From: Thiomicrorhabdus cannonii
Lineage (GTDB): Bacteria; Pseudomonadota; Gammaproteobacteria; Thiomicrospirales; Thiomicrospiraceae
Direction: 5' to 3'
NCBI RefSeq assembly: GCF_013391695.1
Contig: NZ_JACBGH010000002.1
Location: forward strand, 62,001 to 126,000
DNA: 64,000 nucleotides
Positions 1 to 64,000 of this stretch are shown here, one piece after another (the stretch's first letter is position 1; every line of letters begins with the position of its first letter). The translations under genes were made by a program, and so were the position numbers. The notes below the pieces were generated by a model. The model did not search any database. It was not told the origin of the DNA and saw only the letters and a list, made by a program, of their open reading frames with translations.

Positions 1-210
1 GAAGTGGTCGATATGGTTGCGGAAGTGCAGTATCCACATGACAAGATGGAAGGACTGTGGATTATTGATAACAACACGCTCGGTGTGATTAACGATGATG
101 ACTTCGCTACTTGGGCGTCTAGCAACCAGCTTGAGCAAAAAGTATTGGATTCCAACGGCACGATTGACCAAAATACGCTTTATGTTGTTAAGAAAGATTT
201 GCTGAACTAA
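1..210 (+). CDS. C-terminal fragment of a secreted esterase-like/phytase-like protein (5' end outside window)
   Basis: The reading frame is open from the first base, so the gene begins upstream of the window; only about 69 residues remain. The segment KMEGLWIIDNNTLGVINDDDF resembles the C-terminal end of bacterial esterase-like-phytase or choice-of-anchor proteins, which are usually exported and act on phosphate or sugar esters. That assignment rests on one motif and is tentative. A stem-loop with a T-run follows 30 bases after the stop, so this is the last gene of its transcript. Confidence 0.55.
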   Translation, partial: EVVDMVAEVQYPHDKMEGLWIIDNNTLGVINDDDFATWASSNQLEQKVLDSNGTIDQNTLYVVKKDLLN

Positions 211-240
211 TCCCTAGCTAGGCAACCCTCTTTGTAACAG

Positions 241-269
241 ACCCGAGCCGAATAGGACTCGGGTTTTTT
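241..269 (+). terminator. Rho-independent terminator of the first gene
   Basis: ACCCGAG (241-247) pairs with CTCGGGT (258-264) and is followed by a T-run. It ends the plus-strand gene that stops at 210. Confidence 0.8.
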
Positions 270-302
270 ATGCCTGAAAACAAAGAGCGCCATTTTAAAA
301 GC

Positions 303-340
303 GAACAGGCCGGGTAAGCTGCCACCTACCCGGCCTGTTC
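303..340. repeat. Inverted pair of the DUS-like 12-mer
   Basis: GAACAGGCCGGGTA (303-316) and its exact reverse complement (327-340) are separated by 10 bases. Each arm contains the 12-mer AACAGGCCGGGT (304-315 plus, 328-339 minus) that recurs throughout the window. The 14-bp perfect stem lies just 3' of the minus-strand lipoprotein operon and could also act as its terminator. Confidence 0.9.
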
Positions 341-371
341 ATTTTCAAAAACGATTTTGCGTGCGCAACAC

Positions 372-725
372 TTAGCTCTTACCGAAAATCGAAAACTTCT
401 CTTGCGGCTGATCGGAGCATTGAATGCGCCACTCCAAAGCATAACTACAATCCTTGCCGCTCACGCATTCAAAATGCTGCTTGGCAAATTCCGACGGTTT
501 GCCGGCGGTGCGCAGCAAATAACGGTAACCGGTCGGACAGACTTCCTTGGCCTGACGGCGCAGCGACCAGCTGTCAAAACCGCTCACCGGCTCGCTGTAG
601 TATTCGGTCAGATAAAAGGTCTCTTTATCCACCTCTTTAATCTGGGCGGTCGAGCATCCGCTCAAAGCAACGGCGGCAACACCCAAAAGCACCGCGCCAC
701 TTAATTTCATTACAACTGTTTTCAT
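372..725 (-). CDS. Small lipoprotein, unknown function
   Basis: The protein has 117 residues. The N-terminus is a lipoprotein signal peptide ending in the lipobox LSGC with Cys at residue 24, so it should be a membrane-anchored envelope protein. The mature part holds five further Cys, including a CSYALEWRIQC segment near the end, which suggests disulfide bonds. I chose the ATG at 725 because the signal peptide starts there; the frame stays open upstream but reads into non-signal sequence. It is the third gene of a minus-strand run with two other small envelope proteins (776-1093 and 1099-1428). I do not recognise a family. Confidence 0.7.
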   Translation of the reverse strand: MKTVVMKLSGAVLLGVAAVALSGCSTAQIKEVDKETFYLTEYYSEPVSGFDSWSLRRQAKEVCPTGYRYLLRTAGKPSEFAKQHFECVSGKDCSYALEWRIQCSDQPQEKFSIFGKS

Positions 726-775
726 AGCAACTTTACCATTACAGGTGCGACGGCAGACAATGCCATACACCACAC

Positions 776-1093
776 TTATCGATTCAAATCTACCGGAGGC
801 TGGGCAATCGGCTCTTCCTTGACCCCTTTTTCGGCAATAATATAACACAGATTGGTGTGCAGCTTTTTACCGTTCACCAACAAGGAAGCACCGTAATTGT
901 CTTCGGGATTGAGGCGGATATCGCCCTTGTAGACTTTCAGCAGTTTGCCGGTCTGGCAACTGTAGATTTCAACGGTGCGGTCCAGCCCGATCCAGTCAGA
1001 CTGCAAGTTCTTGGCACTGTTGGTCACTTTTTCGCAACCTGACCCCGCCAGCACGGCCGCCAGCAACACACCCCACAAAACACCTAGACGCAT
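776..1093 (-). CDS. Small lipoprotein, unknown function
   Basis: A 105-residue protein with a lipoprotein signal peptide and lipobox AGSGC, then Cys residues in YSCQTGK and NLCYI that could pair. The start at 1093 is supported by AAGGAG eight bases upstream; a GTG at 1102 in the same frame lies too close to that ribosome site. It follows the upstream gene (1099-1428) by five bases and is probably co-transcribed with it. The segment EIYSCQTGKLLKVYKGDIRLN looks like a small beta-barrel. No family recognised. Confidence 0.7.
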   Translation of the reverse strand: MRLGVLWGVLLAAVLAGSGCEKVTNSAKNLQSDWIGLDRTVEIYSCQTGKLLKVYKGDIRLNPEDNYGASLLVNGKKLHTNLCYIIAEKGVKEEPIAQPPVDLNR

Positions 1094-1098
1094 CCGGC

Positions 1099-1428
1099 TC
1101 ACTCCTTCTCTTCACCCACAATGTTATGCCAGACTTCTTTAGCGCCGGCCTTGGTATCGGACCACACCTCTTTGGCACCCTCTTTGGTGCTTTCCCAGGC
1201 ATCCTTATAGGTCTGTTTTTCGGTCAAAGGCTCTGTTTTCTCCTTGCCTTCCTCAAGGCTTTCTTTGGCCTCTTCCTTGATATCGCGAGCGGTTTCCTTG
1301 GTTCCTTCCCACGCGTTGGCGGCGTCTTCCTTAATATCCGCCCACATACCAGCCTGTGAAACCGCTGGCACCAACAGCACCGTCATCAAGGCACCTGCTT
1401 TCAACCAAGCTAAACATTGTTTTTGCAT
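1099..1428 (-). CDS. Secreted 11-residue-repeat (LEA/apolipoprotein-like) protein
   Basis: A 109-residue protein with a cleavable signal peptide ending near AVSQAG. The rest is an amphipathic helix built on an 11-residue period: WESTKEGAKEV is followed directly by WSDTKAGAKEV, and looser copies precede it. Such 11-mer repeats occur in LEA-like and apolipoprotein-like proteins that coat membranes or stabilise proteins under stress; this is analogy only. The start at 1428 is fixed by GGAGG eight bases upstream. It heads the three-gene minus-strand envelope operon. Confidence 0.7.
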   Translation of the reverse strand: MQKQCLAWLKAGALMTVLLVPAVSQAGMWADIKEDAANAWEGTKETARDIKEEAKESLEEGKEKTEPLTEKQTYKDAWESTKEGAKEVWSDTKAGAKEVWHNIVGEEKE

Positions 1429-1554
1429 CTCTATTCCTCCAAAGCGCACTTACCTTATATAAGAACGCCGTTGCCAAACTCAAGTGCGCCAGTTTATCAC
1501 GCCTGGACGCCCCAAGGCTTTATACTATAGCGACATTATTAACCGCAAGATTCC

Positions 1555-2841
1555 ATGAACAAGACTCTCCTCCTCATCGGCTATGTGTGGCCGGAACCCA
1601 ACTCCTCCGCCGCCGGCGTACGCATGTTGCAGCTGATTGAACTCTTCCACCGCCATGCCTGGCAGGTGGTATTCGCCTCACCCGCCGCCCTGAGCGAACA
1701 CCGCTACGACTTGCACGGCCTGGGAGTCAAAGAGTGTCAGATTCAACTCAACCACGCCAGTTTTGACCAGTTTGTCAGCGAACTCAATCCGCAGGCGGTG
1801 ATCTTTGACCGTTTTATGATGGAAGAACAATTCGGCTGGCGCGTTGCCAAGGCTTGCCCGGATGCACTGCGCATTCTCAATACCGAAGACCTGCATAGCC
1901 TGCGTCAGGCGCGCGAAAACCGTCTTAAACAGCGTTTGAAACAGCCCGGTTTCGACCTGGCCGAACTTTGGCAGTCAGACGCCACAACCCTCTATGATCT
2001 GATGGCCACGACCGAAAACACCCAGCGTGAAGTCGCCGCTATCGCCCGTTGCGATTTGACGCTGATGATTTCGGGGTTTGAAAGCCAGCTTTTGCAAACG
2101 GCCTTCCAAATCCCGACAGGCCACCTGTTTACCTTGCCGTTTCTGTACAATCAGCCCGCTGCGGCCCCCAAAAAATTTGAAGAACGCCAGCAAATGGTGT
2201 TTATCGGCAATTTCCGCCACGCCCCCAACTGGGATGCGGTCTTATGGCTCAAAACCGAACTCTGGCCCAAAATCCGCACCCGCCTGCCGCAAGCCGAACT
2301 GCATATTTACGGTGCTTACCCGTCACAAAAAGTCACCGACCTGCATAATCCCAAACAGGGGTTTATCGTTAAAGGCTGGGCCAAAGACGCCATGCAGGTC
2401 ATCGGTGACGCCCGCCTGCTGCTCGCCCCTCTGCGTTTCGGCGCCGGCATTAAAGGCAAACTGGCCGAAGCGATGCTCTGCGGTACGCCGAGTATTACCA
2501 CGCCAATCGGCGCCGAGGCGATGCAACCTGAACACAAGGAATGGCCAGGCGCGGTGGCCAGCACCGTCGAAAGCTTTGTCCAACAGGCCGTCACGCTCTA
2601 TGAAAATGCCAGCGATTGGCAACGCGCGAGTCAATCTGCACGGCAACAGGGCACCGAACAATATTGCCGAATAGACAGTGGCGAAAACCTGCTGCGGCGT
2701 ATTCAGGCGTTACTGGAAAACCTGCCCACGCATAGAAAAAGCTACTTTACTGGACTGATGCTCAACCATCACCATCACAAAAGCACGCAGTATATGGGGC
2801 AGTGGATCGAAGCGAAAAACCGTCTGAAAAACAGCCTGTAA
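1555..2841 (+). CDS. Glycosyltransferase, GT-B fold (family 4/1-like)
   Basis: A 428-residue cytoplasmic enzyme of the GT-B type, expected to move a sugar from a nucleotide donor to a glycan or lipid acceptor. The N-terminal Rossmann half begins LLLIGYVWPEPNSSAAGVR. The donor half carries the usual pattern VFIGNFRHAPNWDA, then LLLAPLRFGAGIKGKLAEAMLCGTPSITTPIGAEAM, in which the glycine-rich turn and the E-x-M/L-x-x-G-x-P segment bind the nucleotide sugar. The C-terminus holds a run of four His. It is a single gene bounded downstream by a bidirectional terminator, so no cluster indicates its substrate. Confidence 0.8.
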   Translation: MNKTLLLIGYVWPEPNSSAAGVRMLQLIELFHRHAWQVVFASPAALSEHRYDLHGLGVKECQIQLNHASFDQFVSELNPQAVIFDRFMMEEQFGWRVAKACPDALRILNTEDLHSLRQARENRLKQRLKQPGFDLAELWQSDATTLYDLMATTENTQREVAAIARCDLTLMISGFESQLLQTAFQIPTGHLFTLPFLYNQPAAAPKKFEERQQMVFIGNFRHAPNWDAVLWLKTELWPKIRTRLPQAELHIYGAYPSQKVTDLHNPKQGFIVKGWAKDAMQVIGDARLLLAPLRFGAGIKGKLAEAMLCGTPSITTPIGAEAMQPEHKEWPGAVASTVESFVQQAVTLYENASDWQRASQSARQQGTEQYCRIDSGENLLRRIQALLENLPTHRKSYFTGLMLNHHHHKSTQYMGQWIEAKNRLKNSL

Positions 2842-2880
2842 ATACCTGTTTCCACAACAGAAAAAAACCGCACCAATAAA

Positions 2881-2916
2881 AAAACCGCCGGTGGATCACT
2901 CCCCACCGACGGTTTT
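2881..2916. terminator. Bidirectional terminator between glycosyltransferase and cytochrome genes
   Basis: AAAACCG-CGGTGG (2881-2894) pairs with CCACCG-CGGTTTT (2903-2916) with one mismatch. A-runs and T-runs on both sides let it serve the converging genes ending at 2841 and 2939. Confidence 0.85.
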
Positions 2917-2938
2917 CACCAAGAAGAAATCGAATCAA

Positions 2939-3463
2939 TTATTTGAAGGTCGTGGCAATGTAATCCGCCACCAGCGTGATATCCTCATCACTCATGCCTG
3001 ACGCGATCGGTTGCATCATGGCCGTCATAGGCCCGACCTGCTCGCCGGCTTTGTATTTGCCCAGTTTCATGACAATATCGTCTTTGGCCTGACCTGCCAA
3101 CTTAGGTCCAACCCCGCCTTCACCGCCGGCGCCGTGACACCCCACGCAAGTGTTATACACCATCGAACCGGTTTTAGCCGACGCCACCGCTTTGGCCGCT
3201 TCGCTTTCGGCCTGCTGCTTGACCTCTTCGACCTTATCGGCCACGGCCTTTTCAGCCTCTTCCATCTTAGGCATCGCCACCGGTTCAGCCGGTTTTACGT
3301 CCGCCACTTTCGGCTGGCTCGGCGCGGGCGCCGTCACGCCACTGCTGCTTTGCGATCCCTGCGGCGCCTGCGAATCTTCATCACTGGAGCAACCACCCAG
3401 CATCCCTACTGCAAACAGCGAGGCTAAACTCAATTTCAGCCCGGATTTCATTACGTTATTCAT
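2939..3463 (-). CDS. Lipoprotein c-type cytochrome (c5-like)
   Basis: A 174-residue membrane-anchored cytochrome for periplasmic electron transfer. A lipoprotein signal ends in LGGC with Cys25. Next comes a Pro/Ala linker, then a charged helical stretch rich in KA and EE, then a single haem site CVGCH followed by GPKLAGQ. A Met-rich segment (MTAMMQPIASGMS) supplies the distal ligand. The C-terminal ITLVADYIAT helix is typical of cytochrome c5 family proteins. The start at 3463 follows AGGAAAC; the longer frame upstream lacks signal character. It stands alone between two terminator or gap regions. Confidence 0.85.
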   Translation of the reverse strand: MNNVMKSGLKLSLASLFAVGMLGGCSSDEDSQAPQGSQSSSGVTAPAPSQPKVADVKPAEPVAMPKMEEAEKAVADKVEEVKQQAESEAAKAVASAKTGSMVYNTCVGCHGAGGEGGVGPKLAGQAKDDIVMKLGKYKAGEQVGPMTAMMQPIASGMSDEDITLVADYIATTFK

Positions 3464-3550
3464 GTTTCCTACCCTCTTCCTTTTAATTAAGCCGTATGGC
3501 TTACTTTCATTATGCAAAAATAACGACTTAAGGTAAAAGTTTTAACGCAT

Positions 3551-3865
3551 TTAAATCATCAGGTCGCCAAATCCCCAGATCAAGGTACCGCCAATCACGG
3601 TAAAGTGCGACAGCCAGACTTTTTTGCGATACCACTTGGAGGGTGAAAGATCGGGAATATCCTCCCCCACATCGAGCTTATCCAAACGCCGATAGAGCAG
3701 ATCGAATTCGCCGTGCATCAGCACATATTCGCTCATGACCCCAAACAGCACCACCATGCTGCCAAAACGCGCAAACCATAATGGCTCCCATACCAGCCCG
3801 GCGAACAGCCCAATGGCTCTCATCCCCCAAGCCAGCAACAACAATAGGCTACTGTGTCTTTGCAT
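3551..3865 (-). CDS. Small inner-membrane protein, unknown function
   Basis: A 104-residue protein with hydrophobic segments at about 5-25 and 32-50 and a third near the C-terminus (85-102), separated by a cytoplasmic-looking charged loop (YRRLDKLDVGEDIPDLSPSKWYRKK). It lies 23 bases downstream of hrpB on the same strand and may be read through from it. I do not recognise the family. Confidence 0.6.
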   Translation of the reverse strand: MQRHSSLLLLLAWGMRAIGLFAGLVWEPLWFARFGSMVVLFGVMSEYVLMHGEFDLLYRRLDKLDVGEDIPDLSPSKWYRKKVWLSHFTVIGGTLIWGFGDLMI

Positions 3866-3888
3866 TTTGTCTCCTTACACTTATCCCA

Positions 3889-6477
3889 TCAGCCACGCGG
3901 TTTAATCGAACGCCCGGCCTTCTCTTCCAGCGGCTTATCCGGCCAGCGGTGTTTCGGATAACGGCCGCGCATCTCCTTGGCCACGTCAAAATAGGAGGTC
4001 CGCCAGAAATTCGCCAGATCGGCAGTCACCTGAATCGGCCGCTGCGCCGGCGACAGCAACTCAAACGTCAGCGGCACTTTGCCCCACGCCAAACGCGGCG
4101 AGGTCAGCTCGCCAAACAACTCCTGCAATGGCACCGACACCGTCGGGTTCTGCCCCTCGGCATAACGGATTTTGACCCGTTTGCCGGAAGGCGCCACATA
4201 AAATTCGGGCGCTTCGCGCTCCAGAACCTGCAACTGCCCATAACTCAACAGATGATTCAAAGCCGACTTCAAGTCTATGTTTTTTAACGCCTTGATACTG
4301 GCAACACCCGCCATAAACGGCGCCAGCCAAATCTCCAGATTAGTCAGCAACCACGCTTCGCTCACATCCGGCCAACGTGCATCCTCGGGCGCGTAACCCG
4401 CCAACCAGCGCATCCGCTGCAACCCGGCCTGTTGAGTTTCCGTCCACGGCAAAACCGCGCCTTTTTGGGTCTTAATGTAATCCAGCAGACAGGCTTGCAA
4501 TGCCGCCATATCGGGTTTGTCCAACGGTTTTTCGTCCAGCACCAATGCCATCAAACGGCGCTGCTCGCTGCCGACAATCTCCCGGCGTTTCTCGTCATAA
4601 CGGTAATAGGCGCGTGTCGTCATGCGTTCGGCAAAGAGCCCGTCCAGTTGCGACTTCTCCAAAGGTGCGGCCAGAAAAATCCGCCCTTCGCGCGCCTGCC
4701 CGTCAATATTCGCCACCACCAGGCAGGCTTCGCGCCCGAGCACATCGCCCTCTTTCAACAGCGCGCCCCTGCCGTTAGTCAACTGATAACGCTCGCCGCC
4801 GTCGGTATGGGCACGCCGCAGGGCGATACGGTCGGGAAACGCCTGCGCCAGCAAAAGTCCGACGTGCTGCTGCAAAAAGTCCAATGAAAACTCAACAGGC
4901 CGGGTACCTGCCGCTTTGAGCAAGCGTTGCTGCCAGTTGCGGCTATTCATCAAAACCTGTTCCGCCACCGGCGCCATCACGCCCTCCTGCTGTCCCTGTT
5001 TACGGTTGCGGCGGTAACTTTGCAGCGCCAATAGCCGTGCGCTTAGATCAGCACCGACGTCCTGCACGCGCTCCTGACGCAACAGTTCGCGTTCGCTTAA
5101 CAACGCGGCGATATCGCAAGCCAAGACCTTAATTTCATCGGATTGTTCAACCGCCGCCAACAGCAAACGCGCCAGACGCGGCTCGCTGCCAAAACTGACC
5201 GCCTGCTGGCCCAACGCCGTCAAACGCCCTTTATCATCCAGCAATGTCAAACTCTGCAACAGACTGCGCGACTGCTCAAAATGGGCAACCGGGGGCGGTG
5301 TCAGCCAACGCAGGTCGTCCGGGTTCTGCACGCCCCATAGCGCCAATTCCAGACACAGCCCGGAAAGATCGGCAATGCGAATCTCTTCCGGGTCAAACGG
5401 CTGCAACTGACCTTGCTGGGTTTCCGTCCACAAACGGTAACACTGCCCGGCCTGCAAACGCCCCGCACGGCCTTTGCGCTGCTCGGCCGAGGCGGCGGAA
5501 ATACGCACGGTTTCCAACCGCGTCATGCCACTATTCACATCAAACAGCGCTTTGCGGCTCAAACCACTGTCGACCACACAGTCGATGCCTTCAATGGTCA
5601 AACTGGTTTCGGCGATATTGGTGGTGAGCACGATTTTACGTTTGCCGTTTGCATCCGGCAGAATCGCACGATCCTGCTCGTCGGGCTTCAGCCCGCCATA
5701 CAGCGGTGTCACCACCATCCGGTTTGCGGCCGCCCACTCCGTTAGGGCCTCCTGCGTCTGCAGAATCTCGCGTTGTCCCGGCAGAAACACCAGCATATCG
5801 TTTTGGGTATTGGCAAAAGCGCTGCGAATCATCTGCGTCAAACGCGGCAACAGATCGAATTTAAAGTGTGCCGTAACATTTAGCGGCTGGCTCGCATAAA
5901 CCGTTTCCACCGGGAAACTGCGCCCTTGCGATGACAACACCGGCGCCCCGTCCAAAAACGTGCTGACCGCCTGCGTGTCAATGGTGGCCGACATCACCAG
6001 CAGCTTGAGGTCGTCACGCAACGCCGCCTGACTATCCAGACACAAAGCCAGCCCCAAATCGGCCTGCAGGGCGCGTTCGTGAAATTCGTCAAAAATCACC
6101 AGCGCGGTATCCGAAAGTTCCGGATCGGCTTGCAAGCGGCGCGTCAGAATCCCTTCGGTGACGATTTCCAAGCGCGTTTTGGCGGAGACTTTACGCTCGT
6201 TACGCACCTGATAACCGACGCGCTCACCGACCGGCTCATTCAACTGTTTGGCCAGATAGTTCGCCAGACTGCGCACCGCCAAACGCCGCGGCTCCAGCAT
6301 GACGATCTTTTTGCCCGCGTTTTGCGGTGCGTTGAACCAGTCAGACAACAGCAACGCCAAGGGCACGGCGGTCGATTTACCCGCCCCCGGCTCGGCCTGC
6401 AACACCACATTGGGATGCGCGTCCACGGCCTCCAAAACCTGCGGTAATAAAGGTGTAATCGGCAAACTGGTCATCAT
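3889..6477 (-). CDS. hrpB: ATP-dependent RNA helicase HrpB
   Basis: An 862-residue DExH-box helicase acting on RNA in the cytoplasm; the physiological role of HrpB is poorly known. Walker A GAGKST is at residues 31-36, the DEFH box near 130, SAT near 165, and the motif VI region AEQRKGRAGR near 335. The helicase-associated domain follows, and the long HrpB-specific C-terminus ends near GRYPKHRWPDKP. The length is normal for the family. The gene holds two complete copies of the window's 12-mer (4422-4433 and 4894-4905) in opposite orientations, reading as TQQAGLQ and GTRPVEF. Another helicase gene, hrpA, lies just upstream on the same strand. Confidence 0.95.
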   Translation of the reverse strand: MMTSLPITPLLPQVLEAVDAHPNVVLQAEPGAGKSTAVPLALLLSDWFNAPQNAGKKIVMLEPRRLAVRSLANYLAKQLNEPVGERVGYQVRNERKVSAKTRLEIVTEGILTRRLQADPELSDTALVIFDEFHERALQADLGLALCLDSQAALRDDLKLLVMSATIDTQAVSTFLDGAPVLSSQGRSFPVETVYASQPLNVTAHFKFDLLPRLTQMIRSAFANTQNDMLVFLPGQREILQTQEALTEWAAANRMVVTPLYGGLKPDEQDRAILPDANGKRKIVLTTNIAETSLTIEGIDCVVDSGLSRKALFDVNSGMTRLETVRISAASAEQRKGRAGRLQAGQCYRLWTETQQGQLQPFDPEEIRIADLSGLCLELALWGVQNPDDLRWLTPPPVAHFEQSRSLLQSLTLLDDKGRLTALGQQAVSFGSEPRLARLLLAAVEQSDEIKVLACDIAALLSERELLRQERVQDVGADLSARLLALQSYRRNRKQGQQEGVMAPVAEQVLMNSRNWQQRLLKAAGTRPVEFSLDFLQQHVGLLLAQAFPDRIALRRAHTDGGERYQLTNGRGALLKEGDVLGREACLVVANIDGQAREGRIFLAAPLEKSQLDGLFAERMTTRAYYRYDEKRREIVGSEQRRLMALVLDEKPLDKPDMAALQACLLDYIKTQKGAVLPWTETQQAGLQRMRWLAGYAPEDARWPDVSEAWLLTNLEIWLAPFMAGVASIKALKNIDLKSALNHLLSYGQLQVLEREAPEFYVAPSGKRVKIRYAEGQNPTVSVPLQELFGELTSPRLAWGKVPLTFELLSPAQRPIQVTADLANFWRTSYFDVAKEMRGRYPKHRWPDKPLEEKAGRSIKPRG
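4422..4433 (-). repeat. DUS-like 12-mer inside hrpB
   Basis: An exact copy of AACAGGCCGGGT on the minus strand, preceded by GAAACTC. It is in the coding sense of hrpB and encodes part of TQQAGL. Confidence 0.85.
4894..4905 (+). repeat. DUS-like 12-mer inside hrpB
   Basis: An exact copy preceded by GAAAACTC, antisense to hrpB. The gene reads through it as TRPVEF. Confidence 0.85.
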
Positions 6478-6486
6478 GTTTTATTC

Positions 6487-6580
6487 ACCACAGAGACACC
6501 GAGGCACAGAGAATTTATAAAAATTTTATACATTACAAATCTACCTTCTAATCCTCTCAGTGTCTCTGTGCCTCTGTGGT
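6487..6580. repeat. Inverted-repeat element of the ACCACAGAG type
   Basis: A ~25-bp arm starting ACCACAGAGACACCGAGG (6487-6511) is matched by an inverted arm ending CTCTGTGCCTCTGTGGT (6554-6580) across an AT-rich spacer of about 42 bp. It fills nearly the whole gap between hrpB and hrpA. Repeats with this wording recur in unrelated bacterial genomes and behave like small non-coding mobile or miniature elements; no transposase is present here. Confidence 0.75.
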
Positions 6581-6591
6581 TAACATCCAGT

Positions 6592-9500
6592 TCATAAGGC
6601 TTTCAACTGTTTTTGCAGACGTTGCAAGGATACCGGCTGCAGGGTTTTGAGCGGTTGGGCAAACAGTGAAATACGCAACTCTTCGATCAACCAGCGGATT
6701 TCCAACAGGCCGGAGTGGTCACGGTAGGCTGCATTCTCCGCCACCTCGATATAGGCATCCAATAGCGGCTGAATCTGGCGGATGGCGACCTGATCCTTGT
6801 TCGGATCCTGGTCGATTTTCTCCAGGCGTTTCTGCAGCGCCGCCAGATAACGCGGCAACTGCGCCAGCCACGGGTCGGGCGTCTGGGCGACAAAGTTCGG
6901 CGTAATCAGAGCGGCCAACTGTGCCTTAATATCACCCATCGACGCCAACCAGCGCGGATTGACGCGCCCCGAGGTCTGTTTATTGACCTTTTGAAACTCC
7001 ACCAGTACCTCATTGACCAGTTTGGCAATCTGCTGCGCCTGATTGACCCATTCGCCGCGCAACAGCTCACAGACCTGTTCAAACTGCGCCTGCGTGCGGA
7101 TGGCTTGCGGTTCAGGCACCAGCTGCCTCAAGGCACGTTCAATCACCTGCATCGTCAAACTCTCGCAAGTGCCGTAAGGCGCATACACCAAACAGGCCTT
7201 CTGCAGCGGCAACTGCTTTTTCAGATACTTGATCTTGTCGTGCAACGTCAGTTGCAACAGCGCCAACACCCCGGCCGCATGATCCTGTTGTGCCTGCTCA
7301 ATATCCGCCGACAGGGTCAGCACAATGGCACCGTCCTGCAGCTGCAACCCGGGATAGGCGACCAGCTCATGCCCTTTGCCTTTAAGACGCTGTTTGTCGG
7401 GCAGATCGCCAAAATCCCACGCGGTCACTTCACGCTGTTCAAAACGCTCGTCGCGCTGGCTCTGCTGCTGGATTTTTTCGTCCACCAGATGTTGATATTG
7501 CGCCTTCAAAGCCGCCAACGAATCATGCTCGGCAATCTGCTGTCCCTTCTCGTCCTGCAGGATAAAATACGGGCGCAGATAACTCGGCAGCGCCACCTCG
7601 CCAAAATCGTCGCTGCTGATTTTCTGGCCCGCCAAACGGTTCAACCCCTGCACCAGCAAGACCATAAAATCGCCTTTGCCATCCGTATTCTGCGCTTGCA
7701 TCCATTGCGAAACCTTCTCCACCACGGGCGGCGTGGGCACAAACTGTTTTCTAAGTTGTTTTGGCAACGCTTTGATATAAAAAGCAATCTTCTCTTTCAA
7801 AAAACCGGGCGTGAGCCATTCAAAGGACTTTTCCTGCATGCGGTTCAGGCTGTGCAGCGGAATCTGAAAAATCACTCCGTCGCGCGCCTTGCCCGGCTCA
7901 AAAACATAGTCCAGCTTGAGCGGCAGGCCGTTGGCGATTTTGATCTGATCGGGAAAAGCCTGCGAAATATCCGCGCCGACACTCTGCTTCAATAACTGCT
8001 CGCGCGTTAGATACAGCGCCTTTTCCTCGGCCGCATCACATTTTTTCAGCCAACGCTCCAGCGCCGGTTGGTTGTAAATAGCGGCCGGAATGCGCGCGTC
8101 GTAAAAATCGTAAAGCACCTGCTCGTCCACCAGATAATCCGGCCTGCGCAGTTTGTTCTCGAGCGTTTCAATCTCGTCGATCAGCTGACGGTTGTGCTTG
8201 AAAAACTTGGCGTGCGAATTCATCTCGCCTTCCACCAGCGCGTGGCGGATGAATAGCTTGCGCGACTCTTCGGGGTTGATCGGCCCGTAGTTGCAGCGGC
8301 GGCGGTTCACAATCGGCAAACCGAACAGCGTGACCGACTCAAACGCCCCCACCTGCCCGCTCTTGCGCTGCCAGTGCGGATCCTGGTAACTGTGTTTGAT
8401 CAGATGTTTGGCCAGCGGTTCCACCCACAGCACATCGATGGCCGCATTGGTGCGCGCATAGAGTTTGGTGGTTTCCACCAGCTCGGCCGACAGCAGCCAT
8501 TTGGGTTTCTGTTTGAAGAGCGTGGAACTTGGGTGGATAAACAGCTTGGTATTGCGCGCGCCCAGATAGCCTTTATCGTCGTCGCGCATGGCGATATTTC
8601 CCAACAGGCCGGCCAGCAAAGAGCGGTGCACATTGATGCTGTGCAAGTCGCTCAAACGCTCCTTGACCTCTTTGCCCTGCTTGACCTCCTCGAACAGATG
8701 CAATACCGGAATGGGGATGCCGCTGCGTTTCAAACTCACTTCCAGCTGCATAAACAGCTCGTGCCACTCTTTCATGCGCATATAAGAAAGATAGTTGGTC
8801 TTGCAGAGCTTGCGCAGCTTGCTCTGGCTCAAATGACGACGCTGGTGCTCGTAGAAGTGCCACAGATTGAGGAAAAACAGAAAATCGGAACGCTCGTCCT
8901 CAAACTGCTTATGCGCGTTGCGCGCCGCCTGCAGGGTCGATTCGTTGACATCGCGCGGGTCCTGAATGCTCAACACCGCGGCAATCACCAAGACTTCGGC
9001 CAGCACATTGTTTTTCTGCGCCTCCAGAATCATCTTGGCGATGCTCGGATCGACCGGCAGCTTGGCGATCTGCCGCCCCTCCTCGGTCAAACGGCGCTTC
9101 TCGTCCAGCGCCCCCAGTTCGTGCAGCTGGCGGAAACCGTCGTTGACCGCCTTGTCGGTCGGTGCCTCGATAAACGGAAAGCGCTTGACCTCGCCCAACT
9201 TCAACTGCGTCATTGTCAGAATAATCGACGCCAACGAGGTACGGTGGATTTCCGGATCGGTAAATGCAGGACGGGCGTTGAAATCCTCCTCGGAATAGAG
9301 GCGGATGCAAATCCCTTCGGACACGCGCCCGCAGCGCCCTTTACGCTGATTAGCCGAGGCCTGCGAAATCTTCTCGACCGGCAGGCGCTGCACCTTGCTT
9401 CTGACGCTGTAACGGCTGATGCGCACCTGACCGGGGTCGATCACATATTTGATGCCCGGCACCGTCAGCGAGGTTTCGGCGACGTTGGTGCTCAGAATAA

Positions 9501-10560
9501 TGCGGCGCTTCTGCGAAGTTTGAAACACCTTGTTCTGCTCTGCCAGCGACAAACGCGCGTAGAGCGGCACGATTTCGGTGTTTTTAAGGTTGCGTTTGCG
9601 CAATACCTCGGCGGTTTCCTTGATATCGCGCTCGCCCACCTGAAACACCAGCACATCGCCAAACGGGTCTTCGTGCGACAGCTCCTCCAGCGCATCGGCA
9701 ATGGCGGTGGGAATATCCTGCTCGATTTCATTGCCGGCATCGTCCTCGTAACTCGCCAACGGACGATAGCGCACCTCCACCGGATAGGTGCGCCCCGAGA
9801 CCTCCACCACCGGCGGACGCACGCCGTTAAGGGTGAAATGGTCGGCAAAACGCTGCGTGTCGATGGTCGCCGAGGTAATAATGACTTTGAGATCGGGACG
9901 CTTGGGCAGCAACTGTTTGAGAATGCCGAGCAGAAAATCGATATTGATGCTGCGCTCGTGCGCCTCGTCGATAATAATCGTGTCGTACTGATTCAAGTAG
10001 CGGTCGTTCTGCACTTCGGCCAGCAGAATCCCATCGGTCATCACCTTGATCAGACTCTGCTCGTGCACCTGATCCTGAAAACGCACCTGATAACCCACCA
10101 ACTGCCCCAGACTCGAACCCAGCTCCTCCGCCAGACGCTCGGCTACACTGCGCGCCGCCAAACGCCGCGGCTGCGTGCAACCGATGCGCCCGAACACACC
10201 CTGCCCGGCTTCCAGACAGATTTTGGGAATCTGCGTGGTTTTGCCAGAACCGGTTTCACCGGCAATCACCACCACCTGATGGTGCTTGATCAATTCCAGC
10301 AGTTCGTCTTTTTTGGCCGCCACCGGCAAGGCGGCATCGTATTCAATACGCTTGGGAACCGCCTGACGATTCGCCTCGACCAACGCCTGAGAGGCTGCAA
10401 CGCGTTGCAGCCATTGCTCTGCCTGGTTTGACGCATTCTCATTTTCCGCGGCAAGCAAGCCACGCAAACGCGGGTAATCGCGCTGCAGACGAAAACGGTC
10501 TTTTAGCGCACACTGCTCCAGCAATAGGAGTAATTGATTATTATCATTGGGAAATTTCAT
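6592..10560 (-). CDS. hrpA: ATP-dependent RNA helicase HrpA
   Basis: A 1322-residue DEAH-box helicase, the normal length for HrpA. Homologues in enteric bacteria act on ribosomes and mRNA. GETGSGKTT (Walker A) lies near residue 100, DEAHERS near 198, SATIDT near 230, and NQRKGRCGR (motif VI) near 405. The helicase-associated and OB-like domains follow, and then the long HrpA-only C-terminal region. It precedes hrpB on the same strand, separated by an inverted-repeat element. Two partial matches to the 12-mer (near 6702 and 8601) are broken after AACAGGCCGG. The open frames on the opposite strand here are shadows. Confidence 0.96.
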   Translation of the reverse strand: MKFPNDNNQLLLLLEQCALKDRFRLQRDYPRLRGLLAAENENASNQAEQWLQRVAASQALVEANRQAVPKRIEYDAALPVAAKKDELLELIKHHQVVVIAGETGSGKTTQIPKICLEAGQGVFGRIGCTQPRRLAARSVAERLAEELGSSLGQLVGYQVRFQDQVHEQSLIKVMTDGILLAEVQNDRYLNQYDTIIIDEAHERSINIDFLLGILKQLLPKRPDLKVIITSATIDTQRFADHFTLNGVRPPVVEVSGRTYPVEVRYRPLASYEDDAGNEIEQDIPTAIADALEELSHEDPFGDVLVFQVGERDIKETAEVLRKRNLKNTEIVPLYARLSLAEQNKVFQTSQKRRIILSTNVAETSLTVPGIKYVIDPGQVRISRYSVRSKVQRLPVEKISQASANQRKGRCGRVSEGICIRLYSEEDFNARPAFTDPEIHRTSLASIILTMTQLKLGEVKRFPFIEAPTDKAVNDGFRQLHELGALDEKRRLTEEGRQIAKLPVDPSIAKMILEAQKNNVLAEVLVIAAVLSIQDPRDVNESTLQAARNAHKQFEDERSDFLFFLNLWHFYEHQRRHLSQSKLRKLCKTNYLSYMRMKEWHELFMQLEVSLKRSGIPIPVLHLFEEVKQGKEVKERLSDLHSINVHRSLLAGLLGNIAMRDDDKGYLGARNTKLFIHPSSTLFKQKPKWLLSAELVETTKLYARTNAAIDVLWVEPLAKHLIKHSYQDPHWQRKSGQVGAFESVTLFGLPIVNRRRCNYGPINPEESRKLFIRHALVEGEMNSHAKFFKHNRQLIDEIETLENKLRRPDYLVDEQVLYDFYDARIPAAIYNQPALERWLKKCDAAEEKALYLTREQLLKQSVGADISQAFPDQIKIANGLPLKLDYVFEPGKARDGVIFQIPLHSLNRMQEKSFEWLTPGFLKEKIAFYIKALPKQLRKQFVPTPPVVEKVSQWMQAQNTDGKGDFMVLLVQGLNRLAGQKISSDDFGEVALPSYLRPYFILQDEKGQQIAEHDSLAALKAQYQHLVDEKIQQQSQRDERFEQREVTAWDFGDLPDKQRLKGKGHELVAYPGLQLQDGAIVLTLSADIEQAQQDHAAGVLALLQLTLHDKIKYLKKQLPLQKACLVYAPYGTCESLTMQVIERALRQLVPEPQAIRTQAQFEQVCELLRGEWVNQAQQIAKLVNEVLVEFQKVNKQTSGRVNPRWLASMGDIKAQLAALITPNFVAQTPDPWLAQLPRYLAALQKRLEKIDQDPNKDQVAIRQIQPLLDAYIEVAENAAYRDHSGLLEIRWLIEELRISLFAQPLKTLQPVSLQRLQKQLKAL

Positions 10561-10694
10561 TAATACCGCGTCTTGACGTCACACACTAAAACTGGATAAT
10601 GGAAAGCATTAGAAATTGCTTATATGCTTATAAACCAATCTTATGCTTTATAAGCTGAGCCTATTATAACAAACAACGCCAAAGGTCTTTGCTT

Positions 10695-11387
10695 ATGAAA
10701 ATCCGTCAACTCTTCGATTACGACACTTGGACTTACACCTACCTGCTTTGGGACGAAGCCACCAAAGAAGCCGCTATCATCGACACCGTGCTGGAACAGG
10801 TGGAACGTGATATGCAGCACATCGAAGAACTGGGACTGAAAGTCAAATACCTGCTGGAAACCCACATCCACGCCGACCACATCACCGCTGCCGGCCCGCT
10901 GCGCAAGCGCACCGGCGCGCAAATCGTCGTGCATAAGAACTCCGGTTCGGAGTGCGCCGACATTCTGGCGGTTGAAGGCGATGTCTTCAAACTGGGCGAA
11001 CAGGAAATCCGCGTATTGCACACGCCCGGCCACACCAATACAGACATCACCTATTTGATCGACGGCGCGGCTTTTACCGGCGACACCCTGTTGGTGCGCG
11101 ATTGCGGCCGTACCGACTTCCAATTGGGCAGCAACGAAAGCATGTACGACTCGCTGACAAACAAACTGTTCAGCTTGCCGGAAGACACCATGGTGTTCCC
11201 GGCGCACGACTACAAAGGTTTTACCCAGTCCACCATCGGTGAAGAGAAGCAGTTCAATACGCGTGTCGGCAAAAACAAACCTTATCAGGATTTCTGCACG
11301 ATTATGGATAACCTGAACCTGCCCAACCCGAAACGCATCGATATTTCGGTTCCGGGCAACCTCAAGTGCGGTAATTTGGACGACTGA
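10695..11387 (+). CDS. Persulfide dioxygenase, ETHE1/Blh-type metallo-beta-lactamase fold
   Basis: A 230-residue protein with the metallo-beta-lactamase signature H57-x-H-x-D-H (THIHADH), a second His in HTPGHTNTD, Asp in DCGRTDFQ and His in PAHDY. Together these make the mononuclear iron site of ETHE1-type enzymes, which oxidise glutathione persulfide to sulfite. The 230-residue length and the short C-terminus after the fold separate it from GloB. The ATG at 10695 is chosen; a TTG two codons upstream adds nothing. It is divergent from hrpA. With the rhodanese gene at 31687 it suggests intracellular sulfane-sulfur handling. Confidence 0.88.
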   Translation: MKIRQLFDYDTWTYTYLLWDEATKEAAIIDTVLEQVERDMQHIEELGLKVKYLLETHIHADHITAAGPLRKRTGAQIVVHKNSGSECADILAVEGDVFKLGEQEIRVLHTPGHTNTDITYLIDGAAFTGDTLLVRDCGRTDFQLGSNESMYDSLTNKLFSLPEDTMVFPAHDYKGFTQSTIGEEKQFNTRVGKNKPYQDFCTIMDNLNLPNPKRIDISVPGNLKCGNLDD

Positions 11388-11414
11388 TCAAAAAGCGTTC
11401 AAAACTTGCCCAAT

Positions 11415-11450
11415 AAAAAAGCGCCGAGGTTAAACCAAGGCGCTTTTTTT
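11415..11450 (+). terminator. Terminator of the persulfide dioxygenase gene, merged with a half attC site
   Basis: AAAAAAGCGCC (11415-11425) pairs with GGCGCTTTTTT (11439-11449). It runs directly into TCTGTCCGAATGCATG, which belongs to one arm of an attC site. This marks the distal end of the cassette array. Confidence 0.8.
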
Positions 11451-11477
11451 CTGTCCGAATGCATGTAATTGTTATGT
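11439..11477 (-). other. Truncated attC site at the distal end of the cassette array
   Basis: Read on the minus strand, CATAAC AATTACATGCATTCGGACAG followed by AAAAAAGCGCC matches the first half of the complete attC at 12995-13081, which reads TCTAAC AATCACATGCACTCGGACAG then CAAAAAGCGCC. The second half, expected to end in GTTRRRY, is missing; the stem is closed instead by the terminator arm of the neighbouring gene. Confidence 0.65.
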
Positions 11478-11485
11478 TCTTTTGT

Positions 11486-12022
11486 TTACCAATACACCGG
11501 GTCATTGAATTCTGCAACACAGCCTGGACGTTCTTTAATAGTTGGAATGGGTTCGCCCGTTAAAGATTGACCAAGCCAGCCAAAAGGCATTGAAAGCTTC
11601 AGCGGAGCCTGAATGAGATTTTCCGACAACGGCTGAAATCCCACCTTTGAATAAAAGGCCGGATCACCATAGGTGACAGCCACATTAACAGAACGTTTTT
11701 TGAGTTCATTAAGACCATAATTGATTAGCGCCTGCCCGATGCCTTTGCCCTGATGTTCAGCGCTTATTGCAACCGGGGCAAGCATGTAAACCTTAATAGG
11801 CTGACTAAACCGAAGGCGAGTGAAGAATATAGAGCCAATAAGGGTTTCTTTCTCATACACGCCGAAACAGATTATTTCATTATCATCAATGTTTGATGCC
11901 AACTGCGAAGAAAGGTTACCAATCAGCCTTCCTTCCATTTCGCCCTCTGATGAGGTGAATACAGAAGTGAATAGCTCTCCCACCTCTTTTTGTTTTGATT
12001 GGTCCAGAATTCGGTGAATCAT
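11486..12022 (-). CDS. GNAT-family N-acetyltransferase (cassette gene)
   Basis: A 178-residue acetyl-CoA-dependent acetyltransferase. The acetyl-CoA loop is in VAISAEHQGKGIGQALI (about residues 86-102), preceded by the beta-bulge strand YMLAPV and followed by AVTYGDPAFYSKVGF. The substrate is unknown. The C-terminal tail (GWLGQSLTGEPIPTIKERPGCVAEFNDPVYW) resembles the predicted N-acetyltransferases of the YhbS type. It is the last gene of the cassette array: an attC half-site lies 9 bases after its stop and a second attC-like sequence lies upstream. The base composition is more AT-rich than in the flanking core genes. Confidence 0.85.
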   Translation of the reverse strand: MIHRILDQSKQKEVGELFTSVFTSSEGEMEGRLIGNLSSQLASNIDDNEIICFGVYEKETLIGSIFFTRLRFSQPIKVYMLAPVAISAEHQGKGIGQALINYGLNELKKRSVNVAVTYGDPAFYSKVGFQPLSENLIQAPLKLSMPFGWLGQSLTGEPIPTIKERPGCVAEFNDPVYW

Positions 12023-12062
12023 GCTTTACCTTTCACGATTGCTGCACTTATTGCTTTCGGGA

Positions 12063-12093
12063 CATAACACCAATGCTCAGCGGCTCGTTAGCC
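12063..12093 (-). other. Possible shortened attC-like site
   Basis: On the minus strand GGCTAACG and GTTATG bracket only 31 bases. A GCGGCT-AACG-AGCCGC hairpin overlaps it. The spacing fits the junction between two cassettes, but the site is much shorter than the others here, so it may be degenerate or simply a terminator. Confidence 0.35.
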
Positions 12094-12594
12094 GCCATTG
12101 CTCCGACCGAAAGCTAAACTGTATTTTGGCGATTTCTTCTTATTGTTGAATTCTGGTAGTTCACCGAATTTCTCAACAAAATACGCAAAGCAGTCATACT
12201 CAAACTTTGCGACCATGCCCATTATCCGTAAATCAGTAGGATGATTTGATTTCACATCACATGAAAACGACCTAACTGAAATGTATAATTTTAATGTTAA
12301 TTCTTCGTAATCTTGGTACTTATATAGAACCCTATCAGCTCCACCATGCCCTGATTTCCCAGCAATTGTATTATCAAATTGTTTCAGCCTGCCTTTTAAC
12401 CCAGAAACTGAATTGGTCATTCCGATATAAATTATCTCCGGTATCCACCCAAATGACTCACCCGCGATATTCTCATTTGAGATTGCAGCGATATATATCC
12501 CAGGGTACTTAGCGCCATCCAGTGAATTACGCTCATGCCAAGGCACCCAAATTGAAAACAACTCTTCATACATGATTTTGCTGAACTTTCTCAA
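12088..12594 (-). CDS. GIY-YIG nuclease domain protein (cassette gene)
   Basis: A 168-residue protein with the full catalytic set of GIY-YIG nucleases: GIYIA near residue 29, YIGMT near 53, the conserved Arg in GLKGRLKQF, Glu in MVAKFEYDCF, and Asn in LPEFNNKK. The domain therefore looks active as a nuclease on DNA or RNA. Its start overlaps the end of the HEPN-like gene by 29 bases in another frame, so the two are translated together. The stop lies inside an attC-like sequence, as is common in integron cassettes. The partner and target are unknown. Confidence 0.75.
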   Translation of the reverse strand: MRKFSKIMYEELFSIWVPWHERNSLDGAKYPGIYIAAISNENIAGESFGWIPEIIYIGMTNSVSGLKGRLKQFDNTIAGKSGHGGADRVLYKYQDYEELTLKLYISVRSFSCDVKSNHPTDLRIMGMVAKFEYDCFAYFVEKFGELPEFNNKKKSPKYSLAFGRSNGG

Positions 12595-12982
12595 TTAATT
12601 GAGCCATAAAGTTTAAGTTTTCACACAATATATATGCCCTTTCTTTATAAGTAAGGACTTCTGATTCAATCAAATTATTTGCCTCGAGAATAGTTTCATC
12701 TATATGCCCGAATACAAGTGAATAAATATTGTGAGTTAGATAATTTCTTTGTTTCGTGAGCATTTCTAAATGCGGTTTTAAGGCTTTTAACCTTTCATGT
12801 TTCTCAAGTTGCTTAATTAGGCTACCAAGTGTGGCGTATTTTTGATTAATGACTTTACCTTCTGAACGGATTGCCTGAATTAATAATGCTTCGAGTTTAC
12901 CCGCTGCTAAAACAACACGGCCCAATTCAGAACAAAAGTCTTCACTACCATATAAAACTTGAAAGAAATCTTTGTTATTCAA
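12566..12982 (-). CDS. HEPN-like protein, possible RNase/toxin (cassette gene)
   Basis: A 138-residue all-helical protein. The segment LTKQRNYLTHNIYS contains R-N-x3-H, which fits the R-x4-6-H catalytic motif of HEPN ribonucleases, set in a helix after a long charged helix. No family name is certain. The start is a TTG at 12982 with AGG six bases upstream, directly after the attC of the neighbouring cassette. It is translationally coupled to the GIY-YIG gene, so the pair forms one cassette and may be a toxin pair or a small defence module. Confidence 0.6.
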   Translation of the reverse strand: MNNKDFFQVLYGSEDFCSELGRVVLAAGKLEALLIQAIRSEGKVINQKYATLGSLIKQLEKHERLKALKPHLEMLTKQRNYLTHNIYSLVFGHIDETILEANNLIESEVLTYKERAYILCENLNFMAQLIEKVQQNHV

Positions 12983-12994
12983 ATTGATACCTAT

Positions 12995-13081
12995 GCATAA
13001 CGCCTCACATCACCGGAAGCAAAAAGCAGAGCGAGGAACGAGCGGCGCTTTTTGCTGTCCGAGTGCATGTGATTGTTAGAG
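12995..13081 (-). other. Complete attC recombination site
   Basis: On the minus strand it runs from CTCTAAC to GTTATGC over 87 bases. GACAGCAAAAAGC pairs with GCTTTTTGCTTC and CACATGCACTCGG with CCGGTGATGTG, leaving a loop of about 20 bases. This folded hairpin with TAAC/GTTA ends is the hallmark of an integron cassette recombination site. It lies 16 bases after the stop of the CBASS effector gene. Confidence 0.85.
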
Positions 13082-13096
13082 CATATCGAACAACTT

Positions 13097-13996
13097 CTAA
13101 GAACGCTGAGCATACTCATTCACCAGAGCTTCTGCCCCTTTGTTCATTAGTACTTCATTTCCATCCCTGAACCACCTAAACAGAAAATCAAAGATAGGAG
13201 GATTTTTCCTCCTATGCTCAAAAATCTGATCTTGCAGTGTCCTGCATTTTGACTTCAGCGTGACAGTGTCTTTGCCTGCTATTGCATCGGACCAAATTTT
13301 CTCGGAAAGCTCTTTCAGCTTATCTAGCCTATCTGCAGCATCACCGTGTTCCATCATTTGGCGATAGCCGAAGACATAGGTTGCCGCCAGCGGTGCAACA
13401 ATGTAGGCTAAGAATTCAAACATATCCTTTTTTTCATAAAGCCCATAGCCAACTAATCCAAGCGCAATAGAAACGAGGATGACACGGATAAAGAGAGCGT
13501 ACGTCCTTCTCATTCTTGCATCCCACCAAACATTGGATCTCTGACTAATGATGATTCCGTAGATTTCGGGAACAGTATCTATGATCGTCGGATACCACTT
13601 TTTTAAACCAGCAATTTTCGCCTCATTCATACCGTGCTTTTCCGCTTCTTCATGGACTAGCTCAGGGTCTGGCCTCTTGCCAACGGAAATTTCATTCCAA
13701 TCGAGCCCTAAAACCTTGGTATCAAAAACCTCTTGAATCCTAGCTGCGTTGTCCCGCAACTTTTTTACCCAAGGTGTGAAGACAAACAGATCAAACACAA
13801 CAACCAAGATACCCCAGAGCGCCACGTAACCCTTTAGTTCCGGCTTCACTATCGTTACGATCGCAGCAAAAATAGCGATAGGAACACTGAGCATCATTTG
13901 AAACCCAATGATGTTCTTTGCCCTTGAATAAATATTTCTCTGTGCAGCCAGAAGCTCAATGTTCTGAGGCATTTCTTGTCTTTGAACGATGCTCAT
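13097..13996 (-). CDS. S-4TM family CBASS effector (membrane protein)
   Basis: A 299-residue protein with four predicted membrane segments in two hairpins: about 30-50 and 55-75, then about 175-197 and 202-222, with a cytoplasmic helical domain between (WNEISVGKRPDPELVHEEAEKHG) and a helical C-terminus. This matches the SMODS-associated 4TM effector family, thought to damage the inner membrane when activated by a cyclic oligonucleotide. It overlaps the CD-NTase gene by four bases (ATGA), so the two are translationally coupled. An attC site follows directly. No Cap2/Cap3 genes are present, which fits a two-gene type I CBASS. Confidence 0.85.
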   Translation of the reverse strand: MSIVQRQEMPQNIELLAAQRNIYSRAKNIIGFQMMLSVPIAIFAAIVTIVKPELKGYVALWGILVVVFDLFVFTPWVKKLRDNAARIQEVFDTKVLGLDWNEISVGKRPDPELVHEEAEKHGMNEAKIAGLKKWYPTIIDTVPEIYGIIISQRSNVWWDARMRRTYALFIRVILVSIALGLVGYGLYEKKDMFEFLAYIVAPLAATYVFGYRQMMEHGDAADRLDKLKELSEKIWSDAIAGKDTVTLKSKCRTLQDQIFEHRRKNPPIFDFLFRWFRDGNEVLMNKGAEALVNEYAQRS

Positions 13997-14865
13997 AGGT
14001 AGTACGTAGGGAAATTATCGTTATAGAGTAGGCGCCACCAATCAAAAGCCGTCTTAGTATCTCCGTTCGCTTCTGACTCTCGTGCTTTTTCTGCACGAGT
14101 AGCAGCAGTTTTTAGTTTGGATAGCGCATCCTGTTTAAGGGTGTCTGACTTACATGGATAAACATATCCTGCCACGCCCATAGGGTCTTGCATGGCGGCT
14201 AGTTCGTTGTCCCTCAGCATTGCCAGAATGTTTTTCACATCTATGTCGTAGACGATACTGGACTCGTCATCAGCATACTTAGCCACCCTCATTTCCAAAT
14301 AGAAAGATTTAATGGGAACGTCTCTGTAATACTTCCAAGCCTTTATAAAGCGGATAAGTGGCTTGACTTTTCCGCCATGCTTTTTATCAACCGTTGATAC
14401 ATAGTGGTTGTGGGCATCAGGGCTCACCTCCATCCAGCTATTATTGCCGTCCGCAATTTCATAGACCTTGAACCCGCTTTCTTCCCTTCTATAGTCAGCA
14501 ACAACAACTTCCGTATCTTCAGACTTGTAAGTTCCAAACGGGCAAACCACAGCTGGTGTGCTCACTTTTACACCAGTATTGGGGAAACGGGCATCCAGTG
14601 CATTTTTAACTTTTACAAGTGATGCTGTTGATGTTTCTGTTAGCGCACTGGTTGGTAGGCATGCCAAGTAGTCCACATCGCTATACGAGTTAATGTTGGT
14701 TCCATTCCCAAAAGAGCCAATTCGTGTAAAGCGGTTCAGCCCAAAGTTGTTCTTTAGGCAGGCTTCTATTGAGCTTCTATGAGACTTGGCGGCTTCCGTT
14801 TCGACAGCAGAAGTTTTGAGTTTGTTATGGAAGTCATTAAATCCCTGATTAATATCTCTCGGCAT
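13993..14865 (-). CDS. CD-NTase (SMODS cyclic-oligonucleotide synthase) of CBASS
   Basis: A 290-residue nucleotidyltransferase. Gly50-Ser51 and Asp63-x-Asp65 (GSFGNGT..SDVDYL) form the catalytic centre. EVVVADY at 119-125 supplies the third acidic position, apparently Glu119 instead of the more common Asp. The SMODS pattern WMEVSPDAHNHYV then KPLIRFIKAWK follows, and a helical C-terminus. On phage infection such enzymes make a cyclic di- or trinucleotide that activates the neighbouring effector; the product here cannot be read from sequence. The start lies 56 bases after the attC of the preceding cassette. The gene is AT-rich relative to the core genome. Confidence 0.9.
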   Translation of the reverse strand: MPRDINQGFNDFHNKLKTSAVETEAAKSHRSSIEACLKNNFGLNRFTRIGSFGNGTNINSYSDVDYLACLPTSALTETSTASLVKVKNALDARFPNTGVKVSTPAVVCPFGTYKSEDTEVVVADYRREESGFKVYEIADGNNSWMEVSPDAHNHYVSTVDKKHGGKVKPLIRFIKAWKYYRDVPIKSFYLEMRVAKYADDESSIVYDIDVKNILAMLRDNELAAMQDPMGVAGYVYPCKSDTLKQDALSKLKTAATRAEKARESEANGDTKTAFDWWRLLYNDNFPTYYL

Positions 14866-14920
14866 AATTTAACCTTTATCCTGTAGTTAACTGTATGTGT
14901 GCCAAATTGCTGTGCTATGC

Positions 14921-14983
14921 GCTCTAACGACTAAGCTAAGCGAGCTGAGCTTTAGCACAGTCCGCTTGAGCGACTTGTTATGT
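14921..14983 (-). other. Complete attC recombination site
   Basis: On the minus strand it runs from CATAACA to GTTAGAGC over 63 bases and contains CGCTCAAGCGGACTGTGCTAA followed by the partly complementary CAGCTCGCTTAGCTTAG. Its sequence and length are like the widespread short attC sites. It separates the CBASS cassette from the beta-helix cassette. Confidence 0.85.
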
Positions 14984-14986
14984 TTT

Positions 14987-15361
14987 TTATTTTGGTAGTA
15001 AGTTAAGTACTTGCTGAACCAATCCATTTTGTTGCAATGCAATCAAATTAGATAAAATCGATGAAGAATTAGCAATGCCTCCAAGCCATTCAAACAACGA
15101 TGCTTTTGAAATTATTTCCGCCGATTGCACAGGCGTTTTGCTTTCAGTTTTCAATAATGTTTCTAGAACTTCTTTTAAAAGCTCTGTTGGGGTGTCAGCC
15201 GGTAAACCTAAAGAATCCAAAACACTAGGAGGGTCTCTCAACTCAATAGCTTTTTTACAAGCAATTATTTTAGTACCAGAAATATCCAGCTCAACATCAC
15301 TAGACGAACTAATTCCAGTTCCACAATTTTCAATGTGGCAGTCAATTATTTTTATTGCCAT
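14987..15361 (-). CDS. Beta-helix-like orphan protein (cassette gene)
   Basis: A 124-residue protein. The first 45 residues read as short parallel-beta-helix rungs (IIDCHIENCGTGISSSS, VELDISGTKIIACKKAIEL), the pattern seen in pentapeptide or pectate-lyase-like folds. The rest is helical (TPTELLKEVLETLLKT, SLFEWLGGIANSSSILSNLI). No catalytic residues are obvious and I do not recognise a family. It occupies a complete cassette between two good attC sites, so it moves as a unit. Confidence 0.6.
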   Translation of the reverse strand: MAIKIIDCHIENCGTGISSSSDVELDISGTKIIACKKAIELRDPPSVLDSLGLPADTPTELLKEVLETLLKTESKTPVQSAEIISKASLFEWLGGIANSSSILSNLIALQQNGLVQQVLNLLPK

Positions 15362-15379
15362 TAAAACCTTCTTTTAAAA

Positions 15380-15442
15380 CATAACGTTAAATTGAGGGGC
15401 GCGCCGCTTTTTGGCGCGTCCCTCTCGAACGCAATGTTAGAC
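15380..15442 (-). other. Complete attC recombination site
   Basis: On the minus strand GTCTAAC (15442-15436) and GTTATG (to 15380) bound a 63-base imperfect palindrome: GAGAGGGACGCGCC pairs with GGCGCGCCCCTC around an AAAAAGC loop. The stop codon of the upstream GNAT gene lies inside it. Confidence 0.9.
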
Positions 15443-15983
15443 AACCACTCTCCCATTGCTGTCTGGTGACCGTCCATTCGACTTGAGTCCACCCCTTGGC
15501 GGACATCCAAGCCGGAGTTGGCAAAGTTGCCGCCGTCGCTCCAAACGCACTCACCAAACGTGCCACGCGTGAATTTGCGCTTACAATGAGACCATGGATC
15601 GTTTGAAGCCCAAGCGTACCAAAACCGTAGTCGATTAAGGCGTGCAATATCTCGGCGGCATACCCGTAACGGCCCCAATACTTTGGAGCTAACTCAATAC
15701 CCAGTTCTGCTGTGCCTGGCTCCATGCCTGCACATCGAACTCCACCGCACCCAATAAGAGCATGCGGCGCTTTCCGTTGAATGATGGCAAGCTGATAATT
15801 AAGACGCGGTTGTTCCGCTGCCCAAGATTGGAAGAGCGCGATCAATCCACGAGCGTGCCCTGGCTTGGCTTCCTCAGTACCATAAAATTCTAGAGAACGC
15901 GGGTAGATGTGATATTTCTCGAACTCAAGGATGTCACTATCGGCGAAGTCGCGAAGCAAGAATCTGTTTGTGACAATTTCCAT
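15387..15983 (-). CDS. GNAT-family N-acetyltransferase, RimJ/RimL-like (cassette gene)
   Basis: A 198-residue acetyltransferase. It begins NRFLLRDFADSDI, typical of the RimJ/RimL-like group. The acetyl-CoA loop is PKYWGRYGYAAEILHALIDYGF, followed by GLIVSANSRVARLVSAFG. The ATG at 15983 is chosen because the 23 codons upstream are a translation of the neighbouring attC. The C-terminus (LTLRSRGTRQKAARPSI) is likewise encoded by its own attC, a common sign of cassette genes. It is more GC-rich than the other cassettes, so it probably had a different donor. Confidence 0.85.
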   Translation of the reverse strand: MEIVTNRFLLRDFADSDILEFEKYHIYPRSLEFYGTEEAKPGHARGLIALFQSWAAEQPRLNYQLAIIQRKAPHALIGCGGVRCAGMEPGTAELGIELAPKYWGRYGYAAEILHALIDYGFGTLGLQTIHGLIVSANSRVARLVSAFGATAATLPTPAWMSAKGWTQVEWTVTRQQWESGCLTLRSRGTRQKAARPSI

Positions 15984-16001
15984 TGTATAGCCCGTTTGAC
16001 C

Positions 16002-16053
16002 GTCTAACGATTGAACTAATCGGCTGCGCGTTAGCGCAGTCCGCTTGAGCAAT
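16002..16053 (-). other. Half attC site at the proximal end of the cassette array
   Basis: On the minus strand the right half is intact: GCTCAAGCGGACTGCGC, then GCGCAGCCGATTAG, ending in CGTTAGAC. The expected left end (TAAC) is replaced by CCTCCTGAATT. The array therefore starts, or has been cut, here. It lies 11 bases downstream of the small membrane-protein gene. Confidence 0.7.
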
Positions 16054-16063
16054 TCAGGAGGCT

Positions 16064-16288
16064 TTATTGCTTTTTACTTGCTATGGAATCCACTTTCTGA
16101 CGAATATCATTCAGAACCAAGAAGGCTCCAAATATTACCGCACCGAAAATAGCCGCACCAATTAAACCACCGATTGCGCCAAAGAAACCTCCAGACTGCC
16201 AACCTGTAATAAAACCGCCTAAAAGAATTAGCCACAAGGCTACTTCTAAAAGAACCGAGTACAGGCTTACCACCAATTTTGACAACAT
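16064..16288 (-). CDS. Small two-helix membrane protein
   Basis: A 74-residue protein with two hydrophobic segments (about 7-27 and 34-59), the second glycine-rich (GGFFGAIGGLIGAAIFGAVIFGAF), and a short charged C-terminus (DIRQKVDSIASKKQ). The function is unknown. The glycine-rich pattern resembles small membrane proteins of toxin or stress type, but nothing proves this. AAGGAAAAAA precedes the ATG. It lies at the upstream edge of the cassette array next to a broken attC. Confidence 0.55.
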   Translation of the reverse strand: MLSKLVVSLYSVLLEVALWLILLGGFITGWQSGGFFGAIGGLIGAAIFGAVIFGAFLVLNDIRQKVDSIASKKQ

Positions 16289-16602
16289 ATTTTTTTCCTT
16301 TATTGATTATTCCCTCAATAATGACCAATTATGATTTATATAAGGGCGCTTTCACTATGAAATCCAAAACTGATTTACGCCCATGTATGTTGACCGCCCC
16401 TCCTTATTTCACTTGTTGTAAGGGGGTTGAATATCAACCATATAAGCTGACAAACAAGACTGGAAATCGCGCAATAAATATACGTCAAGAAAATCTTTTT
16501 AGCTAGAAAAAATACGTAGAAAACTGTAAGAAAGAATAAATCGTTTCCCCGTAAAAGCGATTCTTGTGACAAGATAACCGCTTTGTTAAACCATACGGTA
16601 CT
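16289..16602. other. Intergenic region without a recognisable gene
   Basis: About 310 AT-rich bases between the small membrane-protein gene and the repeat that bounds brnTA. One 75-codon plus-strand frame is present but has no ribosome site and no plausible protein character. I see no integrase, attI site or RNA gene. This is the side where an integron platform would be expected if one had existed. Confidence 0.5.
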
Positions 16603-16690
16603 TTCCGGTTCTTAAAAACCCAACAGGCCGGGTAGAAAGAGCTTCTACCCGGCCTGTTGAGAATTTTGGCGATGATTTTTAGCGGACGTA
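16603..16690. repeat. Direct-repeat copy 1 bounding brnTA, with an inverted DUS-like pair
   Basis: About 88 bases from TTCCGG to GATGATTTTTA match 17313-17400 with few differences, exactly 710 bases apart. Inside are two 12-mers facing each other (16622-16633 plus, 16647-16658 minus) forming a perfect hairpin with arms starting CAACAGGCCGGGTAGAA. Confidence 0.9.
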
Positions 16691-16718
16691 AAACTTCTGA
16701 CTACACCGTTTGCAAGCG

Positions 16719-16964
16719 TTAGCTGTGTTTTTCTGCAGAAAAATGAATACTTTCCAGCTTATCCGCCAGCCACACTTTAATAATAGACTGTCTTGTGACG
16801 CCTATACGACTAGCTTCACGGTCAAGAGAATCTAACATCCAAGCGGGGAAATCAACGTTAACGCGTTTTGTTTCTTGCATAGAACGCTTTGCTTTGGACA
16901 AATCCAAGTGCTCTAAAATATCGACGCCTTCATCAAACTTTTCATCAAATTCAGAAGTTTTCAT
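16719..16964 (-). CDS. brnA: BrnA-type antitoxin, ribbon-helix-helix (CopG-like)
   Basis: An 81-residue DNA-binding antitoxin. The C-terminal half (KRVNVDFPAWMLDSLDREASRIGVTRQSIIKVWLADKL) is a ribbon-helix-helix domain: the strand KRVNVDFP pairs in the dimer and the two helices follow. The N-terminal part should wrap the toxin. The start at 16964 (MKTSEFDEKF) is preferred; a second in-frame start five codons upstream is possible. It overlaps the toxin gene by 14 bases, so the two are translated together. It would repress its own operon. Confidence 0.85.
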   Translation of the reverse strand: MKTSEFDEKFDEGVDILEHLDLSKAKRSMQETKRVNVDFPAWMLDSLDREASRIGVTRQSIIKVWLADKLESIHFSAEKHS

Positions 16965-17217
16965 ATAACTCAACCTCATTTTTTCTCGCCCGCCTCACCG
17001 AGATAATACGGATATTTTTTTCTCGATACGTAATGACTGCAGACCAGTGTTTGCCATTATATTGAGCAATGATTAGGTGCCGCGGCTCATCGGTTGTTAT
17101 GGCAGGAATTTCAAGAAGATCAGAATCTTGCCACAGCATTTGTGCCTCTACAAAGTCAATGCCATGCTTTGCCAAATTAATATCACTTTTATTTTGATCG
17201 AATTCAAAGGTCTGCAT
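16951..17217 (-). CDS. brnT: BrnT-type ribonuclease toxin
   Basis: An 88-residue toxin of the BrnT family. The hallmark start FEFDQNKSDINLAKHGIDFVEAQMLW is followed by RHLIIAQYNGKHWSAVITYREKNIRIISVRRARKNEVELYE, the RelE-like beta-sheet with the conserved Arg pair near the C-terminus. BrnT cleaves RNA and slows growth when not bound by BrnA. The gene precedes its antitoxin, the usual order for brnTA. The locus is enclosed by two ~88-bp direct repeats. A TTGCAA/TATTTT pair lies just upstream, but the spacing to the ATG is very short. Confidence 0.88.
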   Translation of the reverse strand: MQTFEFDQNKSDINLAKHGIDFVEAQMLWQDSDLLEIPAITTDEPRHLIIAQYNGKHWSAVITYREKNIRIISVRRARKNEVELYENF

Positions 17218-17312
17218 GAGTAAAAAATATATCTTTTCTGAATATTTTGCAACTATTTGAATCGCGAGTTCGCAGAATGATAAGACAGCATCACATCTTG
17301 AAAACCTGAGTT

Positions 17313-17400
17313 TTCCGGCGTGTAAAAACCCAACAGGCCGGGTAGAAATGCTTTCTACCCGGCCTGTTGAGAATTTTGGCGATGATTTTTAACGAACGAA
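17313..17400. repeat. Direct-repeat copy 2 bounding brnTA, with an inverted DUS-like pair
   Basis: The partner of the repeat at 16603-16690. It begins directly after the slyD stop codon, so it is probably the original slyD terminator. The 12-mers lie at 17332-17343 (plus) and 17357-17368 (minus); the loop differs slightly from copy 1. Confidence 0.9.
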
Positions 17401-17826
17401 TTAATCGACCGAAATCACTTCCACTTTGTAGTCCAGCGTTTGACCGGCCAACGGGTGGTTGCCGTCCAGATAGACTTTGTCTTCGGTCACTTCGATAATG
17501 CGGAAGGCGACAATGGTGCCGTCCGGATCTTCGGTTTCTACGGTTGAACCGACTTCTATTTCCACGTCGTCTTCAAAGTTTTCCGGCCCAGCGAACACGA
17601 TTAAATCGTCCATCACTTCGCCGTAGGCTTTTTCTGGCGACAACGTTACTTTGGCTTCAAAGCCGGCTTCTTCGCCTTCCATCAGCTCTTCCAAGCCAGG
17701 AATGATTTCGCCTTCGCCCTGAATGTAAATCACCGGCTCACTGCCGAAAGTGGAATCGATCAACTCGCCTGATTCGTCACGCAATTCGTAATGAAAGGCG
17801 ACGCGACTGCCCTTTTTAATTTTCAT
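17401..17826 (-). CDS. slyD: FKBP-type peptidyl-prolyl isomerase, SlyD type without His tail
   Basis: A 141-residue prolyl isomerase and chaperone of the cytoplasm. The FKBP half-domains flank the insert-in-flap domain: FHYELRDESGELIDSTF..IIPGLEELMEGEEAG, then the insert PEKAYGEVMDDLIVFAGPENF.., then VYLDGNHPLAGQTLDYKVEVISVD, whose NHPLAGQ is the family signature. It ends straight after this motif, so the metal-binding His/Cys tail of E. coli SlyD is absent. The ATG at 17826 is chosen for homology; an upstream start adds 13 unrelated residues. It is divergent from dnaQ. Confidence 0.9.
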   Translation of the reverse strand: MKIKKGSRVAFHYELRDESGELIDSTFGSEPVIYIQGEGEIIPGLEELMEGEEAGFEAKVTLSPEKAYGEVMDDLIVFAGPENFEDDVEIEVGSTVETEDPDGTIVAFRIIEVTEDKVYLDGNHPLAGQTLDYKVEVISVD

Positions 17827-17903
17827 AAACACCCTTTTCGCTGAAATCTTTCTTAAATTTTGCATTAAAATAACCCGGTCATTTTACCGTAAAGAGAGTT
17901 CAA

Positions 17904-18602
17904 ATGCGCCAGATTATATTGGATACCGAGACCACCGGGGTTGACCCGCAAAACGGCGACCGCATCATTGAAATCGGTGCGGTGGAGCTGATTAAACGCC
18001 GCCTGACGCACCACAATTATCACCAATATATTCAGCCCGAGCGCGAAGTGCCTGCCGATGCGATTGCGGTTCACGGCATCACCAATGAGTTTTTGGTGGA
18101 CAAACCCCTCTTTGCCGATGTGGTTGAAGCCTTCATGGCGTATGTTAGCGGCGCTGAACTGATTATCCATAACGCGCCGTTTGACGTGGGTTTCATCAAT
18201 ATGGAACTGGCGCGCCTCAAGCACAACCGCTGGGGCAAAATCGAAGACCACTGCACCATCACCGACACCTTGAAAATGGCGCGCAAAACCTACCCCGGCC
18301 AGCGCAACTCGCTGGACGCGCTGTGCAAACGCCTGATGGTGGACAACTCCAACCGTACGCTACACAGCGCTTTGATCGACTCGGAAATCCTTGCCGACGT
18401 TTACCTGGCGATGACTGGCGGGCAGACCAAACTAATACTAAGTGGCGACGAAGCCGCCAACGAGCTGCAAACCGGCCAACAAAAAATCAGCCGAGACCGT
18501 TTGCCGTTGAAGGTGCTCTACGCAACGGATGGCGAACTCACGCGTCACCAAAGCAAACTCGAAGAAATCAGCAAAAAGTCGGGCCAGACCATCAGCTGGT
18601 AA
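17904..18602 (+). CDS. dnaQ: DNA polymerase III epsilon subunit (proofreading 3'-5' exonuclease)
   Basis: A 232-residue DEDDh exonuclease. Exo I is DTETTG at residues 7-12, with EIGAVEL following. Exo II is in LIIHNAPFDVGF, and Exo III in LHSALIDSEILADVYL with the catalytic His and Asp. The C-terminal tail that contacts the polymerase alpha subunit is present and ends near SGQTISW. The length is normal. In many gammaproteobacteria dnaQ lies next to rnhA; here a diguanylate cyclase gene separates them. Confidence 0.95.
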   Translation: MRQIILDTETTGVDPQNGDRIIEIGAVELIKRRLTHHNYHQYIQPEREVPADAIAVHGITNEFLVDKPLFADVVEAFMAYVSGAELIIHNAPFDVGFINMELARLKHNRWGKIEDHCTITDTLKMARKTYPGQRNSLDALCKRLMVDNSNRTLHSALIDSEILADVYLAMTGGQTKLILSGDEAANELQTGQQKISRDRLPLKVLYATDGELTRHQSKLEEISKKSGQTISW

Positions 18603-18721
18603 GCTCAAAAAACTTATCGCTCCATCAAAAAACAAATCGGAATTAAGTAATTATCAGTATTCTTAAAGCACAACAACCTAATCTAAACTGAACTCACATC
18701 ACTCTATGGAGTCAAGCCAGC

Positions 18722-19894
18722 TTGAAACCGCTCACCCGCCCTCACCTGCTTGCTTTTCTGTTTGGCGCGCTACTCCTCTCAACGGTTGCCGCGCTGCAGT
18801 TTTGGCTGGTTCTGGGAGTCTTTAAACCTAGCGGATTCATTATCCCCTCCTTAATCGGCGGGTTCACGGGCTTAATTTCATACCACCTGTTTCATAAAAA
18901 TAAAATCTATCAAAAGCATCTGGAAGAGAAAAACCAGCGCCTCGAACTGGTGTTGCAAGCCACCGGTCTGGGTTTTTGGGATTGGTATCCCAAGACCAAT
19001 CAGGTGGTCTACGATGCCCGCTGGGCAGAGATGCTGGGCTATCAACCGGATGAAATCGAGCAATCGCTGCATACATGGGAAAGCCGGGTGCATCCGGACG
19101 ATCTGCAACAATGCTATCAGGACATACAGACACACATAGAGGGTAAAACCGAGTTTTACAGCAATATTCACCGCATGCTGCATAAGGATGGCCACTGGAT
19201 TTACATCCTCGACCGCGGAAAAGTCGTGGAGCGCGATGCACAAGGCGAGCCGATCCGTTTCAGCGGCACCCACAGCGACATCACCGCATTGAAGCGCATC
19301 GAATCCGAACTGCAAACCAAAACCGAGAACCTGGAACACGTCAATCGACAACTCAAACAGCTCTCGGTGACCGACGGCCTGACAAGACTGCACAACCGCC
19401 GCGCTTTTGAACAGCGTATGCAGGAAGAGTGGCAGCGCTGGAAACGCACCTCGACACCTTTCAGTGTGCTAATGATCGACATCGACTTTTTCAAAAACTA
19501 CAACGACGGTTACGGTCATCTCGCCGGCGACGAATGTTTGAAGAAAATCGCGCGACAACTCCAAAAAGCCGCGCGCCGCCAAAATGACTATGCCGCACGC
19601 TACGGCGGCGAAGAGTTTGTGATCATTTTGCCGGACGATACGCTCGATAAGGCTTATGAGGTTGCCGAATCCATCCGTACGGCAATTGAGAACCTGCAGA
19701 TTCCGCACGCCTATTCGGAAATCAGCAAGGTGGTGACGATTTCCATCGGAGTCGCCCAGTCCGAATTCTCTACCGACGAACACTACCAGACGCTGATCTC
19801 GGCGGCAGACAAGGCACTCTACCTCGCCAAATCGCAAGGCCGCAACCGCTGCGAAAAATACCCTCTGTTTGAAAGCATGGATGCAACGCAGTGA
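18722..19894 (+). CDS. Membrane-bound PAS-GGDEF diguanylate cyclase
   Basis: A 390-residue enzyme making cyclic di-GMP at the inner membrane. Two membrane helices span about 8-30 and 38-56. A PAS domain with a PAC end follows (LELVLQATGLGFWDWYPKTNQ to FSGTHSDITALKRIE), then a short coiled linker and a GGDEF domain. The active site is GGEEF, metal ligands are in DIDFFKNYNDGYGHLAGD, and the inhibitory site RxxD (RQND) lies five residues before GGEEF, so product inhibition is likely. The start is a TTG at 18722 with GGAG ten bases upstream. It sits between dnaQ and rnhA and looks like a later insertion into that pair. Confidence 0.9.
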   Translation: MKPLTRPHLLAFLFGALLLSTVAALQFWLVLGVFKPSGFIIPSLIGGFTGLISYHLFHKNKIYQKHLEEKNQRLELVLQATGLGFWDWYPKTNQVVYDARWAEMLGYQPDEIEQSLHTWESRVHPDDLQQCYQDIQTHIEGKTEFYSNIHRMLHKDGHWIYILDRGKVVERDAQGEPIRFSGTHSDITALKRIESELQTKTENLEHVNRQLKQLSVTDGLTRLHNRRAFEQRMQEEWQRWKRTSTPFSVLMIDIDFFKNYNDGYGHLAGDECLKKIARQLQKAARRQNDYAARYGGEEFVIILPDDTLDKAYEVAESIRTAIENLQIPHAYSEISKVVTISIGVAQSEFSTDEHYQTLISAADKALYLAKSQGRNRCEKYPLFESMDATQ

Positions 19895-19929
19895 CTTGCG
19901 CGCCTTAACTACCTAATCTACTACCTAAT

Positions 19930-20376
19930 CTACTTGCCCAGCAACTCATCAATTGCTTGATTGGCCAAGGTGTCGACGCGTTCATTCTCCGGATGGCCCG
20001 AATGCCCCTTCACCCAGTGCCACTCCACGTCATGTTGAGCAATCGCCGCATCCAGGCGCTGCCACAGCTCCTGGTTCTTAACCGGCTGATTGGCAGCCGT
20101 TTTCCAGCCCTTCTTCTTCCAACCGGCCATCCATTGGGTAATGCCGTTTTTGACATATTGCGAATCGGTGGTGATTTTGACTTTGCACGGGCGCTTGAGC
20201 GCCTCAAACGCCTGAATGGCCGCCATCAATTCCATTTGATTATTGGTGGTATGCGCTTCGGCTCCCTTCAACTCTTTAATATGTCCGTTATAACGCAACA
20301 AGGCTCCCCAGCCGCCCGGCCCGGGGTTACCGCGGCACCCGCCATCGGTAAAAATTTCGATTTTCTGCAATGTCAT
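19930..20376 (-). CDS. rnhA: Ribonuclease HI
   Basis: A 148-residue enzyme that cuts the RNA strand of RNA-DNA hybrids. Catalytic residues are visible: Asp in [16 protein letters not shown], Glu in [16 protein letters not shown], Asp in [12 protein letters not shown], and the final Asp in [11 protein letters not shown]. The basic handle [20 protein letters not shown] is present. The length is typical. Upstream on the same strand is the methyltransferase gene of the usual rnhA neighbourhood. Confidence 0.96.
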
Positions 20377-20405
20377 CTTCCTTTCGGCATTCTTTTTTTG
20401 GATTG

Positions 20406-21227
20406 TTACCGCTTCATGCCCTGTTTAAACGTTCTCGAACTGCCGCGCGCCGCAACTTGCAAGGGACGCCGCACCGGCCACGCAAAGCGCCGTTTGGCCA
20501 GACCCACCAGACGCGGCGCATCCACCCGCTTGCGGGCCACCACGCAATAGACATTACCAAACTGCCATCCCAAACCGTTCAACAGGTTTTCAACTTTTTC
20601 AAGCAGACGCCAGCCAAGCAACGAATCGCTCGAAGTCGTCCCCTCATAACAGGAGATGGTGCTAAAGCGCACCTGTTCGACCTCGTAGCCGAGCACCTCC
20701 AACCATTCGCCAAGCTGCGCCCCGCTCACCAGATGCGCCTCACGCAAAGGCCGGTTGTGCTTTTTCAAGCGGTTTTTGAGGACACCGCAGGCCAACGGAT
20801 TGAATCCGGTAATCACCAGATGCCCTTCCGGCTCCAGCAAGGCATCCACCTGACGCAACAGGTAATGCGGGTCGGTCACGGTTTCCAGGGTGTGCGGCAG
20901 CACCATCACATCCACCGACTCTTTGGCCAGCGGCAAATAGTCCAAGTCGGCCCGTATGCGATGCACCTGACTTTGTGATGGAGTTTGCGACCCTTCCGAC
21001 GCCGAAATCGGCGCGCTGCGATCAAAGTTTTCATCCAGCAGTAATTTATGCGAAACCCGGCTGGCTTCAAGCCAGCTATCCGTTGAGGTCTGTCCCAGCT
21101 GCACCAGAAAATAGCCGAACAAGGTATTCAGCGCCTGCTGCAACAAAGGGCGTTCCTGCTCCCAAAACAGCCTGCCTTGCTGAGTGTCGTACCACTGTTT
21201 CAAAAAGCGCTGGAATCCTTGATTCAC
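20406..21227 (-). CDS. Class I SAM-dependent methyltransferase (YafS-like)
   Basis: A 273-residue methyltransferase. Its position between rnhA and divergent gloB matches E. coli yafS. The SAM-fold strands are visible as [28 protein letters not shown] and [25 protein letters not shown], in which the acidic loop and GHLVITGFN correspond to motifs of ubiquinone-type methyltransferases. The canonical glycine-rich motif I is weak, so the substrate and even activity are unclear. The C-terminus is basic ([26 protein letters not shown]), which could suit a nucleic-acid or membrane surface. Confidence 0.8.
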
Positions 21228-21323
21228 TCAAACCTCCACGGATTTTTGCCCCTATTGAGACGCCAATTTTGTTAGAATACTGGGCATTATAACAACTCCA
21301 ACAAGAATTACAGAAAAGCGCAT

Positions 21324-22136
21324 ATGAAGATCACCGGACTTCCCGCACTGGTTGGCAGCTACGACAACTACATTTGGGTGCTGTATCAAAATCAACAGGC
21401 CTGGGTGGTTGACCCGGGGGAATCCGAACAGGTTCTGGCCTTTCTTCAACAACAGGGTTTGCAGCTTCAAGGCGTGCTTGTCACCCATTTTCACCATGAC
21501 CACGTCAACGGCATCGGCGCGCTTAAAGCCGCCTATCCGCACGCCACGGTCTATGGCCCGGAACTCACCCCCAATCCGCTGATCGAAATCCGCGTAAAAG
21601 AAGGCGACCGCGTCGCGCTGACGGATGATTTTGCGCTGAACGTACTGTTTACCCCCGGCCATACCGAAGACCACGTCAGTTACTACAACGATACCGTGCT
21701 GTTTTGCGGCGACACGCTGTTCAGCGGCGGCTGCGGGCGCAAATTCACCGGCACTTTTGCCCAGTTTGCCGACTCGATTCTGAAACTGCGCGCCCTGCCC
21801 GACCAACTCGGCTTTTACAGCGCGCATGAATACACCCTGAGCAACCTTAAATTCGCCTATCTGGTAGAACCCGGCAACGCCGCCTTGCGTCAACGCATTC
21901 TGGAGAGCCGTATTCTCTATCCCGAACCGCTTGAAGGGCCGCAATCGACCCTGGGATTGGAAAAAGCCACCAACCCGTTTTTGCGTTTCGACACCCCGCA
22001 GATCAAGGCGCAGCTGCTGCAACGCGGCGCACAGGATACGACGGAGAGTTTGTTTAAAACGCTGCGTGAATGGAAAGACGACCTTGACCAATCCGGCGCG
22101 CTGGATCACGTGAATCTACAGGAGGAAGTACAGTGA
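21324..22136 (+). CDS. gloB: Hydroxyacylglutathione hydrolase (glyoxalase II)
   Basis: A 270-residue metallo-beta-lactamase-fold enzyme that hydrolyses S-lactoylglutathione in methylglyoxal detoxification. Metal ligands are in VTHFHHDHVNG (HxHxDH), TPGHTEDH, LFCGDTLFSGGCGR and YSAHEYTLSNL. The C-terminal domain contains NPFLRF, the glutathione-binding signature of GloB, which separates it from the persulfide dioxygenase at 10695. It is coupled to mltD by a four-base GTGA overlap. Confidence 0.95.
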   Translation: MKITGLPALVGSYDNYIWVLYQNQQAWVVDPGESEQVLAFLQQQGLQLQGVLVTHFHHDHVNGIGALKAAYPHATVYGPELTPNPLIEIRVKEGDRVALTDDFALNVLFTPGHTEDHVSYYNDTVLFCGDTLFSGGCGRKFTGTFAQFADSILKLRALPDQLGFYSAHEYTLSNLKFAYLVEPGNAALRQRILESRILYPEPLEGPQSTLGLEKATNPFLRFDTPQIKAQLLQRGAQDTTESLFKTLREWKDDLDQSGALDHVNLQEEVQ

Positions 22137-23956
22137 AGCAGCCCGTTGATTTTCGCCTTAGCCTGCTTAGCCTCGCACTTGCCAGCGGCTTAAGCGGCTT
22201 GACCGGCTGTAGCCAACTGAATCCGCCGCAACCCGCCGGCGACGCCCCCAAACTTGTGCTGGTACACACTGCACCAGCGCTGGCCGAGGCCCCTCTTTCT
22301 CCGGCAAAACAATCCACTGAGAAGCCGCATCCTGCCGTCAGCGTTACCGAACCGACCGATCTGGCCAAAGCCACCCAACTGATTGTCGAACAGCACGACA
22401 ATCTGTGGGACGAGATCGCCGCGCAACTCACCTTGGGCGACGAGCATCTGGATGCCTTCGAAAACTATCAGAATTTTTACCTGCGCAATCCCAAACACCT
22501 GGCCCGCGTTTCCGACCGTGCCAAACCGTATCTGCACTATATCGTGCAGCAGGTCAAAAAGCGCAATATGCCGCTGGAAATTGCGCTGCTTCCGGTGATC
22601 GAAAGCGGCTTTCAGGCACAGGCGCGCTCCCACCAGAGCGCCGTGGGATTATGGCAGTTCATTCCGGAAACCGCCCATCTGTATGGTTTGCAGAGAAACT
22701 GGTGGTTTGACGGCCGGCAGGACGTCATTCAAAGCACCAACGCCGCGCTGGACTATCTGCAAAAACTCTATGAACTGAACGACAACGACTGGCTTTTGGC
22801 GCTGGCCTCCTATAATGGCGGCATCGGCAATGTCTGGAAAGCGGTCAAAAAATTCCGCCAGAAAACTCAACAGGCCGGGTCCGAGAAGGCCGATTTCTGG
22901 CAGATTCGCCACTACCTGCCCAAAGAAACCCAGCATTACGTGCCGCAACTGCTGGCGGTGGCGCATATTGTCAAAAATCGGCAGGCTCTCAACATAGAGC
23001 TCGAACCGATCGACAACCGCCCGTTTTTCGATGTCGTCACCCTCGACAAACAGATTGACCTGGGCATGGTCGCCTTGCTTTCCGATACACCGCAAGACCT
23101 GCTGGCGATGCTAAACCCCGGCTATCTGCAGGCGGTGACCCCGCCGAACGGGCCTTACCATATTGTTCTGCCGCTGGAAAACCAGGCGCAGTTTGCCGAG
23201 CAGTTGCAAAAAGACGCCTCGCTGTTCGAGATCCAGTGGACCGAGCACAAAATCAAAGCGGGCGACACCTTGAGCGAAATCGCCGCGCGTTATAAAACCA
23301 CCAGCAAAGCGATTCAAAAACTCAATAACATGAAAAACAATCGCCTAAGAGTCGGCAAAACCCTGCTGATTCCGGTTCCGCAGCATTATGCGCAGGCACT
23401 CGCCTCGCAACCTAAAAAGGCGTCATCGTACAAAGGTCCTAAGTTTTACCATAAGGTCAAAAGCGGCGAATCCTTGTGGACCATCGCACGCTACTACAAC
23501 ATCGACACCAAGACCTTGTGCAACTGGAACAATATCGGCGTGCGCACGCCCTTGAGCATCGGCCAGCAACTGGAAATCCGTTCCAATCAGTACGGTTATC
23601 AAACCCACTACACCCTCAAACCCGGCGACAGTTTGTGGACCGTGGCGCAGAAATTCAATGTCTCCACACAGGAAATCGCCAACTGGAACGGCCTCAAATC
23701 GAACGCCGTGCTGCAACCCGGTCAGCGCCTGACGCTCTGGCAACCTAAAAAAGCGGCTAGAACCGCTGTGGCCGCCAAAGCCGATAAATCGAACAAGTTC
23801 AAACAATACGTGGTCAAGTCGGGCGATAGTCTGTGGGATATCGCCAAGGCCAATAAAGTGACCACCCAGCAACTGCTTGTGCACAATCAACTCAACGAAA
23901 AAACCTATCTCAAACCCGGACAGGTATTGAAGATTCCGTATGACAATGAAACCTGA
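22133..23956 (+). CDS. mltD: Membrane-bound lytic murein transglycosylase D with four LysM domains
   Basis: A 607-residue lipoprotein that cleaves peptidoglycan glycan strands. The lipobox is LTGC with Cys26. The lysozyme-like domain follows, with the catalytic Glu in PVIESGF, then SAVGLWQFIPETA and LASYNGG. Four LysM repeats complete it, starting at HKIKAGDTLSEIA, HKVKSGESLWTIA, HYTLKPGDSLWTVA and YVVKSGDSLWDIA. The GTG start has AGGAGG seven bases upstream. An in-frame copy of the window's 12-mer at 22869-22880 encodes TQQAGS, between the catalytic domain motifs. Confidence 0.95.
   Translation: MKQPVDFRLSLLSLALASGLSGLTGCSQLNPPQPAGDAPKLVLVHTAPALAEAPLSPAKQSTEKPHPAVSVTEPTDLAKATQLIVEQHDNLWDEIAAQLTLGDEHLDAFENYQNFYLRNPKHLARVSDRAKPYLHYIVQQVKKRNMPLEIALLPVIESGFQAQARSHQSAVGLWQFIPETAHLYGLQRNWWFDGRQDVIQSTNAALDYLQKLYELNDNDWLLALASYNGGIGNVWKAVKKFRQKTQQAGSEKADFWQIRHYLPKETQHYVPQLLAVAHIVKNRQALNIELEPIDNRPFFDVVTLDKQIDLGMVALLSDTPQDLLAMLNPGYLQAVTPPNGPYHIVLPLENQAQFAEQLQKDASLFEIQWTEHKIKAGDTLSEIAARYKTTSKAIQKLNNMKNNRLRVGKTLLIPVPQHYAQALASQPKKASSYKGPKFYHKVKSGESLWTIARYYNIDTKTLCNWNNIGVRTPLSIGQQLEIRSNQYGYQTHYTLKPGDSLWTVAQKFNVSTQEIANWNGLKSNAVLQPGQRLTLWQPKKAARTAVAAKADKSNKFKQYVVKSGDSLWDIAKANKVTTQQLLVHNQLNEKTYLKPGQVLKIPYDNET
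22869..22880 (+). repeat. DUS-like 12-mer inside mltD
   Basis: An exact copy preceded by GAAAACTC, in the coding sense of mltD. Confidence 0.85.
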
Positions 23957-25919
23957 ATGCCATCGTTCAATGCCGTTCAATGTCATATTGAAAAGCTTGC
24001 TTTTCATTGCAACCGCGCTACTGCCAGTCTGGCATTCAGCGCATGCCAAGCCGAACCTGTCGGAAAACCAGCAGCTATTTCTGGATGCCTATCAGGCGAT
24101 CAAAAGCAATGACCGCCAATCCATCGCCAACTACAAGGCCAAACTCAAAGACTATCCGCTTTACCCTTATGTGCTTTACCACGATTACCGCCTGCACCTC
24201 AAAAGCACGCCCAATGCGCTGATTACCCAATTCATTGACGACAACAGCAACAACTATCTTGGCGAGCGCCTCCAAAGCAAGTGGCTGGAGTATCTGGGCG
24301 AGCAGAAACAGTGGAAAACCTTCCTGACGCATTATCAACCGCAGGCCTCGCGTGACCTGCAGTGCTACCACGTCCAAGCCCTGGCCAACCAAAACCAAAT
24401 GGAACCGGCCCTGCAGCAAGCCGCCGAACTATGGATCAGTGAACGCCCGTTGAGCGAGGCCTGCCAACCGCTGGACGGCTTGCTGCGCCAACACAACCGT
24501 TTAACCGGCTCCATGATCTGGCAGCGCATTGAACTGGCCATGAGCAAACGCCGCGTCAGCTTGGCGCAAACGCTCGCAAAAAACCTCTCCTCCGGGGAAC
24601 GCGCCATGTTTCAACACTGGCTCAAAGTCTATCAATCGCCCGACAAGATTCTCACTCCGCTGCCCGCCTCCATTGATCCGGTGATCCGCAAACCGATTTT
24701 TATGCAGGCGGTAAAAAGACTGTCTTCCAAAGAGCCCGAAAAAGCGCTTCAGGCTTTGGAAAAATTCTACGAACAATATGGCTTGAGCAAGGCGCAGTTC
24801 CAGCAATTACAGCGCGCCATTGCGCTTCGCAGCGCCTATAAGGACAACCCGAACGCCGACGAATTCCTGCAGGAAGTGAACGAGAACGGCAGCGCCACCG
24901 AGGAAAGTCTGCGCTGGCAGGCACAGCTGGCACTCAAACAATCCAACTGGCGGCTGTTGCTTGAAACCATCGAGCTGATGGATCACGAACAGCAGCAGGA
25001 AAGCCAGTGGCAGTATTGGAAAGCGCGCGCGCTGGCGGCCACCAGCCAGGAAAAACCCGCCCAAACCATCTACCGTGAACTGGCCAAGCAGCGCCACTTC
25101 TATGCCTTTATGGCCGCCGACATTCTCAAAACCGATTACCAGTTCAATCCCGATCCGGTCATGCAGATCGACAGCGCAGCGCTCATCAAAAAATACCCGC
25201 AACTGCGGCGTATGCAGGAACTGCTGGCGATTGATTGGCTGACCAGCGCCAAACGCGAATGGTACAGCCTGCTGGATCGCCTGGGGGCCGAAGAACTGCA
25301 TGCCGTTTCCATTTTGACCAGCCAATGGCAACAACACTCCATGGCCATTACCACCGCCGCCAAAGCGCAGAAATGGGACGACCTGGCGATTCGCTTTCCC
25401 ACACCGCATAAAGAACCGGTCATGCAGAGCGCGGAAAAACACGGGGTTGACCCTGCCTGGGTGTATGGCGTTATCCGCCGTGAAAGCGCCTTTGCAGCCG
25501 ATGTACGCTCCTCTGCCGGCGCCATCGGCCTGATGCAGCTGATGCCGCAAACCGCCAGATACATCGGTCAAAAACTAGGCTTCAAGAAAAACCGCTATAC
25601 GGAACTGACCGAACCCAATTCCAATATCGAACTGGGCAGCGCCTATTTGAGTTATCTTTATAAAAAATACGACGGCAACCGCGTACTGGCAACCGCCGCC
25701 TATAATGCCGGCCCGCAACGCGTCGACAGCTGGATTCCCAAAGACGGCGCCCTGCCGGCTGACCAATGGATTGATTCGATCCCATTCAGCGAAACCCGTG
25801 CCTACGTCAAAGCCGTGTTGGAATACTCGACGATCTTCAAATCCCTTCTCAATAAGCACTATGACCGCCTGAGCGACATCATGCCCGCCATCGGCTCAGT
25901 ACAAGAGCCTTCCCAATAA
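23940..25919 (+). CDS. slt: Soluble lytic murein transglycosylase Slt
   Basis: A 659-residue periplasmic enzyme. The signal peptide (VILKSLLFIATALLPVWHSAHA) is preceded by about ten extra residues if the first ATG is used; starting at the ATG at 23970 gives a more normal signal. The long alpha-superhelix follows (about 35-470), then the SLT catalytic domain with Glu in VIRRESAFAADV, SSAGAIGLMQLMPQTA and AAYNAGPQRV. It overlaps the end of mltD by 17 bases, so gloB, mltD and slt form one unit for wall turnover. Confidence 0.92.
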   Translation: MTMKPECHRSMPFNVILKSLLFIATALLPVWHSAHAKPNLSENQQLFLDAYQAIKSNDRQSIANYKAKLKDYPLYPYVLYHDYRLHLKSTPNALITQFIDDNSNNYLGERLQSKWLEYLGEQKQWKTFLTHYQPQASRDLQCYHVQALANQNQMEPALQQAAELWISERPLSEACQPLDGLLRQHNRLTGSMIWQRIELAMSKRRVSLAQTLAKNLSSGERAMFQHWLKVYQSPDKILTPLPASIDPVIRKPIFMQAVKRLSSKEPEKALQALEKFYEQYGLSKAQFQQLQRAIALRSAYKDNPNADEFLQEVNENGSATEESLRWQAQLALKQSNWRLLLETIELMDHEQQQESQWQYWKARALAATSQEKPAQTIYRELAKQRHFYAFMAADILKTDYQFNPDPVMQIDSAALIKKYPQLRRMQELLAIDWLTSAKREWYSLLDRLGAEELHAVSILTSQWQQHSMAITTAAKAQKWDDLAIRFPTPHKEPVMQSAEKHGVDPAWVYGVIRRESAFAADVRSSAGAIGLMQLMPQTARYIGQKLGFKKNRYTELTEPNSNIELGSAYLSYLYKKYDGNRVLATAAYNAGPQRVDSWIPKDGALPADQWIDSIPFSETRAYVKAVLEYSTIFKSLLNKHYDRLSDIMPAIGSVQEPSQ

Positions 25920-26007
25920 ACAGCCGCAAACAAAGACAGCATCACGCAGCCGCGACAGAGCTATGCAAGCGCTAACCTCGGCGAAACAGAAAACATAAAA
26001 AAAGAAT
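25920..26007. other. Short spacer between slt and the small RNA gene
   Basis: About 90 bases without a gene or clear terminator for slt on the plus strand. The A-rich end is the T-run of the minus-strand terminator that follows. Confidence 0.5.
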
Positions 26008-26094
26008 AAAAAAAACCCCAGTGGACAACCGGGGGTTTAAATATTATCTCATATAGAAATAATCAGAGGAGGATACTCATGAAGAAACATGATT
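26008..26094 (-). ncRNA. Candidate ~87-nt trans-acting small RNA with an anti-Shine-Dalgarno tract
   Basis: On the minus strand a consensus promoter (TTGACT, 17 bases, TACAAT) starts a transcript near 26094 with no open reading frame of useful length. In order it holds: hairpin TCATG-TTTCTT-CATGA; the unpaired pyrimidine tract GTATCCTCCTCTG, complementary to Shine-Dalgarno sequences; an 8-bp hairpin ATTATTTC-TATAT-GAGATAAT; and a terminator with AAACCCC/GGGGTTT stem and a run of eight or more T. This is the build of Hfq-type regulators that block ribosome sites. The family is not known to me. The same terminator would also stop cysS read-through. Confidence 0.65.
26012..26038 (-). terminator. 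Terminator of the candidate small RNA (and of cysS)
   Basis: AAACCCC and GGGGTTT arms enclose a 13-base loop; the U-run on the minus strand is eight long (26008-26015). Confidence 0.8.
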
Positions 26095-26101
26095 AAGGCA
26101 A

Positions 26102-26130
26102 ATTGTATTAGCGTTTCCTAATTTAGTCAA
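26102..26130 (-). promoter_or_regulatory. Sigma-70 promoter of the candidate small RNA
   Basis: On the minus strand TTGACT (26130-26125) and TACAAT (26107-26102) are separated by 17 bases. It is the best promoter match I saw in the window and has no protein gene downstream. Confidence 0.75.
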
Positions 26131-26286
26131 CGGCTAATATCATTATTTTTTAATTTTTTTATACCTCATGAGTAAATTTTATTACCCCATAATTCAATAT
26201 AACAATCAAATACTTACAATAAGTAAGGGATTGTGTTTTCGCTCGGAAATCAAACCGTCCCACCGCTTTCACAGCGCCTTTTCAGC

Positions 26287-27657
26287 TTAACTTCTGCGCC
26301 AGGTAGTGCCCTGTGGCGAATCCAACAACTCAATGCCTTGCGCTGCCAAAGCGTCGCGAATCTCGTCGGAACGGGCAAAGTTTTTCGCGGCGCGCGCCTG
26401 CTTGCGTTCTTCAATCAGGGCTTCGATCTGCGCGTCATCCATATCCGAGGATGAAGGCTGCGATTTAAAGAACTGCTCCGCCGGCTCCATCAACAAACCG
26501 ATCTGGTTTGCCAACTTCAACAACAATCCCGCCAACGCCGCATCTTTCTGCTTATTGACCTCTTTAGCCAACTCAAACAGCACCGCCATCGCTTTGGGGG
26601 TATTGAAGTCGTCGTTCATCACGTCCATAAACTCTTTTTCAAAATCGGTGTTCTGTGCGGCTTCCCCGATTTCCACGCCTTCCAACGCCGAATACAGACG
26701 CCCGACACTGGTCTTGGCATTGTTCAGGTTCTCTTCGGAGTAGTTCACCGGCGAACGGTAGTGGCTCGCCAACAGGAAATAACGGATGACTTCCGGATGG
26801 TAAAGTTTCAACACTTCGCGGATCGTAAAGAAGTTGTTCAACGACTTGGACATCTTTTCGTTGTCGACCCGCACGAAACCGCAGTGCATCCAGGTGTTCA
26901 CATAATGCTCGCCGGTCGCACACTCGGATTGGGCGATTTCGTTTTCGTGGTGCGGGAACGACAAATCCATACCGCCGCCGTGGATGTCGAAATGATTGCC
27001 CAGACACTTGGTGGACATCGCCGAACATTCAATATGCCACCCCGGACGCCCGCCGCCCCAGTTGGAATCCCAGGAGGGTTCGTTTTCTTTGGACGCCTTC
27101 CACAACACGAAATCCAGCGGATCCTGTTTGATTTCGTTCACTTCGACACGCGCGCCCGATTCCAGTTCGTCGAGATGCTTGCCGGACAAACGACCGTACT
27201 CGTTAAAGGCCTTGACCTTGAAGTAAACGTCGCCGTTGTTCGCCGCATAAGCAAAGCCTTTGTCGATCAGCGTTTGGATCATGTGCTGGATTTCATGGAT
27301 ATGCTCGGTGGCTTTCGGCTCCATATCCGGACGCAACACGTTCATCGCCTTTTCATCGGTATGCATTTCGTCGATCATGCGCGTCGTCAGCGACTGGATC
27401 GACTCGCCGTTTTCCAGGGCGCGTTTGATGATTTTGTCGTCGATGTCGGTGATGTTGCGCACATAGGTCACGTCATAACCCAATGCGCGCAGATGGCGCA
27501 CCACCGTATCAAACACCACCATGACACGCGCATGGCCGATATGACACAGGTCGTACACCGTCACCCCGCACACATACATGCCCACTTTGCCGGGATGAAT
27601 CGGGGTAAAAAGTTCTTTTTGACGGGTTTCGGTATTGTAAATATGCAGTGCTGTCAT
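26287..27657 (-). CDS. cysS: Cysteinyl-tRNA synthetase
   Basis: A 456-residue class I synthetase charging tRNA-Cys. The HIGH-type motif is in [15 protein letters not shown]. Zinc ligands include Cys in MYVCG and in HIECSAMS plus His in [12 protein letters not shown]. The KMSKS loop is [13 protein letters not shown]. The anticodon-binding C-terminus ends [24 protein letters not shown]. The length is normal. It is divergent from ppiA. About 190 bases after its stop come the small RNA promoter and gene on the same strand. Confidence 0.97.
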
Positions 27658-27720
27658 GCTTATTCGCCTATCTGTGTCAGTAAAACGCGCCTTATGCGGT
27701 GCGTGGAATATGTGCCGAAC

Positions 27721-27732
27721 ACCCGGCCTGCT
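27721..27732 (-). repeat. DUS-like 12-mer with one mismatch
   Basis: Reads AGCAGGCCGGGT on the minus strand, preceded by AAAAAACTC. It lies in the cysS-ppiA intergenic region. Confidence 0.7.
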
Positions 27733-27832
27733 GAGTTTTTTCGTCGCTCAAAACCGCAGCGCAAAACGCTCAACAAATCCTGTCAAAATGCTTGAAATAG
27801 ACCTAAAAGCGTTCAAACTCTGGCAAACAGTA

Positions 27833-27861
27833 TTGGGGTCAGCAAAACCAAGTGTTAGAAT
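27833..27861 (+). promoter_or_regulatory. Likely promoter of ppiA
   Basis: TTGGGG (27833-27838), 17 bases, TAGAAT (27856-27861), about 46 bases before the ATG. Confidence 0.55.
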
Positions 27862-27907
27862 GGCGCCTATTGTAACCTAATTGTGACTGTATTCGGAGTG
27901 AATCACC

Positions 27908-28513
27908 ATGTTGAGACGTCTATTTTTGAGTTTGCCGCTTGCCCTGCTAACCCTGACTGCCAGCCCGCTAACCCACGCGCAATCCGATAGCGATACCGCT
28001 GGTAAAGAGGGCCATCCGCAGGTGTTGATGGAAACCAATTACGGCACGATTCTGATCGAACTCTATCCCGAAAAAGCCCCCAAGACCGTGGAAAACTTTT
28101 TGGCCTATGTGCATGAAGGTTTTTACGACGGCACCATTTTCCACCGCGTAATCGCCGACTTTATGGTTCAGGGCGGCGGCTTCACCCCGGACATGGGCAA
28201 AAAAATCACCCGCGCGCCGATCCAGAACGAAGCCGATAACGGCTTGCGCAACCAGATCGGCACGGTGGCGATGGCCCGCACCAACGACCCGCACTCTGCT
28301 ACCGCACAGTTCTTTATTAACGTCGCCCAGAACAGCTTTTTGGACTTCCGCGAAAAAACCCCGCGCGCTTATGGTTACGCCGTTTTCGGTAAGGTTATCC
28401 AGGGCATGAAAACCGTTAACCAAATCCGCAACGTGCGTACCGGTTTTAAAAACGGTTACGGCGATGTTCCGCTTGAGCCGGTCATTATCGAAAAAGTACG
28501 TCAAATCAAATAA
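27908..28513 (+). CDS. ppiA: Periplasmic cyclophilin-type peptidyl-prolyl isomerase
   Basis: A 201-residue protein with a signal peptide (LFLSLPLALLTLTASPLTHAQS) and a cyclophilin domain. The active-site Arg is in FHRVIADFMVQGGGF, followed by ATAQFFINVAQNSFLDF. It should speed folding of exported proteins. The second cyclophilin gene follows 39 bases downstream, lacks a signal peptide, and is probably in the same transcript; the pair thus covers periplasm and cytoplasm. Confidence 0.93.
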   Translation: MLRRLFLSLPLALLTLTASPLTHAQSDSDTAGKEGHPQVLMETNYGTILIELYPEKAPKTVENFLAYVHEGFYDGTIFHRVIADFMVQGGGFTPDMGKKITRAPIQNEADNGLRNQIGTVAMARTNDPHSATAQFFINVAQNSFLDFREKTPRAYGYAVFGKVIQGMKTVNQIRNVRTGFKNGYGDVPLEPVIIEKVRQIK

Positions 28514-28552
28514 TTAAATCGTTATTTTACTCTCTAACAAAAAGGAACCAAC

Positions 28553-29056
28553 ATGCCTAAGGTCATTATCCATACCACTATGGGTGACATCACTGTTGAG
28601 CTAGATGCTGAAAAAGCGCCGATCGGCACTGAAAACTTTGTTCATTACGTTATGGACGGCTGGTATAAAGGCACGCTTTTCCACCGCATCATCCCTAACT
28701 TCATGGTGCAAGGCGGCGGACTGTTGCCCGGCATGGAAGACAAACCTTCCGACGAGCCGATTGAAAACGAAGCCGACAACGGCCTGAAAAACGATCGCGG
28801 CACCATCGCTTACGCACGTACCATGGACCCGCACTCGGCGACCACGCAGTTCTTTATCAACCTCAAAGACAACAGTTTCCTGAACCACAGCGGCAAGAAC
28901 ATGCAAGGCTGGGGTTATGCGGTGTTCGGTAAAGTCACCGACGGCATGGACGTGGTCGATGCGATGGCCAAGGTGCAAACCACCAGCCGCCGCGGCCATC
29001 AGGACGTTCCGGTAGAAGACATTCTGATTACCGGCACAACCCTGATTGAAGATTGA
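28553..29056 (+). CDS. ppiB: Cytoplasmic cyclophilin-type peptidyl-prolyl isomerase
   Basis: A 167-residue cyclophilin without a signal peptide. The catalytic region [15 protein letters not shown] and the peptide-binding segment [18 protein letters not shown] are intact, and [19 protein letters not shown] is the usual bacterial form. AAGGAACC lies just upstream of the ATG. A terminator follows 26 bases after the stop. Confidence 0.94.
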
Positions 29057-29082
29057 TCGGCAACCGACAATTTTCACGACTG

Positions 29083-29108
29083 AAAACGGGCTTTATTGCC
29101 CGTTTTTT
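29083..29108 (+). terminator. Terminator after ppiB
   Basis: AAAACGGG (29083-29090) pairs with CCCGTTTT and ends in a T-run. Confidence 0.85.
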
Positions 29109-29155
29109 GTTTTTCGGACTGCGCTTCCGGCACGCGGCTCTGCTAAAATGGCGGC

Positions 29156-29908
29156 ATGGAAAAATTCACCCTGTTCATTGCCGATGTCCACCTCCAGCCG
29201 GAAGCCTCTCATCCGCTTAATCAGGCGTTTTTGGCTTTTCTGAAAACCGAGGCGCCCAAAGCCGAGGCCCTCTATATTCTGGGTGACCTGTTTGAAATGT
29301 GGGTAGGTGACGATGTCGGACTGACACAGTACGCCGAAATCATTGCCGCGTTCAAGCACCTGAGTGAGCAAGGCGTTAAACTCTATCTGCAATTCGGCAA
29401 CCGCGATTTTCTGATGCGCCAACGTTTCTGGCAGGCGAGCGGCATCCAACCGCTACAAGAACCTCACGCGCTGACGCTGTATGGTCACGAACTGCTATTG
29501 ATGCACGGCGATGCGCTCTGCACTGATGACAAACAATACCAGAAGATGCGCCGCATTCTGCGTCATCCGCTGGTGATGTGGCTGTTTTTGCGACTGCCGC
29601 AGCACAAGCGTCTGCAGATCGGCCAGAACATGCGCGAAAAATCCAAACGCTATAGCGCCAATAAAGCGGAAAATATTATGGATGTGAATGCGGCGGCTGT
29701 TGAAGCGCTGTTTGCGCGCTATCCGCACGCCCAACACCTGATTCACGGCCATACTCACCGCCCCGCGCATCACCGTTTAAAGGTGGACGAGCAACCCAGA
29801 CATCGCTGGGTTTTGGGCGACTGGCAGGCGGATGCGCCGCACAGCCGGATTCTGAAAGTCAGCGCGGAGGGTATCGCCCTGCTGCCTTTTTCAGCGAGCG
29901 CGACCTAA
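29156..29908 (+). CDS. lpxH: UDP-2,3-diacylglucosamine diphosphatase LpxH
   Basis: A 250-residue peripheral membrane enzyme of lipid A synthesis that releases UMP to give lipid X. It has the calcineurin-like metal sites: DVHLQ (family DxH), LGDLFEMWVGDD, GNRDF, MHGDAL and HGHTHRP. The insertion lid RLPQHKRLQIGQNMREKSKRYSANKAENIMDV is present. The length is normal. Presence of lpxH confirms a Gram-negative outer membrane. Confidence 0.95.
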   Translation: MEKFTLFIADVHLQPEASHPLNQAFLAFLKTEAPKAEALYILGDLFEMWVGDDVGLTQYAEIIAAFKHLSEQGVKLYLQFGNRDFLMRQRFWQASGIQPLQEPHALTLYGHELLLMHGDALCTDDKQYQKMRRILRHPLVMWLFLRLPQHKRLQIGQNMREKSKRYSANKAENIMDVNAAAVEALFARYPHAQHLIHGHTHRPAHHRLKVDEQPRHRWVLGDWQADAPHSRILKVSAEGIALLPFSASAT

Positions 29909-29927
29909 CTTCGAAGTTCCAGCTTGT

Positions 29928-30263
29928 TCAAAGATCCAGCTTCAGGAATTTGAAATCGATTTCATCGCCCGCCACACTGAAACGCACCTTCTCCTTGACC
30001 CGTCCGGCCTCCTGCGTGCCCGAACAGGTCCAGGCGATATGCCAGTCATAACTGTAATCGCAACGGTACAGGTTATCACGCAGATGCACTACCTCATCCA
30101 CCGCCAGATTACCCGCATACACCGCAGCGCTGCTGATATGGCTTAAATCCTGCACAAAATCGTCCTGCATGGTTTGAATATGCGCATCGATCAGGCTTTT
30201 CAGAAGCGTGCAGGCGCTCTCGCCTGACGGTAAAACGGGCATGTCAGCAAACTGTTTTTTCAT
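29928..30263 (-). CDS. Conserved-looking small protein, unknown function
   Basis: A 111-residue soluble protein with an N-terminal helical half (GESACTLLKSLIDAHIQTMQDDFVQDL) and a beta-rich C-terminal half (LYRCDYSYDWHIAWTCSGTQEAGRVKEKVRFSVAGDEIDF). Three Cys occur in the body. There are no signal peptide or membrane segments. It has its own single copy of the 12-mer just upstream. I do not recognise the family. Confidence 0.6.
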   Translation of the reverse strand: MKKQFADMPVLPSGESACTLLKSLIDAHIQTMQDDFVQDLSHISSAAVYAGNLAVDEVVHLRDNLYRCDYSYDWHIAWTCSGTQEAGRVKEKVRFSVAGDEIDFKFLKLDL

Positions 30264-30289
30264 CGTTGTAAATTCGTCCCCAAAAACTC

Positions 30290-30301
30290 AACAGGCCGGG
30301 T
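30290..30301 (+). repeat. DUS-like 12-mer, single copy
   Basis: An exact copy preceded by CAAAAACTC, in the gap between the 111-residue protein gene and the symporter gene. The following bases TCGATACCGGCCC only partly mirror it. Confidence 0.85.
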
Positions 30302-30326
30302 CGATACCGGCCCACTAGTGACAACA

Positions 30327-31589
30327 TTAAAATATCCGGTTGGTCAGCACGTCTTTTTCGCCTTCGGAACGGGCAATCACCACGGCACCGACCGAATCGC
30401 TGAAAATATTGACGGCGGTGCGCAACATATCCAACAACCTGTCCACCACCAACAGCAAACCAATCGCCTCAGCCGGCAAGCCGACCGCCACCAGGATGAT
30501 GCTGATGGCCACCAGGCTGGCCGACGGAATCCCCGCCACCCCGATCGAGGTGGTCAAAGCGATCACCACAATCAACAGCTGCGTACCCCAATCCAGCGGC
30601 ACGCCGAACAGCTGGGCTATAAATACCGCCGCCACGCACTCATAGAGTGCCGTACCGTCCATATTGACCGTCGCCCCCAATGGCAGTACAAAACTGGTCA
30701 CGCGATTGGAAACGCCCGCCCGGTGCTCCAACGCACGCAGCGAGACCGGCAGCGTTGCCGAGGACGAACTGGTTGAAAAGGCGGTCAGCAACGCCGGCGC
30801 CATTGCCTGATAATGGCGCCAGGGGTTTTTCACTCCGCCGACAAACCGCAGGATTAATGCCATCACCACTATAAAATGGAAGGCTAAGGCCAGTACCACC
30901 GTCATAAAGAACAAGGCCAGATTGCCAAACTGGTCAAAGCCCGTTTTCGCCACCGAAGCCGCCACCAGACCAAACACCCCCAAGGGCGCGAACTTCATAA
31001 TCCAGGCGGTAATCAGCATCATCACATCAAACACGCCCTGCCAGAAATTCATCAAAGCATCGCGCCCCGGCCCGGTGATTTGCGCCATGAAATAGCCAAA
31101 CAGCAGACTAAAGAAAATCAAACCGAGAATTTGCCCGTTGGCCGCAGCGGCCACCACATTGGCAGGAATCATGCGAAGGAACACCTCCACCACATCGCCA
31201 ACACCTTTGCCGGCAACGGCCTGGGCCACCGCTGCATTGCTTTCGATCACCGGCGGTGCCTGATCGGAAACCCCCGGCTGAATCCAGTTGACCAGCAGCA
31301 ACCCCACCATAATCGCGATAAAACTTGTGGCCACATAATAACTCAGCGTTTTCAAGCCCAAACGCCCAAAACCGCCCTGCGTGCCGATATTGCCGATGCC
31401 GGTGATGATCGCCGCCATCACCAGCGGCACCACCACCATCTTCAGCGCATTCAGAAACAAGGTGCCGATAAAGGTATAAACCGCCAACCAGTGAATACCG
31501 AAAACGGTTGCTTCGGTACCGCTCCAGCTTCCCATCACCGCCGCCAATAGCAGCGCTATTAAGATTTGCCAATGCAGGGCCAATTTCAT
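30327..31589 (-). CDS. Dicarboxylate/amino acid:cation symporter (DAACS family)
   Basis: A 420-residue inner-membrane carrier taking up glutamate, aspartate or C4-dicarboxylates with sodium or protons. The family signatures are clear: the serine-rich re-entrant loop AFSTSSSSATLPVSL, then LPLGATVNMDGTALYE, and VVIALTTSIGVAGIPSASLVA. Eight membrane segments plus two hairpins are expected. The start at 31589 (MKLALHWQILIALLL) has AAGGAG nine bases upstream. It stands alone on its strand between two spacer regions. Confidence 0.9.
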   Translation of the reverse strand: MKLALHWQILIALLLAAVMGSWSGTEATVFGIHWLAVYTFIGTLFLNALKMVVVPLVMAAIITGIGNIGTQGGFGRLGLKTLSYYVATSFIAIMVGLLLVNWIQPGVSDQAPPVIESNAAVAQAVAGKGVGDVVEVFLRMIPANVVAAAANGQILGLIFFSLLFGYFMAQITGPGRDALMNFWQGVFDVMMLITAWIMKFAPLGVFGLVAASVAKTGFDQFGNLALFFMTVVLALAFHFIVVMALILRFVGGVKNPWRHYQAMAPALLTAFSTSSSSATLPVSLRALEHRAGVSNRVTSFVLPLGATVNMDGTALYECVAAVFIAQLFGVPLDWGTQLLIVVIALTTSIGVAGIPSASLVAISIILVAVGLPAEAIGLLLVVDRLLDMLRTAVNIFSDSVGAVVIARSEGEKDVLTNRIF

Positions 31590-31636
31590 CGATTTCGCTC
31601 CTTTTCGGAAGTTTGGGACGACTAAAAGTCGCACTT

Positions 31637-31665
31637 AAAAAAAAAGCGCCCTAGGCGCTCTTTTT
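31637..31665 (-). terminator. Terminator of the rhodanese gene
   Basis: AGCGCC (31645-31650) and GGCGCT (31654-31659) form a tight stem; the minus strand then carries eight T. Confidence 0.85.
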
Positions 31666-31686
31666 CAGCAAGAAACTGACCGTTTC

Positions 31687-31983
31687 TTAAATGTCCGGGC
31701 ACTGATGCCAAGCCATAAACGACCCCAGGTTATACACCTGGTCAAAATCCTGAGACATCAGAATCTGCATCGCCATATGCGAACGCTGGCCTGAACGGCA
31801 AAACACGATGACAGGCAGATCCTTATCCAGAATACTTTCACCCACTCGATCAATGTCTTGCAGTGGAATATTGATTGCACCTGGCAACTTGCTCATGGCA
31901 AATTCTTCAGGCGTGCGAACGTCCACTAATTGTGCACTTTTCTCTTTAATCAGACGCTTAGCGTCTTCGCATGGAATAAACAT
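31687..31983 (-). CDS. Single-domain rhodanese (sulfurtransferase)
   Basis: A 98-residue cytoplasmic protein. The rhodanese start LVDVRTPEEFAMSKLPGAINIP and the active-site loop VIVFCRSGQRSHMA, in which Cys carries the persulfide, are intact. The loop CRSGQRS is typical of GlpE-like or YgaP-like sulfurtransferases. It could exchange sulfane sulfur with the persulfide dioxygenase encoded at 10695. It precedes the symporter gene on the same strand but is separated by a terminator. Confidence 0.9.
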   Translation of the reverse strand: MFIPCEDAKRLIKEKSAQLVDVRTPEEFAMSKLPGAINIPLQDIDRVGESILDKDLPVIVFCRSGQRSHMAMQILMSQDFDQVYNLGSFMAWHQCPDI

Positions 31984-32039
31984 CTTTTATCTCCACTCCC
32001 AAACTATTTTTTTGTGATGCGTAATATAACCCAAGACTT

Positions 32040-32546
32040 TTAAAACGACAAATTGAAAGTGGTTGTGATTGCCCAAATAAATCCTATCGTCGCCGCGGCC
32101 GCCAACAGGTCGTCGACCATAATGCCGAAACCGCCGCCGACACGGGCATCCACCCAACGGATCGGCCACGGCTTGAGGATATCAAACAGGCGGAACAATA
32201 CAAATGCCAGTAGCCAGTAATGCCAGGTCTGCTGCGGCAAACACAACAGCACCAGCCAGATGCCGGCAAATTCGTCCCAGACAATCCCGCCATGATCATG
32301 CACGCCCAGCAGTTCTGATGCGCGTCCACAAATCCAAATGCCGCCCAAAGTCCCGAGGATAAACACCGTCCAGGCCGCCGCTTCGCTCCATTGCAACAGT
32401 GGCACAAACAACAGCAGACCCAACAATGTGCCTGCCGTACCGGGCCCCTTCTTTGCAAGCCCTGAACCAAAACCAAAGCCCAGCATCAGGGCTGGGCTTT
32501 GCAATAGCTGTTTAAAGCTAGGACGGTTAAAGACTGTACGGTTCAT
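32040..32546 (-). CDS. pgpA: Phosphatidylglycerophosphatase A
   Basis: A 168-residue inner-membrane enzyme that removes phosphate from phosphatidylglycerophosphate. The signature GFGSGLAKKGPGTAGTLLGLLL lies near the N-terminus and DEFAGIWLVLL near the middle; the acidic residues VDARVGGGFGIMVDDLLAA near the end complete the metal site. Membrane segments alternate between these motifs. It lies 10 bases after argG on the same strand. With psd nearby this makes two phospholipid head-group genes in one region. Confidence 0.92.
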   Translation of the reverse strand: MNRTVFNRPSFKQLLQSPALMLGFGFGSGLAKKGPGTAGTLLGLLLFVPLLQWSEAAAWTVFILGTLGGIWICGRASELLGVHDHGGIVWDEFAGIWLVLLCLPQQTWHYWLLAFVLFRLFDILKPWPIRWVDARVGGGFGIMVDDLLAAAATIGFIWAITTTFNLSF

Positions 32547-32556
32547 GTAACCCGTA

Positions 32557-33771
32557 TTATTTTTTTAGGCGTCTTTTGGCCGCAGTACGCAGGCGCAGCG
32601 CGTTCAACTTAATGAAGCCTTCCGCGTCTTTGTGGTTATAAGCGCCGCCGTCTTCCTCGAAAGTGGCAATCATTTCGTCGAACAAACTGTTCTCGGAAGA
32701 GCGACCTACGATGACCACATTGCCTTTATACAACTTAACGCGTACGTTCCCGCTGACGTTCTCTTGCGACTTGTCGATCAACGCCTGCAGCATTTCACGC
32801 TCCGGCGTGAACCAGAAACCGTTATAGATCATCTCGGCATATTTCGGCATCAACTCGTCTTTCAGGTGCGCCGCATTGCGGTCCAGAGTCAAAGATTCCA
32901 TCGCACGGTGCGCTTTCAGCATAATCGTGCCCGCCGGTGTTTCATAACAGCCGCGCGATTTCATGCCCACAAAACGGTTTTCTACGATGTCGTCACGGCC
33001 GATACCGTTCTCACCGCCCACCTTGTTCAGATATTCCATGACCGTCGCAGGCGACATCTTCTCGCCGTTGATGGCGACGATATCGCCTTTTTCGAACGTC
33101 AGTTCCAGATAAGTCGGCTGGTCAGGCGCCTTCTCAGGCGACACGGTCCACAACCACATATCCTCTTCCGGTTCCATTTCAGGATGTTCCAGAATACCGC
33201 CCTCGTAGGAGATATGCAGCAGGTTGGCGTCCATCGAATAAGGCGACTTCTTGCCTTGTTTTTTCTCAACCGGAATATTGTGTTCTTCCGCATACGCCAT
33301 CAACTTCTCACGCGACAACAGATCCCACTCACGCCAAGGTGCAATGACCTTCACATCCGGCATCAACGCATAGGCGTTCAATTCAAAACGCACCTGGTCG
33401 TTGCCTTTACCGGTCGCGCCGTGAGAAATCGCATCCGCACCGACTTCTTTGGCGATTTCCACCAAACGTTTCGAGATCAACGGACGTGCAATCGACGTAC
33501 CCAAACGGTATTCACCTTCATACATTGCATTGGCACGCAACATCGGGAAGACGAAATCGCGCGCAAATTCTTCACGCAAGTCTTCGATAAAAATATCTTT
33601 AATGCCCATGGCCTGTGCTTTGGCACGCGCCGGTTCGACTTCACCGCCCTGCCCGATATCGGCAGTAAACGTGACCACTTCGCATTTGTATTCTTCCTGC
33701 AGCCACTTGGCGATAATCGAGGTATCCAAACCACCTGAATAAGCCAAAACGACCTTTTTAACTTCTGACAT
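32557..33771 (-). CDS. argG: Argininosuccinate synthase
   Basis: A 404-residue enzyme joining citrulline and aspartate with ATP in arginine synthesis. The ATP-pyrophosphatase loop is [17 protein letters not shown] at the N-terminus. [18 protein letters not shown] binds substrate, and [17 protein letters not shown] and the C-terminal helix are normal. It is divergent from psd, with about 115 bases between. Confidence 0.97.
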
Positions 33772-33887
33772 CTTTGGTTTTCCTTAATGAAACTTAAATC
33801 AAATTGATTCAATACAATACGTTCTATCAATTCGCGGGATTATACATTAAAATCGCCACTTTAGATTAAGAAAAAAGAACGCCTACC

Positions 33888-35128
<1,241 letters not shown>

Positions 35129-35154
35129 TTACACGCACTACCTCGTTTAAACAT

Positions 35155-35197
35155 AAAAATACCGCGCAAGAAACGCTGTTTCTGCGCGGTATTTTTT
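35155..35197 (+). terminator. Terminator after the PII gene
   Basis: AATACCGCGC pairs with GCGCGGTATT, with AGAAAC/GTTTCT extending the stem, followed by a T-run. Confidence 0.85.
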
Positions 35198-35226
35198 TGC
35201 CCCTAGCATCAACCAATAACCGCAAC

Positions 35227-35238
35227 ACCCGGCCTGTT
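35227..35238 (-). repeat. DUS-like 12-mer, single copy
   Basis: An exact copy on the minus strand preceded by GAAAAACTC, just after the PII terminator and 12 bases beyond the end of the Lon-type protease gene. Confidence 0.85.
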
Positions 35239-35249
35239 GAGTTTTTCAG

Positions 35250-37802
35250 CTATTTTTTTGGAACCGTCTTTTTAGACTTTTTCTTGGCGCCCGACGGGTC
35301 TGCCAACGGCTTTTCCTCTTGGGCATATTGCACCCGCAATTGATCCAATTCGGTTATGCGCGCCGCAATCAATGCGTTAAAACTGCCCGGCGAATAGTGT
35401 CCGTCTTTAGCCGCCGGCAAACCAGTCAATAACGCCATCACCTCATCAATATGCGTCACCGCATAGACGGCAAATTCGCCGCGCTCAACGGCCTCCACCA
35501 CCGCCTGCTTGAGCATCAGGTGCGGCCGGTTCGCCGCCGGAATAATCACCCCCTGAACACCATTCAGGCCGCGTGCCTGGCAGATATCGAAAAAGCCTTC
35601 AATCTTTTCATTGACGCCGCCAATCGCCTGGATTTCACCATGCTGGTTCACCGAACCGGTCACCGCCAGACTCTGCTTTAACGGAATGTCCGCCAGGGCC
35701 GACAGCAGCGCGCACAGTTCCGCGGCCGAGGCGCTATCGCCTTCCACCTGTCCGTAAGACTGTTCAAACACCAACGTGGCCGCCAGAGCCAAAGGCCGCT
35801 GTTTGGCATAACGATACGCCAAGTAGGAAGACAAAATCATCACCCCTTTGGAATGGATGGCACCGCCCAATTCGACCTCGCGCTCGATATCAATCACCTT
35901 GCCGCTGCCCAGGCGCGCCGTGGCGGTAATGCGCGAAGGACGCCCAAAGGCATAATCATCCAGCTGAATCACACTCAAGCCGTTAACCTGCGCCACCTCA
36001 ACGCCCTCGGTCTTGACCAGATAAATGCCCTTCAAAACCGCTTCCTGATAGCGCTCGCGAATCTGCCCCATACGTTCCAGCCGCATATCTATCGCTTTTT
36101 GTACCGCAACCCTGTCGATGACGGCCTGCTGAGATTGCCGCGCCCAATAGTCTGCCTCTTTCAGCAGATCGACCAGACCGCCCATATGCAACGACACCTT
36201 TTCGCCGTCATCGGCCATACGCGAACTCTGCTCAATCACCCGCCCGACCGCGTCGCGCTGCAACGGCAACAAGCCATTCTCCTGCTGCAATCCGGCAATC
36301 ATGCGGGCATACAACGGCATGGAATCGGCATCGCGCGCCATATCCTCGGAAAAATCCGCCGCCACTTTGAAGAGACGGTCAAATTCCGGATCGTACTGCT
36401 TCAACAAAAAATACAGCAGGCGTCCGCCGGTGAGCACCACTTTGACATCGATCGGAATCGGTTCCGGCTGCAGCGATGTGGTGCTCGCCAAACTCAGCAC
36501 CTGCTCCAGCGATTCGATTTTGATCTCGCGCGAACGCAAGGCGCGCTTCAGCCCCTCCCAGGCGTAATAGGAGGTCAGCACTTTCTGGGCATCCAGAATC
36601 AGATAACCGCCATTCGCCAGATGCAGCGCGCCCGGCTTGATCAGCGAGAAATCCGTCAGCAAAGCCCCAAACTGGGCTATATGCTCAATCCGCCCAATCA
36701 GATTCTGATAGGTCGGGTTATCCTCGAACACCACCGGTGCGCCTTCGGTTGCACCGTTATCCACCAGCACATTCACCTGATATTCGACAAAATCGGCCAT
36801 AATCTGGCTGGCGCTCTGCGCGGTCGGTTTTTTCTCGGCGGCATATTTGCGCAGCACCTCGACCTTTTCGATCATGTCCTGTTTAACGCGCTCGATAAAC
36901 GCCATGACCTCGGCCTGCTGTCGGTAGTCCGCCTGTAGATCGAGTACATAGTGCGACACCGTAGTCTGCGTGACCTCGCGATTAAGCTGCTTGACCTGCT
37001 CGCGCGACTCCTTCTGCCACACCGGAATTTTCAGCAGCAGGTTCTTCAACTCGTCCTGAATCTCTTCCACCACCCGGCTGATGACCTGTTTCTCCTCATC
37101 CGGCAACGCCTGAAACTCCTCCGGCGTCATCGCATGATCCTCTTTCTTCGGCCCCAGATTCCAGCCGTTTGAGGTTCGCAGCATCAAGATATTGTTGCTC
37201 TCGGCCTTGGCGGCGATCTCCTCCAGCGCGCGGTCTTCGCGTTTGATGTACTCGTCGTGGATCGCCTGAAAGGCATTGCGGTATTCGTCACTCTCGAAAG
37301 CCGCCGGAATCGCCACCAGAATGTCGCTGACAAAACGCTGCATTGCCTGCTGCAACTGATGGCCGGCGCCCTTCGACAAACGCAGCACGATCGGCTTGTG
37401 CGGCTGTTCGAAATTATTGATATAACACCAGTCAAACGGTTCATTTTCCTGCTTGGCCTGTTGCTGCAGCAGACGCGTCACGGCGGTGTGCTTGCCCAGA
37501 CCGCTCGAACCGAGCACATAGAGATTGTAGCCTTCATGCGCCATGCCGATGCCGAACTGCAGTGCTTCCATGGCGCGTTGCTGCCCGAGCCGCTCCGTCA
37601 GCGGCGAGAGCTCCTGCGTCGTTTGGAACGCCAACGCGCTCAAGTCGCAGCGTTGATAGAGCGAGGCAAGCGGCACGCGCAAGCCTTCATAGAATGAGGC
37701 AGGTAAAGACGACGTCTGGGATGACGTCTGGGATGACGTCTGGGATGACGTCTGGGATGTCGATTGAGATGACGATTCGGAAGAGGAAGAACTTGAACGC
37801 AT
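35250..37802 (-). CDS. Lon-related AAA+ protease with Ser/Thr/Gln repeat N-terminus
   Basis: An 850-residue ATP-dependent protease of the LonB/YcbZ-like group. The Walker A-like loop is VLGSSGLGKHTAV and the Walker B region GGYLILDAQ. The Lon protease domain has the catalytic Ser in EGDSASAAELCALLSALADIP and Lys in AIGGVNEKIEGFF. The N-terminal 32 residues are almost only Ser, Thr, Gln and Glu and come from a 12-bp tandem repeat; they are unlike the usual family start. The start has GGAG five bases upstream. A copy of the 12-mer lies just upstream and another just downstream. Confidence 0.88.
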   Translation of the reverse strand: MRSSSSSSESSSQSTSQTSSQTSSQTSSQTSSLPASFYEGLRVPLASLYQRCDLSALAFQTTQELSPLTERLGQQRAMEALQFGIGMAHEGYNLYVLGSSGLGKHTAVTRLLQQQAKQENEPFDWCYINNFEQPHKPIVLRLSKGAGHQLQQAMQRFVSDILVAIPAAFESDEYRNAFQAIHDEYIKREDRALEEIAAKAESNNILMLRTSNGWNLGPKKEDHAMTPEEFQALPDEEKQVISRVVEEIQDELKNLLLKIPVWQKESREQVKQLNREVTQTTVSHYVLDLQADYRQQAEVMAFIERVKQDMIEKVEVLRKYAAEKKPTAQSASQIMADFVEYQVNVLVDNGATEGAPVVFEDNPTYQNLIGRIEHIAQFGALLTDFSLIKPGALHLANGGYLILDAQKVLTSYYAWEGLKRALRSREIKIESLEQVLSLASTTSLQPEPIPIDVKVVLTGGRLLYFLLKQYDPEFDRLFKVAADFSEDMARDADSMPLYARMIAGLQQENGLLPLQRDAVGRVIEQSSRMADDGEKVSLHMGGLVDLLKEADYWARQSQQAVIDRVAVQKAIDMRLERMGQIRERYQEAVLKGIYLVKTEGVEVAQVNGLSVIQLDDYAFGRPSRITATARLGSGKVIDIEREVELGGAIHSKGVMILSSYLAYRYAKQRPLALAATLVFEQSYGQVEGDSASAAELCALLSALADIPLKQSLAVTGSVNQHGEIQAIGGVNEKIEGFFDICQARGLNGVQGVIIPAANRPHLMLKQAVVEAVERGEFAVYAVTHIDEVMALLTGLPAAKDGHYSPGSFNALIAARITELDQLRVQYAQEEKPLADPSGAKKKSKKTVPKK
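37711..37782. repeat. 12-bp tandem repeat at the 5' end of the Lon-type protease gene
   Basis: GACGTCTGGGAT is repeated four times exactly (37711-37758), with two worn copies following. It encodes the tetrapeptide S-Q-T-S in the N-terminal tail. The unit length keeps the reading frame, so copy number can vary without loss of the protein. Confidence 0.9.
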
Positions 37803-37819
37803 GGCAACTCCACTGTTTG

Positions 37820-37831
37820 ACCCGGCCTGTT
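37820..37831 (-). repeat. DUS-like 12-mer, single copy
   Basis: An exact copy on the minus strand, preceded by TTAAACTG, 17 bases upstream of the Lon-type protease start. Confidence 0.85.
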
Positions 37832-37896
37832 CAGTTTAACCAAACTGCCAGCGAAGACAAACCCAAGTAGCAAACAAGTGTGGTTTTTTGCGGACT

Positions 37897-39171
37897 TTAT
37901 TGACCCTGCGCAGATTTTAGCAAGGCGTCCACCCCGTCCGCCGCCACCTTGGCGCTCGCCATCACCGCCGTAAGCAGATAACCGCCGGTCGGCGCCTCCC
38001 AATCGAGCATCTCCCCCACGGCAAACACGCCGGGCAATTTTTTCAGCATCAGGGCGTCATCCAATTCGGACAGCGCGACGCCGCCGGCAGTGCTGATGGC
38101 CTCCTCGATCGGGCGCGGCGCAGAAAGAGGCAACGGATAATGTTTGAGTGTTTTGACGACCTGCTGCGCGTCCTGCAACGCTTCCGGCGTCAGCACTTCG
38201 CGCAACAAGCCGACCTGCAGTGCGGACAGTCCGCAGCGTTTGAAATGCGATGCCAGCGACTGCTTGCCGCGCGGCTTGGCGAGTTTCGTCAGCAACGCTT
38301 CCGGCGCTTTGTGCGGCAGCAGATCGACAGCGAGCGTCACCGTCCCCTGCGCCGATATCGATTCGCGCAAAGGGGCGGATAAAGCGTAAATGGCGCTGCC
38401 CTCCACGCCGTTTTGCGTCAGCATCGCCTCGCCCTGTTTGTGCCAGCACTGGCCGTGATGGTCAGTGAACGAAAACACCGCGTTCTTCAGCGGCTCGCCG
38501 GCAAAACGCTCTTGAAAGACCGGGCTCCACGGCACATTAAACCCGCAATTGCTCGGTTGAAAGGGGCTGACCTGAATCCCGCGATTTTCCAGCAAAGTCC
38601 GCCACTGCCCGTCGGAACCCAAACGCGGCCAACTGGCACCGCCCAGCGCCAGCAGCGTCGCAGCGGCACTGACGACGACCCGCCCGCCCGCCTGCTCAAA
38701 TATCAGACGGTTATTAGCATCCCAACCCAACCAGCGGTGACGCATATGAAAACGCACCCCGCCGGCTTTAAGGCGTTGCAGCCAATGGCGCAACAAGGGC
38801 GCGGCCTGCATCGTCACCGGATAGACCCGTCCGGAAGAACCGACAAAGGTTTCCACCCCCAAACCGGCTGCCCATTGGCGCAGCGCATCGGCGTCAAACT
38901 CCGCAAGCCAGCTGGCAATCAACCCCGAGGCTTCACCATAGCGCTGCATAAAGTCCGTCTTGGGTTCGCTGTGGGTCAAATTCAAACCGCCGCGTCCGGC
39001 CTGCAGCAGCTTGCGCCCGGCCGAAGGCATGGCATCAAACACGGCGATGCGATAGCCTTTTTCGGCGAGCACCTCGGCAGCCATCAACCCGCCCGGACCG
39101 GCGCCCACAATCACCACATCAAAATCGGTTTGCAATCTGGCAGCGTGGGAATTCGGGGATGTGTGAGGCAT
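37897..39171 (-). CDS. HI0933-like flavoprotein (FAD-dependent oxidoreductase)
   Basis: A 424-residue protein with an FAD-binding Rossmann start DVVIVGAGPGGLMAAEVLAEKGY and the group-specific segment AGRKLLQAGRGGLNLTHSEP. The insertion domain and second FAD motif (LPGVFAVGEMLDWEAPTGGYLLTAVMASAKVAADG) are complete. It belongs to the HI0933-like family, whose substrate is not established. The gene is convergent with nothing and has a copy of the 12-mer in the gap before the next gene. Confidence 0.85.
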   Translation of the reverse strand: MPHTSPNSHAARLQTDFDVVIVGAGPGGLMAAEVLAEKGYRIAVFDAMPSAGRKLLQAGRGGLNLTHSEPKTDFMQRYGEASGLIASWLAEFDADALRQWAAGLGVETFVGSSGRVYPVTMQAAPLLRHWLQRLKAGGVRFHMRHRWLGWDANNRLIFEQAGGRVVVSAAATLLALGGASWPRLGSDGQWRTLLENRGIQVSPFQPSNCGFNVPWSPVFQERFAGEPLKNAVFSFTDHHGQCWHKQGEAMLTQNGVEGSAIYALSAPLRESISAQGTVTLAVDLLPHKAPEALLTKLAKPRGKQSLASHFKRCGLSALQVGLLREVLTPEALQDAQQVVKTLKHYPLPLSAPRPIEEAISTAGGVALSELDDALMLKKLPGVFAVGEMLDWEAPTGGYLLTAVMASAKVAADGVDALLKSAQGQ

Positions 39172-39222
39172 GCATTCAACCTAAAAGACAAAAAGACGTG
39201 TGAAAATGAAAATCTAAAACCG

Positions 39223-39234
39223 AACAGGCCGGGT
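39223..39234 (+). repeat. DUS-like 12-mer, single copy touching a stop codon
   Basis: An exact copy preceded by AAAACCG; its last base is the first base, on the plus strand, of the stop codon of the 262-residue gene. Confidence 0.85.
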
Positions 39235-40022
39235 CATGAGGAGATTGAACGCTGCCAGCGATTGACGCCGACCCGGTGGGTTTGTGCAAAATCGCGAGCC
39301 ATTTCCCCCAAAGGGGCCAGGCTCCAGTGCCAACTTTCCTCGGCCGCCAAAACCGGCAGCCCCCACCAGAGTTCAAAGGTTTCCAGGCACGTCCCTTCGC
39401 GGTCAAAACGCTGCGCCTCGCGGTCGGCAATCAATACCACCGGCGCCTGGAACGCCTGTAAATAAGCGATATGCGCCTGCAATAACCCCTTCGCAATGTT
39501 TTCAAGCACGTTCTCATCCTGTGTCCGACGTTTGCGCAACCAGGCAAGCGGCATAGTAGGCAACTGTGTAAGCAGATTCAGCGACACCACCCAGTCAATG
39601 TCTTTATCATTCAGCCAACGTTGCGGCATCGCCACAAGCAGCTCGCCCTGATAAAAAGCGGACATCGACTCGGTCACATCGTGTTCGATCAGGCGCACAT
39701 TGGCAAAACCGCGCGCCCTTTTACGGGCGGCTGGCAGAAACACCAGGTCAACCAGCCAGACCTCGTCAAACAGGGTGGCCAGTTCCGCCAACGGAATATC
39801 GTTGAGGGTACCGGCACCGAAAATCAACGCCTTGCGCTTGTTTGCGCAGGCATGCGCCTCCGCCAGCAGAAGGTCGCGACATTTTGCATAATGCGGCGCC
39901 CAGGCTGTACGACAACGCTTGCTGCGTGCCGCGGTGGCAATCGCCTCTTTCAGAAACCCCATCGGCCGCACATAGGGCAAATGCACCGGCGTGATGGCGT
40001 ACTGTACCAGTTCCCAAATCAT
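39234..40022 (-). CDS. Hypothetical protein with a methyltransferase-like core
   Basis: A 262-residue cytoplasmic protein. The stretch KRKALIFGAGTLNDIPLAELATLFDEVWLVDLVFLPAARK is a Rossmann strand-loop-helix followed by an acidic strand end, as in class I methyltransferases, and NVRLIEHDVTES and DWVVSLNLLTQLP follow in the right order. The target is unknown. It lies between ntrC and the flavoprotein with 12-mer copies at both ends. The assignment to a methyltransferase fold is inference. Confidence 0.6.
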   Translation of the reverse strand: MIWELVQYAITPVHLPYVRPMGFLKEAIATAARSKRCRTAWAPHYAKCRDLLLAEAHACANKRKALIFGAGTLNDIPLAELATLFDEVWLVDLVFLPAARKRARGFANVRLIEHDVTESMSAFYQGELLVAMPQRWLNDKDIDWVVSLNLLTQLPTMPLAWLRKRRTQDENVLENIAKGLLQAHIAYLQAFQAPVVLIADREAQRFDREGTCLETFELWWGLPVLAAEESWHWSLAPLGEMARDFAQTHRVGVNRWQRSISS

Positions 40023-40044
40023 GGTTTAGCGCGCCTTGTTTTTG

Positions 40045-40056
40045 ACCCGGCCTGTT
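40045..40056 (-). repeat. DUS-like 12-mer, single copy
   Basis: An exact copy on the minus strand preceded by TTAAAAACTC, between the end of ntrC and the next gene. Confidence 0.85.
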
Positions 40057-40083
40057 GAGTTTTTAAAACCCGGATAAACCGAA

Positions 40084-41517
40084 TCAATCATCCAGCCCCA
40101 GCGCTTGGGATTTACGCGTCAGGGTGTTGCGTCCCCAGCCCAACAAAGCCGCCGCTTTCTGGCGATGGTTATGACTCATTTTCAACGCCTCTTCGATCAG
40201 CACCGTTTCAAACAGCGGTTCGGCGGCCGTGTGCAGACCTTCCTTGCCGGAAAGCAGAAAAGCCTCGGCCCAACGACGCAACGGCGCCTGCCAGTCGTCA
40301 TCCTGTTCATCGGCGCCGCGGGTTTCCACCGGATTTCGCAATTCCAGCGGCAAATCCTCCATCTGCACGACCTTATCGGGCGCCATAATCGTCAGCCAGG
40401 TACACAGGCTGCGCAACTGGCGCACGTTCCCCGGCCACGGCAGACTGCTCAAGAAACGCTCCACCTCTTTGCTCAGCTGTTTCTCTTCCAAATCCAGTGC
40501 CTTGGACTCCTTTTCCAGATAGAAACGCAACAGCAGCGGAATATCTTCGCGGCGCTCGCGCAATGCCGGCACCTTGATGCGGATAATGTTCAGGCGGTAG
40601 AGCAAGTCTTCACGGAAACGCCCTTCGCGCACCAACTGCTCCATATTCTGGTGGGTCGCAGCGACAATGCGCACATCGGTTTTGATCGGGTTCTTGCCGC
40701 CGACGCGATAGAAACTGCCGTCGTTCAAAACACGCAGCAGACGGGTCTGCAAATCCACCGGCATATCACCGATTTCGTCCAGAAACAGCGTGCCGCCGTT
40801 GGCCTGCTCGAAGCGGCCGATGCGCTGCGAATGCGCTCCGGTAAAGGCGCCTTTTTCGTGACCGAACAGTTCCGACTCAAGCAGTTCGCGCGGAATGGCC
40901 GCGGTGTTCAGCGCCACAAAGGGCCCTTCGGCGCGCGGACTCAGCTCGTGCAGCGCCTGCGCCACCAACTCCTTACCGGTACCGGTTTCACCGTTGATCA
41001 GCACCGTCACATCCAGCTGCGACACGCGCCCGAGGATGCGGAACACTTCTTGCATCGCCGGCGCCACCCCGATGATATTCAGCGGCTGCTTGTCCTGCGG
41101 TTTTTTGCGGCGTGACGATTTGATACCGCCCGACAACTTACGTTTGATGGCGCGGTCGATCAGGCCGATCGCCTCGTCCAGATCAAACGGTTTGGGCAGA
41201 TACTCAAACGCCTTGCTCTGGTAGGACTTCACCGCGGTATCCAGGTCGGCATGCGCGGTCATAATAATGACCGGAATCGCCTTGTCCTTTTCATGGATGG
41301 CTTCCATAAACGTCAAGCCATCCATATCCGGCATGCGCACGTCACTGATAATGACGGTAGGCGGCGCCTGCTCGAACGATTTCAGCGCCAACAGAGGTGA
41401 ATCGAAGACCTTGAGCGCATAGGGTTTGTCTTCCAACGCGGTTTCCAATACCCAGCGGATTGAGGCGTCATCGTCGACAATCCATACGACCGGTAGCATC
41501 TCTTCTTCGTTCTGCAC
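40084..41517 (-). CDS. ntrC: Nitrogen regulator NtrC (sigma-54 activator)
   Basis: A 477-residue response regulator. The receiver domain has the acidic pocket VDDD and the phosphorylated Asp in [11 protein letters not shown]. The AAA+ domain has GETGTGKE (Walker A) and GAFTGA, the loop that contacts sigma-54; the Fis-type helix-turn-helix ends the protein ([20 protein letters not shown]). The GTG at 41517 is preferred because AGGA lies eight bases upstream; a TTG at 41532 is the alternative. It follows ntrB by 11-26 bases and forms one operon with it. Confidence 0.95.
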
Positions 41518-41542
41518 GGTTTCAATCCTCAATAAATAATAG

Positions 41543-42583
41543 TTAAGTGTTCAAAGGTAAATACACATTAAAAACAGTCCTGCCCGGCTCGCTTTCCGCC
41601 ACAATCAGGCCGCCGTGCTGGCGCAACACATTCTGCGCCACCGGCAGACCGAGCCCCGAGCCCTCTTTTTTGCTGCTCACCATCGGATAGAAAATCGAGT
41701 CGAACACCTCGTCGGGAATGCCCTCGCCCTCATCGGTGATACTGATGACCGCCACCAGCGGGAAGGTGCGCGTCCCCAGCGTAAATTTGCGCTCCACACG
41801 GGTTTTGATGGTAATCAGGCCGCCGTGTTTTTCCATCGCCTGAATGGCGTTTTTGAGCAGATTCAGAATCGCCTGCACCATCGCCTCAAAATCGATGCTG
41901 ACTTCCGGAATACTCGGGTCGTAATCCAGTTTGATATAGACATTCGCGGGTTTCTCGCCCTCGATAATCTGCAAGACGTAGCGAATCAGCTCGTGGATAT
42001 TGTGCGGCTCTTTCTCGGCGGTCTGCTTGGGGCCGAGCATACGATCCACCAGGTTTTTGAGGCGTCCTACCTCTTTGGCGATAATATCGAGAAACGCCTG
42101 ATCCTTGTCATCCGGTGCATGGCGTTTCTGCAACAGCTGCGTCGCCCCCAGAATCCCGGCCAGCGGATTCTTGACCTCATGCGCCAGCGTACGCACCAGC
42201 AGATTACCCGCTTCATACTGATGCCAGCGTTCGTCCTCTTCGACAATACGGTGATGACGCTCGGTATTGAAAATCTCCATCAGCCAACCGCTTTTGTGAT
42301 TCACCTCATACGGCGACAAGGTGCAGCTGACGCGCACCTTGCTGCAATCCGGTAGCTGCACAGCATATTCGTGAATGGTCAGTTTCTGCTCGTCCGCCTT
42401 GTGCAGATCCGGCACCAACCCCGGCAAAATAGCGCGCCAAGGGGTGCCGACAATACGGCTGGTACTGGTCTGAAACAACTCGCCGGCGGCAATATTCATG
42501 TAACCGATGGTTTCGTCACCGCGAATCCACACCACCGCGGTCGTCAAACCTTCCAGTAACTCTTCAAATGATCGCTGATTCAT
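41543..42583 (-). CDS. ntrB: Nitrogen sensor histidine kinase NtrB
   Basis: A 346-residue cytoplasmic kinase. An N-terminal PAS domain (FEELLEGLTTAVVWIRGDETIGYMN) is followed by the dimerisation helix with the phosphorylated His in RTLAHEVKNPLAGILGATQLL, then the ATP-binding N, G1 and G2 boxes (ILNLLKNAIQAM, ITDEGEGIP, SKKEGSGLGLPVAQNVL). Under nitrogen limitation it phosphorylates NtrC; PII, encoded at 34790, normally controls it. Confidence 0.95.
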   Translation of the reverse strand: MNQRSFEELLEGLTTAVVWIRGDETIGYMNIAAGELFQTSTSRIVGTPWRAILPGLVPDLHKADEQKLTIHEYAVQLPDCSKVRVSCTLSPYEVNHKSGWLMEIFNTERHHRIVEEDERWHQYEAGNLLVRTLAHEVKNPLAGILGATQLLQKRHAPDDKDQAFLDIIAKEVGRLKNLVDRMLGPKQTAEKEPHNIHELIRYVLQIIEGEKPANVYIKLDYDPSIPEVSIDFEAMVQAILNLLKNAIQAMEKHGGLITIKTRVERKFTLGTRTFPLVAVISITDEGEGIPDEVFDSIFYPMVSSKKEGSGLGLPVAQNVLRQHGGLIVAESEPGRTVFNVYLPLNT

Positions 42584-42597
42584 GTCCGTTTCCCGTC

Positions 42598-43260
42598 TTA
42601 AACACTCACCATCAGCGCCGTTGCCAAACGGTAATCAATGGCATTCAACTCGTTGCCGTCAATTTCAACCAACAAGGGGCCGTTTAGCGGTGCGACTTTT
42701 CTGACCACCACTTGCGACCCCGTCGTCAAACCGATCGATGCCAGATAACGCAGCTCTTCAGGACTGCGGTTTTTGATGCGTTTGACCGTCAACGGCTGCT
42801 GCAGCGGCATCTCCGTCAACGGCTGCCAATCATTGGTTTCCAATTCACCCTCAGGCGAAGGAATCGGCGAACCGTGCGGATCCTGCGTCGGCTGCCCCAG
42901 ATCGTCCCACATACGGTTGACGAGCTTGTCGGAAATGGAGTGTTCCAGCACCTCGGCCTCTTCATCCACCTCGTCCCACGAATAGCCGAGACGCTCCACC
43001 AGATACAACTCCAGAATGCGGTGCTTGCGCACCATATTCAAAGCGATTTTGCGCCCGCTGTCAGTCAGGCTAACACCGTAATAACGTTCGTAAACGATAT
43101 ACCCCTGTTCGGCGAGCTTTTTGAGCATATTGGAGACCGATGCCTGGGAGATGCCCAAACGCTCGGCGATCACGGAGGTTTGCACGCCCTTGTCGTGCTG
43201 GGTCCGACCTTCGAGTTTGTAAATGATTTTGAGGTAATCTTCGAGTGCTTTCGACACCAT
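42598..43260 (-). CDS. DtxR/MntR-type metal-dependent regulator
   Basis: A 220-residue repressor. The winged helix (ALEDYLKIIYKLE, SQASVSNMLKKLAEQGYIVYERYYGVSLT) is followed by the metal-binding dimerisation domain with the expected His and Glu residues (HRILELYLVERLGYSWDEVDEEAEVLEHSISDKLVNRM). A C-terminal FeoA/SH3-like domain (YLASIGLTTGSQVVVRKVAPLNGPLLVEIDGNELNAIDYRLA) completes it. It should sense iron or manganese. A small membrane-protein gene lies immediately upstream and is probably co-transcribed. Confidence 0.88.
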   Translation of the reverse strand: MVSKALEDYLKIIYKLEGRTQHDKGVQTSVIAERLGISQASVSNMLKKLAEQGYIVYERYYGVSLTDSGRKIALNMVRKHRILELYLVERLGYSWDEVDEEAEVLEHSISDKLVNRMWDDLGQPTQDPHGSPIPSPEGELETNDWQPLTEMPLQQPLTVKRIKNRSPEELRYLASIGLTTGSQVVVRKVAPLNGPLLVEIDGNELNAIDYRLATALMVSV

Positions 43261-43262
43261 AC

Positions 43263-43517
43263 TTAACCCGGCTGTGCCATCATTTCGCGGATGACCTCTG
43301 GGTCCGGAAACGCGAATATATATAAAATCGCAAACAGCACCAAAAAGACAAAACGGCCAACCCCGCGAAATTGCAATTTAGGGTGACACAGAATGCCGAA
43401 TGCCAGGCCCGAGACCACGCCGCCGATCGAGCCGACGGTTCCCGCCAGCATCGCCAAAAGCGCGCCCAAAGCCATGCCGTAATAGTGCCAGGTAAACTTT
43501 GCTTTTTGTTGATTCAC
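43263..43517 (-). CDS. Small membrane protein beside the metal regulator
   Basis: An 84-residue protein with two membrane segments (about 12-38 and 55-72) and a glycine-rich first segment (ALGALLAMLAGTVGSIGGVVSGLAFG). I place the start at the GTG at 43517 because residues upstream in the frame look like the promoter region of the divergent gene; AGGAT lies upstream. The stop abuts the DtxR-type regulator gene by two bases, so a shared transcript is likely. Function unknown. Confidence 0.6.
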   Translation of the reverse strand: MNQQKAKFTWHYYGMALGALLAMLAGTVGSIGGVVSGLAFGILCHPKLQFRGVGRFVFLVLFAILYIFAFPDPEVIREMMAQPG

Positions 43518-43618
43518 TGCTAATATCCTGTGCGATTCAAATGAAAAATATTTTAGCAGTAAATACAAACCAAAAGTTTCCATTTTGGTGCAAAAAACAA
43601 GGACAAAAGGACAACGTA

Positions 43619-44386
43619 ATGAAAGAGCCAATTATTGTCGTCGGCCTCGGTGAACTGGGCAGCGTTTTTGCCCGCGGCTTTCTGCGCAGCGGTCATCCGG
43701 TCGTGCCGGTGACGCGTGACATGGATATGCAATCGGTCGCCCAGACTTATCCCTCCCCTAAAGCGGTGTTGATTGCCGTGGCCGAAGCGGATATTCACGC
43801 GGTACTTGCTGCCTGCCCGCAAGCCTGGAAAGACAAGGTCATTTTGCTGCAAAACGAACTGCTGCCGCGCGATTGGCAAGCCGCTGGTTTTGCAGACCCG
43901 ACGGTCATCTCGGTCTGGTTCGAAAAGAAAAAAGGCATGGACAGCAAGGTGGTGCTGCCATCCCCTATTTACGGCCAACATGCACGCCTGGTGTTCGATG
44001 CACTGGCAAGTCTCGATATTCCCTGTTTCATCCTCGACAGTGCCGACGAATTGAATTACGAACTGGTCCGCAAGAACCTCTATATCCTCACCACCAATAT
44101 CGCCGGCCTGGAAGTGGGCGGCAACGTGGAAGCCTTGATGAACCGGCATAGTGCGGTCATGAACGCGGTGGCAAAAGACGTACTCAATATCCAGGACTGG
44201 CTAACCGGTATGGAGAACGACCGCGAGCGCTTGATGAACGGCTTGCATGAGGCCATTAACGGCGACCTGCAGCACGGCTGCATGGGGCGCTCCGCGCCGG
44301 CGCGCCTGAAGCGTGCGCTAGGTTTTGCCAACGAGGCCGGCCTGTCGGTTTCCAAATTGCGCGCCATTGCCGACGCCCACTTGTAA
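43619..44386 (+). CDS. NAD(P)-binding protein, ketopantoate-reductase-like
   Basis: A 255-residue protein beginning with a Rossmann motif IIVVGLGELGSVFARGFLRSGHPVVPVTRD. The helical second half (ELNYELVRKNLYILTTNIAGLEVGGNVEALMNRHSAVMNAVAKDVL) resembles the C-terminal domain of ketopantoate reductases, including Lys in VRKN. Overall length is shorter than PanE (about 300), so a different substrate is possible. The ATG at 43619 is chosen because the Rossmann strand starts there. Confidence 0.75.
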   Translation: MKEPIIVVGLGELGSVFARGFLRSGHPVVPVTRDMDMQSVAQTYPSPKAVLIAVAEADIHAVLAACPQAWKDKVILLQNELLPRDWQAAGFADPTVISVWFEKKKGMDSKVVLPSPIYGQHARLVFDALASLDIPCFILDSADELNYELVRKNLYILTTNIAGLEVGGNVEALMNRHSAVMNAVAKDVLNIQDWLTGMENDRERLMNGLHEAINGDLQHGCMGRSAPARLKRALGFANEAGLSVSKLRAIADAHL

Positions 44387-44406
44387 CGTGATCGCCGACC
44401 TAAACT

Positions 44407-44431
44407 AAAACCGCCAAATGGCGGTTTTTTT
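44407..44431 (+). terminator. Terminator after the NAD(P)-binding protein gene
   Basis: AAAACCGCC pairs with GGCGGTTTT around AAAT and ends in a T-run. Confidence 0.9.
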
Positions 44432-44460
44432 ATGAGCACTACTTATTTAATCCGGATAAT

Positions 44461-44493
44461 AAAAAACCCCACAGGGCGAACCATGCGGGGTTT
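44461..44493 (-). terminator. Terminator of the tRNA-Lys transcript
   Basis: On the minus strand AAACCCC and GGGGTTT enclose 19 bases, followed by T6. It lies eight bases after the last tRNA. Confidence 0.85.
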
Positions 44494-44500
44494 CTAAATA

Positions 44501-44576
44501 TGGTGGGTCGTGGGCGATTCGAACGCCCGACCAATTGATTAAAAGTCAACTGCTCTACCGGCTGAGCTAACGACCC
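44501..44576 (-). tRNA. tRNA-Lys (anticodon UUU), copy 2
   Basis: A 76-base tRNA with encoded CCA. The acceptor stem GGGTCGT pairs with ACGACCC, the D-loop is AGCTCAGCCGGTAGAGC, and the anticodon loop ACTTTTAAT gives UUU. GTTCGAATC is the T-loop. It is identical to the copy at 44667-44742. Confidence 0.96.
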
Positions 44577-44666
44577 ATATTGTAAGTTTTGCACGTTGTA
44601 AAAGCGTTAACTTAAGCGTGATGTTTAAGGTAACTCTATTACGTTTCCAAGCGTCCTGAGTAAGGA

Positions 44667-44742
44667 TGGTGGGTCGTGGGCGATTCGAACGCCCGACCAA
44701 TTGATTAAAAGTCAACTGCTCTACCGGCTGAGCTAACGACCC
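44667..44742 (-). tRNA. tRNA-Lys (anticodon UUU), copy 1
   Basis: Identical in sequence to the copy 90 bases downstream on the same strand, with CCA encoded. It is the promoter-proximal copy of the two-gene transcript. Confidence 0.96.
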
Positions 44743-44759
44743 CTCTTGGAATGGGGCGT

Positions 44760-44787
44760 ATTATACATCGCTGACCTAGCAGTGCAA
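44760..44787 (-). promoter_or_regulatory. Promoter of the tandem tRNA-Lys genes
   Basis: On the minus strand TTGCAC (44787-44782), 16 bases, TATAAT (44765-44760), with the first tRNA base 18 bases after the -10 box. Confidence 0.75.
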
Positions 44788-44936
44788 GCGTTTTTTGTGT
44801 TTTTTAGCGTTTTTTTGCGCCACTTATTGCACGTTGTCATCGGCCACCCAAACCGCCGCAAAACAAGCGATTGTTTTTATTACTGTTTAGCGCAAAGACG
44901 GGCAACCGCGTGCCAATCAACGCGATTCAAACAGAT

Positions 44937-45641
44937 TCACACTTGATAACGCGTGGGGTCACTCAAGCCGGCATCCGCAAAGCCCTGCTTGCGCAAACGG
45001 CAGGAGTCGCACACGCCGCAGGCGCGTCCTTCAGAGTCGGCCTGATAACAGGAAACCGTCAAACTGTAATCCACCCCGAGGCGCGAACCGGTCTGGATAA
45101 TCTCAGCCTTGGTCATCGCAATCAATGGCGTACGGATATGCAGATGCTGCCCTTCCACCCCTACTTTGGTGGCCAGATTGGCCATTTTCTCAAAGGCTTC
45201 GATAAATTCCGGACGGCAGTCGGGATAGCCTGAGTAATCCACGGCATTAACACCGATAAAGATATCGTTGGCGCCCAGCACCTCTGCCAACGCCAAGGCA
45301 TACGACAAAAACACGGTATTGCGCGCCGGCACATAGGTCACCGGAATCTGGTTCTTATCCACGCCGTCCACCGGCACGGCAATCGAACTGTCGGTCAACG
45401 CCGAGCCGCCGATCTGGCTCATGTCCACCTGCACCACACGATGGCTGGCCGCGCCTTGCTGCTTCGCCAAGGCGGCCGCAAAATCCAGCTCGGCACGGTG
45501 GCGCTGACCGTAATCGAAGCTGATGGTGTGGCACTCGTAGCCTTCGCTTTTGGCAATGGCCAATACGGTGGCGGAATCCAAACCGCCGGAAAGTAAGATA
45601 ACCGCTTTTTTAGATGCGTTTACGTGCATTACTTGTTTCAC
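44937..45641 (-). CDS. queC: 7-cyano-7-deazaguanine synthase QueC
   Basis: A 234-residue enzyme of queuosine synthesis converting carboxydeazaguanine to preQ0. The ATP loop is [38 protein letters not shown] is the second signature, and the zinc cluster cysteines are in [21 protein letters not shown]. The usual start lies at [12 protein letters not shown], five residues into the frame. It follows cpoB by seven bases and closes the tol-pal operon. Confidence 0.95.
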
Positions 45642-45648
45642 TTATTCG

Positions 45649-46470
45649 TTATTGATTACCAAGACGCTTTTGCGCGCTTTGTGCGGCACGCGTTTCCGGA
45701 TAGGCTTCCACCACCTTACGGTAGCGTGCTTGCGCTTCTGCCGTTTTCTGCATATTTTGCAGACTGTCGGCGGCACGCAACATGGCGTCCGGCGCTTTGG
45801 CAGAATCAGGATACTGCTCCAGCACACGCTCAAACGCCTGCAAGGCCTTTTGATTGTCTTTGCGGATCAGATACCCCTCGCCCGCCCAGTAACTGGCATT
45901 ACTCGCCAAAGAGCTGTCCGGGTATTTTTCAACAAAGCCTTCAAAGGCGGCAATCGACTCTTCATATTTCGCCGCACGCATCAGTGCGAAAGCGTTCTGG
46001 TAAAGGGTATTTTCCTCGGCGGTCGCCGCACGGGTTTTGATGACTTTGGAAACCGGCGGCGCAGCTTGTGCAGTCGGTTGCGTTGCAGCCGATGCCGCCG
46101 GCGTGGCGACTAGCGGACTGGCCACAGCCGGTAGCCCTGCTTGCGGTGCCGGTGCGGCCTGCTGAGTTTTGGTTTGTTGCTCCAATACACTGATACGCTG
46201 ATCGGTTTCGGTATAACGCTCGCCGGCCTGCTGGATAAAACGCTGCTGGTCACGCTGTAGCCGATCCATCTTGTCCTGCAGCTCCTGAATCTGGCGCTGC
46301 TGCTGTTCAAGACGCTGCGTGAGCTGCAACAATACCGGATTGTCCGCCATGCGTTCCAAACGCTGCAAGCGCTCTTCAATCGAACCCTGCGGTGCCGCCT
46401 GCGCCGCCTGAAGCGTCAGATTTGCCGCCAAAGCCGCAAGCATCGCCCATTTAAGTGGTGTGTTTTTCAT
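45649..46470 (-). CDS. cpoB: Cell division coordinator CpoB (Tol-Pal associated)
   Basis: A 273-residue periplasmic protein that links Tol-Pal to peptidoglycan synthesis at the septum. A signal peptide (MKNTPLKWAMLAALAANLTLQAAQA) precedes the trimerising coiled coil (SIEERLQRLERMADNP to ISVLEQQTK), then an Ala/Pro linker, then TPR repeats (ENTLYQNAFALMRAAKYEESIAAFEGFVEKYPDS and following). The ATG at 46470 is chosen because the signal begins there and AGGA precedes it. Confidence 0.92.
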   Translation of the reverse strand: MKNTPLKWAMLAALAANLTLQAAQAAPQGSIEERLQRLERMADNPVLLQLTQRLEQQQRQIQELQDKMDRLQRDQQRFIQQAGERYTETDQRISVLEQQTKTQQAAPAPQAGLPAVASPLVATPAASAATQPTAQAAPPVSKVIKTRAATAEENTLYQNAFALMRAAKYEESIAAFEGFVEKYPDSSLASNASYWAGEGYLIRKDNQKALQAFERVLEQYPDSAKAPDAMLRAADSLQNMQKTAEAQARYRKVVEAYPETRAAQSAQKRLGNQ

Positions 46471-46499
46471 GTTCGCATTCCTGATGGTAGCGTTGGACA

Positions 46500-47093
46500 T
46501 TAGTGGATTTTAATTTCCACGCGACGGTTCAAGGTCCAGGCCTCTTCAGTGTGTTCCAGTGCGGCCGGTTGCTCTTCACCAAAACTGATCACTTCAATGC
46601 GCTTCTCATTGACGCCAAACAGCATCATCACCTGCGCCACCGCCTTGGCGCGCTTCTCGGCCAGTGCCAGGTTGTATTCCGGACTACCGCGTTCGTCGGT
46701 ATGCCCTTCCAATTTCACCGTTTTGTCCGGATTGTCCATCAACACCTGGGCATAATGCTTGACCAACGCCGTGTTCTCTTCGCTCAAAATCGATTGGTCA
46801 AAACCGAAATAGACAACCGGCTGATAAGTCATCACGCCTTGTGCATCCTGCCCCAAAGCACTGCCGTCCGCCACACCATTGCCGATTTCGATGCCGTGGA
46901 TTTCCACGCCCAAATCGACATCTTCACCCGGTCTTGCACCTGTTCCCTGGCCATCCATCTGCTGTTCCAGCGGTTGCAAATCGGTATCACTGCCGCCTTC
47001 AGCGCCGCCACCCGGCGTGCTACAGGCGCTTAAAGTTGTCAAAGCGGCCATCATCGCCGCCAGCAGAAATGTTTTTTTCAACGATGTTGTCAT
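46500..47093 (-). CDS. pal: Peptidoglycan-associated lipoprotein Pal
   Basis: A 197-residue outer-membrane lipoprotein. The signal ends in LSAC with Cys24. After a flexible acidic linker comes the OmpA-like peptidoglycan-binding domain: VYFGFDQSILS, then KLEGHTDERGSPEYNLALAEKRAKAV, in which Asp and Arg bind diaminopimelate. It anchors the outer membrane to the wall and binds TolB. The order tolB-pal-cpoB is conserved. Confidence 0.95.
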   Translation of the reverse strand: MTTSLKKTFLLAAMMAALTTLSACSTPGGGAEGGSDTDLQPLEQQMDGQGTGARPGEDVDLGVEIHGIEIGNGVADGSALGQDAQGVMTYQPVVYFGFDQSILSEENTALVKHYAQVLMDNPDKTVKLEGHTDERGSPEYNLALAEKRAKAVAQVMMLFGVNEKRIEVISFGEEQPAALEHTEEAWTLNRRVEIKIH

Positions 47094-47162
47094 GCGTTAT
47101 TCCCTAATTCTTTAATAAATTTGCAGCAACTGCTCTGATAATTTGTTTTCACACGGTAACAC

Positions 47163-48494
47163 TTAACGGTTCAGGAAAGGCCCCCACGCCGGCTCGCGCA
47201 CCTGACCGTCCTGCACGCTCAGAACCTGCGAGGTTTTGCCGTCCGGCGATACAATCGCCAGTTTGCCTTTGTCATTCTGGTTCATGGCATACAGGATCAT
47301 CTCGCCGTTGGGCGAAAAGGTCGGCGACTCGTCGAGGAACGTATGCGTCAGCACATTGAACTGCGAGGTCTGCAGATCCTGCAACCCAATGTTGAAACCG
47401 CCTTGCCCGTGCACCACGGCAATATAACGGCCATCTGGCGAGACTTCCGGATTGGCGTTGTAACGCCCCTCATAGGTGATGCGTTTGATCTCGCCGGTTT
47501 CCAGTAACACCTGGAAGACTTGCGGCTGGCCGCGGCGGTCGGAGTTGAAATAGATGGAGCGCCCGTCCGGCGCCCAGGCCGCTTCGGTTTCGATCGACCA
47601 GTCGCGGGTCACGCGTTTCAGGGCGCGCGTCTGCAAGTCCATCACATAAATGTCGGCGCTGCCGTCTTTGGAAAGCGTCATCGCCATTTTCTGACCGTCC
47701 GGTGACCAGGCAGGCGCCCCGTTGATGCCGGTGAAGCTCGCCAGGGTTTCACGGTACTTGCCGTCCAGACTCTGCACAATAATGTACGAGCGCCCCTTTT
47801 CAAAGGAGACATAGGCGAGCTTTTTGCCGTCCGGCGACCAGGAAGGCGACATGATCGGCTTGGGCGAGCGCAGAATCGGCTGCGGGTTGTAACCGTCGGC
47901 ATCCGCCACTTCCAACGTATAGCGGCGTTTGCCGTTTTCGTTCTTCAAGGTCACATAGGCGATCTGCGTATTGAAGGCGCCACGTACGCCGGTCAGCTCT
48001 TCATATATCAGATCACTGATCAAGTGGCCGATCTGGCGCAGTTGTCTACCGGGAATGTTGCTCCAGCGCTTGCCGAACACCTGCTGTTTGCGCAGCACGT
48101 CCATAAAACGCACCTCGATCTGGTAGCGGTCGTTGCCCATATCAACCACCTTGCCGATCAGCATATTGTCGATATCCAACGGACGCCACTGCGCAAAATC
48201 GACCTCTTCGGCCAGACTCGGCTGCGCCGGCAAACTGCCCACAGGCAGCGGTTTGAACTTGCCGCTGCGGCGCAGGTCGTCGCGCACGATCTGCGCGATA
48301 TTTTCCGGCATAGCGGCACTATTGGACGCAAACGGCACAATCGCAATCGGCAGGGCGTTTTCGTAGCTTTCGTTAATTTCGATGGTCAGGCGCGCCTGCG
48401 CCTGGGTCGGCAGCATAATGCCGAACATTCCCGCCAGACCGGCGGTGAGCATGATACTTTTGAACAGGCCGGGTTTAGCCTTCAACAATTGCAT
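47163..48494 (-). CDS. tolB: Tol-Pal system protein TolB
   Basis: A 443-residue periplasmic protein with a signal peptide, the N-terminal domain (ARLTIEINESYENALPIAIVPF) and a six-bladed beta-propeller whose blades repeat SPSWSPDGKKLAYVS, APAWSPDGQKMAM, EAAWAPDGRSIYF and PTFSPNGEMILY. It carries signals between TolA and Pal. The start at 48494 follows a weak ribosome site. A full 12-mer copy (48463-48474) lies in the signal-peptide codons and encodes KPGLFK. Confidence 0.94.
   Translation of the reverse strand: MQLLKAKPGLFKSIMLTAGLAGMFGIMLPTQAQARLTIEINESYENALPIAIVPFASNSAAMPENIAQIVRDDLRRSGKFKPLPVGSLPAQPSLAEEVDFAQWRPLDIDNMLIGKVVDMGNDRYQIEVRFMDVLRKQQVFGKRWSNIPGRQLRQIGHLISDLIYEELTGVRGAFNTQIAYVTLKNENGKRRYTLEVADADGYNPQPILRSPKPIMSPSWSPDGKKLAYVSFEKGRSYIIVQSLDGKYRETLASFTGINGAPAWSPDGQKMAMTLSKDGSADIYVMDLQTRALKRVTRDWSIETEAAWAPDGRSIYFNSDRRGQPQVFQVLLETGEIKRITYEGRYNANPEVSPDGRYIAVVHGQGGFNIGLQDLQTSQFNVLTHTFLDESPTFSPNGEMILYAMNQNDKGKLAIVSPDGKTSQVLSVQDGQVREPAWGPFLNR
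48463..48474 (+). repeat. DUS-like 12-mer inside the tolB signal-peptide codons
   Basis: An exact copy, antisense to tolB. The flank is ACTTTTG instead of AAAACTC. Confidence 0.8.
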
Positions 48495-48596
48495 GGTGAT
48501 AAAACCTTTGGTTGATTTTGTAAATGTCACTCTACTCAAACTTTGCCATAGGCTCAAGCGGCTCTCGCATAACCGAAAGCCATCTCAAGCCTCCCG

Positions 48597-49634
48597 TCAG
48601 GGTTTGAAGACAAACTTGATATTTCGCTCAAACAGTTCCGGTACCGGCGGTTCAGGCAGCGGCTCGGAGCGGTAAACCGCTTTCTGGGCCGCCTCCTTGA
48701 ACTGGTCGTTGGCAAACTGGTTGCAGTTGAGCACCTTGACGCTGGTGACACGTCCGCCCGGCGACTGGGTGATGTCCAGTTCACACTGCGCCTGCTCGGA
48801 AATGCGCGCCGGGGTACGCCAGTTATCCTTGACCTTGGCGGCAATCGCCGACACATAAGTTTCTTTCAGCGACTGCAGCTGCTGACGTTTTTGCGCTTCG
48901 CGGCGCTGTGACTCTTCGGCAGCCAGTTGGCGTTGCAGATCGGCTTTCTGCTGCGCCTGCTCCTTTTCGAGCATGGCCTGCAAGGTCGCTTCCTGCAACT
49001 GCTGCTTCTCGACCGCTTTACGCGCTATCTCGGCTTCCAGCGCTTTTTTCTTCTCTTCTTCCTGCTTGCGCTGCGCTTCCGCCTTGGCAATCAGTTCTTT
49101 GGCCTGCTGTTGCTTCTGCTCGGCCAACTGCGCTTCCTTGCGCGCTTTTTCGGCTTTGGCTTTTTCCGCTTCGGCACGTTTTTTCTCGGCCTCTACACGC
49201 TGCTTCTCAATATCTGCCAAACGCTTGGCTTCTTCCGCCTTGCGTTTTTCGGCCTCGGCTTTGCGCTGCTGCTGTTGCGCCTGTTGCTTGGCCTCTTCGG
49301 CTTTTTTACGCTCGAGTTCCTGCTGACGCTTAAGCTCGGCCAATCTGACTCTTTCTTTCTCGGATTGTGCCTGAAGTTGCTTCTGCTCGGCCTTTTTGGC
49401 TTCCTCTTCGGCCTTGATCATCGCCAATTTCTGCTGCACCGCAGACGCGTCCACCGTAAAGGTCTGCATCGGCTCGATGGTTTTAACCTCTTTAACGGGG
49501 TCTGAATGGCCGCCACTCAAATGAATCACCTGCGATGGGGTCTGCCACTGCCAAGCCACGGCCACCACGACCACCAGATGCAATACCACCGCCAACAGCA
49601 CCGCCAGCGGATGTCTGACAATAAACGCTATCAT
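48597..49634 (-). CDS. tolA: Tol-Pal system protein TolA
   Basis: A 345-residue inner-membrane protein spanning the periplasm. One membrane helix lies at about 8-28 (HPLAVLLAVVLHLVVVVAVAW). A long Lys/Ala/Glu coiled coil covers about 65-245, and a compact C-terminal domain (TYVSAIAAKVKDNWRTPARI, CELDITQSPGGRVTSVKVL, FKEAAQKAVYRSEPLPEPPVPELF) binds TolB and phage or colicin proteins. The coiled coil is of normal length. Confidence 0.93.
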   Translation of the reverse strand: MIAFIVRHPLAVLLAVVLHLVVVVAVAWQWQTPSQVIHLSGGHSDPVKEVKTIEPMQTFTVDASAVQQKLAMIKAEEEAKKAEQKQLQAQSEKERVRLAELKRQQELERKKAEEAKQQAQQQQRKAEAEKRKAEEAKRLADIEKQRVEAEKKRAEAEKAKAEKARKEAQLAEQKQQQAKELIAKAEAQRKQEEEKKKALEAEIARKAVEKQQLQEATLQAMLEKEQAQQKADLQRQLAAEESQRREAQKRQQLQSLKETYVSAIAAKVKDNWRTPARISEQAQCELDITQSPGGRVTSVKVLNCNQFANDQFKEAAQKAVYRSEPLPEPPVPELFERNIKFVFKP

Positions 49635-49635
49635 C

Positions 49636-50109
49636 CTACTGCCCCTCCGCTTCCGGTTCGGTCATCAAAGAGACGTTCTCCACTCCGTTGACCTTCAGCA
49701 CGGTAAACAGATGCACCACCTTGCCATAAGGTGCAGCTCGGTCCCCCTGAATATAGATGGGCTGAGCTGCGTTCAACTGGGCGCGCGCCACCACTTCGGC
49801 CACCAAGTCGGCCAGCTCCTTGCTGCTCAACACCCGCTCCGGTTGTGCCGAGGTGGTATAAGCCCCCTCTTCGGTCACGGTAATCACAAACGGCACTGAC
49901 TCGTCGGCAACCGATTTGGCTTTGGACTGCTGCTTGACCTCCGGCGTCTGCGGCAACTGCACCGTAACTGCCTGCTGCACAATCGGCGCGGTCACCATGA
50001 AAATAATCAACAATACCAGGGTCACGTCGATATAGGGCACGACATTGATCTCCGCCATCAGACGTTTTTTATGTCGCTGGCTTCTGAATCCGCTGTTCAT
50101 CATCTGCAT
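49636..50109 (-). CDS. tolR: Tol-Pal system protein TolR
   Basis: A 157-residue ExbD-like inner-membrane protein that uses the proton gradient with TolQ. The membrane helix carries the essential Asp in VVPYIDVTLVLLIIFMV. The periplasmic domain follows (YIQGDRAAPYGKVVHLFTVLKVNGVENVSLMTEP). The first ATG overlaps the tolQ stop (TGATG); an ATG at 50103 has a better-placed AAGG and may be the real start. Confidence 0.93.
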   Translation of the reverse strand: MQMMNSGFRSQRHKKRLMAEINVVPYIDVTLVLLIIFMVTAPIVQQAVTVQLPQTPEVKQQSKAKSVADESVPFVITVTEEGAYTTSAQPERVLSSKELADLVAEVVARAQLNAAQPIYIQGDRAAPYGKVVHLFTVLKVNGVENVSLMTEPEAEGQ

Positions 50110-50831
50110 CAACCTTGGTTTGACTGACCGTTAATAGGATTATTTTGTTCAAGCGCATGCGCCTGACGCTGCAGAATCGTCAGAAAACCTTCGGCAAAAT
50201 TTTCATATTCACTCAAAAGGCGTTCGACACGGGTGCTCAGACGGTTATAGGCAATGACCGCCGGAATCGCCGCAAACAGGCCGATGGCGGTTGCAATCAG
50301 CGCTTCGGAGATACCCGGCGCCACGGCCGCCAAGGTGGCGTTTTGCACATTGCCGAGCGATTGAAAGGCGTGCATGACCCCCCAGACCGTGCCGAACAGA
50401 CCGATATAGGGCGCGGAGGAACCGACCGTTGCCAACAACGACAAACGGTTTTCGAGGTGATCGGCATTTTTGGAAAAGGTAATTTTCATGGCGCGCTGCG
50501 CACCGGCAATCAGGTCGGACGAGTTGGAAACTCCCTGTTTTTTAAGACGCACAAACTCGCGGAAACCGGCCTCGAAAATCGCCGCCATGCCCGACTGAGG
50601 CAGACCGCCCTGCGCCGCTTGCTGGGTCATCTGATTAAACAGCCCCGTCAATTCGGGCGTCTGCCAGAAGACCTGCTCGAATTGCTGCGCCTGTTTGGTC
50701 GCCTGGGTCACTTGATAGGATTTGGCTAGCGCCACCGCCCAGGCTGCAATCGACATTAACGCCAAAATCACCATCACCGCCTGCACCACCGGACTGGCCA
50801 TCAAAATCAAATCCATCAATTCCGTATTCAT
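50109..50831 (-). CDS. tolQ: Tol-Pal system protein TolQ
   Basis: A 240-residue ExbB/MotA-type proton channel subunit with three membrane helices: the first near 14-36 (VVQAVMVILALMSIAAWAVALAKS), then a cytoplasmic loop, then YIGLFGTVWGVMHAF and APGISEALIATAIGLFAAIPAVIAYN. It normally follows ybgC; here it follows ruvB by 60 bases, and no thioesterase gene is present. Confidence 0.94.
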   Translation of the reverse strand: MNTELMDLILMASPVVQAVMVILALMSIAAWAVALAKSYQVTQATKQAQQFEQVFWQTPELTGLFNQMTQQAAQGGLPQSGMAAIFEAGFREFVRLKKQGVSNSSDLIAGAQRAMKITFSKNADHLENRLSLLATVGSSAPYIGLFGTVWGVMHAFQSLGNVQNATLAAVAPGISEALIATAIGLFAAIPAVIAYNRLSTRVERLLSEYENFAEGFLTILQRQAHALEQNNPINGQSNQG

Positions 50832-50891
50832 GTTTCCCCCACGTTAATGTCACTGTCGTTTTAAAGCATGCTGCAGGCGGTGATGCCCGCG

Positions 50892-51902
50892 CTAATCGTC
50901 CTGCGGATAAAGGCGGCCGAGGTGCTCATAGGCTCGGCGGCTCGCCATGCGTCCGCGCGGACTGCGAATCAAAAAACCCTGTTGCACCAGAAATGGCTCG
51001 ATGACGTCTTCAATCGTGCCGCGCTCTTCGCCCAACGCAGTGGCCAGACTGTCGATGCCGACCGGGCCGCCGTCGAACTTGTCGATCAGGGTTTGCAGAT
51101 AGCGGCTATCCATTTTGTCCAGGCCCAGCGGATCAACCTCCAGCAGATTCAACGCCAAATCGGCAATCTCGGCGGTGATGATGCCGTCGCCGCGCACCTG
51201 GGCGTAATCGCGCACACGACGCAGCAGGCGGTTGGCAATGCGCGGCGTGCCGCGCGAACGGCGGGCAATCTCCATCGCACCGCTTACCTCGGCGTGCATC
51301 CCCAAAATATTGGACGAACGCGCCACAATCTGCATCAACTCCTCGTCGGAGTAGAATTCCAACCGCTGCACCAGACCGAAACGGTCACGCAACGGCGAAG
51401 TCAACAGGCCGGCTCGCGTGGTCGCGCCCACCAGCGTAAACGGCGGAAGGTCGATTTTAACGCTCTGCGCCGCCGGGCCGTCGCCAATCATAATATCCAG
51501 CTGGAAATCCTCCATTGCCGGATAAAGCACCTCTTCGACAATCGGACTCAAACGGTGAATCTCGTCAACGAACAATACGTCATGCGGTTCCAGACGCGTC
51601 AGAATCGCCGCCAGATCGCCGGGCTTCTCCAAAACCGGACCGGAGGTCTGGCGCAAGGTCACGCCCATCTCCTGGGCGATAATGTTCGACAATGTGGTTT
51701 TCCCCAACCCCGGCGGCCCGTAAAGCAACACATGGTCAAGCTGTTCGTTGCGCATTTTGGCGGCGTCCATCGACAGCTGCAGCTGCTCGCGCACCGCTTT
51801 CTGGCCGATATACTCGTGAATCTGCGTCGGCCGCACCGACGGCTGGGCATAGATGTCGTCGGTGGATTCCTGCGAACCAATAATGCGATCGGTTTCAATC
51901 AT
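50892..51902 (-). CDS. ruvB: Holliday junction helicase subunit RuvB
   Basis: A 336-residue AAA+ motor that drives branch migration with RuvA. Walker A is [13 protein letters not shown], Walker [10 protein letters not shown], sensor 1 [11 protein letters not shown], and the winged helix is [34 protein letters not shown]. It abuts ruvA without a gap. A partial 12-mer match (TCAACAGGCCGGC near 51401) is broken at its end. Confidence 0.97.
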
Positions 51903-52532
51903 TTAGATTTTGACTCCCTGCAGGGCACGCTTGATGACCTCTTCCAGCGACAACGACTCGTCAAACACACTTTGCACCATTTTTTCCGCTTGCGGGGTTT
52001 TGTAACCCAATGCCACCAACGCATCGCACGCCGACTGCTGCACACTGTTGAAAGACGGAACGGCCGCCGGAGGCGTAAACAGATCACCGCTGCCGGTCGA
52101 TTGGTAACGTATCAACCCGGCATCCACCACCGCTTTCAAACGGTCGCGCATCTCGATCAACAGACGCTCCGCCGTTTTCTTGCCGACACCGGGAATGCGC
52201 GTCAGCGCGGTGATGTCGTCGCGTTCCACCGCCGTGCAGAACTCGTTGACCGACATGGCCGACAAAATCCCCAGCGCCATTTTGGCCCCCACGCCGTTGA
52301 CCTTCAGCAGCGTTTTGAACAACACGCGCTCGGATTCGGTGGCAAAGCCAAACAGCAGCATGGCGTCTTCGCGCACATGCATATGGGTCAAAATGGTAAC
52401 AGGCTCGTCACTCTTTTCAAGCTGATAGAAGGTCGACATCGGCGCTTCCACCTCATAGCCTACCCCGTTGACGTCAATCACCAACAGCGGCGGTTGTTTT
52501 TGCGCCAGTTTACCCCTTAGAAATCCGATCAT
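51903..52532 (-). CDS. ruvA: Holliday junction binding subunit RuvA
   Basis: A 209-residue protein. Domain I is an OB fold ([28 protein letters not shown]), domain II has two helix-hairpin-helix motifs ([35 protein letters not shown]), and domain III ([23 protein letters not shown]) contacts RuvB. The order ruvC-ruvA-ruvB is the common one. Confidence 0.96.
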
Positions 52533-52558
52533 GCTTTAGCCAGCGTCCTTCATTAAAT

Positions 52559-53107
52559 TTAGAATTTAGTGCCGCGGGAGAGCGTTTCCGCATCCAATCC
52601 CAGCGTCATATAACGGTCATGACACAAGGCGCACGCCAAGGCATCGGCCGCGTCCTCCTGCGGGGCATCGGTCAGTTTCAACAGATTCTGCACCATATAC
52701 TGCACCTGCGTTTTACCGGCGTGCCCCTTGCCCACCACCGTGCTTTTGATCTGTGTGGGCGTGTACTCCATAATCGGCACATTCTTGATGGCCGCCGCAC
52801 ACAGAATCACGCCGCGCGCCTGCCCGAGCTTGATGGCCGAGTTGGGGTTTTTATACACAAACACCTTCTCGATCGCCATCACATTCGGCTGATACTGGTC
52901 GATAATCTGGCAGACCGATTCAAAGATGACTTTCAGCCGCTCCGCTCCGCTCAACTTCTCGACGCGGATCACGCCGCTGACCAGATAATTGGGGTGATAA
53001 CGCCCCGATTCGATCACCCCGAATCCGGTTTTGCGCGACCCGGGGTCGATTCCCAGCACGCGTTTGATGTTTTTAGGCGGCGTAATCAGAGCCAAAAGCG
53101 ACCTCAA
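52559..53107 (-). CDS. ruvC: Holliday junction resolvase RuvC
   Basis: A 182-residue nuclease. Catalytic acids are visible in VLGIDPGSRKTGFG, VMAIEKVFVYKNP and APQEDAADALACALCH. The frame opens with a TTG at 53107, giving about 16 residues more than most RuvC proteins; a GTG at 53059 would give the usual start. One arm of an inverted 12-mer pair lies just upstream of this start region. Confidence 0.92.
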   Translation of the reverse strand: MRSLLALITPPKNIKRVLGIDPGSRKTGFGVIESGRYHPNYLVSGVIRVEKLSGAERLKVIFESVCQIIDQYQPNVMAIEKVFVYKNPNSAIKLGQARGVILCAAAIKNVPIMEYTPTQIKSTVVGKGHAGKTQVQYMVQNLLKLTDAPQEDAADALACALCHDRYMTLGLDAETLSRGTKF

Positions 53108-53115
53108 AAATTCTC

Positions 53116-53158
53116 AACAGGCCGGGTTCGAGAACTAGTACCCTCAACCCGGCCTGTT
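53116..53158. repeat. Inverted pair of the DUS-like 12-mer between ruvC and nadA
   Basis: 12-mers at 53116-53127 (plus, preceded by AAAATTCTC) and 53147-53158 (minus) face each other across 19 bases that partly pair (GGGTTCGAG/CTCAACCC). It lies upstream of ruvC and downstream of nadA. Confidence 0.9.
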
Positions 53159-53164
53159 CACAAT

Positions 53165-53190
53165 AAAAAACCGCGAAAAACAACGCGGTT
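53165..53190 (-). terminator. Terminator of nadA
   Basis: AACCGCG and CGCGGTT form the stem and the minus strand ends in T6. It is adjacent to, but separate from, the 12-mer pair. Confidence 0.85.
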
Positions 53191-53197
53191 CCGTTGG

Positions 53198-54274
53198 TTA
53201 TTTATCGGTTTTCACCAAGCCCTGCTCGCGTGAAAAATCCAGCATACGCTGTACCGATCGCAGCGCCTTAACACGCACCGACTCGTCAATCAGAATCTCG
53301 CCGGTCTGTTTTTCCAGACACTCCGCCAGATTTTTCAGGTTATTCATCGCCATCCACGGACAATGCGCGCAACTCACGCACTGGTGTTCGCGGTCGGCGG
53401 TCGGCGCCACAATCAAACGCTTCTTCGGCGCCGCCTGCTGCATTTTGTAGAACAGGCCATAATCGGTCGCGACAATAAAGGTGTCATCCGGCATGTTCTG
53501 CACGGCGTTGAGCAGCACCTTGGTGGAGCCCACCACGTCCGCCATCGCCACCACATCGGCCGGCGATTCCGGATGCACCAGCACCTTGGCGTCGGGATGC
53601 TGCTTGATCAACTGTTCCAACTCATACGACTTGAACTCGTCATGCACGATACAGTGGCCCTGCCAACGCAGCATCTCGATGCCGGTCTGCTTCTGGATCC
53701 AGTCGCCCAAATGGCGGTCCGGTGCCCAGATGATCTTGTGCCCCTGCTCTTTCAAGTGGCTCACAATCTGCAATGCATTGCCGGAGGTGACCACCCAGTC
53801 GGCAATCGCTTTGACCTCGGCACTGGTATTGGCATACACCACCACCGTGTAGTCGGGATGCTCGGCGCAGAACTCGGCAAACTCCTTGGCCGGACAGCCC
53901 ACATCCAACGAACAGGTCGCTTCCAGATCGGGCATCAGCACGGTTTTTTCCGGACTCATGATTTTGGCGGTTTCGCCCATAAAACGCACGCCGCACACCA
54001 CCAACTCCTGTGCATCGGAATGGGCACCGAAGTTGGCCATTTCCAGCGAATCGGCCACAATGCCGCCGGTCTCTTCCGCCAGCGCCTGCAAATCGGCGTC
54101 CACATAATAGTGGGCAACCAGCTGTGCATTATGCTGTTTTAGAAGACGCTTGATTTTGGCTTTCAACGCCTCTTTTTCGGCATCGGTCAACGGCGGCAGA
54201 ATATGCGCGTTTTGGGCAAGCCTGTTGATTTTGGTTTCCAGGCCAACGGGAATTTCATACGATTGTTCGGACAT
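53198..54274 (-). CDS. nadA: Quinolinate synthase
   Basis: A 358-residue iron-sulfur enzyme making quinolinate for NAD. Cluster cysteines are in [11 protein letters not shown] and [13 protein letters not shown]; substrate-binding HYYVDADLQ lies near the N-terminus and [23 protein letters not shown] near the middle. The length and order are normal for the long bacterial form. It is downstream of aspS by 62 bases. Confidence 0.96.
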
Positions 54275-54336
54275 AAGATAAGCCTCCCAATGTGAGTGCG
54301 AGCGAGAGGCAAAGCGCCCCTCGCCATTTAGATGAA

Positions 54337-56118
54337 TCAGGCTTTTTCTTGACCGAATTTGCGGAAACGCAACGCCAGTTCAGCCAGTTGCGAATCGGCG
54401 ACCAAGCCCGGTGCTTCGGTCAACAAACAGGCGGCGGACTGGGTTTTCGGGAAGGCGATAACGTCACGAATCGAATCGATATTGCCTAGAATCATCACCA
54501 AACGATCCAAACCGAACGCCATACCCGCATGTGGAGGACAGCCGTATTTCAAGGCGTTCAACAGGAAGCCGAACTTGTCCTGCGCCTCTTCGTCGGAGAT
54601 ACCCAGCAGTTTGAAGATGGCCGCCTGCATGTGCGTGTCGTGAATACGCACCGAACCGCCGCCGACTTCCAGACCGTTGATAACCAAGTCATAAGCACGC
54701 GACAACAGCTGCACCGGATCCTTGTGGTTCAGAATCTCTTCGGTGGTCGCTTTAGGCTGCGTGAACGGATGGTGTACCGCCGCAACACGTGCGGTCTTCT
54801 CGTCCTCTTCAAACATTGGGAAGTCAACCACCCACAATGGTCGGAAGCGGCCATTGATCATATTCAAATCTTCACCGATCTTGACGCGCAGCGCCCCCAG
54901 CGCTTCGTTGACCACCTTGGCCTTGTCCGCACCGAAGAAGACGATATCGCCGTCTTTCGCTTCAACACGCGCCATGATCTCCATGACCTGATCCGGGAAG
55001 AACTTGACAATCGGCGACTGCAAGCCGTCGATGCCGGCAGACAGGTCATTGACCTTGATATAGGCCAAGCCTTTCGCACCGTAGATGCTGACAAACTTGG
55101 TGTATTCGTCGATCTCTTTACGTGACATAGTGGCGCCGCCCGGTACTTTCAAGGCAGCGACACGGCCTTTCGGATCTTGCGCCGGGCCGGAGAACACTTT
55201 GAAATCGATGTCCTGCAGCAGATCGGCCACATCCACCAGCTGCATGTTGATACGCAGATCAGGACGGTCGATACCGTATTTCTGAATCGCTTCGGAATAC
55301 GGCATACGCTGGAATTTGTAATCGAATTCGACACCGATGGTCTCTTTGAAAATGGTTTTGACCAACCCTTCCATCACTTCCATCACCGATTCCTCGTCCA
55401 TAAACGAGGTTTCGATATCCAGCTGGGTGAATTCCGGCTGACGGTCGGCACGCAAATCTTCGTCACGGAAACAACGGGTAATCTGATAGTAACGGTCAAA
55501 ACCGGACATCATCAGCAACTGTTTGAACAGCTGCGGCGACTGCGGCAAGGCAAAGAATTTGTTGGCGTGGGTACGGCTTGGCACCAGATAGTCACGCGCG
55601 CCTTCCGGCGTCGATTTGGTCAGAATCGGCGTTTCCATATCCATAAAACCGTTGTCGTCCAGGTAGCGGCGCATGGTACGCGTCACGTGGTAACGCAACT
55701 TCAGGGTCTTCTGCATCTCTTCGCGACGCAGGTCGATATAACGGTATTTCAGGCGCGTTTCTTCACCGACGTTTTTCTCGTCCAACTGGAACGGAATCGG
55801 CTCTGCCATGCTCAACACATCCAGGTCAGCGGCCACGATTTCGATCTTGCCGGTCACCATATTCGGGTTAATGGTGCCTTCAGTACGCGCCACGACTTTA
55901 CCGGTGATTTTCAGTACACACTCCGCACGCAAACGCTCCGCTTTGGCAAAGACCTCCGGCGTATCCGGATTCACCACGACCTGCACCAAACCTTCACGGT
56001 CACGTAAATCAATGAAGATAACCCCACCGTGGTCACGGCGACGATGCACCCAACCGGCAACGGTGACTTGCTGATCGATCAAACTCTCGGTGACTTGTCC
56101 ACAATAATGTGTACGCAT
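54337..56118 (-). CDS. aspS: Aspartyl-tRNA synthetase
   Basis: A 593-residue class II synthetase. The anticodon-binding OB fold ([31 protein letters not shown]) is followed by motif 2 [18 protein letters not shown], the bacterial GAD insertion (about 280-420), and motif 3 in [25 protein letters not shown]. Whether it is discriminating cannot be told without checking gatCAB elsewhere. Confidence 0.97.
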
Positions 56119-56193
56119 ACTGTTTTTACCTTTAATGTCTTTAATTTTTTAACGTTTAATACTGAGGCACCGCCCTGTAAAAAGGCCGTGCAT

Positions 56194-56913
56194 TTAATTC
56201 TGTTTGTCGGCAAGCGCCTCTTGCGCATTTGGACTACCGGTGGTGACATCCGCCTGAGCCGCTGAAACCGGCTGAACCGTTATGGTTTGCGGCGCACTGC
56301 CCGCCTTGGGCTTATAGGACGGCACCACCACCCCGCCCGATATGACCATTTTGAGGGCGTCATCCACATTCATTTCCAGCTCGATAATCTCGCTTTTGGA
56401 CGCCATCAAAAAGAAGCCGGAGGTCGGGTTGGGCGTGGTCGGCACAAACAAGTTCACCACTTCCGTCAACCCGGTGCGCATCTGCGCCTCGCCCTTCTGG
56501 GTACTGGTCTGAAACGCCAATGTCCACAGACCGACGCGCGGATACTGAATCAGATAGACCTTCTGAAAGGTCTGTTCACCCGAACCGAATATCGCCTCGG
56601 CGATCTGTTTCACCGCGGTATAAATCGAACGCACCAGCGGGATGCGTGCCAGAAAGCGCTCCCACAGGCTCACCATCTTGCTGCCCAGCAGGTTGGCCAC
56701 CAGCATGCCGGTCATCACAATCACCGTAAAGGCCAAGACCACGCCCAGCCCCGGAATGCTGAAGCCGAACAACTGCTCGGGACGATAGGCTTCGGGCACC
56801 AGCAGCAGGGTTTTGTCGAAAAAATTCACCAAAAACATGATGACGGCAATGGTCACGCCCAACGGCAACCAGACCAACAATCCCGCAATCAGATAACGCT
56901 TAAGGATCGACAT
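56194..56913 (-). CDS. DUF502 family membrane protein
   Basis: A 239-residue protein with two membrane helices (about 7-29 and 50-72) and a soluble C-terminal domain (KVYLIQYPRVGLWTLAFQT, FVPTTPNPTSGFFLM). This is the DUF502 pattern; function unknown, though the family often neighbours aspS as here. The start at 56913 is chosen because the first helix begins there; the frame runs 49 codons further upstream without protein character. It may be the first gene of the aspS transcript. Confidence 0.88.
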   Translation of the reverse strand: MSILKRYLIAGLLVWLPLGVTIAVIMFLVNFFDKTLLLVPEAYRPEQLFGFSIPGLGVVLAFTVIVMTGMLVANLLGSKMVSLWERFLARIPLVRSIYTAVKQIAEAIFGSGEQTFQKVYLIQYPRVGLWTLAFQTSTQKGEAQMRTGLTEVVNLFVPTTPNPTSGFFLMASKSEIIELEMNVDDALKMVISGGVVVPSYKPKAGSAPQTITVQPVSAAQADVTTGSPNAQEALADKQN

Positions 56914-57067
56914 TACTAAAACTCCATGCTGTTCGAAGCGGTCTTCAAAGCTATATGAGCCAACTCTGATATAAATCAGAATAAACGCTGTATTATAAAT
57001 GAATTTAACAGCGATTTGACAGGGAAAGTCAGCGAAAAAACGTGGCGAAAATTCTCTCAAAAAAACT

Positions 57068-57079
57068 CAACAGGCCGGG
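57068..57079 (+). repeat. DUS-like 12-mer, single copy
   Basis: An exact copy preceded by AAAAACTC in the divergent gap between the DUF502 and short-chain dehydrogenase genes. Confidence 0.85.
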
Positions 57080-57184
57080 TCCGGAAAGTTTTTTGCAAGT
57101 TTATTTTCGCACCACCCCGCAAAATTTACTTTCATCCCGTCTGCCACTAAAATGAGGCCTCAACTGACTCTCACGGCTTTTAAC

Positions 57185-58063
57185 ATGACACCCAAAACCG
57201 TCGCAAACTCGCAATGCCTTCCGCCCGCCATCATTCTGATTACCGGCTGCTCCAGCGGCATCGGTTACCATTGCGCTAAGACCTTGCATGCAGCCGGTTA
57301 CGGGGTCATCGCCACCTGCCGCAAACCGGCGGATGTCGATCGCCTGCGGCAAGAGGGCCTGACCTGCTTTGAGCTTGACCTCGCCTCCAGCGACTCCATC
57401 CATCAGGGACTTAACGCGATTTTGGAACATAGCGGCGGGCGGCTCGACGCCCTCTTCAATAACGGCGCTTTCGGCCTGCCGGGCGCGGTCGAAGACCTGA
57501 GCCGCACGGCGATGGAGTACCAGTTTCAAACCAATGTATTCGGCACCCAGGAACTCACCAATGCAGTCGTCAAGGTGATGCGTGCGCAGGGGCACGGCAA
57601 AATCATCTACAACAGCTCCATTCTGGGGTTTGCCGCGATGCAATACCGCGGCGCCTACAACGCCAGCAAATTCGCCATCGAGGGATTTGCCGACACCTTG
57701 CGTCTGGAGGTGCAAAAAGACAACATCCAGATCAGCCTGATTGAACCGGGGCCGATTCTGTCGCGCTTCCGCGAAAACGCCTATGAACAGTTCAAACGCT
57801 GGATCAGCCTTGAAGGCAGCGCCCACCGCAAAAACTACGAGGCGATGATTAAACGACTGGAAACCGTCGGCCCCAGCGCGCCCTTTACCTTGGGGCCAGA
57901 AGCTGTAACCGCTTGTGTTCTTCACGCCTTGCAAAGCAAACGCGCCAAAATCCGCTATCGCGTGACCGTCCCCACCAAAGCCTTTGCCGTGCTTAAACGT
58001 CTCTTGCCAACCCGCTGGCTGGATCGACTATTGACCAAGGCCGGCGGAGATGGCAAGCGATAG
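57185..58063 (+). CDS. Short-chain dehydrogenase/reductase
   Basis: A 292-residue NAD(P)-dependent oxidoreductase. The cofactor motif is ITGCSSGIGYHCAKTLHAAGY, NNGAFG is the family NNAG variant, and the catalytic Ser-Tyr-Lys is in YNSSILGF and YNASKFA. The C-terminus (VPTKAFAVLKRLLPTRWLDRLL) is basic and could sit at the membrane. The ATG at 57185 is chosen over one 11 codons upstream. The substrate is unknown. Confidence 0.88.
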   Translation: MTPKTVANSQCLPPAIILITGCSSGIGYHCAKTLHAAGYGVIATCRKPADVDRLRQEGLTCFELDLASSDSIHQGLNAILEHSGGRLDALFNNGAFGLPGAVEDLSRTAMEYQFQTNVFGTQELTNAVVKVMRAQGHGKIIYNSSILGFAAMQYRGAYNASKFAIEGFADTLRLEVQKDNIQISLIEPGPILSRFRENAYEQFKRWISLEGSAHRKNYEAMIKRLETVGPSAPFTLGPEAVTACVLHALQSKRAKIRYRVTVPTKAFAVLKRLLPTRWLDRLLTKAGGDGKR

Positions 58064-58079
58064 TCTTATTCGCCAAACA

Positions 58080-58412
58080 TCATCGACCAAACATCATCGA
58101 ATACGGCCGCGCCAAATCCTGCACCACTTTCTGCAAACTGAAACTGCGTACCTCTTCGATAAAACGTTGTCCGCCAAAAAACACCTGTAACGTCGGCAAG
58201 GTAAACACACCGTTTTGCGAGCAGAGTTCCGTGGTTTCGTGACAATCGACATAGACCAACGTGATCTTCGGATAATGCTCCGCCATCAGTTCAATCAATT
58301 TAGGCTTGATGGCATGGCACACATTGCACTCACGCCCGCCAAACAGTACCAGCAAAGCCTCCTCGCTCTGCTTCAACTCATCCAACTGCGCCAACGTTTC
58401 CAAGGTTTGCAT
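58080..58412 (-). CDS. Thioredoxin-like protein with CxxC
   Basis: A 110-residue cytoplasmic thioredoxin fold. The active site is GGRECNVCHAIKP, so Cys-Asn-Val-Cys replaces the usual CGPC; TLPTLQVFFGGQ carries the cis-Pro. Two more Cys occur in VDCHETTELCSQ. A redox role is likely but the partner is unknown. It is convergent with the dehydrogenase gene. Confidence 0.85.
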   Translation of the reverse strand: MQTLETLAQLDELKQSEEALLVLFGGRECNVCHAIKPKLIELMAEHYPKITLVYVDCHETTELCSQNGVFTLPTLQVFFGGQRFIEEVRSFSLQKVVQDLARPYSMMFGR

Positions 58413-58498
58413 TTACTGATCCTTTTTATTCTCTTTTTTCGTTCGCGTAGCATAGTGCAGCGGCCAATTCATCGCAAACAAATCGGCAAAAAAATCTC

Positions 58499-58510
58499 AA
58501 CAGGCCGGGT
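58499..58510 (+). repeat. DUS-like 12-mer, single copy
   Basis: An exact copy preceded by AAAATCTC, just upstream of the metallopeptidase gene. A possible -10 box (TACAAT, 58530-58535) follows it. Confidence 0.85.
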
Positions 58511-58566
58511 AAAGCAGTGCGCACTTGGGTACAATCGATACTTTGACCCTTTTTGGAGCCACTTCA

Positions 58567-59616
58567 TTGCGCCAGCCCGAAGCCTTTATCGACCTGCTTA
58601 AATCCCTGATTCGCCAACCCAGCGTGGTGGGAGCCGAACACTCGTTTTTCCGCGTATTGCAACGCGAACTGGAAGAGCGCGGCGCCAAAGTCACCTGGTA
58701 TGAAGGCCTACTGGTCGCGCAAGGCACGCAACCCGATTCGGTGATGTTCTCGGCGCACATCGACCGCCACGGGCTGATTTGCACCGGCCCCAACGAGTTC
58801 CAGTACGCCGCCTTTGTGGCCGGCCGCCGTTCCGACCTGCTCGGCAACTCCGTCTCGGAAAAACTCATGCTTAAAATCGTCGACCGCTTCAAAGGCGTGG
58901 CGGTTATGGCGTACGAACCCTGGTCGGGCGCTTACCGCGGCTCGGGAGTCATCACCAACGCCTATGTGTGCGAATTCCGCAATAACCTGATTTTTGAAGT
59001 CGACGGCCTGGAACATCTGGTCGCCGGCACGCCGGTGGCTTTCAGCGACCGCTTGACACGCAACAACAATCTGTTGAGCGCGCAACTCGATAATGTGCTG
59101 ACCGCCGCCCATTTGGTGCATCTGTTCGGCCTCGGTTTCCAGGGCACCGCCTTTTTTACCGCCGAAGAGGAATCCGGCAGCAGTTGGCGCTATCTGCTGG
59201 AATGGTTCCGCCGCTTTAACGGCGCTACCGACCGTCTGATCGTGGTAGACACCAGCCCTTACCCAGACAGGGAAAACGCAGACAAACAAAAAGTCGTCCT
59301 GCGTCGCCGCGATGAAAACGCCCAGTTCCATCCACAAACCACCGAACGCCTGCAAGGCATCTGCGAGAAACTCGGCATCAGCTATAGCTTTAAAGACGAA
59401 TATATCCAGCAGCTCAACCAACAGGCCACCAACGGCGAACGTCAATCCTTGGGCAGTACCGAGCTGGGGCGGATAGTGGCCGCCTCCAACGGTTTCGTAC
59501 AAGGCACCACGCTGCAAATCCCCACCACCGGCTATCACACCATGAACGAATCCTGCACCTGGGAGTCCTGCGTCGCTTTCCAGCACCTGCTGATGTCGAT
59601 TAGCGGCATCAAATAA
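58567..59616 (+). CDS. M42/M20-type zinc aminopeptidase-like protein
   Basis: A 349-residue cytoplasmic metallopeptidase. Metal ligands of the two-zinc site are visible: His and Asp in FSAHIDRHG, Asp in SAQLDNVLTAAHL, Glu-Glu in FTAEEESGS, Asp in VDTSPYPD, and His in TTGYHTMNES. The substrate is not clear. I use the TTG at 58567 because GGAG lies eight bases upstream; the frame could also open at a TTG at 58525, but that covers the likely promoter. Confidence 0.8.
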   Translation: MRQPEAFIDLLKSLIRQPSVVGAEHSFFRVLQRELEERGAKVTWYEGLLVAQGTQPDSVMFSAHIDRHGLICTGPNEFQYAAFVAGRRSDLLGNSVSEKLMLKIVDRFKGVAVMAYEPWSGAYRGSGVITNAYVCEFRNNLIFEVDGLEHLVAGTPVAFSDRLTRNNNLLSAQLDNVLTAAHLVHLFGLGFQGTAFFTAEEESGSSWRYLLEWFRRFNGATDRLIVVDTSPYPDRENADKQKVVLRRRDENAQFHPQTTERLQGICEKLGISYSFKDEYIQQLNQQATNGERQSLGSTELGRIVAASNGFVQGTTLQIPTTGYHTMNESCTWESCVAFQHLLMSISGIK

Positions 59617-59642
59617 ATCCATTTCCCAGCCAATATTTCCAG

Positions 59643-59693
59643 CCCATAAAAAAACCGCCCGATGAACGATTTCAATGGGCGGTTTTTTATGGG
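59643..59693. terminator. Bidirectional terminator between the peptidase and chemoreceptor genes
   Basis: CCCATAAAAAAACCGCCC pairs with GGGCGGTTTTTTATGGG around a 16-base loop. The stem serves both converging genes. Confidence 0.9.
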
Positions 59694-59714
59694 TCGCAAT
59701 CAATGCGGTACTGG

Positions 59715-62201
59715 TTAGAACTCCTCCCAGGTATCCCCATCGGCAACCGGCTTGCTGCTTTTAGCGGGGGCCGCCGATGCAACGCGCGCTGACGGCGATC
59801 CTTTGCTGTCGCTCTGCGCAGATTTCCGCCCCGCATCCACCACCTTCACCGCCGGTTTGGCCGGTGTTTTGGGCGCCGCCAATGCAGACGCGGCGGGTTT
59901 GCCGGTCGCTATTTTGGGGCTTTGCACGGCCGACTGTGATTTCACCTGATCGATAACGGACTGTGAAATCTTGAACTGCTGCATTTGCGCCAATAGCTCT
60001 TGTGACTGGTCGGCGATAGTCTGCGCGCTGCTAGCCGACAACTCAACCAGATGGGCGTTTTCCTGGGTATTCTTGTCCAAGGAAACGATCGCCTGATTGA
60101 GCTGCTCAATCCCCTGCGCCTGCTCGATGGAAGAGGTGGCGATATCACCCACCATTTCCGTGACCTGACGGATTGCCTGACTGATCTCCGCCAACGAAGT
60201 ACCGGATTGCTCCGCCAGCTGCGTTCCCTGCTCCACCTGCGAGACCGAACGGTCGATCAACTGCTTGATATCCTTGGCCGCTTCGGCCGACTTACCGGCC
60301 AGATTGCGCACCTCTCCGGCCACCACGGCGAAACCGCGGCCATGCTCACCGGCACGCGCCGCCTCAACCGCCGCATTCAACGCCAGCAGGTTGGTTTGAA
60401 AAGCAATCGAATCGATCAGGCCGATGATTTGCTCTATCTGGCTGCTGGACGCTTTAATCTGCATCATGGCGTCAATGGTGCGCTTCATGATCTCAGCACC
60501 CTCATCGGTTTTAGCCGCCGCTTGCGAGGTCAGCGCATTGGCCTGTTGCGCATTCTGCGCATTGTTGCGCACTGCAGCGGTCATCTCTTCCATGGTTGCA
60601 GCCGTCTCTTCAATGGACGCGGCCTGTTGTTGAATGCGCGCCGACAGGTCGGTATTGCGCTGGGAGGTCGCCTGGATATTTTCAACCACACCATCCAACG
60701 ACACCAAGACCTGCGCATTCATGCGCGATAAGTTTTCCAACGAGGCATTCATGGCGGTTTGCATCTGTGCAAACTGCGCTTCATATTGACCATCAATACG
60801 CTGCGTAAGGTCGCCTTTGGCCATGACCTCCATCACCTCAGCGAACTTCATAATCGCGTCGTGCATGGCGACCGACATGAAATTGATCTGTTCACCCAGA
60901 TCATGAATAAACCCGTCCAGTGTCGAAACGTCGATTTTCTCACCCAGATAGCCCTTGGCGGCTTTTTCTACAAGAACCTGCAAATTGCTTTCAACCACCT
61001 GCTGCATCTGCTCGAGTTTAACGGTCTGGGTCACATCCTTCCACTCGGTCACAAAACCGATGCGCTCACCGCCGTCGCCCCAGATCGGATTAACGATAAT
61101 CTGCAAATGCAACTCGCCTAGAGTCAATTTGGCGACATAGGTATCGTTCAAGTTCGCCAGAAGTTTACGCTGATGGGCTGGATTGACGTGGAATATATCG
61201 ATATTCTTGCCCACCAAGTCGTCGGCTTTAAAATGCGGCAGCATTTTTTGAATATCCTTTTCGACCTGCTTCAATGTCTTGAGAATCGATGCATTCATAT
61301 AGGTAATATTCAAATCATTGTCCGCCACCATAATATTGGCCGAACTCTGGTCCACCGTGGTCTTGATGGTTTGCATAAAACGCTGGTTTTCACGCAGCAT
61401 CGTAAACATATTTTTCAGGTGAAATTCCATTATCTTAAGTTCGCGCGCGCCCTCCATGGGAAGCTGAACATCCAGATGCAAACGCCCTTTGGCATCACAC
61501 ACCTGAGTCAACCTACCTTGCAAACGTACCAACGGCCCCAATAAAGCGCGGCGAATAAAAAATTCAAATGCCAGCAGCGTAACCAGCAAAGAGGCAAGGA
61601 AAACGGCTATGAACTCCATGCGCTGAGACAGGGCATTCGCTTCATTCAAAGCCTTCAACTGCGCTTGCGAACTGCTTTCAATGTAGTCATACCACGCTTC
61701 AAGCCCTTGCATAGCGGGACGGTCGTCCACTTTAACAATCGCATCAATCTCTTCAATGGCTGCGCCGGACTGCTTCAAGGCGACAATTCTGGCAAACATC
61801 TGATGGTATTGTTTCACCATCTGCTCAATGGCGTCCATTGACTGGATTTCGATAGGACTTAAGCCGGGTAAGGCTCGGTATTCGGTCAGGACCTGATTGA
61901 TTTTTTGATAATTCGCCTCAAGGCTTTCGCTGTATTTTTGCGTGCGGTAGTCACTTTCACCGCGCAACAAATAGTTTTTGAAGTTATGGATATACTGCCC
62001 GTAACCCAGCTGCGCGTTAATCTCATGGTAGAGACGCTCTTTGTGGTCGACCTGAGCTTTGAACTCGATGACCTCATCCACATTCTGCTGCTGAAGGTTA
62101 TAAAATATCCCGAATCCAATGCTGTTAATGACTATAAACAGCGCAAAATATATCATCACATTCTGAACGGTCGACCGACCGCGTATACTACTGCTTTTCA
62201 T
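59715..62201 (-). CDS. Methyl-accepting chemotaxis protein with PAS domain and CheR tether
   Basis: An 828-residue chemoreceptor. Membrane helices lie at about 14-34 and 212-232 and enclose a helical periplasmic sensor domain. HAMP follows, then a PAS domain ([23 protein letters not shown] to [14 protein letters not shown]), a second HAMP-like linker, and the signalling coiled coil with the tip [42 protein letters not shown]. The last residues DTWEEF match the x-W-x-x-F tether that binds the methyltransferase CheR. The ligand is unknown. A Pro/Ala-rich linker joins the tip domain to the tether. Confidence 0.93.
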
Positions 62202-62538
62202 GACTAACTCCGCTCAACATACACCCAATCTTATTGTTATGATTTTCTTGTTTTCTTTACTTTTATATCTGTTGTCACACCAAAATTGACGAAGCCCCCC
62301 CTTTCTGCCCCATCAACTTTACCCCGCATAATACCTCAAGAGTTTAACAACTTAGAGGTTTCACTTCATAAACTGCACTAAAAAACCATTAAAACCGCTA
62401 TTTCTCATGAGAACTCTACGAAAAATGCAAAAAACACGTGCATTATAAGCAGGTTAACCCATAATAAAAAACACAAAATTAATAAGCGATTTGCTTATAA
62501 AGCCTTGTGTCTCAATGCGTTTTCCGCCCGTTAAAAAC
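62202..62538. other. Intergenic region between the divergent chemoreceptor and zntB genes
   Basis: About 340 AT-rich bases. I see the inverted repeat ATAAGC-GATTT-GCTTAT at 62482-62498, which could be an operator, and no gene. A flagellar sigma-28 promoter for the chemoreceptor was sought and not found with correct spacing. Confidence 0.45.
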
Positions 62539-62567
62539 TTGACTCACGACCCAAAAATTTCCACAAT
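62539..62567 (+). promoter_or_regulatory. Likely promoter of zntB
   Basis: TTGACT (62539-62544), 17 bases, CACAAT (62562-62567), 28 bases before the ATG. Confidence 0.6.
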
Positions 62568-62594
62568 CGCTGTAAATAACTCCTTGGATTGAGC

Positions 62595-63575
62595 ATGCAA
62601 CACATCGAATTCTCCGGTCTCAAACATGCCTTGCTGCTCGACAGTCAAGGCGGAGCCAGCGCAATCAGCTGGCAGCAAGCGCAACACTGGCAAGCAGAGC
62701 AAGGGATTCTATGGCTGCATTTCGATTACTCTTCGACAGAAACGCAAACCTGGTTTAAAGAGCATAGCGGTCTTGATCCACTGATCAGCGAAGCCTTGCT
62801 TACCGAAGAAACCCGCCCCCGCAGCCACGCGATTGGCGACGGCCTGCTGGTAGCATTGCGCGGCATTAACCACAACCCCGGCGCCGCACCGGATGACATG
62901 GTCTCGATCCGTATCTGGATCGAACAGAACCGCATCATTACCACCGGCAGACGCAAACTGCTCTCGGTGGAAGACCTGCACAATTTCCTGCTGAAACACC
63001 AGGGGGTCAGCAATGCGGCAGAATGGCTCGTGGACTTGTGCGACCGCCTGGTGTGGCGAATGGGGGATACCGTCGATCAGTTTGAAGACGATATGGCGGA
63101 GCTTGAAGAAAACACCCTGAGCGAATCGCAGGCCACTTTGCGCCGCGACCTTTCCAATCTGCGCCGCCAAACCATTGCGTTGCGGCGCTATCTGGCACCG
63201 CAGCGCGAAGCCTTACTGCGCCTGCAAGTGGAAAAAGTCAGCTGGCTGGAAGATATTCACCGCCTGCAGCTGCGTGAAATCGGTGACCGGCTGATTCGCC
63301 ATATTGAAGACATTGATGCGGTACGCGAACGCGCCGCCGTGACCCATGAAGAACTGCTCAGCCACGCCTCCGAAGAGCTTAACCAGCGCATGTATATGCT
63401 GGCCATTGTCGCGGCAATTTTTCTACCGCTGGGCTTTGTGACCGGTCTGCTCGGCATTAACGTGGCGGGCATTCCCGGCGCGGACAATCCTTACGCTTTT
63501 TTAGTGGTTAGCGGCACCCTGACACTGGCCGTGATTCTGCAGATTCTGTTTTTCAAATGGAAAACCTGGCTTTGA
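62595..63575 (+). CDS. zntB: CorA-family zinc transporter ZntB
   Basis: A 326-residue inner-membrane channel. A large cytoplasmic N-terminal funnel with a long helix (LHRLQLREIGDRLIRHIEDIDAVRERA region) is followed by two C-terminal membrane helices. The loop between them carries GIN in GFVTGLLGINVAGIPGADNPYAF, the GxN signature (GMN in CorA proper); GIN and the overall pattern favour ZntB. The ATG at 62595 is chosen with GGA six bases upstream. Confidence 0.88.
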   Translation: MQHIEFSGLKHALLLDSQGGASAISWQQAQHWQAEQGILWLHFDYSSTETQTWFKEHSGLDPLISEALLTEETRPRSHAIGDGLLVALRGINHNPGAAPDDMVSIRIWIEQNRIITTGRRKLLSVEDLHNFLLKHQGVSNAAEWLVDLCDRLVWRMGDTVDQFEDDMAELEENTLSESQATLRRDLSNLRRQTIALRRYLAPQREALLRLQVEKVSWLEDIHRLQLREIGDRLIRHIEDIDAVRERAAVTHEELLSHASEELNQRMYMLAIVAAIFLPLGFVTGLLGINVAGIPGADNPYAFLVVSGTLTLAVILQILFFKWKTWL

Positions 63576-63622
63576 ATTTCGGATATCCATATTTCGTGAT
63601 TGATAAGTTGATGATGATTAAA

Positions 63623-63796
63623 ACCACGAAGAACGCGAAGACCACGAAGAGCACGAAGTTTTTCTAAGTAATTGACACATATTATCAACCCATCTTATTG
63701 ATTTTAAATGCTTTTAAAACCGCTTTAAAACACAAAAATAACACCAACGAATGATTAACGCTCAAAATCTTCGTGCTCTTCGTGTACTCAGTGGTT
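63623..63796. repeat. Inverted-repeat element of the ACCACGAAG type
   Basis: ACCACGAAGAACGCGAAG with further CACGAAG units (63623-63663) faces CTTCGTGCTCTTCGTG...GTGGTT (63769-63796) across about 105 bases. It is related in wording to the element at 6487-6580. No gene is present between the arms. Confidence 0.7.
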
Positions 63797-63850
63797 CAAT
63801 AAATCAATCATAAAATGTGGTTACCCTGAATTTCATGCCCTAAAAAAGTC

Positions 63851-63862
63851 AACAGGCCGGGT
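63851..63862 (+). repeat. DUS-like 12-mer, single copy
   Basis: An exact copy preceded by AAAAAAGTC, just after the stop of the minus-strand kinase gene. Confidence 0.85.
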
Positions 63863-63871
63863 CAGCGGCTT

Positions 63872-64000
63872 TCACCACAGCCAGGCCGCGCCGCGCACCC
63901 CGCTGGCATCGCCGTATTTCGGCGCCACCAGCCGGGTATCGACCCGATCACTAAACACCCACTGCTGCCAGAGTTTCGGCACCTCTTCATACAACTCGGC
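63872..64000 (-). CDS. C-terminal end of a ROK-family sugar kinase (gene continues beyond the window)
   Basis: The last 42 codons of a minus-strand gene are present. Translated, they read PKLWQQWVFSDRV, then RLVAPKYGDASGVRGAAWLW and a stop. GDASGVRGAAWLW is typical of the C-terminus of ROK sugar kinases such as fructokinase or N-acetylglucosamine kinase. The rest of the gene, including the ATP and zinc motifs, lies outside, so the substrate cannot be told. Confidence 0.75.
   Translation of the reverse strand, partial: AELYEEVPKLWQQWVFSDRVDTRLVAPKYGDASGVRGAAWLW

Follow-up and report, generated by a model that had tools for sequence, protein, structure and literature searches.

Anti-Shine-Dalgarno sRNAs of several designs have been described. 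NfeR1 / alpha-r14 of rhizobia carries ultraconserved anti-Shine-Dalgarno motifs that are unpaired, on stems that vary, and pairs at the ntrB initiation region, according to the available part of the report (PMC10746234). CyaR pairs with the ompX Shine-Dalgarno sequence and impedes ribosome binding, again as far as the available text goes (PMC11795201). A third report, available in part, describes the Burkholderia double-hairpin 'toxic small RNAs' (Rfam RF02278) as short, with an unpaired, CU-rich segment that is predicted to mask ribosome sites, and the NmsR sRNAs of Neisseria meningitidis as a tandem pair whose CU-rich unpaired stretches are complementary to ribosome-binding regions of TCA-cycle genes (PMC5688073).

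We analysed a locus of Thiomicrorhabdus cannonii lying in a stretch of 64,000 nucleotides (hereafter the window), from an assembly of 2.49 Mb. It quite likely encodes a free-standing, trans-acting sRNA of the Thiomicrospiraceae, probably Hfq-assisted, that would block translation initiation, and thus a putative new family within a known kind, the anti-Shine-Dalgarno sRNAs. The Thiomicrospiraceae are sulfur-oxidizing chemolithoautotrophs, and the RNA is a well-delimited candidate riboregulator for this family.

By analogy, NfeR1, CyaR and the Burkholderia double-hairpin RNAs appear to be the mechanistically nearest. The locus shares with NfeR1 / alpha-r14, as described in the available text, a conserved unpaired anti-Shine-Dalgarno motif on variable stems, but the rhizobial RNA has three CCUCCUCCC motifs in three hairpins, whereas this gammaproteobacterial RNA has a single tract, UAUCCUCCUCUG, containing CCUCCUCUG (PMC10746234). 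With CyaR it would share pairing to the Shine-Dalgarno sequence (PMC11795201), and with the Burkholderia RNAs a short length and a CU-rich unpaired stretch; the latter, however, have three to five homologues per genome, against one strong match per genome here (PMC5688073). NmsR resembles it, by description, in its CU-rich unpaired stretch matching ribosome-binding regions (PMC5688073). No Rfam 15 family reached its gathering score at the RNA locus or at the loci of six relatives, and in the window two tRNAs alone reached it, which bears out the earlier note's statement that it knew of no named family. The anti-hemB family RF02837 scored 23.9 bits (gathering score 49.5, E 0.0007), in a weak alignment that spans its whole model, RF02278 scored 17.8 bits (gathering score 50), and CyaR was absent from the 25 Rfam matches at E <= 10. 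Among the literature matches listed, in which subscription journals are thinly covered, no title or abstract opening names the RNA, nor is there a described sRNA for the family.

Parts of the RNA gene and its promoter palindrome

The RNA gene is flanked by cysS (26287-27657, minus strand) and slt (23940-25919, plus strand), names that come from a reading of the translations. The promoter, the three stem-loops, the U-rich terminator and the unpaired tract between the first two stems, all described in the earlier note, were recovered in place (Table 1). The fold of 26096-26008 reaches -20.9 kcal/mol (z -2.96; 1 of 200 shuffles equally stable), with UAUCCUCCUCUG predicted to be unpaired, the RNA start is expected from the promoter position near A26094, and the 7-pair terminator stem is followed by TTTTTTTT.

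Table 1. Features of the RNA locus, in window coordinates
Feature	Position	Strand	Basis
Sigma-70-type promoter, TTGACT-N17-TACAAT	26102..26130	-	consensus match 10/12
Candidate operator, palindrome ATTAG-N6-CTAAT in promoter spacer	26107..26122	-	motif counts across copies
Putative small RNA gene, ~87 nt	26008..26094	-	start expected from promoter; end is the terminator's last U
Hairpin 1, UCAUG-UUUCUU-CAUGA	26077..26092	-	fold and alignment
Core, 19 nt, UUUCUUCAUGAGUAUCCUC	26069..26087	-	reverse complement is GAGGAUACUC-AUG-AAG-AAA
Exposed anti-Shine-Dalgarno tract UAUCCUCCUCUG	26064..26075	-	predicted unpaired
Hairpin 2, AUUAUUUC/GAGAUAAU	26043..26063	-	fold and alignment
Terminator stem-loop	26016..26034	-	both-sided changes at 7/7 pairs
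Terminal run, eight U	26008..26015	-	sequence

Taken alone, the promoter and terminator consensus matches are weak evidence, close to what shuffled sequence gives: a 3-kb scan found 4 promoter-like sites (2.5 in shuffles, sd 1.4) and 9 terminator-like sites (4.8, sd 2.2). The locus is raised above chance because it is conserved, with BLAST matches in relatives, a covarying terminator and a near-invariant 5' half between divergent flanks. Of 48 distinct copies, 43 also have TTGAC no more than 60 bases upstream of the core AUG.

The promoter holds a palindrome that the earlier note did not mention. Its strict form, ATWAG-N6-CTWAT between -35 and -10, is present in 24 of 25 distinct copies from the loci L001-L027 (L023 left out) and in 6 of 22 others. 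The GAC-anchored form has its sole exact match in the window's own genome at the RNA promoter, with 5 more at one mismatch, against 7 in all for the control. This suggests regulated transcription in Thiomicrorhabdus, and a regulator bound to this candidate operator would block or remodel the promoter; shared descent could explain part of the conservation.

Distribution and conservation across the family

A BLAST search with 151 bases, cut off at E below 1e-6, found a match in 30 of the 58 genomes searched, the window's own included, and all 30 lie within its family. A covariance model built from 38 copies, whose E-values are rough, placed the RNA in 51 of 62 family genomes (E <= 1.4e-6), with one strong match in each; 7 of 13 second matches were fetched and read by eye, and the core was in none. 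Four genomes of one genus label (g2) score weakly (E 0.03-0.15) and carry the exact 19-nt core within the stretch TTTCTTCATGAGTATCCTC, together with a promoter-like sequence and a terminator, in a shorter form of about 60 nt. The holders thus total 55 of 62 genomes of the family, which takes in records named Thiomicrorhabdus, Hydrogenovibrio and Thiomicrospira: 51 by the model plus these four. Decay of the promoter and stems in close relatives, which the earlier note would have counted against the RNA, was looked for and is not what these genomes display, and the gene is very probably real and kept across the family.

Among 369 genomes spread over the class, the model had four strong matches, all in family members. 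A marginal match in a genome of another family (G209; E 0.0044 per genome) is about what chance would yield in 369 genomes; it was rejected as a homologue and is a lead only. The stretch itself (L100:1513-1582, minus strand) is promoter-like, CU-rich (UAUCUCCUCUAUAUCCUCCUUUGG) and terminator-ended, just upstream of a frame that by eye looks like fumC, and could be a convergent anti-Shine-Dalgarno RNA, a leader or chance. A pattern match in a member of the Leptospiraceae lies inside a long reading frame and was taken as chance.

The other seven family genomes, six of the same genus and G073, with assemblies 79-99% complete, gave no strong model match (best E 0.13) and no core by pattern. G022 and G028 lack the RNA cleanly at its native site: cysS is followed by slt (by eye), and the gap holds a short terminator-like stretch with C and G runs. 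Other sequence follows cysS in G001, G017 and G029, and no cysS match was found in G012 and G073, where the region may just be missing from the assembly. The hfq gene is present in 30 of 32 same-genus genomes, and in 5 of the 6 that lack the RNA. With holders and non-holders in one genus, one strong copy, a steady seed and a shifting scaffold, the family would offer a clean system for the specificity of anti-Shine-Dalgarno RNAs.

The 19-nt core is almost constant while the scaffold turns over around it. The 20-mer complement of the core is exact in 49 of the 55 holders, a count independent of the 48 distinct copies, which were gathered with a pattern containing part of the core; five holders have one mismatch and one has three, through an inserted base. 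The departures are an inserted A (L014), A for G (L018), a core one base shorter (L025) and a U-run variant (L035 and L056). Across 22 Thiomicrorhabdus-type copies, the 5' half is invariant at 36 of 41 positions; L014, L020, L023 and L025 were left out because of indels, a different promoter or a different genus. The majority share is 0.45 in the upstream flank and 0.42 in the downstream one; across the promoter span it is 0.68, a value lowered by unaligned one-base shifts. The predicted unpaired probability of UAUCCUC averages 0.94 and is at least 0.8 in 46 of 48 distinct copies, with L024 and L030 shortened at an internal T run; a re-run gave 0.94 and 45 of 47 copies, against 0.65 with shuffled flanks.

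The earlier note had proposed a search for conservation and compensatory changes, and the outcome differs by helix. The RNA is conserved and every pair of the terminator helix covaries, and the whole structure has 61 double-change cells against 20.8 (sd 3.5) in shuffles. Hairpin 2 varies on one side at 3 of 8 pairs and on both at 1 of 8; hairpin 1 has no variation in the alignment and so yields no covariation evidence. Outside the alignment, L115 (g28) has another 5' arm of hairpin 1, UACUCA with UGAGUA, and in g2 this arm is absent, its place being taken by a hairpin with the loop UAUCCU. Judging from these predicted folds, the feature kept across scaffolds is single-stranded UAUCCUC.

Resemblance to initiation regions and the search for targets

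Read as its reverse complement, the core gives a Shine-Dalgarno sequence, a spacer, a start codon and two lysine codons (Table 1). By its letters it mirrors a whole translation-initiation region, of which the earlier note had named the Shine-Dalgarno part alone; the likeness follows partly from CCUCC standing near the CAUG stem. In the 62 genomes, the 20-mer complement at <=3 mismatches had 111 matches, 55 at the RNA locus and 56 elsewhere, against 15 for the reversed pattern, the comparison of 56 with 15 being counted by hand. Twenty of the 56 were fetched, mostly those found again in related genomes; in 19 the matched ATG begins a reading frame of 81 codons or more, and in L193 the frame has only 10 codons. 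Among the encoded proteins, judged by eye, are OmpA-like, small lipoprotein, cytochrome-like and MBL-like ones, each recurring in two to four genomes; they often look exported, and their MKK or MKN starts are imposed by the search pattern. This enrichment is what strong initiation regions look like, and it points to a target class and to no single target. The same search of the window's own genome matched nowhere except the RNA locus. The looser pattern GAGGATA-N2-5-ATG has 12 matches there, the RNA locus included, against 1 for the control; among them are FlgH, a flagellin-domain protein and a redoxin-glutaredoxin.

Two candidates were followed across the family, as the earlier note had advised that targets be predicted. 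Lipoprotein orthologues occur in 53 of 62 genomes and OmpA-like orthologues in 45 of 62 (the OmpA-like test used 47 of 53 matches, 6 not being fetched). The genomes that had suggested the genes (4 and 2), two OmpA-like rows with GTG starts and 144 of 291 controls, which were candidate loci, were dropped. Complementarity beyond CCUCC exceeded that of the 147 control initiation regions (lipoprotein p 2.9e-9, OmpA-like p 1.2e-5), but was marginal against 19 strong-Shine-Dalgarno controls (p 0.055 and p 0.059). For the lipoprotein, z is -0.84 in 45 holders and -1.04 in 4 non-holders, and the raw energy -13.2 against -11.6, a gap driven by G028; for the OmpA-like gene, z is -1.00 in 38 holders and -1.05 in 5 non-holders, and the raw energy -8.6 against -8.3. 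This loss control is weak, with four and five non-holder genomes, probably of one clade, and with G012 counted as a non-holder although the assembly does not include its cysS region. As both mRNAs match about equally in genomes without the RNA, neither was retained as a target.

A DUF4870-like gene was also rejected, a good near-complement being present in G009, G015, G021 and G030 only (among 30 loci, 5 had no frame and the start was wrongly chosen in some). Upstream of this gene in L116, L117, L148 and L149, AATAATCAGAAAAGGATATTTATG closely mirrors the RNA, with one base different in L149. Of all initiation regions scored, TCAGAGGAGGAAAGTCATGAAAAAA, before a long frame in G033 (L119:1123-1200), gives the most stable predicted duplex, -23.7 kcal/mol.

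The locus combines a free-standing gene with its own promoter and terminator, on sequence evidence, and a conserved CU tract, predicted to be exposed, that is complementary to the Shine-Dalgarno sequence. We infer that transcription would start from the RNA's own sigma-70 promoter, where a regulator recognising the spacer palindrome probably acts in Thiomicrorhabdus, and would stop at the intrinsic terminator, leaving a U8 tail to which Hfq would bind. The tract UAUCCUCCUCUG, the adjacent UUUCUU loop and the opened hairpin 1 could then pair with target mRNAs across the Shine-Dalgarno sequence, the start codon and the codons just after it, and such pairing would block ribosome entry.

One might alternatively see the core as antisense to the family's consensus initiation region (Shine-Dalgarno, spacer, AUG, AAG AAA), and the RNA as a broad brake on translation, a possible but unlikely reading. 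Such a brake would hit strongly initiated, often exported (MKK...) proteins; the core would be kept as a generic mirror of initiation regions, and the RNA would be so dispensable that some relatives lack it.

Alternatives to a trans-acting RNA

It is improbable that the transcript is a minute mRNA of leader-peptide or mini-gene type, AUG AGU AUC CUC CUC UGA, whose function is the peptide MSILL or its translation. The earlier note saw no coding potential, which holds for proteins, but a five-codon frame, AUGAGUAUCCUCCUCUGA, does encode MSILL*. Of the 48 distinct copies, 46 spell MSILL*, and between them they write Leu-stop in three ways (CTC TGA, CTT TAG and TTA TGA), as a peptide would have it; yet no Shine-Dalgarno sequence was seen by eye, hairpin 1 encloses the start codon in the window's RNA, L127 has lost the stop (TGG) and L018 has Asn in place of Ser. 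All 55 holders keep the third base of AGT, ATC and the first CTC unchanged, which a peptide would not demand, and slt downstream is convergent in most loci. Constraint on the RNA would seem to explain this pattern better than a peptide.

A cis-acting role, as antisense to slt read-through mRNA or as a cysS terminator element, also has little probability. In the loci L001-L030 the RNA follows cysS in 28 of 30 and precedes slt in 29 of 30, so that read-through RNA from a convergent slt would be fully complementary to it. Against this, the RNA has its own promoter, the flanks are not conserved, and the core stands beside other genes in the four g2 genomes and in L036; because the neighbours differ there, we regard the RNA as an independent unit and no piece of cysS or slt.

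That the RNA acts on a protein instead of mRNAs, by binding or sequestering it, is improbable; one example would be a protein recognising the CCUCC of the 16S 3' tail. The anti-Shine-Dalgarno sequence of that tail contains CCUCCU, as does the tract, the core hardly changes, and no target emerged among the candidates tested, all of which would fit; the core, however, also takes in UUUCUUCAUGAGUAU, absent from the 16S tail, and by eye the RNA has no GGA for CsrA.

That there is no gene, a promoter and a terminator having met by chance in an intergenic region, is extremely improbable: the motif scans taken alone are near expectation, but the RNA is conserved, covaries and stands at different genomic sites in different relatives. 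Of six Neisseria-type uptake signal motifs, five are absent from the window. Elsewhere in the window, two tandem tRNA-Lys (TTT) genes stand 90 bases apart on the minus strand (44501-44742).
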